64,000 nt of DNA, taken from Aldrovandia affinis (Eukaryota > Chordata > Actinopteri > Notacanthiformes > Halosauridae). The position numbers were made by a program, and so were the translations under genes. The stretch spans positions 62,001 through 126,000 of the forward strand of contig JAINUG010000070.1 of NCBI GenBank assembly GCA_029706075.1, in the 5' to 3' direction. A model generated the notes under the pieces. It searched no databases. It saw nothing but the letters and a program-made list of their open reading frames with translations, and was not told the DNA's origin. Below are positions 1 through 64,000 of the stretch, piece by piece. Every line of letters starts with the position of its first letter. Within the stretch, counting starts at the first letter, position 1.

Positions 1-43
1 TGTGCTTGTGCACCATAGAGACATGAATGATATGAAACCATAC

Positions 44-140
44 CTGATATTTCACTGCATAGCTTGTCGGCCACATGATCTGCCTCCTTGGCAAAGAGCG
101 AAATAATGTAATCTTCAAACTCTTCCACAATGTTTTCACA
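44..140 (-). CDS. cnpy1: cnpy1 coding exon 4
   Basis: Acceptor CCTCTCAG, then TGT (the Cys of the FACE motif), then ENIVEEFEDYIISLFAKEAD and DKLCSEIS. Donor GTATGG at 43-38 leaves one base for the next exon, which is outside the window. Confidence 0.85.
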
Positions 141-3100
141 CTGAGAGGGAAACAAAAAGAGGGTTTAAACCCTAACAAACCACTGAATTGGAATCATCAC
201 AGGGCAGCACAAGGCAACTGCATGTCTGTGGAATATACAGCCAAAGTATGTCTCATGGAGTACTCATTCTGTAATTTCCTGTCCAAAGCACTGTGGCCTC
301 ATGCCCTTCATAACAACTATGTGACAGAAGGGAACGTATTGCATTTGCAAAGCACAGATAAGATCTAATAGAATATAGGGTAAGATACAGGATATACACA
401 GAATGGCACATTTGTTTAATGGTATATCATTCTTTGCTTTTGAATTATACAGTATATAATTTCCTGACATCTAAATGTAAATTAATAACTTATTTGACAT
501 ATTCAATAAAACTGATGAGAAAAAATTATTGAAGAGTTGAATTATTTTATTTAAGATAAGCCAACACAGTTGTGTTTTCACACGGCATCAGTTGTATCAT
601 ATTTTTTTTTTTACTGTGGTTTGACTTTTAATAAATGTGCTTTGACTAATACATTTATATCCTAAACTAAATGTTAAGGGTTGATATTCAAAAGCATGAA
701 AGCAATACATCCCATTATTTCACAAATTAAATACAAATATTTATAATACAGTATGGTGGTAATGTTATTCTAACTACCAAGTACCATACAATATTATGGT
801 AAATCCATATATCAGTCTGTCTTCATTATATTTCCAAAGAAAATATTCCAAATAATTAAATTGTTTTAACTTTAACTTTAATTTAAAGTTCATCATAAAC
901 ATTTTTAAGGGAAATAGTAATATAATAGTGAAAAGTACTTACAGCAAATTTCAAGGAATTTGAACCTTCTGGACCATTAAACTGAAAATCTTTGAAATTT
1001 GGAAAATCACTTTTGTCATTAGTTCTTGGAACAAATCTTTTGTAATGCTTTTCTTTTGTATCTGGGTCCAAATGAAGGGCATAATCACTCATGTTATTGC
1101 AAACATCTTCCAGCAGCTCCATTAAATGAGTCTCGGATCTTGCAAGAGGTACCTATTAAATGAAAAAAGAAAGAAAATTGAACTAAATCACTGTTCAACA
1201 CAACTGAGAAACAGTAGTATTTATTTTAGTTCAAGAAAAGTAAATAATACATTTCGCATAATCCTCACAATATTGTTGCAGGAGGTTGGTTGCAATGGAA
1301 GATAGAAAGTTCAGCAGTATGTGTGTGACTTGACAACTGACTTCCAGGGCCTACATCCTACGGTTTCTGAGCCTCCTCCCTGAGATTCACACTTTCCTGG
1401 ATAGCAAGGGGAAACACCAGCCAGAGTTGGAAGACCCAAAGTGGATTATACAGCTGGCCTTCCTGACTGACATCACCAGTCATCTGAATGCTCTGAACTT
1501 GCAGCTTCAAGGGAGAGTAAGCTTCCAAGCAACATGCTGAATGCAATCAGAGCATTTCAGAACAAAATCACTGCCCTGTATATACCTGAGAGAATTCAAT
1601 CACTTCCCAAAACTCAGAGCTGTCACCACCAATGACCCATCTTTGCTGCAGCACTTCAGCTACAGAGGATTTGTGGATGTTTTGGAACAGCTGAGGGGAG
1701 AATTTGAATCCAGATTCAGTGATGTGAATGAGCACATTAACTTAATTGAAAACCCCTTCCATGTGGATGTATCCTCTCTCACTCCAACTATCACACAGCT
1801 TTGCCCTTCTAATCGTGCCGCCCTGGAGAGTGAAATAATTGAGTTGCAGACAAATGACATTCTCAAAGCTGAGTTCAGAGCAGATGTTGGCCACTTCTGG
1901 AGTTTGGTGTCTGAAGCAGATTTCCCCACTCGGAAACCACTTGTGCAAAAAGTGATGTCCTTCTTTGTGAGCACATACACATGTGAGTTCACATTCTCAA
2001 CCATGAACACTATCAAAAGGAAACAGAGAAACCAGCTCACCAATGTACACCTTGAATGCCTCACAAGGATTGCAACAACAAACTACAAATACAACATCAA
2101 GAAAGTCAAGGGAATGCATGCCTGCTTCCGCTCATCCCAGTATTAAGGTAAATATTTTTAAATCAGGGGCCTCATGCATAAAACGTTCGTAGGCACAGAA
2201 TTGTTCGTAAACCATGCGTACGATCACAGAAAAGTGTGGGATTTACCAATATGACCGTTTACTTGAGATCGTGCGTACAGTTACGCACAGCTCTGACCAT
2301 GCGTACGCATGGCACCAAGTGGTAGAATAGGAAAACTGCAAGTGAACAGACGGACGGAATATACCTTTCATGATTGATTTTGCAGCATGGTTATCACAAT
2401 AACTCAACTCAAGTGCAAAATATTGGTTAAGAGTTTTTATTCATAATTTGGGTTGCACAGGCAGCAATTTGTTTCGGTGACTCATTTATTTGAGTCAATA
2501 CATTGCAAATGTCGGTCAGCTTGTCTTTGATTTCTTGCTGGTTCTGTGGGACTGCGTCAGTCAACACCCATGGCTCCCGGCGCCGAAGAGGGTCTGGACG
2601 TTCCCTGCCTCTCCTGGGTGACCACGGGACTGGCCAACTCAGCCGAGTTGATTGGATTTATTTATTGAAAAAATAAATTGTTTAAAGTCATCTATGACAA
2701 AATATTGTTTAAAGTAAAAAGCTAAATACTATTATTTTTGTGTGTCATGCATCTAAATAAAATTGTTCACAACGAAATTATTTGTTGCATACTGTCAATT
2801 TGTTTGTTAGATGGCCCAGCTTGTTCTGTGGTGGAGATGTTGCGGTCGCTGTCTCCATGCGCTATAATGCCATACAGCGATGTATCGCCAATAACGCTGG
2901 CAATCCGTGCGTCCAAAGGGTCGACTTTGTCCTCCCCGAGTCGCACCAATGTCCCTCTTGTACTCAATCACTCGCTTTTTGGCTGACAGTTTGACATCAA
3001 ACCATTTTTTCTTCACTTCTGATACAGATTTCTGTTCAGAAGACACCGAATTAACAGAATCTGTCACTTGCTCCCATGCAGCAGTTTTTCTTTTATTTGT

Positions 3101-6100
3101 TATCCCTACACTGAGTGAACCAAACAATATATCTTGTTTAGATTCTACCTCCGTGACGAGAACATCGATCTCGCTTTCAGTGAAGTTTATTTTTTTTAGC
3201 TCTCTTCGCCATTATTCCAGTGAGATAATGGGCATGTTTTCATGCGGCCTTTAAAGGGATGTTTTCTTACATATATGGTTAATTGGGGGCGGTTCTGTAT
3301 GCAAATACTTAGAATCGTGCACGAGCAAAGAGGGTAGAACAATTGTTATTTATCAACTGGAGTGTGCGTACGACCTGTGTGTGCATGTTTGATAAATCCT
3401 GATTTTTCTGTGCGTAGAGACATTCTAAATTTCGTTTGTACGATATAAATTATAACTTTTTCTACGCAACGTTTATGCATGAGGCCCCAGGATTGTATTG
3501 GCTGCATTATATATTGTATGCTGTGAGGTGACAATTAGTAGGCATACGTATATGCTTGGTTGAGGTGGCTTTTGGTGTTTTGCTGTAAAATTGTCTCTCC
3601 TATTGACTTTGTCCTGCCAGTGTGGCTCTCCTGAAAAAAATAGTGAGGATCACTGCCCTAGGGAAACAGGAAACCATTGTAGGCCACTGTATAGTTCCAT
3701 AACCTTCCAATTAACTTTAAGTTGTATATGTATTAAGATTCGTTTTTGTTGGATTAAATTGAAAAGAATGGTTAGGGATATGATTCATTGTGATCCAGAT
3801 GTTTTCTGGAAAAAAATATTAATAAAACAAAATGTTTTTCTGAACAATTGTATTAGTAATGTAGGTTTGGAAATTTTAGTGTATTGTACATATTTAATTC
3901 ATACTAAACTGATAGACCTGTGCACACACCGATAGCATGGCACACCAACGCTCATTGTTTTGAGCTGTCGTTGTCTCGTGAGTTGTCTAATTCTTTAATG
4001 ACTTTTTTTATATAAAATGGCTACGGGTGAGTGCTCACAGCGGCAATCAGTTTCTGTTCCATCTTCTTTGAAAATATGAACAACTGAATGCCACTGAATT
4101 CCAGCTCCCACTCAAGAATGTCTGCCAACTCACATTGAAAACAATACCAAAGACAGATACCAAAATGGCAGTATGAACATGGCTATTTTAATAGCTATTA
4201 TTTTTACTTACTTTTTTAAAATGTGAAATTTCGTGACTTTCCTGATTAAATCAATACATTTGTTTAAAATCCCATGACTTTCCCACGGGACTGCATGTTT
4301 TTTTTTTTTTTAATGTATTCAAGGTTCAGGTTGTTAAAGATGCATCATTACAAATAAAGTCCAAGCAGAACCAGTATTTTCTCTTTTTTTCCTAACAGAT
4401 AATCAAACATGAAACAAAGTACAAAAGCCAACACGACAGACACTCATAACAGAAGCTACATAGGGATAACTGTATGATATTTTTTTATATTCACTAATAT
4501 TGGGTTGATATTTATTTTAACCAAATTCTTAATATGGGGAGAAATTCTAATTCCTAGATAGGTGATTTCCTTTGAAGACCAATTGAGCGGGAAATTTATG
4601 GGAGGATGGTAGTTAGCCAAAGGTCCTACAGGCATTGCTTCTTGCTATTTTGGATAAATTAACTTTGATTAACCCAGAAATGCATCCAAAAGTGGGATTC
4701 AAGTAGGGCTGGGATTGAGGCTTTCATCTCACTTAAGGCCAGACACGGCAGGCTAAAATGCTAATTTTGCTCAACTCAGTCAATTTGGGGATTTTTTATT
4801 TTATTTTGCTACTAAAACATCTGTACTTCAACACTGTAAACATGAAAAGACCCAAATATTAATACATATTGACATTTTCAACGTTTATTTCAACAGAAAT
4901 TTGTGTTATCTCAGTGCCCGGGAGAAAAGGTTGTCAGCATCAAAACTGCCTAAGATCGCATTTAATCCAAATGAAGAGTCAAACAACAACTCCAATGTAG
5001 GGCTAATGTTAGCCATTGAGCAACCGAGCGCGTCAAGATGCAAACTTGAGCTTGCGAAAGGATCCGTGAATTGTGATGGTAATGAACCGGCGACACAAGA
5101 CTGGCTTCTGATGCACATCAAGTACGTAAACCAATTAATTGAGGGACTTATGTGTCCCAGTTGTTTCGAAATAAGACTAGCTATTACTGTTGATACGATT
5201 AATCACGGTTTTTGGAGTTCGTTTTTACTTTACTTGCCAAGCAGCCAAAGATAGATACAAATAAAGCGTGTTTACTTCACCGCGCATTCAAGATTCCACC
5301 AGAGAAGACATAGCATTCGATATAAATGTGCGGATGATTCTGTTACCGCACGAACATGGCATGGGATATGCTGCACTGACATTTTTTGGGTGTTCTCGGA
5401 ATTCCGGCAATGCACATGAAGACGTACCAAGAGAGCAAGAGAGTAAGGGGTGAGTACAGCATCCTAGAGTGCATATACTTGTTAGCTACCAAGATAGCTA
5501 TACATTGTGTCATACCGGCATTGAACTTCTGCCTGCTAATGTTATAGCTAGCTGCATGCACTACTATTATGTATTATGTATTATTATTATGTATGACACA
5601 CTGGCCCGCGTTAACCTATTGGGCAACATGGGCTGCAGCCCAGGGCCCCGGCCACTAGGGGGCCCCGGGAATAGCAGATTACTTTAGGCCAGTGCTTCTC
5701 AATTATTTTCTGTTACGCCCTCCCTAGGAAGAAGAAAACATTTCGCGCCCCCCACTCTCCGCCGCGACTATAAATAGTATCATTTGTCTATAAAATTGTT
5801 ATAAGTACACCTCTGCATAACATTGTATCCTTATTAACATTAAAGAAATGCTATGGTGTGGGGTTTTTTGCACTGAGCAATTTGGTACGCCACCTTATAT
5901 GATGCTAACAGTGCTCGCTGGTTTTCTGAAGTAGCATTCACAAAGCGGGATGATTGTCGGCAATATTCGCACGTTTTCGCTTAAAAACTCAAGCGGCTTA
6001 TCAGCGTGATTGGGGTGTAATGTCTTTAAGTGACGCCTTAATTTATTTGGCTTCATGCTGTCCGCTGCCAACATTTTAAGACACAGTAAACACACCGGTC

Positions 6101-9100
6101 TTTCCTCATCTCCCACCGTAGTCACAGTGAAGCCAAGCGCTACATACGCTTCGTCATATTTCCTCGTCTTAGCTTTCGGGTGACTTTTGTTTGTCTCATT
6201 ATCTTCGTCTCTCTCCGCCTTTCTTTTCAACCCTGTTAAATATTTTTCCATGGTGTCTCTTGAGGGTTTGTTTACTGCACTTCATATCTGCAATTACACT
6301 TTATTCTAGTACGGCAAAAAAAGCATGTTCCCGGGGTCACACGCGCGCCCCACTATTTGAGAAACACTGCTTTAGGCCTACATTGAATTTTTGAATGCGG
6401 GTTTATGGTGTTTTGACTGTTACTGTACATTTTGGTCCACTTTCCCACCTGTAGTAGTCCACATTGTGCTGTCGCAACAATCAGTGTCAGTGAGAGTGTG
6501 TTTGTATAGTCTGTTCCCTGTTGCATAAGGACGGCTTTGTCTCGGGAGCTCGATTCTACAAGTAGAAATCGCCGTCGGTCCAACTCGGTGTGTCGGAGGA
6601 CTTTCATCTGTTGCTGTAGTGTCACGAGCAGAGGTAAAGCTGTCGCGCGGCGCAATCACGTCGCTACATGTATGCGTGCTGTCGTTCTGCTTTAGTGAAA
6701 TTAGAAAATGACCTATGTCAATTTCACATGCGATAACATTTTGATACTTTAGTTGCTGAAATTGGCGAGAGAAACGCACGTAGGTAGAGCTATAACCTGA
6801 GATGTCCAACCAGAAAGTAATAAATTACTATTTATAACGGGTTTCGCTGCAAAAAATGATGTTGTAGCCTATTCCCCCCCAAGCAACCACCATTTTATAA
6901 CTGTCAACAAACTATTTCAGATAAATTCATCTTAATTCGAGTTCGACTGAAGAAAACGAAGTGGGCTACTTTTGCATGACCGAATAGCTTAGTTGTGTTG
7001 CTAAGTAACGTTAGCTAGCTGAACAACAACAACGCAATAGCCTAATGTTTTCGAGCAAGTTGGCCTGTAATTTGTAGCAATGTTTGGACAAAAGTATTTT
7101 TTAAAAGCCAATATAAACTTAAATTATGTCAAGTTTGCTGTATACATTTGCATTTATTGTATAATTAGATGCAGGTGTTAATGCTACATGTTGAAATGAA
7201 AACGGTAGTTCAATTAACTTACACAAAGGATGATACTTTGTCCTATAGGTGAGTAACATTAAATCATTTATATCAATGCTTGTTTTGTTGGTGCTAGTGG
7301 TTGAACGGGAAGTGTATTGTTTTGTGCATTGTCATCAGTACACTAGGCTACTACTCCCTTTCATTATCCTGCCATGCTGGGCAAGGTTGGTCATGACTTG
7401 AACTTGAACTCATGCGTTCGGGTAACAGACGTGAATATTTCGAGAGCACTGTAATATAAGAGTCAGTACTCTTTGACGGCTTTCAATACATTACAACGTT
7501 CAAAGTTTTCAATTGGAGGTCTCATTCTGTAACATATTCACTATCTCCTTCTGATATCCTTTGTCATAGGCCTATTTGTCGAATTTGCGGCATGTCTTTA
7601 TCGTTGCCAGGCCTGGTCGCATCAATGTGCTTTTACTTTTCCAGTTGAAAATCGTGGACATAGGGCCCTGGGAGGTGTGTTAGCCCTGGGCTCCGGGGAG
7701 GCTTAACGCGGCCCTGATGACACAGACATTTTCTCATGGTGTAAAGCACAAAATGTGCATGGTATGCACAAATATATTTTCAGCATTACAGTAATATTAT
7801 ATAATAATATATTATTTGCAATATATAATTTTATTTGCATAGGTATTGTCAATGTATTTTAAGCATGTCAGTGATACTATAGTAATATAATATAATATAA
7901 TATAACATTATATATATATCATTTTATCATATGTAATAGAAATATGTTATTGATAAGTGTGATTTTCTATCCATTTTAGTTGTTGAAATTCAACATGGAC
8001 TCCAGGCTTTGGACAATGCAGCAGAGCATATTAGAAAAGCGTATGCAGACATCGATCCAGATGTGGCTGCCCTGCCAAAGCTGCCCAAGCTTCTGTTGGT
8101 ATGGCTGTAATGGACAGATTGTGGCTAGACAGCACTTTAGTGACACTCAATGCCATAAAAGCTGAGGATGAGAGACAAATTGCCAAAGCTGATGCGGCTG
8201 CAACAGATAGTCCAATGGTAAAAAGGAAGTCATGTGACCTGGCCAAAAAAAATGTAAGTGCATAAACAACAGCTTAGAGAAGGCCCTACCTATGGTGGTG
8301 GAATAGCAGACTAAAGGTTACATTATTTGTACTTGGTGTTTGGACATTGTTAAAGACCTGGGAGCACATGGTGATTGGTAACAGAGCAGCATTCATTAAG
8401 ACTACCCAGAATAGATTTTTTTTCTTTTTGTGACCAACCAAAAAGCTGGCAGAGGAATTAGAAGAGATTTTAAAAATCGCTCAATTTTATGTCTGAGGAG
8501 ATCAGTAAAGTGGCAAAACAGCAAGTTAACCTCATGGGTCTAATGGAGGAGGTTCGTGAGCTGAGGGCTACAATCAACCAAAGAGACCAGAGGATCGAAC
8601 TGCTGGAACAAAGGATTGACGACTTGGAGCAGTACTCCCGTGCTGATGACATTATCATCACTGGGCTGGATACCAAACATCGCAGCTATGCCAGGGCTGC
8701 AGCCGGTGACCGACAAGGGGAGGACGCACCACCTGAGGAGCTGCACACTCTAGAGCAACAAGTGGTCCAATTCATGAACAGTAAGAACATTCACTTAGAG
8801 AGTCAGCAAATCTCAGCCTGTCACATTATCCCACGCAAGAATAACACAAACAAGCCCACGATTGTTGTCCAGTTTGCAAATCGAAAGCATAAGGTTGAAA
8901 TGTTGAGACAGTCCAAAAAACTTAAAGATACTGGGGTGTATGTAAATGAGCACTTGACGAAGAAAAATGCTGAAATAGCTAGGAATGGCCGTGTCCTCAG
9001 AAAGCAAAACAAAATTCAAGCAACATGGACAAGGAATGGAAAAGTGTTTATAAGGTTAAATGGATCACCTGAGCAAGCCAAGGTGGTTGTGAGACGGAAT

Positions 9101-12100
9101 CTGAGAGAACTGGATCAATATAAGTGACAATGTTTATAGATGTGTTTGTGGAGTATGATCTTATTTCTAAATCACTTCTTTCCTTTATAAAATGACAGAT
9201 GAAGATTTTCATTGTTCTATTGAAGAAACTGAGAGTAGTGATCTCTCTGATAATGACAATTCCTTAGTTAAGAATATATCTGAGGAGTTAAATCTTAAGT
9301 TTTTTAAATTTGACTGAACATAAACCATTTAGTTTTGAAAATAGCATTGATCCTGAGGCAAATTTCTATGATTATAAATTCAATTCTGAATATTATTCTG
9401 AGAAGCTGCTTAATAATCTTAATTTGGAGGGTTTCTCAATCATACATTTTAATAGCAGAAGCCTCTATGCACATTTTGTTCAAATCAAAGACTATTTAGA
9501 ATCATTAAAACATACATTTCAAGTCATTGCTATAAGTGAGACTTGGTTAACAAATGAAAAGGGTGCTGATTTTGTGTTAGAAGGTTATGATAATTTTAGT
9601 GTAAACCGGATAAATAAAAAGGGTGGTGGCGTTTCATTTTATGTACAGAAAGATTTTATTTTCAATGTAAGGTAATTGATACCACAATTGTTAATGATGT
9701 CATGGAGTTTGACAATTGAAATTCAGTCTACTAAATAAGAGTATATTCTTGAGTTGCATATATAGAACGCCTGGTTCTTGCATTGACTAATTTATGAATA
9801 CCATAGTTGATATTTTTGGAAAAGTATGTGATAAGAAATCTTTCTTTGTTTGTGGTGACTTTAATATTGATTTGTTAAAATGGAATGAACATAAATTAAC
9901 AACTGACTTTTGTAATGCAATGTAGGATAACTAAGGAAAGTGCCACACTTATTGATAACATTTTTACTAATGTTCATGGCCCAACAACAAGTGGTTTGTT
10001 TTTAAGTGATATCAGTGATCATCTTCCTATATTTGTGATCTTGCATAATTTAAAGGTTAAATGTCCAGTTGATGTAAGTGAGCCTTCTTGTAAATGAGTA
10101 AGAATAAGGACTCCAGAAAGAATTGAGGCCTTAAAGATGGACCTTACAAACTGCAATTGGGATGAGGTGTATGTTGACGATCCTACTCAGGCCTATGATG
10201 CATTTTTGTTCACATTTATAGAGTTATACAACAAACATTGTCCTATTAGAAAGTGCTGGGTGAAGGATAAATACAAAGGAAAGCCATGGATGACTAATAG
10301 TATGCAAAGGGCGTGCAAAAAAACTAAAAATGTACTTTATAAGAAATATTTACAACTGAGAACCAGTGAAAGTGAAGAAAAATATAAGTTGTATAAGAAT
10401 ACATTGACTTCCATTATGAGACTACAGAAGAAGGAATCCTATAATAAAATATTAGAGGACAGTAAAAACAACATTCAAAGGACTTGGAAAGTAATCAATC
10501 AAATTATTTGGAATAGATGTTATAAATCAGAATTTCCAAGTTATTTTCTAAATAGCTCTGATGATACAGTGGACAATATAAAAAACATTGTTGATGAGTT
10601 AAACGATTATTTTGTTGGTGTTGGCACTAATTTGGCCAGTAAAATTGCTGTACCTGATGATAAAAAATATATGTTTGATAATATGATTAATGGTAATATC
10701 AGTTCTATGTTCCTTTGTGGAGTAAATGAAATAGATATAATAGAAATTGTAAGAAAATTTAAAAACAAAACATCAACTGATATAAATTCCATTGACATGG
10801 TAACTGTTAAAGAAGTAATTGATTCTATTGTAAGACCTCTGACCTATATATGTAATCTGTCTTTTCAAAAATGAGTTTTTCCTAATAATATGAAATCAGC
10901 AAAGGTAATGCCTATATTTAAAAATGGAGATAATATATAATATATAATATATATAAGAGATAAGCACTATATGGATAATTATAGACCCTTCTTCCTCAAT
11001 TTTCAAAAATACTAGGAAATTATTTGTGAAACAATTGGATCTCTTCATTGATAAATACAAATTACTGAGTGAACACCAGTATGGATTTAAGGAAAATAGA
11101 ACCACTACCTATGCAGTAATGGAGAAATAACAGAGGCAGTTGAAAATTATGAGGGTTCTGTTGGTATTTATATTGATCTACAGAAGGCTTTTGATACTAT
11201 AGATCACAGCACATTACTGAGAAAATTGGAGAAGTATGGAATAAGAGGTGTAGCTTACTCTTGGTTGAAAAGCTACTTGGAAAATAGACAGCAATGTGTG
11301 AAAATTAACAACACTGTGTCAGGATTTAGGACGGTCACCTGTGGAGTACCCCAGGGATTGGTGATTGGTCGCAAACTTTTTTTACTTGATATTAACGATA
11401 TTTGTAATGTTAAAATTGGTTATTTTTGCAGATGATACAAATATATTTTGCTCTGGGAAAAATTTAAAGGAACTTTTGTCTACTATTGAAAGGGAGTTTG
11501 AAATTCCCAAAACTTGGTTTGATGTTAATAAATTGTCTCTCAATATTAAGAAAACAAAATTGATGGTTTTTGGAAATCGAATAGAAATTGGTGGGGATAT
11601 TAAATTAAAAATCTGTGATGTTGAAATTTAAAGACTGTCTGAGATAAAATTCCTAGGGGTTGTTATTGATCATAAATTAACATGGAAGCAACATATTGAA
11701 TATATTAAAGGAAAGATTTCAAAGTCAATAGCCATCCTGTAGAGATATATTAAACTTTAAGGCTTTGTATATAATGTATTGCTCACTTATACTTCCTTAT
11801 GCATCTTACTGTGTGGAATTGTGGGGGTCGACTTTTAAAACGACTATAAATTCAATAGTCGTACTACAAAAACTAGCCATACATATTATTAATAAGGCTG
11901 GTTACTATGATCACACTAATCCACTGTTTATAAAATCCCATGCTATGAAGTTTAATGATTTGGTATATTATAAAATAATGCAAATAATGTATAGAGCTAA
12001 ATCAAAGGTACTCCCAGACTGTGTACAAAGGTTTTTTTCAACACAGGAGTTCAAATATGATATGAGAGATGTCTGTAAGTTTACTGTACAAAAAGCTAAA

Positions 12101-12420
12101 AATGAGATTAAAAGGAGATGTATTTCTATTGTTGGGGTTAAATTATGGAACGATTCTAATATAAATTTAAGAATGTGTAATTCGCTTTTGGTTTTCAAAA
12201 GAATGGCTTATAAAGCTATTTTTGAGGGTTCCAAGTGTAAATGATTTTCTTTTACTTTATTTTTTCTTTTCTTTTATTATTTTTTGGAGGGTATCTTAAA
12301 TTGATAAGTATGTAGGCATATATAAGCATTATGCTTCTGCCTATACCTTTTCCGTCACTACCTTGTTTATATTGTCCGGACTGTATATATTTATTGTATT
12401 ATGTGATTACTGAATAAAGA

Positions 12421-12454
<34 letters not shown>

Positions 12455-15400
12455 TTGTGACAGATGGATATACACAGTACAACAATGTCAGCTTTGTTAT
12501 TTTGTTTGTTATACAAATTGTTGTTTGTACAGGCAGTCCCCGGGTTACGAACGAGATCCGTTCTTATGTCTGTCTTTAAGTCGAATTTGTATGTAAGTCG
12601 GAACAGGTACATACAGTTCTTATTAATCATCACTTAGTCAAATGTTTGTCTTAGTATAGTATTTATTTTACCTTTCTGTGCATATAAAACACTTTTACAA
12701 TAAAACATCTTACACATAACATTCAGTACATAATAATACTATAATAATAATAATAATAATAATACTGTAATATTAATAATACAGTAATAATAAAAGTAAC
12801 TATGTACATACAGTACTCTACTGTAAAACAAAACATTTAAGAAAGGCTTCGAGCCTTTTCTTGCACTAAAGAAAGGCTAATAGGCATATTACGCTGATTT
12901 TGGTCTTCTATCCTATCAATAGCCTTTCCATCCCAATAATTAAACCACTGCGTTGCTTGGTAATAATCGTGGCATTTATCAGGGTATGGCCTTTCACATG
13001 CTCCATTATTCTCCCTTTGTCGTTTAAAATTGTTCCGATCGTTGACCGGCTGTAGCCTAATGCTTTCCCAATGGCTGATGGCGTTTCACCTCTCTCACTT
13101 TACTTTCCATGGTGATTGTTTTCCTTTTCTTTGATGCATCACCAGCACTTGCATCGGATTTACGCCTTTGGAGGCATCGTTGTAAGGGTAAGAGAAAGAG
13201 AAAAACGCGACCGTGATCTGACTTAAAATAATGGACGGTGATTTCTGTTCCTTGAGCCGATGAACCGCTGAAACCGCGCAATGTTTTCATGAGCATCACA
13301 AAGTAGTGCGCTCGTTCGTTATTACAAACCATTGTATTTAACTACATTTTTTAAACATAATAGGCCTTATGGCAGTCCATTCGTAAGTACGAGTAAGCCG
13401 GACGTTCGTAACCCGGGGACTGCCTGTATAGTATCTAGCTATAATTGACCACAGATTGGAATGTTGTTTTAGAATGTAAAGTACTATTGTCCAAAAATAA
13501 TAATTAGGTTGTTTTTTATCTGTTATAAAGTGTCTTGCACCTGAATATATTCAAATAAAGATGTATACCTGCAATATTAACATCCTTCTATATTAATTAC
13601 AATTGTATAGTGCTTTTATTTTATTTTCCCTGAAGTAAAGGTTCAAATCGGCAACAGGGCTGCCAGATCAGATTGACAATTTCCAGCCCAACCACAGCTT
13701 AAAACCAGCCCAATTCAATAAAAAGCAGTACACTTGGTCCTGTGCTCTTTAAACGCTCCCATCTCTTCTAATATATGTCTTCCACTGCATTAATGGAAGT
13801 GTGGCAGGCAATGTACATTTAATTTTTTTTTGTTGCAATGTAGAGTTCACAACATTTGGTCATCTTTTATTGTGCCTTGCCCTGTCCCAGCTGCCATCGG
13901 TACAGCAAAGGTTTTGACCCTAGGCACGCAGCGGGACTTGTGCTTATTTGTGGTGGCATGGTCTTTCAGATCATTAAGTTGCACCCTGATCTCTGTGTTG
14001 CAATACTTGGAGCGGGCCTTTGAGCAATCTTCTGGGACAGGGACGATCCAAGTTTTTAGCTCAGGATCGGTCTCCCATTCTTTTCAGTACAGTTTCTTAT
14101 ATTTCCCCCACTTTGGCATGTTAATAATCCTAGCTGCTAGATAGTCTTGCTCACCACCAAATTCTGAACGCATGGCTGCTAGCTAACTAACGTCTCCTCC
14201 AGCTTCTTCAGGTTAACATTCTAGTAATCGTTAAACACTACAACCAACCACATTATGATGAAGTCAATGTAGGTAGCCCCTCCCTTATCTCTACTATGAT
14301 TAAATACAATTCATGTCAATAAAATATTTTTCTCAAATGAAATGAATGAGTAGCATAATATAAGTGGACCGAAAGACTAATAGGCTACCTATCAAATTTT
14401 GTGTCTGTGTGTTTTTGATCATAAATGACACAGCGTGTTTGGTAATATTGTTTTAATAATATTTTCAAAAACCCGCCAAAATGTTGACAAAAGCAGCCCA
14501 TATTTTATCTACCAGCCCAAGACTATTCCCAACGGAAAACCACACAATCTGGCAACACTGATCGGCGAGCTAGGATCTTAGCTAAGAGCTTAGCATCCAC
14601 GTTTATTCGAGAAATAGGTCTAAATGCAGAAGGAGCTTCAGGGTCCTTGTCCTTTTTAAGGATCAAGCAGATATTAGCTAATTACATTGTGTCGGGAAAA
14701 CAATGTATACTTTCAAAGCCGTAATTTCTCTTTAAAAGCCTTATACCACTCAGCCGGGAAGCCATCTGGGTCAGGAGACTTCCCACTTTTCATCAAGGTA
14801 ATTGCTTCTAAACTTTCTTCCTCCCCGAGCAAATTTTGTTGTTTATTTATTTATTTGACAGGGACAGTGTACATTGATAATATTTCTGTAAATGTGCTAG
14901 AGTTAGGGAAGGAGGCTAATTTTCATCTGTAGTCCCAGGGCAGGCTGCTAGTTAAAAATCAACAAATACAATTGTTGCGTCAGTGTAGGTAAATTAATTC
15001 TAGAAAAAATACTCAAGCTTCTTTGTATTGCATGTCCTATGTATATAAGGTTTTATAAAATTAAGTAAAAACTGAGTTAATGCCCCCATTATCAAAAAAT
15101 ATTTTCCCCATTAGTGTCTTTGATGGTTGCAATTGTGTGTCGGTTGATTAGCTGTGTGAAATACTGCTGGATTTATTGCTAAATTCATAAAGTCGTTGTT
15201 ACTGATAGAAGAGGGCTCTGGATGCTTTGTCACTCATGAGAGAATTAAGTGCTGCCCTAATAGCCTGAGGCCAGGTCCACACTAATCCGGATAAATTTGA
15301 AAACAGTTTTCATGTCAAAATGTTTTCCCGTCCACACTACCGTTTTCGAAAAGTTTGTCATCCACACTGAAACGCCAAAAGCGCTTAAATTACTTTAATG

Positions 15401-18400
15401 GGCATGCGCAGGAAACCTGAGACAGCAACAGAGCAGGTTTATGCCATAAATGCAAAATATATTCTTATGTTTGTTTCTCATACCAGTGTTTATTTGTGGA
15501 CTGGAGTTTAAGGTTATTCATGTTTGCAATGAGTACAATTTGAACAATCCTTTGTGTGAAAATGTATTGAGCTAAAATACATCACAACATAATGACAGAT
15601 GTTAACCTTTCACCAGTTTCATTCTACATCCACGTGTTATTCTTGTTAAACAACAGTTTGTCAAAAATTGTCCTAGGAAGAAAATGTAAAAAGTGAATAT
15701 TAGAAGGTCTTGTCTTTTTTCCCCAACGTTCTGTATTTGTGGACTTGACTTTGTCGTCAATCAAGTTCAAAAAGAACACTACCTCTTTAACATAACTATA
15801 CTACACAATTCTTACTATTCACTTCGTCACTATTGAGTGTTTCCGCTATTTCCTTCCACAAATTAATTGCCATCTGGTTGTCTTTGTGAGTCATATAAAT
15901 GCCTGTACTTTTTGACCTCTTCGCACACTGAAGCTCTCCAGTTTTTCTAAAAGGCAGTTAAAGGGTGAACTAGATAACGGAAAACCCGTGGCCGAGGACG
16001 CATAGTTAGAAAATGTAACTAGGGCGCGCGCCCAAGGAAGGCCAAACTGAGAAAAAATTTTTTTCAAACGTATCTGATTTAGTGTGGACCTGGCCTGAGC
16101 CTTCATAAGATTAGCCTTTGTAGGGTTGTTTTCATGCACATTATCTGCAGTGTGTAGCTAGCTCCTGTTGTTTTAATGACAATAGGGTTTTTTTATAGAT
16201 GTATAGAATATGACAGATCCCTTCAAAAAGGCTTTACCTGTCTGCCACAATAACTCTGAGGTTGTTTCTCCTTCATCATTTGTTTCAAAGAAAAGTATTA
16301 TATCTGCATCCATTTTCTCTTGAAATGCTTTGTCACCCACAAGATAAGAGGGGAATCTCCACCTTTGCGGCCTAACACCTAGCTCAGTGAGTCTCACATC
16401 TGTGTAAACTGGACTATGGTTCGAAATATGTATAGACCCTATCGTACGTGTTTATCAAACCCACCACCTGTGGTGGAACAAAAAGGTAATCGATCCCGGA
16501 GTACGACTTATGTGGATGTGAATAAAAAGTGCTTAGCTGTGGGATACATGTTTCTCCACACATCTACCAGATTATTAAAATTATTAGAAATTATTAAAAA
16601 GAGAAGCATATTGGATTTTTACTTTGAATTCTATGGAACCACATGGCCTTAATGAAACATTAGATTTAAGTTCTTTTTTGTTATAATGGTTCTAATGTAT
16701 GGCTCTTCTTCCTACAGACAACCTGATTTAAGGAGAGGAAAGACAGGTGCACTACCTCCCCTGCTCACTACCCTCCCTCCCCCGCCTGATGTAGGGATAT
16801 GCAGTCGAGTAGGCCTACTCCATGAGTTGCTGTATATTGTCTTATAATGTATATCAAAAAAAAATTGTTTTGTGAACTTATTTTTTGTAATACTGCTGTC
16901 TTACTCATCATTGATGATTGTAAACATGTATTGTTCTCCTGATGTCAGAATATCAATGACTTTTTGTAAATTGTATAATACTATGTGATTCAGCTGGTGC
17001 TTGGCTGATTGGACCACACCCACAGCCTATTTAAAACACCTGTGCAGTGCTTCAGAACGAACCTGAAGAAGCCTTTTGTGAAACGCGTTGTTCGTTTTTA
17101 GCTTAATAAAGTATAAGTAATTTTTTCAGCCTTGTGTCGCGGTGAATCTTGTATTTTTATCTACGTTTTTCCTGCCATCACCTGCACCAAGGACTGACAG
17201 AGCTGTGCACAGGGCATCCACTTGCTTTTGAGTTTACCTATACGGGGAATTTGTCAGGAATTTCCCCAGCCCTTTGTTTTGCACGCCCGACTATCGACAT
17301 GAGTAAGTCTACCTTAGAGACTGGTGCGCGAAAACAGTATCAAACGCAATGTCTATCAATTAGTGATTCCGAAGCAGAGACTATTATTGAACAACAATCA
17401 CTATTTGATGGTCTAGAGAGGAATGCTCTCAGTACTACAACGAGAGAGCTAAAGACAACACTCAATGACCTGATGAAAAAAGAGATGCGTTTAAAATGGC
17501 ACAGTATAGCACTATCGGAATATTGGCGCACCAAACAAATTCCCCGTGGTCTTAGAATAAACAAACGACCTACCTTAGGGAACAATGATCCCATGTTTCT
17601 GAAAAAATGGGAACAGGTACTAAATAAGTGCTCATTGGACTTGACGTTACTCATTGTTGAACAAACGAAACAAGAAGCTACACAGGTACATATTGGAAGT
17701 CATGAAAACTAAAGAACTTTTAAAAAATCAGATTGAGACTGGTGAGTTGACAACACTGGAAAACTAACTAAAAGAAGAACTGATCAAGTTTGAAAAGGAG
17801 CTTAAGGCTTATAAAATAAAGAAGTTTGAAAGAGACGCAGAGGATTACAAGAATGATACTGTCTATAACTGGAAAGAGACGGCCCATGATCGAACCGAGG
17901 GAAGGAGAGACAACTGGAGGAGAGACCGATGGAGACGAAATGAACGCCATCCCAACGTGCTGAGGGGTGAGGAGGAAATGAGTGACCAGGGGCATACCAG
18001 CGAGTCCTCCATGGACGACCATTTTTTAGGTGGACTTCAGAGACCACCACCACATCCACCACACAGAGGAAGAAGAGGACGAGGCGGGGGAAGAGACCTC
18101 AGCTACCGCAGCCTCCAGAGGATAACCACACGCAGCATGAACAAGTGGTAATTAACATCTCTGACCACACATTAACCTTAGACCAAGAAAAAGGACTGAA
18201 CAAAGGACTAAGTTATGTTCCCACTAATAAGGTTAATGCATTTCAGTTGAAAGTTGATTGTTATAAGTTTTTTAGACAATTACACTTAAAGCACTTCTTT
18301 CGTAACTCTACTCAGTCAGTTACGGGTATTGATCATTTTAAAAAGAAATCTACATTTGTTCCCCCTGGGGCTCCTAATCCGACATTGGCTACCTTCAGTA

Positions 18401-21400
18401 AAGTTGTTGAAAGAGACATTGACGCATTGGTGAAATCCAAGCAGACTCCAAGAAATTATAATATCAGCATGGCAGAAAGAAAAGCTTTAAAGGAATTACA
18501 GTCCGACCCTAAAATTATAATAAAACCAGCTGATAAGGGAGGATCTATAGTTGTCATGAACACCATTGATTATGTTAATGAGGCCAAGAGACAACTAGGC
18601 AATACTGCTTTCTACCAGTCATTGCGTAGTACCCCTACTGATAAGTTTGAAAAGGAAAGGGACGGGATCCTAGATAATGCTTTGAGAAAGAACTGGATCT
18701 CTCAAAAGCAGTTTGATTTCCTGAGAAATGAGTTTCCTACGACGCCAGTACTATATCTGCTACCTAAGATTCACAAGACTCTGAATAACCCTCCGGGTAG
18801 ACCCATTATTTCCAGCAATGGCTCCCTATTGGAACCCTTGAGTCAATTTGTTGATTTCTATATAAAAGACATAGCTAAGAAATTTCCGTCGTATGTGGCA
18901 GATACTCGGGATGTCTTAAGACAGCTGGCAGACATAACTTTACCCAAAGAGTCTCTATTGGTAACATTTGATGTTGAAAGCTTGTACACAAACATCCCTC
19001 ATGAGGGCGGCATTGAGGCCATACATCATTTTCTCGGACCTATGGAACAGGCTCCGGTAGATTTCCTTATGATTCTCACCAAATTCATATTGGAATCCAA
19101 CTATTTTATGTTTGATAACAAGTTTTACCTACAGACTGAAGGGACATCTATGGGCTCGCCTTTTGCACCCAATTATGCTAATTTATTTATGGGGTTATGG
19201 GAAGAAAACTTCATTTTCAATCAGAGAAATCCATTCAGAGACAGTATCCTGTTTTTAAAAGATACATTGACGATATCCTGGTGGTGTTTACGGGTCCTGA
19301 AGAAGCACTATTTGTTTTCAGAGACTATATCAACAACACGTATCCTTCCCTAAGATTCACTATGGAATATAATAAAGACAAAATACATTTCTTAGATTTG
19401 CTCATTTCTGCTAACAAAGATGGTACATTAGACACTTCCATCTTTCGTAAGGAAACGGACAGAAACACCATTTTACATGCGCAAAGTCACCATCCAAAAT
19501 CCATGGTAGAAAATATCCCTTATGGGCAATTTCTCAGATTAAAGCGCATATGCAATAAAGAAATAGACTTTGAACAGGAAGCCATAGAGATGGGAGAAAG
19601 ATTAGCAAAAAGAGGTTATAGGAAGGAAACCACTGATAAAGCATATAATAGAGCTAAGAGTAAGGATAGACAACTTTTATTGACACCGAGACCCCAGGAA
19701 CAAAAAGAAAATCCCATGAGGCCTACATTTGTTTCTGAATATAGCCATGTATCCAATGAAGTAAAACATATTGTCAGAAAGCACTGGAATATTTTAAGCT
19801 GTGATCCAAATTTAACAGAAGTGGCTAGATCCACCCCTAGGTTCTGTTTTAAGAGAGGCAGAAACATTAGAGACACCGTGGTTTCTTCCATGTATAGAGC
19901 GCCCATCCCATCCACCAATTGGTTGACCCAGGAGGTATATGGTAACTATAGATGTGGAAGGTGCACGCATTGTTCTCACACACACGACACTAAGATCTTC
20001 CATCATCCTCAGACAGGGGAAAAATATAAAATCAAGGAGTTCATAAACTGTCTGTCTACACATGTGAGAGGAAAGACAGGTGCACTCCCCCCCCCCTGCT
20101 CACTACCCTCCCTCCCCCGCCTGATGTAGGGATATGCAGTCGAGTAGGCCTACTCCATGAGTTGCTGTATATTGTCTTATAATGTATATCAAAAAAAAAT
20201 TGTTTTGTGAACTTATTTTTTGTAATACTGCTGTCTTACTCATCATTGATGATTGTAAACATGTATTGTTCTCCTGATGTCAGAATATCAATGACTTTTT
20301 GTAAATTGTAAAATACTATGTGATTCAGCTGGTGCTTGGCTGATTGGACCACACCCACAGCCTATTTAAAACACCTGTGCAGTGCTTCAGAACGAACCTG
20401 AAGAAGCCTTTTGTGAAACGCGTTGTTCGTTTTTAGCTTAATAAAGTATAAGTAATTTTTTCAGCCTTGTGTCGCGGTGAATCTTGTATTTTTATCGAGG
20501 TTATATTAATGTTGTATAATGCCTTTGTCAGACCTCACTTAGAATACTGTGTGCAGTTCTGGGCACCGCACTACAAGAAAGATATAGAAGCTCTTGAAAA
20601 AGTTCAAAGAAGGGCAACTAAACTGATACCTGGTATGAAAGGTCAAAGTTATCATGATAGACTTAAGGCACTCAATCTATTTAAGCTTAGCAAACGGAGA
20701 CTTAGGGGGGATTTGATTGAGGTTTTTAAATTCCTAAAAGGGATTAAGAAAGTAAAATACCAAATATTTTTAAAGATAAGTGGTGTCAGCAGAACAAGGA
20801 AAGTGGAAGGCAGGTGGAAATTAGTTAAAGGCAAATTCCACACAGATATTAGGAAGTTTTTCTTTACACAGAGAGTTGTCAATGCCTGAAACAGCTTGCC
20901 AGGTCGGGTAGTAGAGGCAGAAACACTTGGGCTATTCAAGTCCAGGTTAGATGCAGTACTAGATACTCTTTAGATTAGGACATAATGAGCCTAGATGGGC
21001 TGAATGGTCCGTTCTCATCATTATGTATTCTTATGTTCTTAGGTTATTTTTTTCCATTCCCACGGTAAAAATCCTAAAAGATGTGAACTCAGCCTCCAGC
21101 CTTGACTTCTCCCATTTTTCCGTGCGCTCTGCATGACGAGCTGCATGTCAGCAAAGTTGACCATAGCCAATTTGAGAGGCATTCAGGTTTGCTATCACGC
21201 CTTCGCTTATCCTTATGATTAAGGATGCCTTGGTCGGAAACCATCTTGCAAGCTCAACCAGCTAAAGTCTTCATTTTGAGTTTCTCCAATTTCGGCCTTA
21301 AAGTCCTTTTAGTACTCAGCGAAGTAGACCATAAGTCACACAGTGACATACCACATTTACCAATTTTTTGACCCCAACCACAAAAATTACATTCTCAAAT

Positions 21401-23504
21401 ATGTATTGATGTTGAAAATTCTGGGAGCTCCACTGTCATGTTCCTACTCTCTCCACATCATGTGACCAATCCCCGGAAATGCATGTTTTAAATTTCCATG
21501 ACTTTTCAGGTTTTCCCTGACCCGCGGGAACCCTGCTAATAACACCGCCACAACATAACCAGAACTTCTGGTATTTCTTTAACTTTATATAAAGGTGTAC
21601 CTTTCGGTCAGACAGGGAACCATCTGGATTAAGTCTAAAGCCTCCCACAGGAAGAGTCTTCTTTGGGTCCACTTGACTGATTGAGTAATTCAGTTCTTCT
21701 GCAATTGCCCTGCAAGCTTAAGTAAACACAGAAAGAATTACATATAATTTGTTCTCCAATTTCAGACAAGAGACAACACAACTTAAACAAACAAGGTTAT
21801 CCACAGAACAATGAAAATCACAAATATGAATCTTAATAGACTGACAAGCTTAAAAAAAATGTACAGTAGACCCATAAAGACAAACCGAGCATTAAAATGT
21901 CACACTGTCCATTGATAGAAAATCTAAATATGATCAAAATAAGACAAAGAGGCAGATCTTAGTACAACTGCTAAAGAACACAATGTGGGGAAAATCAACA
22001 GGAAACTGAAAATGGGATGCATTGTTAGGAAAGTCAACGTAGGGAAAAAAATCGAATGAGATCCTGATTACCACAAACTAATAATCTGTTTCTTCTGTGA
22101 AAGCCCACTGTGTGCTGGCTTTCCTCCTTGCAATACTCTGAGCACATTGGCTATTGCCAGTTCCCATTTGCAGTGTTGGTGCACACCTCACACCACAGGA
22201 GTCGTATCGATAGTGTGCCAACAATTAGCCAAAAATGCCCCAAAACATTTTTGAAATAATTGGGACATCCCAGACGACAAAGACGAGATTTGCGATTGCG
22301 TGGCTGACCCCATCACATTATGAGAGCATTGGTGCTGACCGAATGGGGCTTTTATCCTGATCATGAACATTTGCCTGGAACACCTAAATCGAGGATTAAA
22401 TCATGAAGTGTCTGCTCCGTATTAGAGAAAACAAAGCTGATAAATGAATAACAGATTTTTTTTAAAGTCACAACAATCAGATCCATATCGGAGGAATGCC
22501 GACCCTGTGGTAAAAGACTTTCAGAGAGGTGCACCATCTGCTTAAATTTCACAATTCCAGTAGCATAATAACAGTGACAGTAGTGAGGACATTCTCCACA
22601 CTTCACCATGTGAAATCACATTTGCATTCAACTATACAGAGGAGAGACCAAAGACACATGCAGAGAGAAGTGGACATGAAAACAATCGCTACTGACTTTG
22701 TGTAGCAAAATTAGCTGATTTCTACAAGAAGTTTGAGGAGCACTGAAGCTGTGGGGAGAATGTGTGGGGATGAATGGAAAATTGTTGATACATTTTTTAT
22801 TTTACTAGTAAGCTGTATGTAGGCCTATAGACATGTTGATTATAGGTCGATGTACGGCTAGGAGCAATCTCTAATCACATGGAGTTGAATATCGATGAAT
22901 ATCGTCTTTCAGTAGCCTAACATCATTTTTTTCGGGGGGGGGGGGTGGTGTTAAATCAGCAAGTGTATTTATCACTTTATTACATTAATTAAATGTACTA
23001 ATATGTGCAGAAAGAGGTGAGCTTGTGCATTTTCTAAGCTTATGAAAGTGTTAAAATGCTAGCGTTTTTGGCTAGCCTTGAGAATCAAACATAAACACTC
23101 ATAACGTAATCAACATTGATTAATTCGCCTGATTTGCAATTAAATCAATTAGTTTTTTGTATTCGTTTTAGTATTTTGTATTGTGAGTGCTTCTCATTTA
23201 TACTTCTGACAATGGTACTGCAAATCAGACAGCTGTTAATATTCCCATTTCCCAAATACATTTTGTGAGATTTTACAACATGCTGTAGCACAGCTGTTTG
23301 TGCCATTCCATATACGGCCTGTACCTTTAAGCATTCCTTGGATTGTCCTCCCTTAAACATGGTAAAATATACTTCACATGCCAAAAAGTTGGACTTACCT
23401 GAACAGTAAAGTATGTCATCCCTTTTGCCTTCTACTGTCTTGGATACTAAAGACATCACCACAAAGACAAGGGTGACCTGAGGAACATGTGGTCCGCTTT
23501 TCAT
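44..23504 (-). CDS. cnpy1: Canopy family FGF-signalling regulator (cnpy1-like), four coding exons, 3' end outside window
   Basis: Seen: joining 23504-23399, 21716-21601, 1152-943 and 140-44 on the minus strand gives one open frame of 176 codons, with GT-AG borders and matching phases. It starts with a hydrophobic signal peptide (residues 1 to about 26) and then KRDD-LYCSAC. Five of the family's conserved cysteines are visible (34, 37, in LLEDVC, KFACEN and DKLCSE). Known: canopy proteins are small saposin-like ER or secreted proteins; zebrafish Cnpy1 acts in FGF receptor maturation. The text between the cysteines (QVDPKKT, GGFRLNPDGS, SDYAL, DPDTKEK) is canopy 1/2-like. The last exon, expected to carry the final cysteine and an ER-retention tail, lies before base 1. 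Inference: cnpy1 rather than cnpy2, because DKLCSE and the divergent middle resemble CNPY1. The 20 kb intron between exons 2 and 3 is packed with transposons. Family assignment is firm; the paralogue is less sure. Confidence 0.88.
141..942. other. cnpy1 intron, no recognised feature
   Basis: AT-rich, unique-looking sequence with poly-T tracts (about 601-613). No repeat or gene recognised. Confidence 0.6.
943..1152 (-). CDS. cnpy1: cnpy1 coding exon 3
   Basis: A 70-codon phase-0 exon between acceptor ATTTAATAG and donor GTAAGTAC. It encodes VPLARSETHL, the LLEDVC cysteine segment, SDYAL, DPDTKEK, KRFVPR and ends at LKFA, just before the next conserved cysteine. The order matches canopy 1/2 proteins. 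Confidence 0.9.
1339..2146 (+). pseudogene. hAT transposase C-terminal fragment (Charlie/ZBED5-GTF2IRD2 type)
   Basis: Reading across two frameshifts gives PEIHTFLDSKGKHQPELEDP, then LTDITSHLNALN, LNAIRAFQNKI, and finally an open frame from 1541 to a stop at 2144. That frame ends in a hATC-like dimerisation region (SFFVSTYTCEFTFSTMN..., LTNVHLECLTRI). This layout is typical of Charlie-like transposases and their domesticated relatives. The N-terminus and zinc finger are absent, and stop codons and frameshifts show it is dead. It lies in the cnpy1 intron, antisense to the gene. Confidence 0.75.
2167..3487 (-). mobile_element. Harbinger/PIF-type DNA transposon with Myb-like ORF
   Basis: Terminal inverted repeats GGGCCTCATGCATAAA and the matching reverse at 3472-3487 are flanked by a 3 bp CAG target duplication (2164-2166, 3488-3490). 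The GGGCCTCAT end and 3 bp duplication fit Harbinger. The 1321 bp element has no transposase. It keeps a minus-strand Myb/SANT-like reading frame (about 3212-2770) and is therefore non-autonomous. Confidence 0.85.
2767..3212 (-). pseudogene. Myb/SANT-like DNA-binding protein of Harbinger element, frameshifted
   Basis: From ATG at 3212 the frame reads MAKRAKK, then shifts in a run of eight A. It continues NFTESEIDVLV...KRKTAAWEQVTDSVN...VKKKWFDVKLSAKKRVIEYK, resembling the Myb_DNA-bind_5/NAIF1-like domain of Harbinger second proteins. A second frameshift near 2950 leads to LGEDKVDPLDARIASVIGDT. In active Harbingers this protein helps bring the transposase to the ends. Two frameshifts make it a probable pseudogene. 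Confidence 0.6.
3491..4896. other. cnpy1 intron, no recognised feature
   Basis: AT-rich, a T13 run at about 4300-4312. 114- and 60-codon frames have no recognisable family. Confidence 0.5.
4897..5449 (+). pseudogene. Mutator-like (Kolobok-type) transposase remnant, exon A
   Basis: Between acceptor TTTATTTCAACAG (4884-4896) and donor GTGAGTAC (5450) the forward frames encode a CPSC motif and GFWSSFLLY. After frameshifts come FDINVRMILL...GMGYAALT and FLGVLGIPAMHMKTYQESKR. This order (a CxxC block, yDIN, G-G, then IPxM-TY) resembles the Mutator-like transposase domain found in Kolobok-type elements. At least two single-base frameshifts disrupt it. The recognition is from memory of the family pattern, so it is moderate. 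Confidence 0.55.
5690..6369 (-). mobile_element. Nested hAT-Charlie-like transposon
   Basis: Ends CAGTGCTTCTCAA and TTTGAGAAACACTG are typical of hAT-Charlie, with the 8 bp duplication CTTTAGGC (5682-5689, 6370-6377). The 680 bp element is inserted in the larger hAT. It retains only the transposase N-terminus, on the minus strand. Confidence 0.88.
5895..6251 (-). CDS. BED-zinc-finger N-terminus of hAT transposase (truncated)
   Basis: From ATG at 6251 the frame reads MEKYLTGLKRKAERD, then YDEAYVALGFT, then a BED-type finger: CLLC near residue 55, SMKPNKLRRHLKTLHP. This is the N-terminal module of Charlie/ZBED5-type transposases, which binds element ends. The catalytic RNase H-like region and hATC are missing, so the 118-codon frame is a transposase relic. 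Confidence 0.7.
   Translation of the reverse strand: MEKYLTGLKRKAERDEDNETNKSHPKAKTRKYDEAYVALGFTVTTVGDEERPVCLLCLKMLAADSMKPNKLRRHLKTLHPNHADKPLEFLSENVRILPTIIPLCECYFRKPASTVSII
7980..8253 (+). pseudogene. Mutator-like transposase remnant, exon B
   Basis: Preceded by acceptor TCTATCCATTTTAG and followed by donor GTAAGTGC. Exon A leaves one G after GTA AGG; exon B begins TT, so the junction reads V-R-V-V-E-I-Q-H without breaking frame. It continues GLQALDNAAEHIRKAY...LPKLPKLLL, then shifts frame near 8100 into MAVMDRLWLDSTLVTLNAIK. The protein is not recognised on its own. Splice-phase agreement with exon A is the main reason to call it the same gene. Confidence 0.5.
8489..9127 (+). CDS. LINE ORF1 (coiled coil plus nucleic-acid-binding domain)
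   Basis: An uninterrupted 212-codon frame. Residues 1-55 are a heptad-rich coiled coil (LRATINQRDQRIELLEQRID), followed by DLEQYSRADDIIITGLD, CHIIPRKNN, FANRKHKVEML, VYVNEHLTKKN and ATWTRNGKVFIRL. The DDLEQYSR-I-GL block followed by a K/R-rich C-terminus is standard for ORF1 of Jockey/CR1-group LINEs, which coats the RNA. It precedes the endonuclease/RT region of the same element. No stop interrupts this ORF although ORF2 is broken. Confidence 0.75.
   Translation: MSEEISKVAKQQVNLMGLMEEVRELRATINQRDQRIELLEQRIDDLEQYSRADDIIITGLDTKHRSYARAAAGDRQGEDAPPEELHTLEQQVVQFMNSKNIHLESQQISACHIIPRKNNTNKPTIVVQFANRKHKVEMLRQSKKLKDTGVYVNEHLTKKNAEIARNGRVLRKQNKIQATWTRNGKVFIRLNGSPEQAKVVVRRNLRELDQYK
9310..12244 (+). 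pseudogene. LINE ORF2: APE endonuclease and reverse transcriptase, broken
   Basis: Open segments at 9310-9675 (endonuclease start), 9915-10097 (endonuclease SDH end), 10137-10874 (linker), 11226-11631 (RT motifs, FADD catalytic box at about 11430) and 11765-12244 (C-terminal domain). In-frame stops or indels lie between them, for example just after 9675 and around 10874 and 11640. The RT GVPQGS motif has L for S. No full-length protein can be made. Confidence 0.75.
12418..12452 (+). repeat. (ACT)n microsatellite, LINE tail
   Basis: About ten tandem ACT units directly after AATAAAGAC; probably the 3' terminal simple repeat of the upstream LINE. Confidence 0.8.
12530..13426 (-). mobile_element. 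Tigger/pogo-type DNA transposon, N-terminal remnant
   Basis: Inverted ends CAGGCAGTCCCCGGGTTACG and the reverse at 13407-13426 are flanked by TA on both sides. This end sequence is that of vertebrate Tigger elements. Minus-strand text includes KKRKTITMESKVREV and, in another frame, GETPSAIGKALGYSRSTI and ILNDKGRIMEHV, the CENP-B-type helix-turn-helix. The DDE catalytic part is deleted, and an (ATA)n tract sits at about 12745-12770. Confidence 0.85.
13655..14560 (-). mobile_element. hAT-type transposon fragment with BED-like finger
   Basis: Ends CAGGGCTGCCAGAT and inverted CAGTGTTGCCAGAT, with near-identical 8 bp flanks ATCGGCAA/ATCGGCGA. On the minus strand (about 14150-13830) the frames read MPKWGKYKKLY, a C..C pair and HATTNKHKS, the usual N-terminal finger of a fish hAT transposase. 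The rest of the transposase is missing, so this is an internal-deletion derivative. Confidence 0.75.
14569..15265. other. Unassigned intron segment
   Basis: Nothing certain. 14630-14830 contains GAAGCCATCTGGGTCAGGAG-like text of the kind found in inverted LINE RTs (the PDGFP block on the minus strand), so it may be a small L1 RT fragment. Confidence 0.4.
15269..16095. mobile_element. TIR DNA transposon (Harbinger-like or hAT-like), non-autonomous
   Basis: Inverted ends GGCCAGGTCCACACTAA at 15269 and 16095. A 3 bp TGA flank on both sides suggests Harbinger, though CTGAG can also be read as a duplication, so the superfamily is open. A minus-strand piece reads KDNQMAINLWKEIAETLNSD, which is Myb/MADF-like. 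No transposase. Confidence 0.65.
16099..16732. other. Unassigned intron segment
   Basis: No repeat ends or known protein motifs. The last 40 bases before the PLE repeat could belong to the PLE but are not duplicated at its 3' end. Confidence 0.4.
16733..17161 (+). repeat. 5' pseudo-LTR of PLE
   Basis: 429 bp, matched almost base for base by 20066-20496. It contains the hammerhead-like fold at 17056-17096 and AATAAA at 17105-17110. Confidence 0.92.
17056..17096 (+). ncRNA. Hammerhead-ribozyme-like motif, 5' pseudo-LTR
   Basis: AACGAAC (17056-17062) pairs perfectly with GTTCGTT (17090-17096) as stem I. CTGAAGA (17063-17069) fits the CUGANGA core; GAA at 17080-17082 fits core box 2. ACGCGT (17083-17088) is a palindrome usable as a short or dimeric stem III, and T17089 would be the cleavage-site base. 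Stem II (17070-17079) pairs poorly. Known: PLE pseudo-LTRs carry hammerheads. Activity is doubtful because of stem II. Confidence 0.55.
17299..18151 (+). pseudogene. PLE N-terminal coding region, interrupted
   Basis: From ATG at 17299 (MSKSTLETGARKQ) the frame runs to a stop at 17710. It includes RLKWHSIALSEYWR, PRGLRINKRPTL and FLKKWEQVLNKCSLDLTLL, the usual N-terminal block of Neptune-type PLEs. Beyond it, other frames carry an acidic/basic stretch (ELKAYKIKKFERD) and an RG-rich segment (RGRRGRGGGRD) up to the RT start. A stop near 17765 and frame changes show this part is broken. Confidence 0.65.
18145..20092 (+). pseudogene. PLE reverse transcriptase, frameshifted and without GIY-YIG domain
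   Basis: Frame 1 (18145-19353) has IIIKPADKGGSIVVM, LYLLPKIHK, GRPIISSNGS, TFDVESLYTNIPH and EGTSMGSPFAPNYANLFM. A frameshift near 19200-19250 moves to the second frame, which has the catalytic RYIDDILVVF at about 19258, then IHFLDLLIS, SIFRKETDRN, RAKSKDRQLL and the YRCGRCTHC linker. Telomerase-like PLE RTs have this motif order. The text then reads EFINCLSTHV and passes straight into the 3' repeat, so the GIY-YIG endonuclease that normally follows is absent. Confidence 0.85.
20066..20496 (+). repeat. 3' pseudo-LTR of PLE
   Basis: 431 bp copy of the 5' repeat. It begins inside the PLE reading frame and ends directly against a 5'-truncated CR1-like LINE. It carries the same hammerhead-like fold at 20391-20431. 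Confidence 0.92.
20391..20431 (+). ncRNA. Hammerhead-ribozyme-like motif, 3' pseudo-LTR
   Basis: Identical to the copy in the 5' repeat: stem I 20391-20397/20425-20431, CTGAAGA at 20398-20404, GAA at 20415-20417, ACGCGT at 20418-20423, candidate cleavage after T20424. Same weak stem II. Confidence 0.55.
20497..21040 (+). mobile_element. CR1-like LINE 3' fragment, copy 1
   Basis: RT C-terminal text ([55 protein letters not shown]) and then a 3' UTR ending GTATTCTTATGTTCTT. The 5' truncation falls exactly at the PLE 3' repeat. Same family as the copies at 26240, 44862 and 57962. Confidence 0.85.
21601..21716 (-). CDS. cnpy1: cnpy1 coding exon 2
   Basis: The exon begins CT after an ACTTAAG acceptor and completes the Ala codon split from exon 1. 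It encodes CRAIAEEL...SQVDPKKT...GGFRLNPDGSLSDRK and ends before the donor GTACACC in phase 0. The CxxC spacing across the exon 1-2 junction (C34, C37) is the canopy signature. Confidence 0.88.
21717..23398. other. cnpy1 intron 1, no recognised feature
   Basis: No gene or transposon recognised. A G11 run lies at about 22937-22947. Confidence 0.5.
23399..23504 (-). CDS. cnpy1: cnpy1 coding exon 1 (start codon, signal peptide)
   Basis: ATG at 23504-23502 opens a hydrophobic signal peptide followed by EGKRDDILYCS. The donor GTAAGTCC follows at 23398. An acceptor-like TTCATCCACAG lies 4 bases upstream of the ATG, so the first exon of the mRNA is probably non-coding and further upstream (higher coordinates). 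An in-frame ATG lies 10 codons further up, but it falls in the presumed intron and would mask the signal peptide. Confidence 0.85.
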
Positions 23505-23769
23505 TTTCTGTGGATGAAAAAAGCAGGACATGAATTAATTTCATTGGTGTTCTTTTAGTGGACGGAACGACCATGTCTCTGATGAGGTCAGTGATAAAAA
23601 ATACCCTTCCTGTGTAATCTCTCTCTCTACCACCTCCGTATTATCATAGATTTCTAAACATCTCACCTTTCACGAAACATGCATGCAATAAATAAAAAGA
23701 AGACAGCAAATATGAGGAAATTCCAGACAATAGTCCACAGTCCATTACATCAGGTCCTCCAAACAGTCC

Positions 23770-23895
23770 ATATATGCCATTTAGCAGAATCTTTTATCCA
23801 AAGCGACTTGCAGTTATGAATGCATACATTTTTCAGTATTCCCAATGGGAATCGAACCCACAAGCGCCATGCTCTACCTACTGAGCCACACAGAC
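23770..23895 (-). repeat. tRNA-related short repeat with GCGACTTG core
   Basis: TTTAGCAGAATCTTTTATCC and AAAGCGACTTGCA, then GGGAATCGAACCC (an inverted B box) and GCCATGCTCTACC. This conserved fish repeat also occurs at 34943, 45840 and 63168. Confidence 0.65.
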
Positions 23896-24136
23896 AACCA
23901 GTCCAGAGTAAAGTTTACAAAAAAATAAACTTCCACACACAATCTTCAAACACAAGCCACCAAAGACACTGCATTCCCAAATCTCCTCTCCTCCTACAGC
24001 CCTGGGAGAAGCTCCTTAAATAGTGTGCACACCTTCCCAATTGCTTTCCAGTGTGTTACTTTTCACCTCCGGTAGGCTGCAGGTGAGTGTGGTACCATCA
24101 AGTGTCCAGCAGATTTCCTTAAAGGTTGGATACGTA

Positions 24137-24649
24137 CAGGTAACTGCCAAAATACAGTGTCTTAATAAGCAAGCCGTCATAACAGATTAAATGTGCCTTT
24201 GCATAGATTCTACAAGTGTCTGGAACTCTATTAGAGGGATGCAATGCCATTATTCCACACGTAATTTGGTGTTTTGTTGATGGTGGTGGAAAATATTCTC
24301 AGGCACTTTCAGAAACTCTCAAAAGTGTTAAATTGGGTTGAGATCTGGTGACTGAGACAGCCAGCATATGGTTTACATAATTTTCATGCTCATCAAACCA
24401 TTCAGTGACCACTCGTGCCCTATGGATGGGGGCATTGTCATCCTGGAAGAGACCACTCCCATCTGGAATGTTTCACCATAGGATGAAGGTGATCACTCAG
24501 AATGGCTTTGTATGTATTGGGGTTTACCTTTGGGAGTCTAAGGGGTTGCGTGGACCTAAACCATGCCATGAAAATGCACCCCACACCATAACAGAGCTGT
24601 CAGAACCCTTCATTTGCTCAAGCACTTCCTTTATTTGGGAAGTTACCTG
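24137..24649 (-). mobile_element. Internally deleted Tc1-like transposon
   Basis: Ends CAGGTAACTGCCAAAATA and inverted AAGTTACCTG lie between TA dinucleotides (24135-24136, 24650-24651). This is the widespread fish Tc1 family whose ends begin TACAGGTAACTGCC. The minus strand encodes a transposase fragment (SVMVWGAFSWHGLGPRNPL, then SDHLHPM, then a frameshifted IPLIEFQTLVESM end). About 500 bp remains of the usual 1.6 kb, so it is dead. Confidence 0.8.
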
Positions 24650-25061
24650 TATCACCCCTCCATGACACATCACAGCACTCTTCCTCTCCTGGCTTTACAA
24701 TAAGTACAAACTGACCTGAAAATATCAGGGTTCAAGATGCTTCCTCCAGGCCGTTGCATCCATGCCTTGCACAGGGGGGTTTATATGAAGGTAAATATTA
24801 ATTAGCATTTAGTCAGCATAGTTAGCATTTAGTTCATTTAGTTAAAGAGCTTATTAATGTTATCAGATGGTTCCCAGAGTGAAGCAGAGGGCATTTCAAG
24901 AAAAGGTAGATCAATGCGTTCTTCATTTGAGAAAAACGAAATCAGCCTTTACATTAAAACAGATGGAGGATACAAAGCCACCAAGCATATTGATTTATGT
25001 GCCCTGCGCAATTATACATTTCTCAATTCTGAATTAGCAAACCTTTAAAAGTACAATCTAA

Positions 25062-25833
25062 GGCTGTGTTCGAAACCGCTCCCTATTCACTATATAGTGC
25101 ACTATATAGTGTGTACGCCATTTTGTAGTGTGCGACAAATTCTAAACTGTTAATTTCGTTCACTATATAGTGAACGAGAAAATACCCACAATTCACCGTG
25201 ATTTGTAGTGAACAGAGAATGTACCCTACAATTTCTCCCGTGTACCACAATGCAATGCGGTCATGTCATACCGTCATACATACGCCTCCGTTTATGCCTC
25301 AAGAACAAAAGTTGAGCCAACAGCAGTAAAACAGAAACAGGAATCATGGTGGTAACGTTAGCTAACTGCTTTAGCCACCGATAGCTACCGTTATTATCGC
25401 TATGGGAGTTGGTGCTAGTCGTGAGCTCGTGAGTTATCCTAACGTTATTTTCTCCACAGGAGCTAGTTAGCTCACGACTTCCATAACGGTAGCTATTGGT
25501 GGCTAAAGCAGTGGCTAGCAGACAGCACCACAGTTGACAAAACCACACTTGCACATCATTAGAATTTCAACAATTTATTTGGGATTTAACATTCAAAACT
25601 GAACATGCAAACCCGATACCACCTGAGTACATTTAAACCTGAGTGCTCGGTTTGTTTAGGCAATACTGGGCGCATCCGCTTGCGTCACCTGAATATCCGG
25701 CACTTTTTTTTGACGCAAATTACGTTCAGTTGTAGTATCCGAAAACAGTTTGTCGTTCGCTACATAGTACACTATATAGTAAACACTATATAGGGAATAG
25801 GGAATAGGGAACGAGTGAGTTTCGAACACAGCC
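25062..25833. mobile_element. Harbinger-like MITE with internal hairpin
   Basis: Inverted ends GGCTGTGTTCGAAAC at both borders, 3 bp TAA duplication (25059-25061, 25834-25836). Near the ends are the palindromic units CACTATATAGTG. Inside, 25363-25389 and 25483-25509 are inverted copies (GCTTTAGCCACCGATAGC versus GCTATTGGTGGCTAAAGC). No coding sequence recognised. Confidence 0.8.
25363..25509. repeat. 27 bp inverted repeat (foldback) inside MITE
   Basis: Arms 25363-25389 and 25483-25509 are near-perfect reverse complements, separated by about 93 bp. The transcript could form a long hairpin. Confidence 0.85.
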
Positions 25834-26239
25834 TAAGTCATATAATCCTTTTTTGGGGGCCATGTCTCATTAGGCCATGAAGGTTAGTGCCACAGAGTTA
25901 TTTTTTGGGGCTGTGGAGAGAAACTCATCTGACATATAATTAATATATTATGTTCGTAGCTAGGCAGCTAGCTAGTTGTACAGCTGAGCGAGCAATGCTT
26001 ATTCGTAGCTAGCCACCAAGCTGTAATGTAATGACGTTTAATTATTTAAGAATTATTTAATGTTTAAGAATTCCAATGACATCACCCGGACATGTCATTC
26101 TTCGCAACCGGACACATTTTTCTTCTGGGTTTTATCACTCAGGAATGCAAGCTCGTCATGTTGGCATAGCAACTACAGTCTAAAATTCCGATTACGTCAC
26201 CCGGACAAATTCCTGAGCAGCCGGACACATTTTGGGGTG

Positions 26240-27302
26240 ACAGTACCACATGAGAGGCTCATTGCTAAAATGATTTCAGTAGGAATTGCAGGAGTAGTTT
26301 CAGAGTGGGTTCATAATTGGCTGCCAGGGCGAATACAAAGAGTAACAGTAGGTGGGGCCGTATCTGACATCGGTGCTGTCGGCAGTGGTGTCCTGCAAGG
26401 ACTGCTCTGCTCTTCCTTATTTGCATAAATTATCTTGATATGGATGTTAGTAGAAAAATTGTTACATTTGCAGATGATACTAAACTCGGGGGTTTGGCGA
26501 ACAGGTGGAATCGACTAAAGTAATCCAAGATGATTTAAACAAAATCCAAGAATGGGCAGATACGTGGCAGATGACATTCAATATTGCTAAATGTAAAGTT
26601 ATGCATGTGGGAAATAAAAACATTAGACAGGAGTATTTTATGGGAGGAGAAAAATGTGTAGGTGTTCAATTTGAAAAAGACTTAGGCTTTGATCAATTAC
26701 AATTCCTATCTGCATCAAAGCAGTGTGCTACAGCAGTGAAAAAAAACAAAAAGTATTGAGTATAAATCAAAGGAGGTTATATTAATGTTACATAATGCCT
26801 TTGTCAGACCTCACTTAGAATACTGTGTGCAGTTCTGGGCACTACACTACAAGAAAGATATAGAAGCTCTTGAAAAAGTTCAAAGAAGGGCAACTAAACT
26901 GATACCTGGTAAGAAAGGTCAAAGTTATGAGGATAGACTTAAGGCACTCAATCTATTTAAGCTTAGCAAGCGGAGACTTAGGGAGGATTTGATTGAGGTT
27001 TTTAAATTCCTAAAACGGATTAACAAAGTGAATTACCAAAGATTTTTTAAGATAAGTGGGGTCAGCAGAACAAGAAGCCACAGGTGGAAATTAGTTAAAG
27101 GCAAATTCCGCACAGATATTAGGAAGTTTTTCTTTACACAGAGAGTTGTCAATGCCTGAAACAGCTTGCCAGGTCGGGTAGTAGAGGCCCAACACTTGGG
27201 CTATTCAAGTCCAGGCTAGATGCAGTACTAGATACTTTTTAGATTAGGACATAATGAGCCTAGATGGGCTGAACGGCCCGTTCTCGTCATTATGTATTCT
27301 TA
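26240..27302 (+). mobile_element. CR1-like LINE 3' fragment, copy 2
   Basis: Starts in the RT (VPHERLIAKMISVGIAGVV, then FADDTKLGG at about 26470), continues through [16 protein letters not shown] to the C-terminal HLEYCVQFW block and the GTATTCTTAT 3' end. Frameshifts break the RT (LQGLLCSS where GVPQGS would be). Followed by (AACAT)n at 27303-27326. Confidence 0.85.
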
Positions 27303-27326
27303 TAACATAACATAACATAACATAAG
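27303..27326 (+). repeat. (AACAT)n microsatellite
   Basis: Four to five tandem pentamers directly after the LINE 3' end, probably grown from its tail. Confidence 0.8.
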
Positions 27327-27799
27327 GGGAAGACGATGTTCTTAAACAAATGATTTAATAATATTTTCAACATCCAAACACAGGTAAATAACTACAAATG
27401 AACATTTAATTATGAATTATATATAGCAGGAAGCATCCTATGGAGACAGATTTCAGCCTAAATATACATGTAATGTTACAATCTTAAAGAAACCCATATG
27501 TAATAGATGGATTGGAAAAATAAAATCAGCACTGTACAAAAATCTGGAATTTTCTCATGTTACGAATATAGATGAACTTTTTCGCCTTCAACTCTCAATT
27601 TATGCTTGTGCAAATTGCGGTTTGCAGGTTTGTGGATCATACATTAACATGCAGACTTTTAATAGTCCTGTGGCACCAGTTGCAAACACTATGAATTATA
27701 TTACATGCTCTGAGCTAGGCTACTAGGAAAAGTCAGCTGTCATTCATAGGCGGGAGTAAGAGGGTCTCCAGTTTTATTTTCAGAATAAAAGTTTTCATT

Positions 27800-27985
27800 A
27801 GGGGCACCCAAATGGCACAACATGTAAAGACACATTTTGCCCACTGTGGCCGGGGTTCGATCCTGGGCTGTGCCTGCTTTTGGGGTGGCGATTAGCTGTC
27901 CACCCCCAAGGGAAGGGGGGAAGGAAGCCGGCACAGCTCGCTGCAGGCATAGAAAACTTCCCTGCGTGTATCAGAATCATGGTTG
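27800..27985 (+). repeat. tRNA-derived SINE fragment
   Basis: GGGGTTCGATCCTGG (B box) followed by GTGGCGATTAGCTGTCC and the GGGAAGG...AAGCCGGCAC body of the SINE family seen at 27988. 5' part diverged, 3' end truncated. Confidence 0.7.
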
Positions 27986-27987
27986 AC

Positions 27988-28334
27988 GGCCTCCCGCGTG
28001 GTCTAGTGGTTTCAACGTCCGATGCTGGCCATGGCGACTGGGGTTCGATTCCCCGGCCGCGCCAGAGTCGGCTCCTGCCGGGAGTGCCACCGGGGGTGGC
28101 AATTGACTGTCCGTCCCAGGGAGGGGGGAGGGAAGCCGACAAGACGTTCGCTGTGCACAGGAGTGGCTCTGGGGTGCCGGAGTTATGGTCGTTAGCTTGA
28201 CGAGTGTGGTCTCGGGGGAGACGATACTTTGTCGCCGCCAATCACAGGGCTACAGCAGCGAACTATGAGGGAGGGATTGACCTGAACATAGCGGGTGTAA
28301 GTGGCTACCAAATTGGCAGAAAAACTGGATAAAG
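27988..28334 (+). repeat. tRNA-derived SINE, full-length copy
   Basis: tRNA-like head with A box TGGTCTAGTGG (27999-28009) and B box GGTTCGATTCC (28042-28052), a G/C-rich body, and tail CTACCAAATTGGCAGAAAAA then CTGG. The head resembles tRNA-Glu/Asp. The boxes would allow RNA polymerase III transcription. Related copies lie at 28400, 28731, 40423, 53561, 60490 and 62850. Confidence 0.85.
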
Positions 28335-28399
28335 AAGCAATCAGAAACTACATTTTAAGAATCATGGTTGACAGCTTGGCGGGGGGTGTTTTATACATT

Positions 28400-28730
28400 T
28401 ATTTTTCCGATTTTACCCCGTTTTTTTCCCAATTTGGTAGCTAATTACTCCCGCTGTGCTTAGTTCAATCCCCTCCCTCATAGTTCGCTGCCCTAGCCCT
28501 GTGACTGGCAGTGACAATGGCGAAGCGCTGCCTCCTCCGAGACAGCACTCGTCGTGCTGTCGACTGTAATTCCGGCACCCCAGAACCACTCCTGTGTGCA
28601 GCGAACTGTGTCGGCTTCCCTGGGGTGGACAACCAATTGCCGCCCTGGTGGCACTCCCGGCCAGAGCCGACTCTGGCGCAACGTGGAATCGAACCCAGGT
28701 CGCCGTGGCCAGCGTCGGACATTGGCGGGG
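28400..28730 (-). repeat. tRNA-derived SINE, inverted copy
   Basis: Reverse complement of the 27988 copy: starts CCCAATTTGGTAGCTAATTA and ends GGAATCGAACCC. It forms an inverted pair with its neighbour 66 bp away. Confidence 0.8.
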
Positions 28731-29095
28731 CCATTTTTTCAATTTATTTTGTTTTCCAATTTGGTGGCCAATTGTACCCTCTATTATTCCAACTATCCCC
28801 ACCACAAGCAAGGCCACTCTGGTACCGGTAGTGGCAGGAATGGCGAACCGCCTCCTCTGAGACAGAACTCGTTCAGTGCTGACCATGAATCCGATACAAT
28901 CAGAGAAGCTTTTCCTGTCCATGCGGCGAGCTCATGCATTCCCTCCCCCCTCCCTCGGGCAGACAACCAATTTCCGCCCCCTAGCAGCACTCCCGGCCAG
29001 AGCTAGACTGGCGCAGCTGGGAAACCAAACCCTGGCCACAGTGGGCAACTTGCAATCCAGGTGAGTACCTTTACCATTACACTATCCGGGGGTCC
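28731..29095 (-). repeat. tRNA-derived SINE, second inverted copy, diverged
   Basis: CCAATTTGGTGGCCAATTGT at the left, CACTCCCGGCCAGAGC in the middle, and a damaged tRNA-like head (CATTACACTATCCGGGGGTC) at the right. Confidence 0.7.
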
Positions 29096-29099
29096 AGCA

Positions 29100-29255
29100 A
29101 TTTGCTTCCCCTCGTCACTGCCGGTCCCAGGGTAGTGGCTTGTCCCATAGTTGCAGTAGGCATGCTCATTGGGGGTGAATGGGGAATTTCGTCAATAGAG
29201 GGTACAATTGGCCACCAAATTAGGAGGGGAAAAACAGGGAGGGAAATCAAAAACA
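29100..29255 (+). repeat. SINE tail fragment
   Basis: Forward copy of the SINE 3' half: GGTACAATTGGCCACCAAAT then AGGAGGGGAAAAAC. Confidence 0.55.
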
Positions 29256-29509
29256 AAAAGTTTTCATTAGGGTGAGAATGCTGACTGGTTTGCCTGATTC
29301 CGCCTCAGGACTGAGGTCATTATGGCTGCTGAGAAACAGCCAATTGTTAAAGCTCATATAAGGAATATTGGGAATGCCCCTTTGTCAAGCTATTTGCTAA
29401 GTTCATTCAACATAGAAGCTGTTGTTTTTTAAAGATAGACCCACATGGGCATTTTACTTTTTAGCTGTTTTATTTGTTGATTAGCACACATTAAATGAAA
29501 GTACAACAG

Positions 29510-30317
29510 ACATACACTGAAATGGTACAGAGGTAAGCAGTAAGCTGCCAGAGGTTAAAAATAAAAAGTTTAAACTGAAAAATAATGTACATTTCAGAGT
29601 TATAAAAAAGGGCCCTTTTCAGGGAACAAGTAATGGGTTGACGTGGGTTAACAGTCACTCTGGATCCAGCAAAAGAGCCCCAGACCATCACGCTTCCTCC
29701 TCCATATTTGACAGTTGGTGTCACACACTGAGGAACTATCCTTTCGCCTACTCGACGGCATACAAAAACCCTGTGTGATGAACCGAAGATTTCAATTTTT
29801 GATTCATCGGCCCATAAGACCTTCTTCCAGTCTTCAGTAGTCCACTGGCAGTGCTTCATGGCCCAGGCAAGCCTCTTTTTCTTATTATGCCATCTTAGCA
29901 ATGGCTTTCTTATTGCCACTCGACCTGTCAAACCTGTAGCTCTTCTCTTCACAGTTGAAACTGGGACTTCCTTACTTCGACCAGTGTTAAGCTGTGCTTG
30001 AAGTTGTTGTCCTGTGAGCCCATCACGCAAGCTGTTGACTCTTAGAAACTTGTCTTCTGATTTTGTTGTGGCTTTGGGTCTGCCAGACCTCTTCCTGTCA
30101 GTTTTGATGGTGTAGGAAACTACTCACTGCCAAAAAATTGACATTATTTTTCAGTTTTTGCTAACCTAAACTTTTTTCATATATATATTTGTATTATTAT
30201 TTTTTTACCTCTGGCAGTTTACTGCTTACCTTTGTACCATTTCAGGTTATTCACTGGACTTAAATTTAAGTAAAAATGTGAAAAATGGGGGTGTTCTAAA
30301 ATGTTTGACGGGTAGTG
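29510..30317 (-). mobile_element. Tc1-like transposon, left end lost
   Basis: The right end reads GGGGTGTTCTAAAATGTTTG then ACGGGTAGTG, flanked by TA. The minus strand carries a Tc1 transposase with [23 protein letters not shown] text (LWADESKIEIFG) and [14 protein letters not shown], but the second and third catalytic blocks are deleted. The same family occurs at 50222 and 51999, the latter with both ends. Confidence 0.8.
29536..30051 (-). pseudogene. Tc1-like transposase, internally deleted
   Basis: The frame reads helix-turn-helix remnants (VKRRATGLTGRVAIRKPLL), KRLAWAMKHCQWTTEDWKKV, the first catalytic Asp in WADESK, and [16 protein letters not shown]. It then jumps to unrelated 3' UTR text, losing the DNDPKH and DLNPIE boxes. 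It cannot transpose. Confidence 0.75.
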
Positions 30318-30319
30318 TA

Positions 30320-32480
30320 CATAGTAAGGACAGTGCACAGGCTTTCTTAAAAAATCGACGTCTAGATTTAAAAGAATCTATGTTGAATAATATTGGCAAA
30401 TTTATTTAGAAATATTCTTACATTAACAGGGTATATTAAAAAAACAAATCATAGTATTTTAATGGCTTTATTTAAAACCCTTACAAATATTTTTTTTTTA
30501 ACTTACACGTGTAGTCTATTGCCATCAAATGTATAAAAGAAAACTAATTTCAATGAAAATACTCGTTTATGCGTCGGGTACTTTTATTTTGAAAAACTTT
30601 GGCCGATTTGAAAACCGGATGCCACCATACGTCTGCTAGCCAAGAACAGTTATTATGATTCATGTTGTTTGAGCGGTGCAATGTGACTGCCAAAACTCTG
30701 TACGTAAATAAATGATCCACAAACTTCAACCGCGTTTTTCACGAAGATAAAGCGTCAGTTGAAGGCGAACAAGTTAATAATCGTAACATTATGAAATATT
30801 TTCAGATTTTTTTATACAATGCTGGTTTTACCTTTGCTATTCATCTAGAGTAGACTATTACGTATGGGCTCATTTACGTATGTAACATTATATACAGTCA
30901 TATTTTTGACTGAAATCTGACTCCATAGCAACCAGCTCGCTACTTAAGCATTTTCATTTCAGTTTATTGGTTTACACGACCTGGAGATAGACCACACTAC
31001 AATACTATTTTCTGTCGCAAAATGCATGTATATGGCCAGGGCTAAAAAAAAGTTGGAAAAGTTCACCTGAACAAAGACGTAACCTACACCTGCGCATTCA
31101 CAGCAGATAGAATTCAATCGTTTTCATCGAAACATAAGTCTTTCGTTTAGACTAACGTTCATGTAAATTACGATAAACGACAATTAACGTAGGCTACCGG
31201 TAGCAACATAAAATACCGCAAGCTAGAACTTTCAACCTTTCTCAATAGTTGCTCGGTGTTGTAGCCTACTTGTTTCACGTTGTCACCCTATTTTAAGTAG
31301 TGTAAACATAGTTCTTATTTACCACTGTCAACGTAAATGTTTTCAGGTCATACATTTATTATGTGTGTTAACTGTGGATTTAAAACAATTGTCAGGTGAG
31401 ATACGTTGAGGAAAACAATGAGAACAATAATTCTTATTATATGCTGAAAAGTAATGATAGCTCGACCCTTTGTGTTTTCCAAATCATGAATCAAGCAACA
31501 TTACCGTGCGGAATTACACCGACTCCTCTTCAGTTTCCGTGTTTTCAAATTGATACAAGACTCTTGTCTACACCAGTTGGAAGACTAGCTGACCACTTAC
31601 GTGCCGGACTGTGGTGCCGCCACGATCTCTAAGGAAGCCACTAACAACGTAGACTGACAACAAAGGAGCCAATACCATTGCAACGATAAAACCGTTGTCC
31701 AATGACAAAGCGGAAATGTCGGAAACAAGACCCAATAATCTATACGATCTCTTGGACTATTTTGCAACAATGATTTACATTTTAGCGATGGAACAGGCAA
31801 CACACAAAGGCGAACATAAAATGACGTGACAGTTTTTATACATTTCAAAAAGGGAAAGCGTGACCACACATGAAGAAAACTGGCTCACTGGCTGTTAGTA
31901 TACTGTCGCAAGGTACCGGGTCAAATTCGGCCAAGGAAGGTGATAGTGAACACGCAAAAGAATAGAATTTCAGGTGAAGGCTGGTATTTATTTACAGCAG
32001 GTGCAGGAATACTTGACGGTGAGGAGTATTTACAGAAACAAATATTTCACAATACGAACAAACAGAAACAAAACACATTAAAAGAAATGAAAAAACGCAT
32101 AAATAATCTATTTTAGCGAACTGCTCACACAGATATACACCTCCACTATTGCTCACAACAGCACCTTTTCCTCTCCCCCATATAATCATATATCTGTGCT
32201 TATGTTCCATCCAGAAGGTACCAACCCTCCCAAACAGGCAGGCAAGTAATTCAGCACTGCTATATAGGCCTACGGCACAGACTTAGCAGGGATATTTAAA
32301 ACACATAAGCTACATGAACACTTTGCCTATAAACTTTTGCGAACATACACATCCCCATGCTGCCAGCACACTCCACATCCTTCTCAGATATAAAAAAACA
32401 AACATGAATCTGTGGTAGAGTTCCACTGCCCCATACCCCACTATGGTAGCACTCACTCGTTGCACCCTCTTTGAGAGAAC
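30320..32480. other. Intergenic stretch without recognised repeat
   Basis: The longest stretch between mocos and cnpy1 in which I recognise no transposon, so it is a candidate for the cnpy1 promoter or a non-coding first exon. I see no clear core promoter. Confidence 0.35.
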
Positions 32481-32490
32481 TGCCACAGAG

Positions 32491-33494
32491 TAGGGGTGGG
32501 CGACAAAATTTGGTTTCAATCCGATACCAAGTAATACCAGGGCCAGAATCACCGATACCGATCCTTTTTATTATTAAAAGCTAATGTACTTTCCTGTAGG
32601 GCAGTGTGTCATGTTTTGAGGTGAATGCATCACTAATAGGCTACATCTGAATACATTTTCATTTGCCAAACATTAAGCATTTCTTTTTAGGTTCTTTTCA
32701 GGTTTGAGGTATATTATTTTTTTCAATTCCATTAAATTAATTAATTTAGATAAGTTTCAATGGGCTGAATATATTAGGCTACTTGGATGTCTGAATATAG
32801 TCTGCTACAGTAACAGGTAATGATGACCAATTACAGTTTGAAAATGTAACATTAACCAATGCTGAAGATCCAATTTGACTAAAATATTAATTTCACTACT
32901 ATATACCTGGATATTTCTTGCCTCTCTGAAAAGACTCTGCCAGTGAACTCTGTCTCTGTCTCGCGGATCCGGCTGCTGGGGCATTTCCCTCCTCCTCCTC
33001 CCTTCTTTTCTGTTGCAGTTCCAAGTTCTCTTGCTCGTGGTTTGTTCTAATGTGCTTAAACAAATTGGTCGTGTTGCCACAGTAGCGAACAGGCTTCCTA
33101 CATACATCGCAGTTCACTACGTTTTCATTCGCAGCTATGAAATAACTCGAAATGATGCTCGTCTTTCGTTCCGCCATCAGTGCAACTGTCTTCTCTGAAC
33201 TAAAGAGGAACAGTCTTGGTGAGCGCTGTGTGCATGTTGTGTGATAGTGAGTGCACACAAGAGCAGCAGAGAAGCAAAGAGTGCATGCACTAAGAAGTGT
33301 GTCCACATGTCCAGAACGTGATCGAACGTTACACTCTTGTCGGAAGATGACAGTTTCAGTTTCTCTACTCTTTAATGAAATAAAAATGGGTACAACGCAG
33401 AAAGAGACAGATCTGTTTAGTCAAGTACCGATACTCAAAACAAGACTTAGTATTGGTAGTATGGATACTTTTGGTATCGATCCGCCCACCCCTA
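32491..33494 (-). mobile_element. hAT-Ac-like transposon, BED-finger remnant
   Basis: Ends TAGGGGTGGGCG and inverted CGCCCACCCCTA, with the 8 bp duplication CCACAGAG (32483-32490, 33495-33502). The 1004 bp element encodes only the transposase N-terminus, on the minus strand. Confidence 0.9.
32899..33177 (-). CDS. BED zinc finger N-terminus of Ac-type hAT transposase (ZBED1-like)
   Basis: From an internal ATG at about 33177 (MAERKTSIISSYFIAANEN), a classic BED finger follows: VNCDVCRKPVRYCGNTTNLF, then KHIRTNH, then a Glu/Arg-rich linker. Acceptable upstream ATGs exist, but the family starts near this one. The catalytic domain is deleted. Confidence 0.7.
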   Translation of the reverse strand: MAERKTSIISSYFIAANENVVNCDVCRKPVRYCGNTTNLFKHIRTNHEQENLELQQKRREEEEGNAPAAGSARQRQSSLAESFQRGKKYPGI

Positions 33495-33589
33495 CCACAG
33501 AGTGCAGCTGGCCAAATGATGGAGTGGGCAGTACGGCTCTTACCGCTCCTTTTGGGAGAAAGCCAAAGTGGCTCACAATGTGCCAGCCA

Positions 33590-33607
33590 GGGTTAGGGTT
33601 AGGGTTA
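33590..33607 (+). repeat. Three TTAGGG-like units
   Basis: GGGTTAGGGTTAGGGTTA; too short to call an interstitial telomere. Confidence 0.6.
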
Positions 33608-33672
33608 TACATACCTCCGAGCCACAATCTTGGAATTAATGGGGTTAAAGCCCGAGGGACACTGCCGATGGC

Positions 33673-34788
33673 TCAGGGAGCTCCAGTTTTTCTGAAGTCA
33701 GTTGTCCCTTTGCTTACGGCCAGCAGCTCCTCGATTGCCACCTGCTGCAGCCAGAGGTCCACAACACAGATGGCATCGTGCAGCTGCTGGTGCTCAAGAA
33801 GTTCATTCTGGGGTTTGCGAATGAACCCTTTGAGGTCACACGGCAAGTGGGGGATGTAGACTATGATGTAATTTGTTCTGTCAGGGGAGGGGAACGTCAA
33901 ATCAATCTGACCCTTTTCGGATGTTCTTGACAACCACGTTAATATGCACTGTCTGTGATGTTCTGATCGCTCATGCTCTACAATAGCCCTGTTAGCATGT
34001 CTCCAGGCACTGAACCCACCACTCCCAGAAAATGAAGATGTGCCCTTCCCAAATAGCTTACATGCAAAACAAAAAGCTGCCCCCTTTGCAGGAGAATATA
34101 GAAGCCACTCTCGTGGCACAGTATCACCATTGGCCAGGGTCCTGTTGAAGAGACTCTTAGAAAAGCTCTGCTTCTGGTGTTTATACTGTTTTTCAGATGC
34201 CTTAAAGTCATTGTTTCTGTTCTGGCATGGCACTGGTCCAGTAATAGTCCAATCATTCCGGCCTTCCTCATTAACAACAGCAGGCCAGCATCCTGGGTCT
34301 TTGCTATGGATATCCCCATTCTCTGCTGAAACTGCTGGTGCTGCGCTGGCGGGTCTTGGTGGCGGTGCTGCTTCCAGTTCCTCAATGTCATTGTCACTTC
34401 CGTGACCGTGACCAACCCCCTCTGGTGGTGGTGGTCCTATGACCATGGCCGCTGAAGCCGGTGCTCCTCCTGGTGTCTCGTCAATCACACTGTCGTGAAC
34501 CTCATTTTCTATGTCAGACAAGGAGTAGGCTAATAAGTCGCAAATAACGTTTCTTAAAACTGAAATGACGCAGAGTTACATTTTCACACTGACTAACCAC
34601 GAGGCTGTGGGCGATATAAAGATTAGCTAATCAATAACCCAGGCAGTTTAGTATATTTACAGTCAAATGGACATCTAACTGGCAGATATAGGCTAGTTAC
34701 CTGGGGCTGGGGAATGGGCGATATCTGCCCCGCCAGGCCCGGCCTCTCCTGTTTGAACAGTTGCTGCTGTCGCTGGTGGTTCTGTCAT
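33673..34788 (-). CDS. TTF-type zinc finger protein, ZMYM1-like hAT N-terminal half, two exons
   Basis: Exon 1 34788-34701 (MTEPPATAATVQTGEAGPGG...) ends in donor GTAACTAG with one spare base. Exon 2 begins at 34529 after acceptor CTTATTAG, and the join is in frame (A-Y-S-L-S-D-I-E-N). The product is about 313 residues: an acidic, Pro/Ala-rich N-terminus, then KSLFNRTLANGDTVPREWLL, CFACKLFGKGTSSF, GFSAWRHA and HERSEHH, the TTF zinc finger of ZMYM1-like hAT proteins. It stops at 33673, before the RNase H-like and hATC parts. No stop or frameshift interrupts it. It could be a truncated transposon gene or a retained host gene; I cannot tell. Confidence 0.6.
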
Positions 34789-34942
34789 TTTGAGGCTAAA
34801 ATACCTTGTGTTTTTCCTTTAAGCTCCTCTTCTCTTTTAAGTTTTTCAGCCTTTAGCTTCCTTTTTGCGTAGCCACTGACACTGTCGCTTTTTTGGAACG
34901 TTTTAATGCGATGTGGAATAAACAGCCAACTCGGATTCTCCG

Positions 34943-34986
34943 AATATTCACTCTGGATAAGAGCATCTGCTAAATGCTTAAAATGT
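34943..34986. repeat. GCTCTGGATAAGAGC-type repeat end
   Basis: CTCTGGATAAGAGCATCTGC then TAAATGC, the conserved end of the fish repeat also seen at 45840 and 63168. Confidence 0.65.
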
Positions 34987-34989
34987 TTT

Positions 34990-36440
34990 TAAAAAATGAT
35001 GTACTAGCTCAATAAACTATGACAATGACAGCTCCGCCTCCATTCGCTAACCAACCAATCAATGCTGTGCCAGCCAGGGCCAACCCTACACGACTTGTTG
35101 CGCTGCGGTCGCAAGTTTGATTTTTGTGCTAGGTACGCGACATGCTCTGCAACATCCTCTGCAACATCAACGCAACCCTCTGCAATGGATGTCGCGTTGC
35201 ACTCGCTCGAGCATGTAGAGGCCTTAAGTGTTTTAAGGAGGGATGGGTTCCCCTCCTTTGCCTATGCATGATTACTTTACAACTTGGGGAAGGGCCAGTG
35301 CAAGCATGGTTCAGACTCATTTTTATATATTTTTATTTTGGGTCACTTACTAGTACATGACCTCTTTTCAAGGTCATCAATAAAATGATCCTCTCATGGT
35401 GAGCATCGTGGTGCCACCAAACATCGCTTATGTTGGGTTTAGGGAAAACAGTTTGGTTTATACAGAGATGTGCTCAGGCAAAGAATGTTGCTACCATATG
35501 TCAAACCAATTGTGACACGTGGACCTCCACTTTTCTCTGGGGCGCCTGACCCATAATTTCCAGCTCATAGGTTGAATCCTCAAATTGTCATGTGTGACAC
35601 AGTGGGCACATGGTGTGCTGATCCAATATGGACCATGCTGGTGCCAAAGCCACATGCCCTGGTTTCATTCAAGGAGTAATAAAACCTGTCAGTGATGACA
35701 GCAATAAAGCCCATGCTTGCATTAGGTTAATCAGTGTGTCAAGATGGAGATGAAGATTTAAGTTTGCCTGCACAGGATGCTAAAATGAATTGAGCTCCCC
35801 AACAGTGCATTTCACAAAACATTTCCCCACAAAAGTAGTAGCAAGGAATGGATGGCAGGTTCAGAAGACACAGCATACTTGGGACTTACAGGATGCAGGC
35901 GCCCCTCATAGTGAGACAGGGAGACAGAAGCAAGTACTGCAATTAGGGAAGAGCAATGCATAGCAACTGTGACAGATTATATGGAAAGAGGTGACTCTGC
36001 CAGGAGTTATCTATGGCAGCATAACTACTAGGACAGCGATCTGCCAGTCATACGTAAAAGATGTACAAAGATACAATATGATTACAATATCTTTGTGTAC
36101 AAATGTTGTAAATTACATTAGAACAATTTAACCTTTAGAACAATTTAAAACAATGCAGTTCTTCACTTCTTTGAGTAGCAAAGAACAGTTACTGAACAGT
36201 TTAACGTTTCACTTCAAATGTGTGTGCTTAATTCACACAATGTTTTGAGTGTTTATCTTTTAGCTGTGTAAACAGTCATATACAGGTTGTTGTAGCCAAA
36301 ATTAATTGACCAAAAATAACATACCTATACATGGCTGAATATGTTTTTAAATATCACACATATTGGATTGAGCTTTAAATCATGGGTTCCCATGTGAAAA
36401 TTAGCTTACACAGGGGTCTTCCAGGAATGAGTTTTGGAAC
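34990..36440. other. Intergenic stretch, nothing recognised
   Basis: No protein motif or terminal repeats found. Confidence 0.45.
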
Positions 36441-36444
36441 CTCT

Positions 36445-36944
36445 TGTGGCAGCCCAAGGGACTGCACAAGGAAATGGCTGCCTGGCCCTTCGACACATGG
36501 GAGCCAGAAACACTACATTTCCCAGCAGGCCACAGTCAAGCACCTGAATGGAGCCATTGGGACTAACGACCAGCTGAAGGCCAGAGAGAGAGAGAGAGAG
36601 AGAGAACGAAACTGTGAAGTCTTTTGACCAGCCAGGACTTGGAGAGAGAGTGTTTTGGAGTGTTTCTTGTGTTTGTTTTGAGGACCCTGCTTGTGTACCA
36701 ACTTTGGACTGGATTACGGAACTGACCTGGATTGCGACACAGGATTAGGGACAACGACGACGAGATAAGGATTGTGGGCTTTATGTGTTTTGGATTCCCC
36801 TAAATACCCCGCCCTTTGTTTTGTTTGTCAGTATTTGTTTAATAAATGATCGTTTTGGTTATATACTGCCTCCTCCGGGTTATTTACCCTGCCTACGCCC
36901 TCTGCAAGGTCCGTGCGTGTCGCCCAACCCCTAGGGACACCACA
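36445..36944 (+). mobile_element. Solo LTR with 4 bp target duplication
   Basis: Starts TGTGGCAGCCC, ends GGGACACCACA, flanked by CTCT on both sides (36441-36444, 36945-36948). AATAAA at 36840 fits an LTR polyadenylation signal. A (GA)n tract lies at 36583-36604. No internal retrotransposon sequence is adjacent. Confidence 0.7.
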
Positions 36945-37581
36945 CTCTGCTTCAAGTGATGAACTGATCCCTGTAGTTCTTTCCTGTTGTGCTTGGTGCT
37001 TGGACCCTGATAATGTTTGCAGCTTTAATTATTATTATTGTTATATTTTCAAATGTCATATAAGGTGATAATGTTTCTAGTGGAGAGAAGAGCCTTTGAT
37101 ATCTCTGCAATATATGTGACCAGGGTTGAGCTACCTGAGAATTTTCATGTAGTTAAAAAACATTTAATATGATTCATGGCCTTTCAATCATATCGCGAAT
37201 TTGACTGGCTTTAACCAGGGGTGCAGAAACCAAAACGGGCAGCAAATGAACAATTTCAATATACTTTTTATTTGTTTGAACTTTTTGTTGGTTTTTGGTT
37301 GGAACATATTCTATGTTGACAGTGTCATGTCAATATAAAAGCATTAAAAAACACATTTGATCTAATCCAATAATGAATAGCACCTTAATTTGGTTTGAAA
37401 ATGTAACCATTGTAACATTTCCATGTAATTAAAAAAAAATGCTTATAAATTTCATAACCGCAGTTTATAAAGTAAGCTAAATTGTTTTGGTAAAACATTT
37501 CTAAATAGACCTTTAGCTTAAGTTTTACGCTAAAGGTACAAAGTTGATATGCATTTGATATGCAAATGCTTGCACTCAGCT

Positions 37582-37587
37582 TTTATT
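37582..37587 (-). other. Candidate mocos polyadenylation signal
   Basis: AATAAA on the minus strand begins 9 bases after the mocos stop codon, which would give an extremely short 3' UTR. A second AATAAA lies at 37272-37267. Sequence alone does not show which is used. Confidence 0.3.
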
Positions 37588-37595
37588 TTGTGCTT

Positions 37596-37715
37596 TCAAG
37601 GTGCACAACTGGTTTTGTGGTGACCAACTGATGTTTCAGGAATGACAGCAGATCCCACAGATAAAGCAGAACAGATGTCTCGTGATTGGTGGATCAGGTA
37701 CAGCCCAAAGGTGAC
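37596..37715 (-). CDS. mocos: mocos terminal coding exon with stop codon
   Basis: Acceptor TTCCATAG, then [13 protein letters not shown], a short variable tail, and TGA at 37598-37596. This matches the FGMYLMHAS segment near the C-terminus of vertebrate MOCOS. The tail after it is shorter than in human. Confidence 0.88.
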   Translation of the reverse strand, partial: VTFGLYLIHQSRDICSALSVGSAVIPETSVGHHKTSCAP

Positions 37716-40700
37716 CTATGGAAAAAGCCAATACAATTCCTAAATTGCAATGTCCATGAATAGCTGTTATAGTTGCTGTAAGCAGAAACTCTAATTCTGC
37801 TTAATAATAAGCAATTGAAGACCATTACATTTGTAAGACATTATATTGTGACATTAGATAACATTACAATGTTAAACAATGATAAATGTGGTCCATTCAA
37901 ATTATAGTAGCCAGAAGTTCATATTAGATTAGGACAGTCCCAATTTACAAGCATCTGTTTCATGTTCAGATGGACATGTGATTGGGATGCTGTTTGTCCC
38001 GATATTTAGGGTGAGGTTAAAACAAGAAAACTATTTATTGTAGTCAAACATTTAAAAACAAATTGGCACCACAAGACTTTTTTTTAAACTGGTGGCACCA
38101 CCCATAATTCAGAGTGGAGCAGAGTCCCTTTGTGTGTATACTGTATGTGCGTGTGTTCGTGCATGTGTTTGTGTGTGAGCTCCGCCAAACAGTTAGGCAG
38201 GGAGTCGGGTGGCTGTGACACTGTCACAATGTCAACAGTAAGCTACAGTTGAGTTATAATAATGGTGCCTATAAGTGCTATTTTGGCTATTTTTTAGGGC
38301 CCAAAACCACCTTGAATTGGGTCTGCCATAACCATAAGTAATCCTGAAAGATAACAACAGTCTGAGCTTGTTTCATACGCATAGTAATAACTGATCATAT
38401 TAGTGATTAAACAATCTCTTTCCACTGACTTTTCCATTTCGGCAGGTAGAGAGAGATTGGAGGGGCTCCTGGCTCTTGGCTGCTGTGGACTGATTAACTC
38501 CGATCATCTGACACCGGCCACATTTCCCAGCCACCTGAAAGGATGTTATTGTTACTAATAAATAATAATATAATTAGCTAATTTTACAGCCCCACCTATC
38601 ATCTCACCTGGAAAAGGGTGTTGCCAATCTTCAAGTTTGTCCAGTCATCTTCTTCAAAGGGCTCCTTCCCCCAGATGACCAGGTTGGCACGGAAACGATC
38701 AATCAGCTGCTGGACATCAAAATGCTGGTGGCTGCCAGAACCTTTTCTGTTTCCCACAAATATTTACCCACCAAAACAGAGGAAAGAACATTTATTCTGA
38801 CCCATTGGTATAAATGCCACCATGTCAAAACAATCAATTTAAGCATTGCTGTAAACCCAGGACCGCGTTAACCCAGGCCTCCCTTGCTCATCAGCATGAC
38901 CCTCGCGAGACATGCCGTTAATGTTAGCTAAGTTGAGTTGCAAACATTTTAAATGCTAGATTGTAAAAGACAGAAATTGTACAAAAAGGTTTTTTGTTGT
39001 TGTAAAGTTACACTTACACCTGTGCATTCTCCACCATGAATTTGGTGCAGAACAAATACCGCACAAGAATCACAAATCATTATCTGCATCAGTGCCACAT
39101 TTTGCCATCAGTTGGCAAGAGGCAGAAAGTGCCACTTAAACACTTAAAATCCACACATTCAGTGTCTATCTTACCTGTGAATGATGTGCTCCTGAAGCAG
39201 ATCTATGCTAGCCCTGTTGATCATCAAGTATTGAGCTTCATTCACCAGAGACAGGGAAACTGATGACTCTCCTGGAAATGAAAAGAAACCAGTCAGGGGT
39301 CTTCATTCAGAAGCAAACTACACCATCTACTAAACTACACCATCAGCTGTTAAAAAAAGAATGTATTGTAGAAAAATATTCATATTTCAGCAGAGTAAAT
39401 ACTGTCTATAAATATGACTCAAGGTGATACTTAATTGTAGGTGTCCATAATTAAGTGCTTATTAGCTGCTAATAAACAATTACCCATCATTCATTAGTAC
39501 CTAGGTATGCTCAGTTAATGTTATGGTGTAGACCATAACACTAATGACTTGGACCCAAATGCAGACTCCGGAACAGAACTTGGATTGCACTCCACACAGG
39601 AGGCGTTTAATAGCTGAGTGCAACAAAAGGGTAACTGGAGAAACAGACAGGAACCTGGCAAAACAGAACAGGCTGGACGGGCTACAAAAAAACGAATAAA
39701 CAAACACAAAATACAACTGGAAAAAATCTAAACTGGAAAAACAGATAAACAGAGTGAACCAAACTAGGGCAGTACAAGATACACGAGTACGGTTTGGCAC
39801 TGGAGTGTGTGAGTGCTGAACTTAAATAGGAAAGGGTGAAATTACTAAATTGATTCTGGCATGCGGAATGTGCAGGGGAGTGGGTGTGATCGGCTGAATC
39901 TAACGAGGGGAAAAAAGGAACCGAGTGCGGAATGCGGGGAAGCCACGCCCAGCCTAAAACAAAAGACACACAGGGTAAAAGCAAAAACAAGACATGACAC
40001 GCAAGGAATGGAATGGCAAAAAACACGAGGAAGGTGGACAGAACGGGGCTGCGATGTTACAGTTAAGTACTTATTTGACTTATTAACATGGCCTTATGAG
40101 CCATTTATTCACATAAAAACCTTTGTTGACATTAATATTACATTATCCATGGTTATTAGGACTTAGTAAGACATGTATTAAGCAACCTATTATTAATTAT
40201 TCAGTGCTATTTAGTCAGTTATTATATACAAGTATTTGGACAGTGACACAATTTTCATCATTTTGGCTCTGTATGCCAGCACAATGGATTTGAAATTAAA
40301 CAATCAAGATGTGCTTTAAGTGTAAACTTTCAACTTTAATTTGAGAGTTACAACCATTTTTATACATAGCCCCCCCAATTTTAGGGGCTCAAAAGTAATT
40401 GGACAAACTAACATCATCAAGGGCCTCACGCGTGCTCCAGTGGTTACAATGTTCGACACTGGCCATGGCGACTGAGGTTCGATTCCCTGTCGCGCCAGAG
40501 TCGGCTCTGGCCGGGAGTGCCACAGGGGGCGGCGATTCGCTGTCCGCCCCAGGGAGGGGGGAAGGAAGCCGACAGGACGTTCACTGTGTACAGGAGTGGC
40601 CCTGTAGTACCAGGTTACGGTCGATGGCCTGGCAAGTGCCATCTCGGAGGAGACGATGCTTCACCTTCATCACTAGCGATCGCAGGACTACGACAGCAAA

Positions 40701-41573
40701 CTCATATCACTAGGGGTGGAAATATCGGGGTTTAATTGGCTACTAAATTGGGAGAAAATGGGATAAAATCTGAAACAAAATCTTTTTAAAACCCTCATTT
40801 TTAATACTTGGTTTCAAATCCTAGGCAGTCAATGACTGCCTGAAGTTTGGAACCCATAGACATCACCAGATGCTGGGTTTCTTCCCTAGTGATGCTCTGC
40901 CAGGCCTTTACTCCCGCTGTCTTCAGTTCCTGCTTGTTCTTGAGGCGTTTTGCCTTCAGTTTTGCCTTCAGCAACTGAAATGCATGCTCAATTGGATTCA
41001 GGTCAGGTGATTGACTTGACCATTTCAGAACATTCCACTTCTTTGCCTTAAAAAAGTATTGGGTTGCTTTCACAGTGTGCTTCGTCATTGTCCATCTGCA
41101 CTGTAAAGCGCCATCCAATGAGTTTTGAAGCATTTGGCTGAATCTGAGGAGATAATATAGCTTCATAATGTAGCTATACACTTCAGAATTCATCCTGCTG
41201 CTTTTGTCAGCAGTCACATCATCAATAAATACAAGGAAACCAGTTCCATTGGCAGCCATACATGCCCACGCCGTAACACTACCTCCACCATGCTTCACAG
41301 ATGAGGTGGCATGCTTTGGATCATGCTTCATGGTCTTCCTGTTTTTGAGGCTTACCAATGGTTTACATCTTGTGGTAAACCCTCTGGTGAAGTCTTCTCT
41401 TGATTGTTGACTTTGACACAGATACGCCTACCTCCTGGAGGGTGTTCTTGATCTGGCCAACTGAAGGGGTTTTTCTTCTGTCATCCACCACCGTTGTTTT
41501 CCGTGGTCTTCCGGGCCTTTTGGTGTTCCTGAGCTCATCAGTGCATTCTTTCTTTTTAAGAATGTACCAAATA

Positions 41574-41604
<31 letters not shown>

Positions 41605-44600
41605 GTTGATTTGGCCACACCTAATGTTTTTGCTATCTCGTTTAGATTTTTCAGCCTAATGATGGCTTGCTTCACTGGCAGTGACAGCTCTTTGGACTTC
41701 ATATTGAGAGTTAACAGCAACAGATTCCAAATGCAAATGCCACACTTGAAATCAACTCTAATCAACTCCAGACCTTTTATCCGCTTGCTTGTAAATTAAA
41801 TAATGAGGGAAAAACACACACCTGGCCATGGAACAGCTGAGCAGCCAATTGTCCAATTACTTTTGGTCCCTTAAAAAGGGGGGGACCACATATAAAAAGT
41901 GCTGTAATTCCTACATCGTTCACCTGATTTGGATGTAAATAGCCTCAAATTAAATCTGGAAGTCTGCACTTCGAATTTTCAACTCCAATGTGCTGTGGTA
42001 GACAGCTAAAATAACAGTAACTTTGTCAATGTCCAAATATTTATGGACTTGACTGTATGTTTTGGGTACATCTTATAAATGCCTAATAACTGAGTAGACA
42101 AACTAGGCGCATTAATGATTATTGTCCCCCAACAGAGAACCGCGCCACCATAGTGGCTTTATTTTTACTTGTAAGAAGCTATTTAAGCTCATAGTGCACT
42201 TGTAGCTTTGTAGTTCTCCATTCCATGTCCCCAAAAGAGCACATTTCTGTGTAGTTTATGGCCACACTATATAGTTAGCGTGTGCAAGAGGATGTTTTCA
42301 GGTTTCCAAAGAGCCCTAGTTTATAGACCATTCTCACATGGACATAAAGCTTTGCTAAAACAAGCCGAACCGATTGGTTCAATGAGGTGTTGCTATACCA
42401 AGAGAAAATTTGTATAGGCATATTCATGGTACAATGGTTCTTCTTCAGCTTATCATTGTTTGACTTTATATATTTAATGTATAACTTAACCACTAACTAT
42501 CAAACAGATATTTGCAGTTTGATTTACACTAACACCCCATAAAAGTGGAGACCAACCATTCAGATACATGTTGTGTTGTGATGATAATAAAAGGCCCTCC
42601 CTCTTACATATTTTAAAAACAGACCATGAACCTGCTGACCTCTCTCCTGGCCTCTCTTCCTGTATCTGGTGAAATCCAAACTTTGCCTGATTAGACGACA
42701 AGGTTTCTCCAAGAACTTGGATAGCCAATCAGCTACTCTGTCACCACAGTCCACTGTTTGCACCCTTGAAAGAGAGAGAAAAAACACTGATGAAATTTTA
42801 CACTGTTTAAATGAATGAATCAATATTCACTATGTAAATTCCATTATAAATGTCAAGCTACTAATGCGAGAGAAATGTAGGTGATCAAAATGACATGTTA
42901 GTGTTTATAAAAGCTGGCAAATTAAGACTTCCAGTAAGTTTAAAGTTGAGATTGCCACATAATCTGCTAACATACACCTCCAACCTGTTTTTCTGTTTTC
43001 TGGATACTTACTCAATTTTGGATGCCTGAACCATAATGATATGGATTAGTCAGAGAAGAAAATGAAGCTAGCCCCCTTTCTTCATCTTCTGCTTAAAAAT
43101 CAGCAGTGAAAAGTGCTAGCTAACTAAAGTATTATGGCCTTGATAACTACTACTGCAATCATCTTATTCATTGTGGGCAACGGTGAAATCAGTTATTGCA
43201 GATGCCTGAACATCCAAAAACATGTTCATTAATAGCCTTTAACCCTTTAACTATCCCCCCCCTATGTTTGACATTCCTATTTATACATACATACCCAAAT
43301 ATAACAGTTCATACCTCAAGAATTGTGATGGTCACATGCCTAAATTTGCTATCGTTTGAAACAAAACACATTGTAGGGTGTGCTCAAATAGCGACACAAC
43401 ACAGCCTAAAGGACCGACGATTAAATATACAACACAATGGGCGTTAGTATAGTTTTCTTGTGTAAAATTTCATGTTTGAAAAGCAATAAAGGAGTCACAT
43501 TTCATGATAGACCTATAGATTTTTGTGCATGCCTTGTACAATATGCCAACTAAGAAAAAAAGTATTTACCTTCGTGTACCTACATTACATTACATTACAT
43601 TTACATGTAACAATGGCATGTTCAGGGGTGCAGTCAACTCACCTGTCCCCACACACCTTGCTCTGACACACAGTCTTAGAAAGATATGGGTCATTGTTGC
43701 CCTCCAGAGGAACAAAGATAGGGTTCATTCCTAAAAAAAAGAAAGAACAGTGTTCTGTAGGGCAAACAAAATACTTATGATGGAATTTGAATAAAGCATA
43801 CATCAATAAACACTCCAATAGAGTTTTGGGCTGATGGCTATTAGGGATATTAGGGCTCCCCTAATAGGTAACCCCTGTTAAGCCAAGCGGTCTCTAAATA
43901 GTTGTGGTAATGTATAGGTGTCAAAATATTTATTCTATACTGTGTGACACCCCACACCATGCAACACTACTGCTGCGGATATGAAACTCCTTTATGAATT
44001 AATTTAGGAGATGGGGGGGCAAGTTGTGAACCATTTTCAAAATGAGACATACATAGCTCTAGCTTACTACCTAGCCACTTGGTTAGCTGGCTACCTTGTC
44101 CATTTGCAGGGTAGGGGCACAATAATACATCTTGGCATGTTAGTCTGGCTAGGTAACATAAGATAGCTAACTAGTCTCAGCTGGTATGACAGCTGAAGTT
44201 GGTATGACTAGAAGTAGTTTGTCTGTTCGTTAGTTAGCCGTCTAGCAGTATCTAAATATAGCAAGTTAAGTGGGGTCATGCCACATGTTCGCTATCACAA
44301 TCTAAATTGCTTTATAATCGTATTTATATATCATTCACAATACACAATAATGTTTTAGCTAGCTAGTCATGATAACCTACACATTATGTTCAACTCATGT
44401 CAGATTACGGAGATAGACAATGTTACAACATAAAATCATGACATGCAATCATTGTTTCAGTTAAGCAATTTTACCAGCAATCATAACATTGAAGATGTAA
44501 TGTTGTCTATGAATTAATCTCTAATGAAAGGAAGTATCAGATTTACCAGATGTTTCGGGGACAGAGACCGGACCGAAAATGGATGGGTACAAGATTAACA

Positions 44601-47600
44601 AAATGCTAAAACATTGCAGCTGTCTTTTTAATAGCATATAGATTTGTATGAAAATGTGATGAGTAGTTTAAATAGTCTCGGTCCTTTGCCAAAATAAAAT
44701 GTCCTCCCTTGTGGAAGCGGTGATTTTCATACTTTGAATGTAAACGCTGTGCGACCATTATTTTGCGCAGTGTAAATTTAACCCATAATGTGAATAGAGG
44801 TGGTTCGGCACAATTATGTGTGGAGGGGAAGGACAACATAAGTGTAAGTAAGGCTCTGAAGTTCATGTGTTTAAATTGAACTGGAGGCTGTCATGCTGAA
44901 TGGGGGTTATGACATTGTTGGGATTACTGAAACATGGCTTGGGGCAGCGGATGGGGATGAATATAATGTGGAGGGGTACAAATTGTTTAGGAAGGATAGA
45001 ACTAATAAAAGAGGAGGGGGAGTGGCCCTTTATGTGAAAGACAATCTTAATGTGTAGGAAATTCCAAGTATTAACTCATTCATTCCTTGAGGACATCTGG
45101 ATTAGATTACGGGGAGATCATGAGAAGGGCCTTAATATAGGAGTATGCTATAGATCTCCAGCTTCAGACAGTAACATAAATACTATGCTCCTTGGTAACA
45201 TAAAACAAGCCTGTGCTGAAGGAGAGACGTTAATAATGGGCGACTTCAATTGCCCCTCTATTAATTGGGAAGTATTAATCAGGTCAGGGTAAATGTGAAG
45301 AAGAGTTTTTGGACATGGTCAATGACTGCTTTTTGGACAGTCTGTTACTCAGCCTACAAGAGGGAAATCAATACTGGATCTGGTTTTGTGTAATAATCCT
45401 TACAAAATATGCAGCACAGAGGTGGTAGAACCACTAAGTGATCACAGTGCAGTTACTTTTGATATTTTTTGGCAAGTTAAGACAGCCTCCTCCAACTACA
45501 GAATGTTTTACTTCAGACGAGCTGACTTTAATAAAATGAGAGAGAATTTAATTAATATAGATTGGGTAAAACTTCTAGATTGCAGAACTGTGAATGAAAA
45601 ATTGACTACATTTAAAAAGGTTATTGTAGATGAGTGTAAATTCATCAAAAAGGAAGGAAAAATAGGATGAAAGGAAGGAAGTCTCCGCAGTGGATGACTA
45701 AATCTTTACGGGAGGTTTTGAGGCAAAAGAAGCAACTGTTCATAGTATATAAAAAGGATAACTCAAAGAGAAACAAGTTCGATTATTGTAATATGCAGGC
45801 TTATGTCAGTTTAACTTTCAGCTAAACTGTTCTTGACTACGGTTAACACTTTGTTGTACGTCGCTCTGGATAAGAGCGTCTGCCAAATGCCTGTAATGTA
45901 ATGTAATGTAATTACATCGCATGTAAAATACTGGAATGTATTATTAGGGAGAAGTTTGGATCGTTCTTGAAAAATAACAACATGGTTTTCTCAAAGGGAG
46001 GTCATGCCTAACAAACCTCCTGGACTTTTTTGAAGAGGCTACAAAGTGTGTTAACCTGAACCAGGCTTATCATATATATATGATATTATATATTTGGACT
46101 TTAAAAAAGCATTTGACAAGGTACCACATGAGAGGTTCATTGTTAAAATGATTTCAATAGGAATTGCAGGAGTTGTTTCAGAGTGGGTTCATAATTGGCT
46201 GCAAGGGCGAATACAAAGAGTAACAGTAGGTGGGGCCAGGTGCTGTGGGCAGTGGAGTCCCGCAGGGATCGGTGCTGGGACCTCTGCTCTTCCTTATTTA
46301 CATAAATGATCTTCATAGGGACGTTAGTAGGAAAATAGTTAAATTTGCAGATGATACTAAACTTGGGGGTTTGGCAAACAGTTTGGAATCGACTAAAGTA
46401 ATCCAAGACAATTTAAACAAAATCCAAGAATGGGCAGAAATGTGGCAGATGACATTCAATATTTCAAAATGTAAAGTTATGCATGTGGGAAATAAAAACA
46501 TAAGACAGGAGGATTTTATGGGAGGAGAAAAATTAGTATGTGATCAATCAGAAAAAGACTACAAAAGAATTGTAGTTGATCAAAGCCTATCTGCATCAAA
46601 GCAGTGTGCTACAGCAATGAAAAAAGCCAACAGGATCCTGGGATACATAGCAAAAAGTATTGAGTATAAATCGAAGGAGGTTATATTAATATTATATAAT
46701 GCCTTTGTGCAGTTCTGGGTACCGCACTATAAGAAACATATAGAAGATCTTCTATATTCGAAGTTCAAAGAAGGGCAACTAAATTGATACCGGGTATGAA
46801 AGGTAAAAGTTATGAGGATAGACTTAAGGCACTGAATCTATTTAAGCTTAGCAAACAGAGACTTAGTGGGGACTTGATTGAGGTTTTTTAATTCCTAAAA
46901 GGGATTACAAAGTGAACTACCAAATATTTTTTTAGATAAGTGGGGTCAGCAGAACAAGAAGCCACAGGTGGAAGTTAGCTAAAGGCAAATTCCGCACAGA
47001 TATTAGGAAGTTTGTCTTTACACAGAGAGTTGTCGATGCCTGGAACAGCTTGCCAGGTCGGGTAGTAGAGGCAGAAACACTTGGGCTATCCAAGTCTAGG
47101 CTAGATACAGTAGTAGATACTCTTTAGATTAGGACATGATGAACCTACATGGGCTGAACGGCCAGTTCTCATCATTATGTATTTTTTGTTATCACGGAGC
47201 AATTAAAAGGATTTAAAAGATGCAGGACCATATATAGCTGGTCTCCATCTGCACCTGGTAGTTGGACCTTCCTGATGTTAAATATAGCTACGCTATGCTG
47301 GCTAGCTGACCTCGCATAGAAATGACAGTGTTTAAGCTATAGATCAATTTGTGAATAAGCACAGATTACAGCGGGTAGTCAGTGGACGGCCTGTTCCCTG
47401 TTTCGGAAACAACTACAACGGACTGTGAGAAGACCTTGATGTGGGTCTGGACTTGCACCCTGGCTGCCCGGTGAGACTTTGTAACTTACGCTTGGGCATT
47501 TGTTAAAACATTAGATGTTATTCGAGAATTTTTTTTAAAAGTTTTTGTTTCAATAAACAATAGTTGATTCCTTTTTTATACGACTGCATGCTTTATGTTT

Positions 47601-50600
47601 TTCTAAGAACCCTAAGCATAATAGGATGTTAATTGCTTAATTAACTCAGGAACCACACCTATGTGGAAGTGTATCTGACCTGATGCATGCACACTCAGCT
47701 CTTTTGTGGCTAAATGGATCTGTGGACAGATCAGACACAAGCGCGGTTCCTGTTTCTGGCTCAGACACACTCCATTTATGTTCACCACCATCCACACCCT
47801 GTCATAAAGCAGGCCGTGGGGTCCCAACGGCCATTCGCTTACCTACAAAAGAAAAAAGAAAACAAACAAAAATATTGGGAACATGGTAAAGAGTGCAGGT
47901 CACAACATTTGCACGTTTGCCACTGCTAAATGATTGCTAAAAGCAGATTATATTTGATTATACATACCAGTATTTTTTTTTACCATCATGCTAATATTTC
48001 CATAAATGTTTGTATGTCTTTCTTAAATAAATACAGTATAATCCTGAATATCTGACCCCTTTGGGACTGGACATACTGTATATCTGATGACAATATTGAA
48101 ACGTTTGAAAAGTTGGATAATTGCATACAATTAACGATAAGTATGGCAGCCAAAGCAGTTTAAAGTAGCAAATTGATAATACATTAAATACAGTAAAATA
48201 TTTTAAAACATTTTGAAAAGTAGGGTTATCAAACAAACAAGAATGATTAAAAATCTTTTTAGGCTTTTGCCAACCATTATCTCTCATTTAAAACATTTAA
48301 TTCAGTTTCTGATTGCACTTTAACGGTTCTCATTTAGTCGGTGAGGAGACATTCATGGACTACAGCTAGCTACATTCACATAGGTTTCAACTTGTGCAAA
48401 TAGATTAAGAGTTATCTTACTGCTCTCAGCTTAAATAAGGCTCAGTGTTGAGACCGTTATTGTTTTCATTATATTTGCCACAACCTGATGTTATTTGTAA
48501 ACATGGTTTGAATTTTCATGGCTATGCAGATTACAAACAGCTGTATGTATGAATGAAACCAGGTGAAGTACTTCAACTCTCTCAGTTAGAGGCTTGTAGC
48601 CTCGATATAAAGAATTGGATGTCAGCAAATGTTCTGATTTTGAATTCAGATTAAAAAAGAGCCCCAAAAACCTTAGGAATAAGTTGGATACGTTGGATAA
48701 GCTAAATGCAGATGATTTCTTCGTTGCCTCAAATCTGACGGTCAAGGAACTTAGTGTTACTATTGATCAGGATCTCACATTTGATGCTCATATCAAAAAC
48801 CATTCCAGAGTGGCTTTTTTTCACTAAAGGAATATTGCTAAGATTTGTCAGGATAGAGGATGGAAAAAACTTTATGCATGCTCTAATACCTCTTAGGTCT
48901 TCAACTTTAACTCCAGGTCTAAGAAGTATAAGCACATCACTCTTGTGTTGGCATTGCTACATTGGTTTTCTGTTAAGTACCAACTTGATTATAAAGTACT
49001 GCTATTAACCTTTAAAGCAGTGGATAGATTTGCACCCTTATACATTTCATTTTATGTTTGATTTTGACCCTTATATACCGTATTTTTCGGACTATAAGGC
49101 GCACTTAAAATCCTTTAATTTTCTCAAAAATCGACAGTGCGCCTTATAATCCGGTGCGCCTTATGTACCGTATTGACCCGAATATAAGACGGGTTTTTTT
49201 TCCTAGAAAAAAGTCTGAAAAAGTCGCATCGTTTTATATTCGCGCCCCAATTTTTTTTAGCGTAAATATTCATTCACAACAACAGAGGGCGCCAAAGGAC
49301 TGTTCCCCAAGCCAGCCACTGTGTTTCTCCGTCCACATGTGACCGAAACTGTTGTTTTATTGCACTGTTTTATTGCACAAGTTAGGCCAATGTGCCCCAC
49401 TGTTTCATTGCTGTAACGATTCGACCGGCAATCAGAAATTTACGATAAAGTTGATTCTTGTTTTTGTTTAATATTATAGTTCCTCTGTTTAGTTAAATCC
49501 GTGTTTTGGATTACGTTTTGGATTTGCTGCTTAGCTAGCTTTGTTTGTTCCAGTTCGTTTATCATTTTGGTTTGTTTGGTTAGTTATTTGCGTGTCGCCA
49601 CAGACATTGTTTTGCTTACGTTTGTGGAAAATAAATACCATAAACGTATTTCCGTATTTTGGGTCTCTTTCGCGCCTGCATTTGGTTCCACCCTACTACA
49701 CTCCTGACAATTGCACTACTGTTTTATTGCAATCTAGACAATTGTTGAATATTGAAAACATGATTTTACCAAAAGATGTTACAAACAGCCTACATTGTTT
49801 TATTCAAAGTGAAGACAAATAAAATGATTTTCTTTATACAAACAAGATTTGGTCTTCAAAAAAGTATTTTTCCAAAAATGAGTCTTGAAAAAGGGGGGTC
49901 GTCTTATAATTGGGGTCGTCTTATATTCGGGTCAATACGGTATTAATTCTGGTTGTGCTTACTGACCTCGAACCGATTTTATGTGGTACACGGCGCTCAA
50001 AAATCTGTTAAAACGCTTAATGCGCCTTATAATCCGGTGCGCCTTATGTATGAAAATAGACCCGTTCATTGATATTGCGCCTTATAATCCGGTGCGCTTT
50101 ATAGTGCGAAAAATACGGTATTATATATTTGGCAGACACGATTGTTCTTTATAAGCTGATACAATTGCTCCCTTCACAATATGCCAGCCATCTAGTACTT
50201 CCTAGAATTTTGAAAAGTGTTTATGGTGTAGGAAACTACTCACTGCCAAAATATTGACATACTTTTTCAGTTTTTGGTAACCTAAACTTTTTTTAAAACC
50301 TCTTGCAGTTTACCGCTTACCTTTGTACCATTTCAGGTTATTCACTGGACTTGAACTGCTTAAATTTAAGTAAAACTGGAAAATGGCGGTGTTCTAAAAC
50401 TTTTGACGGGTAGAAAACAATAACGGTGGTACAGCCTTTTCTTACAGAGCTCTGTGGAACAATTTACAAAACCATGCTAGGGATTTGGACACAGTTTACA
50501 TTTTTTAAACCTAGAATAAAAACCTACCTTTTCAGCTTGGCCAACTGCCAAATATGGTCTAGGCGTAGAGATGGAGAAGATTGTGCCTGAGAAACCTTCT

Positions 50601-53600
50601 ATACTGGCATCTCTAAAATGTGTCACCACCAGTTAGGCTGGTTATCCTTGATTGGGTGTGGATGGTTTGAAACTCCCTCATGGCTGTCTGTGTTCTCTGT
50701 CCCTTTCCTAGTAGATATACTGCCATAGCTTACATCTGTCAGCATTGAATTTTTGTATATTTCATATGCTTGTGTGTCTTCACACACTGCTCCTGGAAAC
50801 AGCACTGCTTATTTTCTGATTCCATGTTCTCTTCTCTGCCTCTGTCTTGGACTCAAGGGTACCCACCCTGAGCTCTGTATGCTGCTACAAGTGTGAGTCA
50901 ACACTGTAACTCCCTGTTACGTCCCTTTACTTTGTGTTGCCATTACTTTGTGTTTCCTTTTGGATTTGCCTGCTGCTGTGTTTCCTTGATTTCTCCCCGT
51001 TAGGTGGAGATGATGTCACTGCCCTGCTGGGACCTGCGTGAGGACGCACATGGTTTCCAGGGGAACCTTCCAAGCAACGTGACGAGAGAACATGCGGCTG
51101 GACATCGCTTGGCTACATCACGGAGGAGACTTTTTTTTTAAACGCGGGACTAGGCTATATATAGTGGTTACCACCGGAATGCCATCAGTTCCCTTTACGA
51201 CATTGTTAATTACAGCTTGGTGATTGCGTTACTCTGATTATCCGCCTAGTTGCTAATTACTAAATATTGCTATTCGTAATACCATTTTGGGAACTCCGAG
51301 GAGAAGACCTCCCCTATCATCTTCGAGGGTCTGGAACCGCTAGCTAGCTATCCGGTGAGACCTTGCAACCTGTTTTTGTCTTTTAAAGGACTTCCATGTT
51401 ATAAATAGAGAGAACAATCATCAAATGTGTTCATATTAATAAATATATGTCTAACTTTTCTATACCACTGTTTCACTGGTACTCCTTACGGGTTGTGGTT
51501 ATTGATTAAGTGGCTTAGTGTTACGTCCGATATTGTACGCCTGGTTATTACAACGCAGGTTGATTTCTATCCGTAACACTCCCATCAACACTGATCCATT
51601 AACCTGCCAGCGCCTGGTTCCAGACCAGTCCTCTCACACCTGTTAAATGACCTCCCCCCCCTACCAAATTCAGAGGCGCAAAGACAATCAACTCAGCCTC
51701 CCCATTGGGCTGACCCTAATACGGTCTTAATACACCTTTGAACATACAGTGGGCCGACCAGAAGACGCTCTCCCACTTTAGTCTGGTTCCTCTATACTCT
51801 CAACTAAAGGAGTTTTTCCTTGCTTTTGTCACCTTGGGCTTGCTTTTGGGGAGTTTAGGCCTGGATTCTCTTTTGTTAAGCGTTCTGTGGACAATGGACT
51901 TGTAAGAAGGGCTATACAAATAAATTTGATTTGATTTGATCTCGGAGCACAACAATAAATATTTTTAATGACATACCTATTTCTTTTAATTATTTGTACA
52001 CTACCAGTCAAATGTTTTACAACACCCCCATTTTCCAGTTTTTACTTAAATTTAAGCAGTTCAAGTCCAGTGAAAATGGTACAAAGGTAAGCGGTAAACT
52101 ACCAGAGGTAAAAAAGTTTAGGTTACCAAAAACTGAAAAATAATGTAAATATTTGGCAGTGAGTAGTTTCCTATACCATCAAAAGGCACTTGGAAACTGG
52201 AGGAAACTCACAGGAAGAGGTCTGGCAGACCAAAGCCACAACAAAATCAGAAGACAAGTTTCTGAGAGTCAACAGCTTGCGTGATCACAGGACGAAGTAA
52301 GGAAGTCTCAGTTTCAACTGTGATGAGAAGACTTTGAGCTGCAGGTTTCACAGGTAGAGTGGCAGTAAGAAAGCCATTGCTAAGATGGCAAAATAAGAAA
52401 AAGAGGCTTGTCTGGGCCATGAAGCACCGCCAGTGGACTACTGAAGACTAAAAGAAGGTCTATGGACCAATTAATCAAAATTTGAAATCTTTGGTTCATC
52501 ATGCAGGGTTTTTGTATGCCGTCGAGTAGGCAAAAGAATGGTCCCTCAGTGTGTGACACCAACTGTCAAACATGGAGGAGGAAGCGTGATGGTCTGGGGC
52601 TCTTTTGCTGGATCCAGAGTCGGCAACTTGCACAGAGTGACTGTTAACCAACTTTAGCCCATTACTTGTTCCCTGAAAAGGGCCTTTTTTTATAACTCTG
52701 AATTTTTTTCTTCAATTTTTGGTAACCTAAACATTTTTTTTAAACCTCTGGCAGTTTAGCACTTACCTTTGTACCATTTCAGGTCATTCACTGGACTTGA
52801 ACTGCTTAAATTTCAGTAAAAACTGGAAAATGGGGGTGTTCTAAAACTTTTGACCGGTAGTGTATATGTAAGTTAATTGCTATTCTTGTACTACAAGAAC
52901 ATTTTCTGTTGAGTTTTTAGTAAAGATGTACACAAACCTCCAGGGCTGCACAGGACTTTATGGGATACAGGAAGATGTTGGTCAGAGTTCCAGGGACTCC
53001 CATGCCTCTTGCTGCCACAGTAACAGCTTCTCCTCCAGATGAGGTAATCTTTGGAGCCGGCCAATTCCATTCCTCCCTCTTCCTGTCACTGTCAGACTGG
53101 CCCCCTGGTAATAGCAGCAGGGGGTGCTGGGTGTATGGAGGGGCTGCTGGTCTTAGTCTCTTCAGGCTTTCCTCCGCTACCTTTACTGGCCCCTGGACAA
53201 AGCACTTCACTATGAACTTGAGAAAGCTCTGACAGTCGCTGAAGGTGGACATGTAGCCAAAGGATATTCGCACCGATCCTGTTGGACGCCCATCAATCAG
53301 GTCCATGTCGTCTCCACACGTGTGACCTGCCTGGAGAAAGAAATAACTAATTCACTATTTTTGCTAAATAATAAATTGATTACGAACATGAATATTTGAG
53401 CACTGTCCAAAAATCTCCCTGTTATTGCAGTGGGTACACAAAATTACCATTTTGGCAGTTTCTGTATACGTGTCTCCAGCAATCATTGTGACGTAAGCAT
53501 GACGTTGCATGATCTAAATAAACATTTAACATTAATATTAATTAAATTCATAAATGAGGAGGCTGGCGAATAGTGTAGCAGTGTAACGCACTCGTACTTT

Positions 53601-56600
53601 GGCTGGTCCCGTACGAGTGTGAGCTGCCTATCAGAGACGCAGTTCGAAAATCTGTCTGTGCCAGAACAGTCCTGGCCATTAGCCCTGATCAGAGGGCGCC
53701 ATTTGGCTGGCCACTCTGGGGGGGGTGAGCCAGTACGAGTTAGTCGAGGAGCGGAAGGGCGTCCCTGTAAAAGAGTAGGTGGGCAGGTTCCGTCTCGGAT
53801 CTGCCGGCCTTGGGAAATTGGCTCAATCCAGAGAACGGGCTGCGGACTTGTGGGGCAGGGTGAATTTAAATAAATAGAAGGTATAATTTGCAACCAAATT
53901 GGGAGAAAAACTGGAAAAATCTGAAACGAATTTATAGTAAAATAAATTCATAAATGTTTACATTGGTTAAAATGTGATTATAATATTTGCTGATATGACA
54001 AATGAATTTAATGAACATTTAATTAAATATGCTCAATGGGATGCACACCCCTTTTCAACAAAACCCCACCCCACGCATGTTTGGGGTCTGAATTGTCTGA
54101 ATTAGCAGACATCTCATTTAGTTCAATCTGGTAAAGGTTAAAGGTGCTCTATGCAACTTTTCATCCCAATGGCAGAGAAGTGGACAGTGGCATCCCCTGC
54201 TCACACTTTACCTTGGCTTGATTGACAGCAAGTTCTCACCCCCACACTTGTTGCATATCCTGGCTGCCTCTCATGGCAAGAATCGTAGCTGCTTTTGAGG
54301 TAATGCTTGCTGCACTTGTTACAGAAGCTGCACGACAGGTTATATCTGTTTTTCAATCAATAAAATGTTTTCCACTGAGGTAATTTGGTTCCCAGACCAG
54401 TTCTTTATAGCTAAATTAATGAGTTTGCTCTGGCTTGACTGGCTGGTGGTCACACCCTTGTAAAGCCACAGGTTACACATCCACAGCATAATTTTGTAGA
54501 AGCAATTTCAGGCAGAAGGGCAGGGTCTCGGCAGGTGTACACACTGTCACAGACTATCAACATATAAAAAGTAATTCTTTATCATGATTATTTAATGATA
54601 TTTTCATGGGGAATAGCTGCATATAGCAATATAGCACCGTTAAATTATACGGTAGAATTTCAATCCAGCATACTTTTTTTTTTTTTTAAATATTTATTTT
54701 GGGGATTTTAAAGTAATTTTACAAAATTGCAATTTACAATACAATTTATATACGTATATACAGTGCCGTGATAAAGTATTTGCCCCCCTCCTGATTTCCT
54801 CTATTTTTGCATATTTGTCGAACTGAATGGTTTCAGATCTTCATACAAAATGTAATATAAGACAAGGAGAACCCGAGTAAACACAAAATACAGTTTTTAA
54901 ATGATTATTTCATTTATTGAAGGAAAAAAGTTATCCAACAACCATATCACCCATGTGAAAAAGTAACTGCCCCCCTGAACTTAATAACTGGTTGTGCCAA
55001 CAACTGCAATCAAACGTTTGGGATAACTGGCAATGAGTCTTTTACATCGCTGTGGAAGAATTTTGGCCCACTCTTCTTTGCAGAATTGTTTTAATTCAGC
55101 CACATTGAAGGGTTTTCGAGCATGAACTGCCTGTTTAAGGTCATGCCACAGCATCTCAATCGGATTTAAGTCCAGGCTTTGACTAGGCCACTCCAAAACC
55201 TTCATTTTGTTTTTCTTGAGCCATTCAGAGGTGGACTTGCTGGTGTGTTTCGGATCATTGTCCTGCTGCATAACCCAAGTGCGCTTGAGCTTGAGGTCAC
55301 AAACTGATGGCCGGACATTCTCCTTCAGGATTTTCTGGTAGAGAGCAGAATTCATGGTTCCATCAATTACGGCAAGTCGTCCGGGTCCTGAAGCAGCAAA
55401 GCAGCCCCAGACCATCACACTACCACCTACATGTTTGACTGTTGGTATGATATTTTTATTATAGAATGCTGTGTTAGTTTTATGCCAGATGTAACGGGAC
55501 CCACACCTTCCAAAAACTTCCACTTTTGACTCGTCAGTCCGCAGAATATTTTCCCAAAAGTTTTGGGGGTCATCAAGATGGTTTTTTGGCAATTGTGAGA
55601 CGAGCCTTTGTGTTCTTTTTGGTCAGCAGTGGTTTTCGCCTTGGAACTCTCCCATTGATGCCATTTTTGCCCAGTCTCTTTCTTATTGTGGAATCATGAA
55701 CACTGACATTAACTGAGGCAACTGAGGCCTGCAGTTCTTTAGATGTTCGTCTGGGGTCTTTTGTGACCTCCTGGATGAGTCGTCGATGCGCTCTTAGAGT
55801 AATTTTGGTAGGCCGGCCACTCCTAGGAAGGTTCACCACTGTTCCAAATTTTCTGCATTTGTAGATAATGGCTCTCACCGTGGTTCGCTGGAGTCCCAAA
55901 GCCTTAGAAATAGCTTTGTAACCCTTTCCAGACTGATAGATGTCAATGACTTTGTTTCTCATCTGTTCTTGAATTTCTTTAGATCGCGGCATCATGTGCT
56001 ACTTTTTGAGATCTTTTAGCCTACTTCACTTTGTCAGACAGGTTCTATTTAAGTGATTTCTAGATTCAACAGGTCTGGCAGTAATCAGGCTTGGGTGCGG
56101 CTTGTGAAATTGAACTCAGCTTTAAAAAAAATGTGGTTAATCGGTTGATTTATTAAGGGGAGGCAATTACTTTTTCACATAGGGCAGGTAGGGTTGGATA
56201 GCTTTTTTCCCTTAATAAATGAAATCATCATTTTGTATTCACTCAGGTTATCTTTGTCTAATATTAAAATTTGTTTTGATGATCTGAAACATTTAAGTAT
56301 GACAAATATGCAAAAAAATAAGAAATCAGGAAGGGGGCAAATACTTTTTCACGGCACTGTATATATATATATGTATATATATATATATTTCCCCCCCCAA
56401 TAACCCCCCACCTTCCCACCCACATCCATCCCACTCACCCCATTACAAAAAGAAAAAAAAAATACATAAATAATACAAGTTAAATAGAATAATAACCACA
56501 GCAACAGTACAAGAAGCAATACTAGTTAAGCAAAATGATATAAACAAATAATAATAATAATAATGAGTAATAATAAATAAAGAACAACAACACATTCAAC

Positions 56601-59600
56601 CCAAAAGAAAAGGAAAAATAAAATAATAAAACACAGTGGACGCCAGTACCCTATTCCAGACAATCAATGAAAGGTTGCAACATAATGTAGAAATTGTCAG
56701 TGTGACCCTGTACAGAAAATCTAATTTTTTTAGATAGAAAGTTCAGTACACCTCTTATCCAGTAAATATGGGAGGGCGGGGCAGTAAGCTTCCAATTGAA
56801 AAGAATAAGTCGCCTAGCAATAAGAGTAGCAAAGGTGAATATTTTTGCCTGCCGAGCAGTGACTTGGATCGTCTTAGGTGACAGAGCAAACAGGGCAACC
56901 AAAGGGCAGGGTTCGATGCACCTACCTAGAGTCTTGGAGAATGTGTCAAAAATTGATTCCCAAAAGGGGGCAAGACCAGGGCAATACCAGAACATGTGGA
57001 TTAGCAAGGCAGGAGCCCGATGACACCAGTCAAACAAATTTTGTTTTCGACTAATAAACGCAGTGAAGAAACTTCAACTGAATCAGACCATGATGAGCAC
57101 AGATAGAAGAGGAGTGAACGCTAGAAAGGGCCTGTTCCCACTCTTCATCAAGGGAATCATACTTAGGATCCCTCTCCCACTGTTGCTTAACTAAAGATAG
57201 AGAGGAGGGGCTCAAGGAAGATAAACAACTATAGATTGAGGAAATTGTGCCTTTATTACTTATATCTATTTCAAGAATAGTAACTACTGAGGTTTTTCGA
57301 GGGAGTTGATGGAAATGTGGATACATATTTCTAACAAAGAAAGCTGCAAATGTCTAAAGAAATGCGACCGTGAGGAGCGGCTGCCAGGCGCCCGGAGGAG
57401 GCGGAGCGGAGGGGTCTGGGAGGGGTGTAGGGAGTGATGAGTGACTGGAGGTAAGGGGGAGCAGTACCTCTGGCTTGTGAATTATTATTTTTTAAATATT
57501 TTTTAGTATATTGAAAAGCAAGCACCAGTGATTTTAATCTGATGCGTGCTGCGATGGGGAGCCAGTGCAGAGAGGGAGCCATCTGGGTGTGCGTGGGTGA
57601 ACTTCGTCTGCTTGAATACCAGACGAGCGGCAGCGTTCTGGACTAGTTGCAGTGGCTTGATGGCACAGGCCGGAAGGCCTGCCAGCAAGGAATTGCAGTA
57701 GTCCAGACGTGAGATCACCAGGGCCTGGACCAGGAGTTGAGTGGCCTCTTGGGTGAGGAACGGTCGGATCCTCTGGATGTTGTGGAGGGAGAATCGGCAG
57801 GTCCGAGTGATCGCTGCAATATGGCTTGAGAAGCACAGCTAGTTGTCCAGGGTTACCCCAAGACTCCTGGCAGACTGGGACGGAGACACTATGGAGCCTT
57901 CCACGGTGATTGATGCATCAATCATCAGGGAGCCCTTCGCTGGGAGGAAGAGCAGCTCTGTCTTAATGTTATATAATGCCTTTGTCAGACCCCACTTAGA
58001 ATACTGTGTGCAGTTCTGGGCACCGCACTACAAGAAAGATATAGAAGCTCTTGAAAAAGTCCAAAGAAGGGCAACTAAACTGATACCTGGTATGAAAGGT
58101 AAAAGTTATGATGATAGACTTAAGGCACTCAATCTATTTAAACTTAGGAAACGGAGACTTAGGGGGGATTTGATTGAGGTTTTTAAATTCCTAAAAGGGA
58201 TTAACAAAGTAAAATACCAAAGATTTTTTAAAGATAAGTGGGGTCACAGCAGAACAAGAGGCCACAGGTGGAAATTAGTTAGAATTCCGCACAGATATTA
58301 GGACGTTTTTCTTTACACAGAGAGTTGTCAATGCCTGGAACAGCTTGCCAGGTTGGGTAGTAGAGGCAGAAACGCTTGGGCTATTCAAGTCCAGGCTAGA
58401 TGCAGTACTAGATACTCTTTAGATTAGGACATGATGAGCCTAGATGGGCCGAACGGCCCGTTCTCATCATTATGTATTCTTATTCTTATGTTCTTATAAG
58501 TTGAAAGCCCCGTCCACTAGAGAAGGAGCAAATAAGTGCAAAATGGGAGTGGGACCAGTAGAGAATGCTATGTATGTTTGCAGCCCAATGGTATGTTAAG
58601 AAATTGGGTAGTGCAAGGCCCCCAGAGGATTTTGGTCTTTGAAGGAGAGATTTAAGAATTCGGGAGGGTCCTTTGTTCCAAATAAAGTTTTTTTTAGCCT
58701 GGTCTAAAGTACAAAAAATTACTTGGGGGTAAAAATTGGGATACTTTGAAACAGATATAGGAACTTAGGCAATACATTCATCTTTATAGTGTTAACTCGA
58801 CCAGCAAGCGAAAGGGGCAGAGTAGACCATCGAGAAAAGTCCTGTTTGATGTGTTCGCATAACGGAGTAAAATTTGCTTTCAAAAGATCTGAGTGTTTTG
58901 GCGTGTGATAGTTATTTCAAGATATTTAAACTTGGTATTTGCTAGTCGAAATGAAGATGCATATGAAGGAAGAACCCAAGCTGCTGAGCCCAGCCGGAAT
59001 AACTCTTATTCAGGTTTAATTTGTACCCAGAAAACGGTCTAAACTGGTCAATGGTGTTTAGGGCCTGTGACAGGGACGAATCTGTGTCTGAAATGAAAAT
59101 CAGCACATCATCTGCATACAAAAACATTTTCTGCTCCCTCCCACCTCTAGAAATGCCATGGACAAAACGACTGGCGCGTAAGGAAGTCACAAGAGGTTCC
59201 TCTGCCAGAGCAAAAAGTAGGGGTGAGAGAGGACAACCCTGTCTGGTACCTCGGTGCAGTGGGAAAAAACTGGAGCAGATATTATTGGTCTGTACTGAAG
59301 CCATTGGGGAGGAATATAAAAAATGTAATCCAAGAAATAAAATTTTCTCAGATTCTGAGTGGACCTGTGCCTCAGTTGATATTGCTAATAGTTTACACGG
59401 CTTATCTCCATATTCAAATAAGTTGTCATGCAACCTAAGTAGCAATTGTTCAGCATGACCAGTGGATAGAAGATTAAATTCTATCCGCAGAGTCAATCTT
59501 TCTTTAAAAAGTAAGTAAAAAAGTAAAAAATTCGAAAACTCTTCATCAAGTTTTAGAATTGTATTAGGCAATTCCAAGAGCCTGCTCCACAAGAGGAGTG

Positions 59601-62600
59601 TGAAATGATTTGCCCACATATGCAGGCTTTAAGGGACTCCCAAGTAGTATATTTCTCAGGGAGAACTAACTCTAAAATGAATGGGGCATTGTCGCTGATC
59701 ACGATGCTACTGTACAAACAAGACTTGACCATGGGCAGCAGTTTTTTATCAATAAAAAAAATGATGAGTCGCTATGGTGGCCTGAAGAGATGCCACTGAT
59801 GACCGCAGCTCGGCCAAAAATTCTGCTCGCAGTGCCGAAATGTGGTTTCTTTTGGACTATGTTTCGACTTGGATGCCTTTGACATAGTGAGTATTCAGAA
59901 CAAAAACCACACACGTAATTGTGCTGCATAAGTCGACAACAATCATCTGCATAAACGTTGAGAAATACTATATATCTCACGGAGAGACTGCGGCTAGTGT
60001 CCTACTCTTTCTAGTGCATACCGGAAGTCCCTCTTTACATAAGAATGTACATTTTATTTAAATGTATTTACATAAATTTATTCACATTTACATATTTGCA
60101 TTTATTTACATAAATTGTCAAATGTAAAAAAAAAAAAAATGTCATAAAATCATAACCTTTATCATTAGGAATTCATTAGCAGAAACCCTTGAACTGTTTT
60201 TTAGTATCATACTAAGGGAGACGGTGAGAATTGGTGGCACCGAAAAATGCATTGCATCAACAAATACAAGATAATAAGATAGGTTGTGCAAGCAGTTGTT
60301 TAAAGGGAATTTGTAAAGCATCCTGATTGGCTAGTCTACCATCTGACCTTTTTTATACCTTTAGCTCATTACAGAAGGATTACCAGTCCACTGGTTCCTT
60401 GCGCAATATGTTTTAATTCACATTTTTCATATTCAACATTTAAAAAGTGCCCATATCAACTGCATGTTAATCTTTAACAAGGGACAATTATTCAGCAGTA
60501 GAACGTCCGATGCTGCCCACTGCGACCGGGGTTTGATTCCACCAGGTCGCACCAGTTTCAGCTCTGGCTGGGAGTACCACTAGGGGTCGGCAATTGGCTG
60601 TCTGCCCCAGGGAGGGGGGAGGGATAAAATGCAGAATGAGCTTGCTGCATATATGAGTGGTCCTGTGTGTTATGGTGACAGGCTTCAGTGGGTGCCGGCT
60701 CAGAGGAGGTGGTGCAGCGATCACTACCGGTCTCGGGACTACGACAGCTCATACAAGTTCTCAAATGAGGGAGGGGATAATTGACATGAAAAAGAGAAGG
60801 TATAATTGGATACTAAAATGGGAATAAAACAGCAAAAGGCCCATTATGTGTGTAAATAATGAAATGTAAATAATATAGTATTTATCATATAAAATAATAT
60901 TCTGAATGCATATACTGTACCTGTATCATTTATTTATTCATGCAAGATGTTTTCATATGTATGAAGATATTCCCCAAAACTTTGATTGGGGAGACTTTAT
61001 CACCTCCCAGCTTGCTCACCACTCTTACCTACCCGTTCAGAATCTGTAGGCAGCAGCCAGTACTCTTCACTTTCAAAATGGTCTCACCTGTAAGTTGCTC
61101 TTCACTTCTTGGTTTGTGATACCCAGATAATACTGGCAAGCACCTGTGTTGCAAAAGCAACCAGTGCGCATCTGGATATTGAAAAGACTACCCATTTTGT
61201 CCACCTAGATGGAAACAAAACATTTATATTCATCACACTTGAATTGATATTGCACTATTGTGTGTGTATAATGTATGCTTAATATAAAATATTATACATA
61301 TACACATTCCACCACCATTATTAACCAAATAATATTGTTTCATCTAATATGGACTGCTCACCTTTTTGTATGGTTTACAGTAGACTCTTTTTGTTCTTTT
61401 TACTCACACCCTTCATAAATATGAACAAAAGTGATTGTATAAAATAAACTATATAACTAATGAGCTTTATTTTATGGTCAAATTCTGAAAATTATATTCT
61501 TTAATAATATTTTTTCCCCCAAAAAATCAAGAATCACAAATATTCACACTGCTGCTGTCAGTACTTTGTGGTTCCTCCCTTGGCTATTATAACAAAAATT
61601 CTGATTAATTGTATTAGTATTGTATGTATTAGTATAGGTGTGGAATTTTATGTTTTTTTACATATATTATTTATATAGTTTATTTTATACAATCTATTTT
61701 GTTCATCTTTATCATGGGTGTGAATGTGTGAGTCTAGAGTATATGCTTAATATAGCAACTAAATGAGCAATAGAGCAAATATTTGTCAGTATACAGTATA
61801 ACCATGTACTGTATAATATGACAAATAGAGTGACATTTCTGTAGAAATTACAAAATAATTGAAATAGAGTTAAGAATTAAAGAACAATGATTCCCCTTAA
61901 ATAGGAAGGAGATTCGCTGAAAAACAGCTATAAAATTAGGTTTATCAAAAACCTTATTCTGACAGATTTGTAAAGAGCTATAAGGTGAACTTTTGAAAAA
62001 TGCGAAACCTTATAACAAACCACAATGATAAGGTCTAAACATTTATGCAATGACACTTGGAATGACCATATTGGATTTTCTACAATTTCAGATTTTAAAA
62101 AATACTTCAACAACATCAGCTAATCAGTTAATTGTATAAACATCTTACAATATTACATTTCAATAATTTATTGTATGGATGCTCTAATATAAACATTGTT
62201 TACAAACATTGCTATGTGAAATAAGGGTTTCCACCAACCAATTTATTGGCATTTGTGCATAATATGTGGTGAAAGGTGATAAACATTGGCTTCACAATGC
62301 ATCTCTAAATTTCATGACAATACATGAGAGACATGAGACATTTTTTTCTTAGAGGTGTGAGATTCAGGATTACTGCCAAAATGTTGCAAATACATATAAC
62401 ACAATTTGCAAATGCAGCAAATACAATAACACAATTTGTGATTAATGGAGAAAAAAAAATCATGGAATGGTGATGCAATTTTCATCTAGACTTCGGCGAG
62501 TATACCTGGGAGTACCCCACAAAGTTTCCATGGCTGTCCAGCAGATTGAAGTTAAGAATGGCACCCTGCATACTGGGGTCTTCATATTCTGTATCACAGT

Positions 62601-62705
62601 AGATCTGAGCCAATGGATTCCCATTGCTATGGTGAAGGCTGGCTAGTAGGACGTAGGTATAGCGTGCAAGACCAAAGGTATGCAGTTGAATCCTCTCCAT
62701 GCTTC
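37596..62705 (-). CDS. mocos: Molybdenum cofactor sulfurase, 3' ten coding exons (MOSC half complete, 5' exons outside window)
   Basis: Seen: exons 62705-62506, 61204-61088, 53330-52938, 47842-47680, 43730-43643, 42764-42640, 39271-39175, 38746-38608, 38534-38430 and 37715-37596 join in one open frame (about 515 codons), all GT-AG and phase-consistent. Known: MOCOS is a cytosolic two-domain enzyme. The NifS-like PLP domain takes sulfur from L-cysteine onto a cysteine persulfide, and the MOSC domain presents Moco, producing the sulfido-Moco needed by xanthine dehydrogenase and aldehyde oxidase. The [10 protein letters not shown] motif carries the persulfide cysteine. The stretch from [12 protein letters not shown] to [12 protein letters not shown] ends the PLP domain. 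[15 protein letters not shown] opens the MOSC part, and GRCQMI lies near its end. The PLP lysine exon is upstream of the window. No frameshift or stop was seen, so the gene looks functional. Introns of up to 8 kb are filled with transposable elements. Confidence 0.95.
38430..38534 (-). CDS. mocos: mocos exon with GRCQMI motif
   Basis: A 35-codon phase-0 exon between acceptor CCTTTCAG and donor GTCAGTGG. Encodes [15 protein letters not shown] and an S/Q-rich stretch ending RNGK. CxRCQMI is a hallmark of the MOCOS/MARC-type MOSC C-terminus. Confidence 0.9.
38608..38746 (-). CDS. mocos: mocos exon (MOSC core)
   Basis: Acceptor GGGAAACAG, chosen because it gives the R/K codons in phase. Encodes [20 protein letters not shown] and IGNTLFQ, the RFRANI block of MOSC domains. 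Donor GTGAGATG, phase 0. Confidence 0.92.
39175..39271 (-). CDS. mocos: mocos exon (MOSC region)
   Basis: Acceptor CATTTCCAG, then [20 protein letters not shown], matching the [12 protein letters not shown] block of MOCOS. Donor GTAAGATAG leaves two bases. Confidence 0.93.
39519..40061 (-). mobile_element. Solo LTR with GTTAA target duplication
   Basis: Read on the minus strand it begins TGTAACATCGCAGCCCCG and ends CTACACCATAACA. GTTAA flanks both sides (39514-39518, 40062-40066). The 543 bp includes a TATTTAAG box and ATTAAA on the minus strand, which sets the strand. Confidence 0.8.
40423..40775 (+). repeat. tRNA-derived SINE nested in Tc1
   Basis: GCCTCACGCGTGCTCCAGTG head, B box GGTTCGATTCC, CCCAGGGAGGGGGGAAGGAA body and GGCTACTAAATTGGGAGAAA tail. 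Confidence 0.82.
40801..41765 (-). pseudogene. Tc1-like transposase, broken
   Basis: The N-terminal piece reads [18 protein letters not shown] and [13 protein letters not shown] (helix-turn-helix), then an (AAT)n insertion read as poly-Ile. Next come [16 protein letters not shown], then [19 protein letters not shown], a damaged second catalytic block and [15 protein letters not shown]. Frame changes and a missing first-Asp segment make it non-functional. Confidence 0.75.
41571..41605 (+). repeat. (AAT)n microsatellite
   Basis: About ten ATA/AAT units within the Tc1 transposase region. Confidence 0.85.
42640..42764 (-). CDS. mocos: mocos exon (MOSC region)
   Basis: Acceptor CTTTCAAG, then [20 protein letters not shown] and PCRLIRQS, matching the vertebrate segment around YDCGEKISSWLS. 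Donor GTCAGCAG was chosen over a second GT 9 bases downstream because only the first keeps the phase of the following exon. Confidence 0.9.
43643..43730 (-). CDS. mocos: mocos exon (MOSC region)
   Basis: Acceptor TTTTTTAG; GA completes the Gly codon, then [16 protein letters not shown] and CQSKVCGD. Ends with AG before donor GTGAGTTG. Phase is consistent with both neighbours. Confidence 0.9.
44862..47186 (+). mobile_element. CR1-like LINE, longest copy (endonuclease to 3' end)
   Basis: Endonuclease text from about 44880 ([33 protein letters not shown], then [12 protein letters not shown] and [11 protein letters not shown]). RT text [38 protein letters not shown] and [10 protein letters not shown], then the C-terminal block and the same 3' end as the other copies. 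The segment between endonuclease and RT is shortened and interrupted by a short repeat at 45840-45915. Several stops and frameshifts (45056, 45290, 45668) kill it. Confidence 0.88.
45840..45915 (+). repeat. Short repeat GTCGCTCTGGATAAGAGC with (TGTAA)n tail
   Basis: TCGCTCTGGATAAGAGCGTC, GCCAAATGCC, then repeated TGTAATG. Inserted in the CR1-like LINE. Confidence 0.75.
47380..47600 (+). mobile_element. LTR-like fragment
   Basis: GGTCTGGAC...CCGGTGAGACTTTGTAAC followed by CAATAAACAATAG resembles the R/U5-like part of the solo LTR at 50915 (GGTCTGGAACC...CCGGTGAGACCTTGCAAC, then AATAAA). Borders are not clear. Confidence 0.4.
47680..47842 (-). CDS. mocos: mocos exon (MOSC N-terminal barrel)
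   Basis: Acceptor TTTTGTAG, then [20 protein letters not shown] and the conserved [13 protein letters not shown]. Donor GTCAGATAC leaves one G that is completed by the next exon. Confidence 0.94.
49168..49940. mobile_element. Inner MITE (CCGTATTGACCCGAATATAA ends)
   Basis: Inverted ends CCGTATTGACCCGAATATAA, TA on both sides, subterminal AAGACG/CGTCTTATA units. It is inserted inside the outer MITE and shares its first seven end bases. Confidence 0.82.
49412..49709 (+). mobile_element. Solo LTR nested in MITE
   Basis: TGTAACGATTC to CTCCTGACA, 298 bp, with the 5 bp duplication ATTGC (49407-49411, 49710-49714) and AATAAA at 49630. Confidence 0.82.
50222..50412 (+). mobile_element. Tc1 end fragment
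   Basis: Right-hand end of the Tc1 family at 29510 and 51999 (GTAGGAAACTACTCACTGCC to GACGGGTAG). Confidence 0.75.
50915..51578 (+). mobile_element. Solo LTR with CTCCC target duplication
   Basis: Starts TGTTACGTCCC, ends ATCCGTAACA, flanked by CTCCC (50910-50914, 51579-51583). A TATATATAG box lies at 51156 and AATAAA in the distal part (51438). Inserted in the LINE 3' UTR. Confidence 0.85.
51999..52862 (+). mobile_element. Tc1-like transposon, both ends present, short
   Basis: Inverted ends CACTACCAGTCAAATGTTTT and, inverted, CACTACCGGTCAAAAGTTTT, TA on both sides (51997-51998, 52863-52864). 864 bp. Forward frames hold transposase scraps ([20 protein letters not shown]). The catalytic centre is deleted. 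Confidence 0.85.
52938..53330 (-). CDS. mocos: mocos large linker exon (end of PLP domain, start of MOSC domain)
   Basis: A 131-codon phase-0 exon between acceptor TCTCCAG and donor GTTTGTG. It starts [20 protein letters not shown], passes through a poorly conserved Pro/Ser-rich linker, and ends with [15 protein letters not shown], the first strands of the MOSC N-terminal barrel. Confidence 0.94.
53561..53925 (+). repeat. SINE-like repeat with shared tail
   Basis: A body unlike the 27988 SINE (GCGAATAGTGTAGCAGTG..., GCCATTTGGCTGGCC) but with the same tail (GCAACCAAATTGGGAGAAAA then ACTGG). Possibly a related SINE family using the same LINE machinery. Confidence 0.6.
53926..54760. other. mocos intron segment, nothing recognised
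   Basis: No repeat ends or protein motifs; a T15 run lies at 54674-54688. Confidence 0.45.
54761..56359 (-). mobile_element. Tc1-like transposon, full length, nearly intact
   Basis: Inverted ends CAGTGCCGTGATAAAGTATT and, inverted, CAGTGCCGTGAAAAAGTATT, TA duplication at both sides, 1599 bp, the normal Tc1 length. The transposase on the minus strand needs only one base to be continuous. Confidence 0.93.
54981..55995 (-). pseudogene. Tc1-type DD34E transposase with one frameshift
   Basis: 55995-55573 encodes [20 protein letters not shown], two helix-turn-helix units and the GRPTK hook. 55592-54981 encodes [17 protein letters not shown] (first Asp), [27 protein letters not shown] (second Asp) and [13 protein letters not shown] (Glu). 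The frames overlap at an A run near 55581, where one extra A breaks the protein. All catalytic residues remain. About 338 residues in total, the normal family length. Confidence 0.9.
56361..56390 (+). repeat. (AT)n microsatellite
   Basis: TA/AT tract beside the Tc1 right end. Confidence 0.8.
57345..57840 (-). mobile_element. L2-like LINE C-terminal fragment
   Basis: Minus-strand frames [33 protein letters not shown], and [20 protein letters not shown] then PPRPLRSA: the LDYCN...LHWLP block of L2/Rex LINEs. Inserted in the L1. Confidence 0.75.
57962..58499 (+). mobile_element. CR1-like LINE 3' fragment, copy 4
   Basis: [53 protein letters not shown] and the ATTATGTATTCTTAT 3' end. 5'-truncated, inserted between the two L1 halves. 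Confidence 0.85.
60490..60835 (+). repeat. tRNA-derived SINE
   Basis: B-box-like GGGTTTGATTCCACC, GGGAGTACCACTAGGGG and CCCCAGGGAGGGGGGAGGGA body, GTATAATTGGATACTAAAAT tail. Confidence 0.75.
61088..61204 (-). CDS. mocos: mocos exon with persulfide cysteine motif
   Basis: A 39-codon phase-0 exon between acceptor CCATCTAG and donor GTGAGACC. It encodes [20 protein letters not shown] and then [19 protein letters not shown] contains the conserved cysteine that carries sulfur in eukaryotic Moco sulfurases. Confidence 0.95.
61205..62505. other. mocos intron segment, nothing recognised
   Basis: AT-rich, unique-looking sequence between two mocos exons. Confidence 0.5.
62506..62705 (-). CDS. mocos: mocos exon (C-terminal part of PLP domain)
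   Basis: Acceptor TTCCTTAG, then a split Gly/Ser region and [17 protein letters not shown]..., ending FVGYSQ before donor GTATAC. It matches the vertebrate MOCOS segment starting MENIKQHTF. This is the most 5' mocos exon in the window. No further exon was recognised from 62706 to 64000. Confidence 0.92.
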
Positions 62706-62849
62706 CTAAGGAAGAAATTATGAAACAGCATGGCTGTTATTTCAACATGCAGGCCTAGACGTAGAGCTGACATTTCAACATGTAGGCCTAGACTAGGACA
62801 TGCTGGATCTGGATCTGGATTTTCATAACATTTGGGTGGAAAAAGTTGT

Positions 62850-63120
62850 TAAAAATATTTCTCCCAATTTGGTAGCCAATCATACCCTCTTCTAATTCGA
62901 CTATCCCCCCTTCATACTACGAGCTCTGGGACCGGCAATGAACAAGACGCCAAATCATCTCTGAGATGGAACTGGCCAAGCCGTTGACCGTAACTCGAAC
63001 ACACACAAAGCATGAACTCATGTTGCCTCTGAACCCAGCCAGGCTCAAACCCAGGCTGCGGAGGGAAACTTGCACTTAGAACAAGTGCCTTTACTGGTTG
63101 TGCCAAGCTGGGGCCCCTGG
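62850..63120 (-). repeat. tRNA-derived SINE, inverted and diverged
   Basis: Left side CTCCCAATTTGGTAGCCAAT (inverted tail), right side with a tRNA-like remnant AACCCAGGCTGCGGAGG. Confidence 0.65.
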
Positions 63121-63164
63121 TGCCATGGTATTTTAACAGATTTAAGGGGTCTGAAGAGTCTGCC

Positions 63165-63232
63165 ACCAATTACATTACATTACATTACATTACAGGCATT
63201 TAGCAGACGCTCTTATCCAGAGCGACTTAGTT
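63165..63232 (-). repeat. (TTACA)n plus GCTCTTATCCAGAGCGACTT repeat
   Basis: Six or so TTACA units, then GGCATTTAGCAGACGC and GCTCTTATCCAGAGCGACTT. Inverted relative to the copy at 45840. Confidence 0.8.
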
Positions 63233-63812
63233 TACATTTCTTTACAATCCATGTATACAGCTGGATATTAACTGAAGCAATAACCTGGTCTTGGTTTTGA
63301 GATGTATAAGTAGCTTGTGAAATTCAAATTGTCGCCCCTTACTTGTAGGTGTACTTATGACAGAAATGTGTATCACTCAATAATGGCAGTTATTTGAATT
63401 GTGAAGGGGTTGATTCTATCAAGATTGATGGTGATGCAAAATGCTGGATATCTCATGTTTGCCAATTAGCCCCGGTCTTCATTCTCACCAACTCTTTTTT
63501 GTACAGAATTTCCCAAGTGACCAAAACCCGAATTGATCATAATCACAATCTGTTGAGAAGAGTGAGTAGATGGTAGATGATGTGACACACAACTTATTGG
63601 CTGTCAGTGGCACGATGTGTTATTAAACAAACGTTGGAAATGATGACTTTCAGATGTCTGGACAGTTAGAATACTAACATTACCACCCTCACTTTAAGAA
63701 CAGCTGCATATGTGCCAGTGAGGATAAAATATTTTGAAGGACATTACCGAATTAAAAACACATCCAAAAACATTTACAAGACTGTGGGATGGCTGAATTC
63801 TGACGACAGTGA

Positions 63813-64000
63813 GTGCCAGGGTTCAGCATCATCGCTGCTCCTCTGACCGCTCTGCTCACTGGAAAGCCAGGCCCCTTTGATGACGTAGTATGGACAGAGG
63901 AATGTGAACAATCTTTTCTAACATTGAAGAAAGTCTTGTGTTCTGCTCTTGCTATTGGGCTAGCTGACTATTCCAAACCTTTTGATATTTTTGTTTGTGA
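63813..64000 (+). pseudogene. Retroviral-type pol fragment (connection/RNase H start), runs off window
   Basis: A single open frame from 63813 to the window end shows an IAAPL..L block, a tryptophan, a C/F..LK motif and a D/SKPF block. This is the region joining reverse transcriptase to RNase H in gammaretrovirus-like and related LTR-element pol genes. No RT catalytic motif was found just upstream, so the left side appears truncated or replaced. This could be an endogenous retrovirus or another LTR retroelement; the continuation to the right would decide. Confidence 0.6.

Follow-up and report, generated by a model that had tools for sequence, protein, structure and literature searches.

The Penelope-like element and its hammerhead motifs

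The window, i.e., the whole stretch of 64,000 nucleotides analyzed here, contains a copy of a Penelope-like element (PLE), in which a broken coding region lies between two pseudo-LTRs and both pseudo-LTRs carry the same hammerhead motif without any change (Table 1). The element shows the features of this group, namely a PLE-type reverse transcriptase, pseudo-LTRs, tandem or inverted copies, and an optional tail, and its seven best protein relatives (the first named ones belong to two fishes, Coilia grayii and Engraulis encrasicolus) are 57–62% identical. The 5′ repeat had been placed at 16733–17161 in the first-pass annotation, which was too short: its left part reaches 16586 (16586–16761 matches the element at locus L029), and the copies extend to either ~17157–17164 or 17223–17242; the tail ends at ~17242.

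The GIY-YIG endonuclease is absent from the window copy, while it is found at the matching place of the same open reading frame in L029. The translated L029 stretch matched PF01541 (GIY-YIG; E 4.2e-4) with 21 bits, slightly short of the curated threshold (22.6), and PF01541 is annotated in some of the protein relatives (e.g., P0007 and P0009). The window copy itself is defective, with the endonuclease gone and the frames broken.

Table 1. Coordinates in the window of the PLE copy, its hammerhead, and the clusters of insertion ends mapped onto it.
Feature	Position	Strand	Basis or remark
5′ pseudo-LTR, cut off inside the endonuclease end at 16586; optional tail ~17162–17242	16586–17242	+	match to L029; copies
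TATA-like box TATTTAAAA	17028–17036	+	direct reading; ~30 nt upstream of an insertion 5′-end cluster
Two more stem I pairs in read-through RNA	17054–17055	+	9 pairs in total, including G.U
Stem I, 5′ strand AACGAAC	17056–17062	+	direct reading and scanner
Putative transcript start region	17057–17064	+	18/62 insertion-arm 5′ ends
Core CUGAAGA (C3 to A9, N7 = A)	17063–17069	+	direct reading and scanner
Ten-base segment AGCCTTTTGT	17070–17079	+	direct reading
Probable extra A between A9 and stem II	17070	+	found unforced in the L046–L048 pattern; pairing register test
Probable stem-loop II: G17071.U17079, C17072-G17078, loop CUUUU	17071–17079	+	register from relatives
Core GAA (G12 A13 A14)	17080–17082	+	direct reading
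Palindromic, loop-less stem III ACGCGU (A15.1 to U16.1)	17083–17088	+	reading, scanner, cofold
Single T (U17089; H17 position)	17089	+	direct reading
Predicted cleavage point, U17089/G17090	17089–17090	+	15/62 insertion-arm 5′ ends at these bases
Stem I, 3′ strand GUUCGUU (DNA GTTCGTT)	17090–17096	+	direct reading and scanner
AATAAA, polyadenylation-signal-like	17105–17110	+	direct reading
First 3′-end cluster, putative reverse-transcription start site 1	17156–17168	+	insertion ends
Second 3′-end cluster, putative reverse-transcription start site 2, end of tail	17223–17242	+	insertion ends
Broken PLE coding region in several frames, with reverse transcriptase domain	17299–20067	+	PF00078, E 3.3e-7, in 17986–19350
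3′ pseudo-LTR	20066–20496	+	98.8% identical to the 5′ copy (16733–17161)
Site missing ~366 nt with the GIY-YIG endonuclease	20067–20068	+	stretch present in L029
Second hammerhead, identical	20391–20431	+	same 41 bases in the 3′ pseudo-LTR

The 41 bases at 17056–17096, read directly, form a minimal type I hammerhead within the PLE pseudo-LTR. All coordinates of the type I order and of the perfect 7-bp stem I proposed in the first-pass annotation agree with this reading, and the palindromic ACGCGT that it had assigned to stem III is in place. The motif has the core, the A15.1–U16.1 pair, an H17 position that is not G, and the 7-bp stem I of the minimal PLE form of type I, as well as a short palindromic stem III (ACGCGU) that is able to pair between two copies, a second copy being needed for all of it to pair. 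The exact core and stem I, the position in the element, the motifs in three of four other PLE loci, and the 217 matches in the genome (see below) support the reading as a type I hammerhead of a PLE; the earlier observation itself is confirmed. Both the ribozyme and the element are of an already known kind; minimal type I hammerheads are described in PLE pseudo-LTRs in the available portions of earlier papers (PMC6155905; PMC7761336).

A strict type I scanner (CTGANGA, GAA, an A..T stem III of at least three pairs, H17 not G, and stem I of at least 5 bp) found two places only on both strands of the window (17063 and 20398) and gave no match on 100 dinucleotide shuffles. Looser core patterns occurred in the window at chance level (4 vs. 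4.2 expected, and 5 vs. 3.4 expected).

Related motifs and the register of stem II

With a looser pattern, hammerhead-like motifs were found in three (L046, L047, and L048) of the four other PLE loci, and none was found by it in L045. These four loci are PLE-bearing contigs in bacterial assemblies and are apparently eukaryotic (host) contamination; PLE relatives were also sought among viral contigs, and none was confirmed. The strict scanner passes over the three motifs because their stem III, a loop-less palindrome (ACGT in L046 and L047, AGCT in L048), has two pairs only. By eye, L046 has a strong stem I, L047 one of 4 bp, and L048 one of only 2 bp followed by a mismatch. The Rfam hammerhead models gave no match at the window motif, and none up to E 1 at the motifs of L046, L047, and L048; because the same library misses these motifs, we do not count its silence at the window as evidence.

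The first-pass annotation had described stem II as pairing badly and perhaps unusual. This was partly an error of register, stem II having been read one base too early, and partly correct, in that the stem is truly short, with only 2 bp after an extra A. This register is backed by the relatives and not by variation within the family. One extra A, which the search pattern did not require, comes after the core in L046, L047, and L048, and stem II then pairs as GACCC/GGGTC, GCC/GGT, and GACC/GGTC, respectively. A minimal PLE-type hammerhead pattern matched the whole source genome at 217 places, with many different stem II sequences, as against 9 in the reversed control. Because this pattern forces the extra A, it is no proof of that base; the register is nevertheless tested by it. 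Among 77 distinct motifs in the 100 matches listed, stem II had at least three bases paired in 48 when read after the extra A and in 1 when read before it, and shuffling of the stem II halves (2000 times) gave 27.3 ± 2.6 paired motifs, 36 at the highest. Covariation of stem II across the 217-match set of this genome is thus supported by the 77 distinct motifs among the matches listed. The hammerhead of chrysanthemum chlorotic mottle viroid has longer stems. Its plus-strand ribozyme resembles the window motif in the extra A at the same place, between A9 and G10.1, with which it is active, according to the available part of the source (PMC3705267).

Folding and conservation among copies

The minimum-free-energy fold of 53 nt is not a hammerhead and is no better than those of shuffles (z 0.42). 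Stem I had pairing probabilities of ~0.2 to 0.96 in five of six folded contexts and of 0.001 in the sixth (the leader 17057–17400). Two strands folded together reached −19.7 kcal/mol vs. −4.1 for the single strand, a value that is a cofold energy and not that of a defined dimeric hammerhead. Dimer-dependent cleavage through the palindromic stem III is a plausible hypothesis. We also considered a regulatory hairpin, CTTCAG (17050–17055) with CTGAAG (17063–17068), that would block the ribozyme in read-through RNA; its probability was ~0.33 in two shorter read-through contexts, and it was dropped, since the 346-nt read-through context favors stem I (~0.95 vs. at most 0.03 for the hairpin).

Loss of stem I in other copies had been named in the first-pass annotation as a point against its proposal; of the 46 family copies holding the motif, 36 have neither strand of stem I altered. 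The core (17063–17069 and 17080–17082) has one change among these 46 copies, which we do not use as proof because bases nearby are almost equally constant. Among the copies of the family there is too little variation for covariation to show.

Insertion 5′ ends in the source genome

Insertion of the element proceeds by reverse transcription, so a copy's 5′ end marks either the 5′ end of the RNA template or a stop of copying. The 1.2-Gb source genome was searched with a seed from 17100–17125 (at most two mismatches), which gave 105 matches (0 in the reversed control), of which 100 were listed and read; a second seed (17122–17151) gave 94 matches, every one of them listed (control 0), and added a few loci. 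We measured 110 arms in 77 sources and kept 105, after removal of four duplicate arms (two in L053, which equals L050, and those of L066 and L080, which equal L065) and of one with an internal deletion in the hammerhead (L083). Three ends were set by eye (both arms of L057 and the plus arm of L016). Among the matches listed, 62 arms from 45 loci ended within 17040–17125 and were counted. An end at 16993, shared by 20 arms, was not counted, as the same preceding bases recur there, which points to a subfamily indel.

The 62 ends were distributed as follows: 1 at 17040–17056, 18 at 17057–17064, 5 at 17065–17086, 21 at 17087–17091, 13 at 17092–17100, and 4 at 17101–17125, the last being all that the further-downstream seed contributes in that bin. 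The four bases 17088–17091 hold 19 of the 62 ends vs. 2.9 expected (binomial p 3e-11), 10 of them exactly at 17090, and are the fullest 4-nt window, tied with 17087–17090. When one arm per locus was taken, a mean of 12 of 45 fell at 17088–17091 (p about 7e-7); ends occur there in 15 of the 45 loci and at 17057–17064 in 16. The bond 17089|17090 had been predicted before the insertion ends were examined. The 13 ends at 17092–17100, just past the cut, could be pauses or trimming.

Target-site duplications of 10–15 bp flank L049, L050, L051, L059, L061, L062, L085, and L086 and mark them as true insertions; all of them have an end in the cut-site cluster. In several other insertions a duplication cannot be told because they are sited in (TA)n tracts, in which many insertions of the family (L009–L044 and L049–L089) sit. 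The two arms of L050 are joined exactly at 17090 (AACGAAC|GTTCGTT), while the joint has one extra T in L052 and a short filler in L059; in L085, an 11-base filler lies between the target-site duplication and G17090. Single-arm insertions occur in both clusters, with L031 at the start (13-bp duplication) and L061 and L085 at the cut.

The other major cluster, at 17057–17064, lies ~30 nt downstream of the TATA-like box, which is the usual spacing for a TATA-driven start. Comparable boxes were seen by eye 33–38 nt upstream of CTGA in L047, L106 (family A), and family T; inspection of L046 and L048 showed no clear one. The start cluster recurs in family T, where 15 of 49 arms have their 5′ ends −36 to −33 from the predicted cut, i.e., where the 5′ strand of its stem I begins. 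The ribozyme thus seems to open the RNA in both families, and transcripts of the window family apparently start at ~17057, as judged from the insertion ends and the TATA-like box.

Family T has no cut-site cluster: its 49 arms include single ends at −1 and −3 and two at +2, one of the latter being an internal deletion. This set, from 50 matches, is unfiltered for internal deletions, and 6 of the 49 arms simply run to where the reference ends. The hammerhead of family T has ACGT as stem III and a shorter stem I than the window family. Either its ribozyme is weaker, or the peak of the window family has another cause; the result also suggests that pausing at a hammerhead is not by itself enough to produce such a peak.

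Two-arm insertions and 3′ ends

Arms in both orientations were measured in 30 loci, in 29 of which one arm reaches 17223–17245 and the other ends earlier. The shorter arm ends at 17156–17168 in 27 of these 29, and sooner in L014 (17146) and L059 (17128). The long arm of L009 is a longer copy of the element, L041 has a third arm, and the plus arm of L043 continues to 17242 after a gap. Two-arm insertions thus nearly always combine a tailed and an untailed arm. This pairing of long and short arms agrees with what the available portions of two papers describe, namely two reverse-transcription start sites bounding the tail of an Anolis element (PMC11167929) and inverted repeats in rotifer PLEs of which one is tailed (PMC3846280).

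Sixteen head-to-head pairs had both 5′ ends within a class, with the start class taken as 17057–17070 and the cut-region class, a wide one, as 17086–17100. Fifteen were of the same class (4 start–start and 11 cut–cut) and one was mixed (p 0.0015 by shuffling), and in each of the 16 insertions a long 3′ end is paired with a short one. In both L017, the sole mixed case among the 16, and L143, one arm begins at the start site and the other near the cut.

Interpretation and alternatives

We consider it likely that this minimal type I PLE hammerhead stands at the start of the element's RNA, that part of the RNA cleaves itself in vivo, and that both forms are reverse-transcribed. Transcription would start at ~17057, as the insertion ends and the TATA-like box suggest, so that the RNA opens with the ribozyme; a share of this RNA would then cut itself after U17089 and lose its first ~33 nt, stem III probably being formed between two RNA copies. 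The element protein would begin reverse transcription at two internal sites, at ~17160 and ~17236, and copying would run to the 5′ end of the RNA, leaving stub insertions that often have two head-to-head arms, with uncut RNA giving arms from the start site and cut RNA giving arms from the cut site. Full-length copies would require an uncut downstream ribozyme, so cleavage may limit or time full-length copying; since cleavage of the downstream copy would remove the start sites for full-length copying, it would be expected to be restricted or to come late. The insertion ends are new support for cleavage in vivo, not proof of it. Against this reading stand the folds without a preference for the hammerhead, family T without a peak, the RNA reads of the Anolis element (see below), and the 13 ends at 17092–17100.

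The ends at 17088–17091 might instead be points where the reverse transcriptase halts on uncut RNA, at stem I or at the folded hammerhead, with cleavage unneeded. The 13 ends beside the base of stem I would fit such stops, as would the pairing probabilities of stem I given above, high as some are in five of the six contexts. A stop would be expected at the outer edge of stem I (17096–17097), before its 3′ strand is copied, but the peak sits at 17090, with the whole strand copied, at the predicted scissile bond, and family T has a similar hammerhead without such a peak; we think this explanation distinctly improbable. A second transcription start or a host RNase could also make a 5′ end at 17090, as other ends (17057–17064) do seem to mark transcript starts. 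This is very unlikely, however: no TATA-like box was seen by eye ~30 nt upstream of 17090, where the ribozyme core lies, and the match to the predicted bond would be a coincidence. Many of the ends belong to head-to-head pairs, i.e., large palindromes, and self-priming has been proposed for PLEs in the available part of one paper (PMC3846280), which brings up the idea that the joints at 17090 arose by later deletion of the palindromic center or by self-priming of the cDNA through stem I. We give this idea little credence, as single-arm insertions with target-site duplications (L061 and L085) end at the cut site, self-priming via stem I would be expected to keep the hammerhead at the joint, whereas L050, L052, and L059 have none between their arms, and by-eye reasoning found no microhomology at the break points. 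The first-pass annotation had offered a fossil as one option, that is, a hammerhead inherited from an active ancestor and not working in the window family. The 2-bp stem II, the weak predicted fold, and the defective window copy would suit a fossil, yet the peak of insertion ends at the predicted cut argues against it, as does the single core change among 46 copies, a weak test given that neighboring bases are nearly as constant; we hold this option to be very unlikely.

A further idea, which we put forward tentatively and think rather unlikely to be right, is that the ribozyme acts as a template switch in an integration complex of two RNAs, which pair through ACGCGU and are either both cut or both left uncut. 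Arms from the start site would come from uncut pairs and arms from the cut site from cut pairs; a cut in the downstream copy would leave a dead-end stub in place of a full-length insertion. The same class in 15 of the 16 pairs, and the long and short 3′ ends, as if each start site were used once, speak for it, although the symmetry of a palindromic joint, or one RNA copied twice, could look alike.

Relation to known systems

Reportedly, Cervera and de la Pena (in 2014) and Lunse et al. (in 2017) dealt with minimal hammerheads of PLEs, and the title of the latter is said to name dimer cleavage, which the palindromic stem III of the window motif would suit. Going by the descriptions in the available portions of the literature, the window motif is like published PLE hammerheads in the type I order, the minimal or absent stem III, and the two copies in the pseudo-LTRs; set beside them, it has a 6-nt ACGCGU and a 2-bp stem II after an extra A, and its family, unlike those described there, has genomic evidence for in vivo cleavage. 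In the texts that it covered, our literature search found no report of insertion ends at the cut site of a PLE hammerhead or of transcript starts at such a hammerhead; the papers of 2014 and 2017 may contain one.

The Poseidon element of Anolis carolinensis (PAc; Frangieh et al., 2024) is of the same general PLE type and shares with the window family the two reverse-transcription start sites bounding the tail and the ribozyme upstream of them (PMC11167929). In the available sections of that paper, PAc has no RNA reads at the cut site, its cleavage depends on the protein in vitro and is unnecessary for insertion, and the authors suggest that protein binding aids folding of the ribozyme (PMC11167929). 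PAc thus differs from the window family, in which insertion ends mark the cut and a putative transcript start. The hammerheads of the newt satellite and of axolotl retrozymes are also type I with a short stem III and are efficient as dimers, whereas they belong to non-autonomous circular-RNA repeats and not to PLEs, as far as the available text goes (PMC7229834).

Because the promoter of the window family seems to lie just upstream of the ribozyme, only ~33 nt would be removed by cleavage, unlike with the ribozymes of LINEs. The R2 ribozyme has an HDV-like fold. According to the available portion of one source, ribozymes at LINE 5′ ends (L1Tc and R2) are alike in that self-cleavage is thought to set the 5′ end of the retrotransposon RNA, while the L1Tc ribozyme differs in being HDV-like in fold and not a hammerhead (PMC7761336).

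Whether such elements cut their RNA in vivo was previously an open question, to which old insertion ends suggest that the answer is yes. The insertion junctions of one genome appear to record both the transcript start and the ribozyme cut, so that cleavage can be tested by plain genome analysis in other species, and they give exact sites for the mapping of RNA 5′ ends. They also suggest that a PLE promoter can be positioned such that transcription opens with the ribozyme.

Other features of the window

Upstream of the element there is an inverted repeat of 49 nt (15262–15310 and 16054–16102; 82% complementary). A 5′-truncated LINE-like fragment (20497–21040) seems, by eye, to begin right at the 3′ end of the right pseudo-LTR of the PLE. 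Three UnaL2-type LINE 3′ hairpins scored over the Rfam gathering score, at 45843–45896 on the forward strand and at 23771–23824 and 63190–63248 on the reverse strand.
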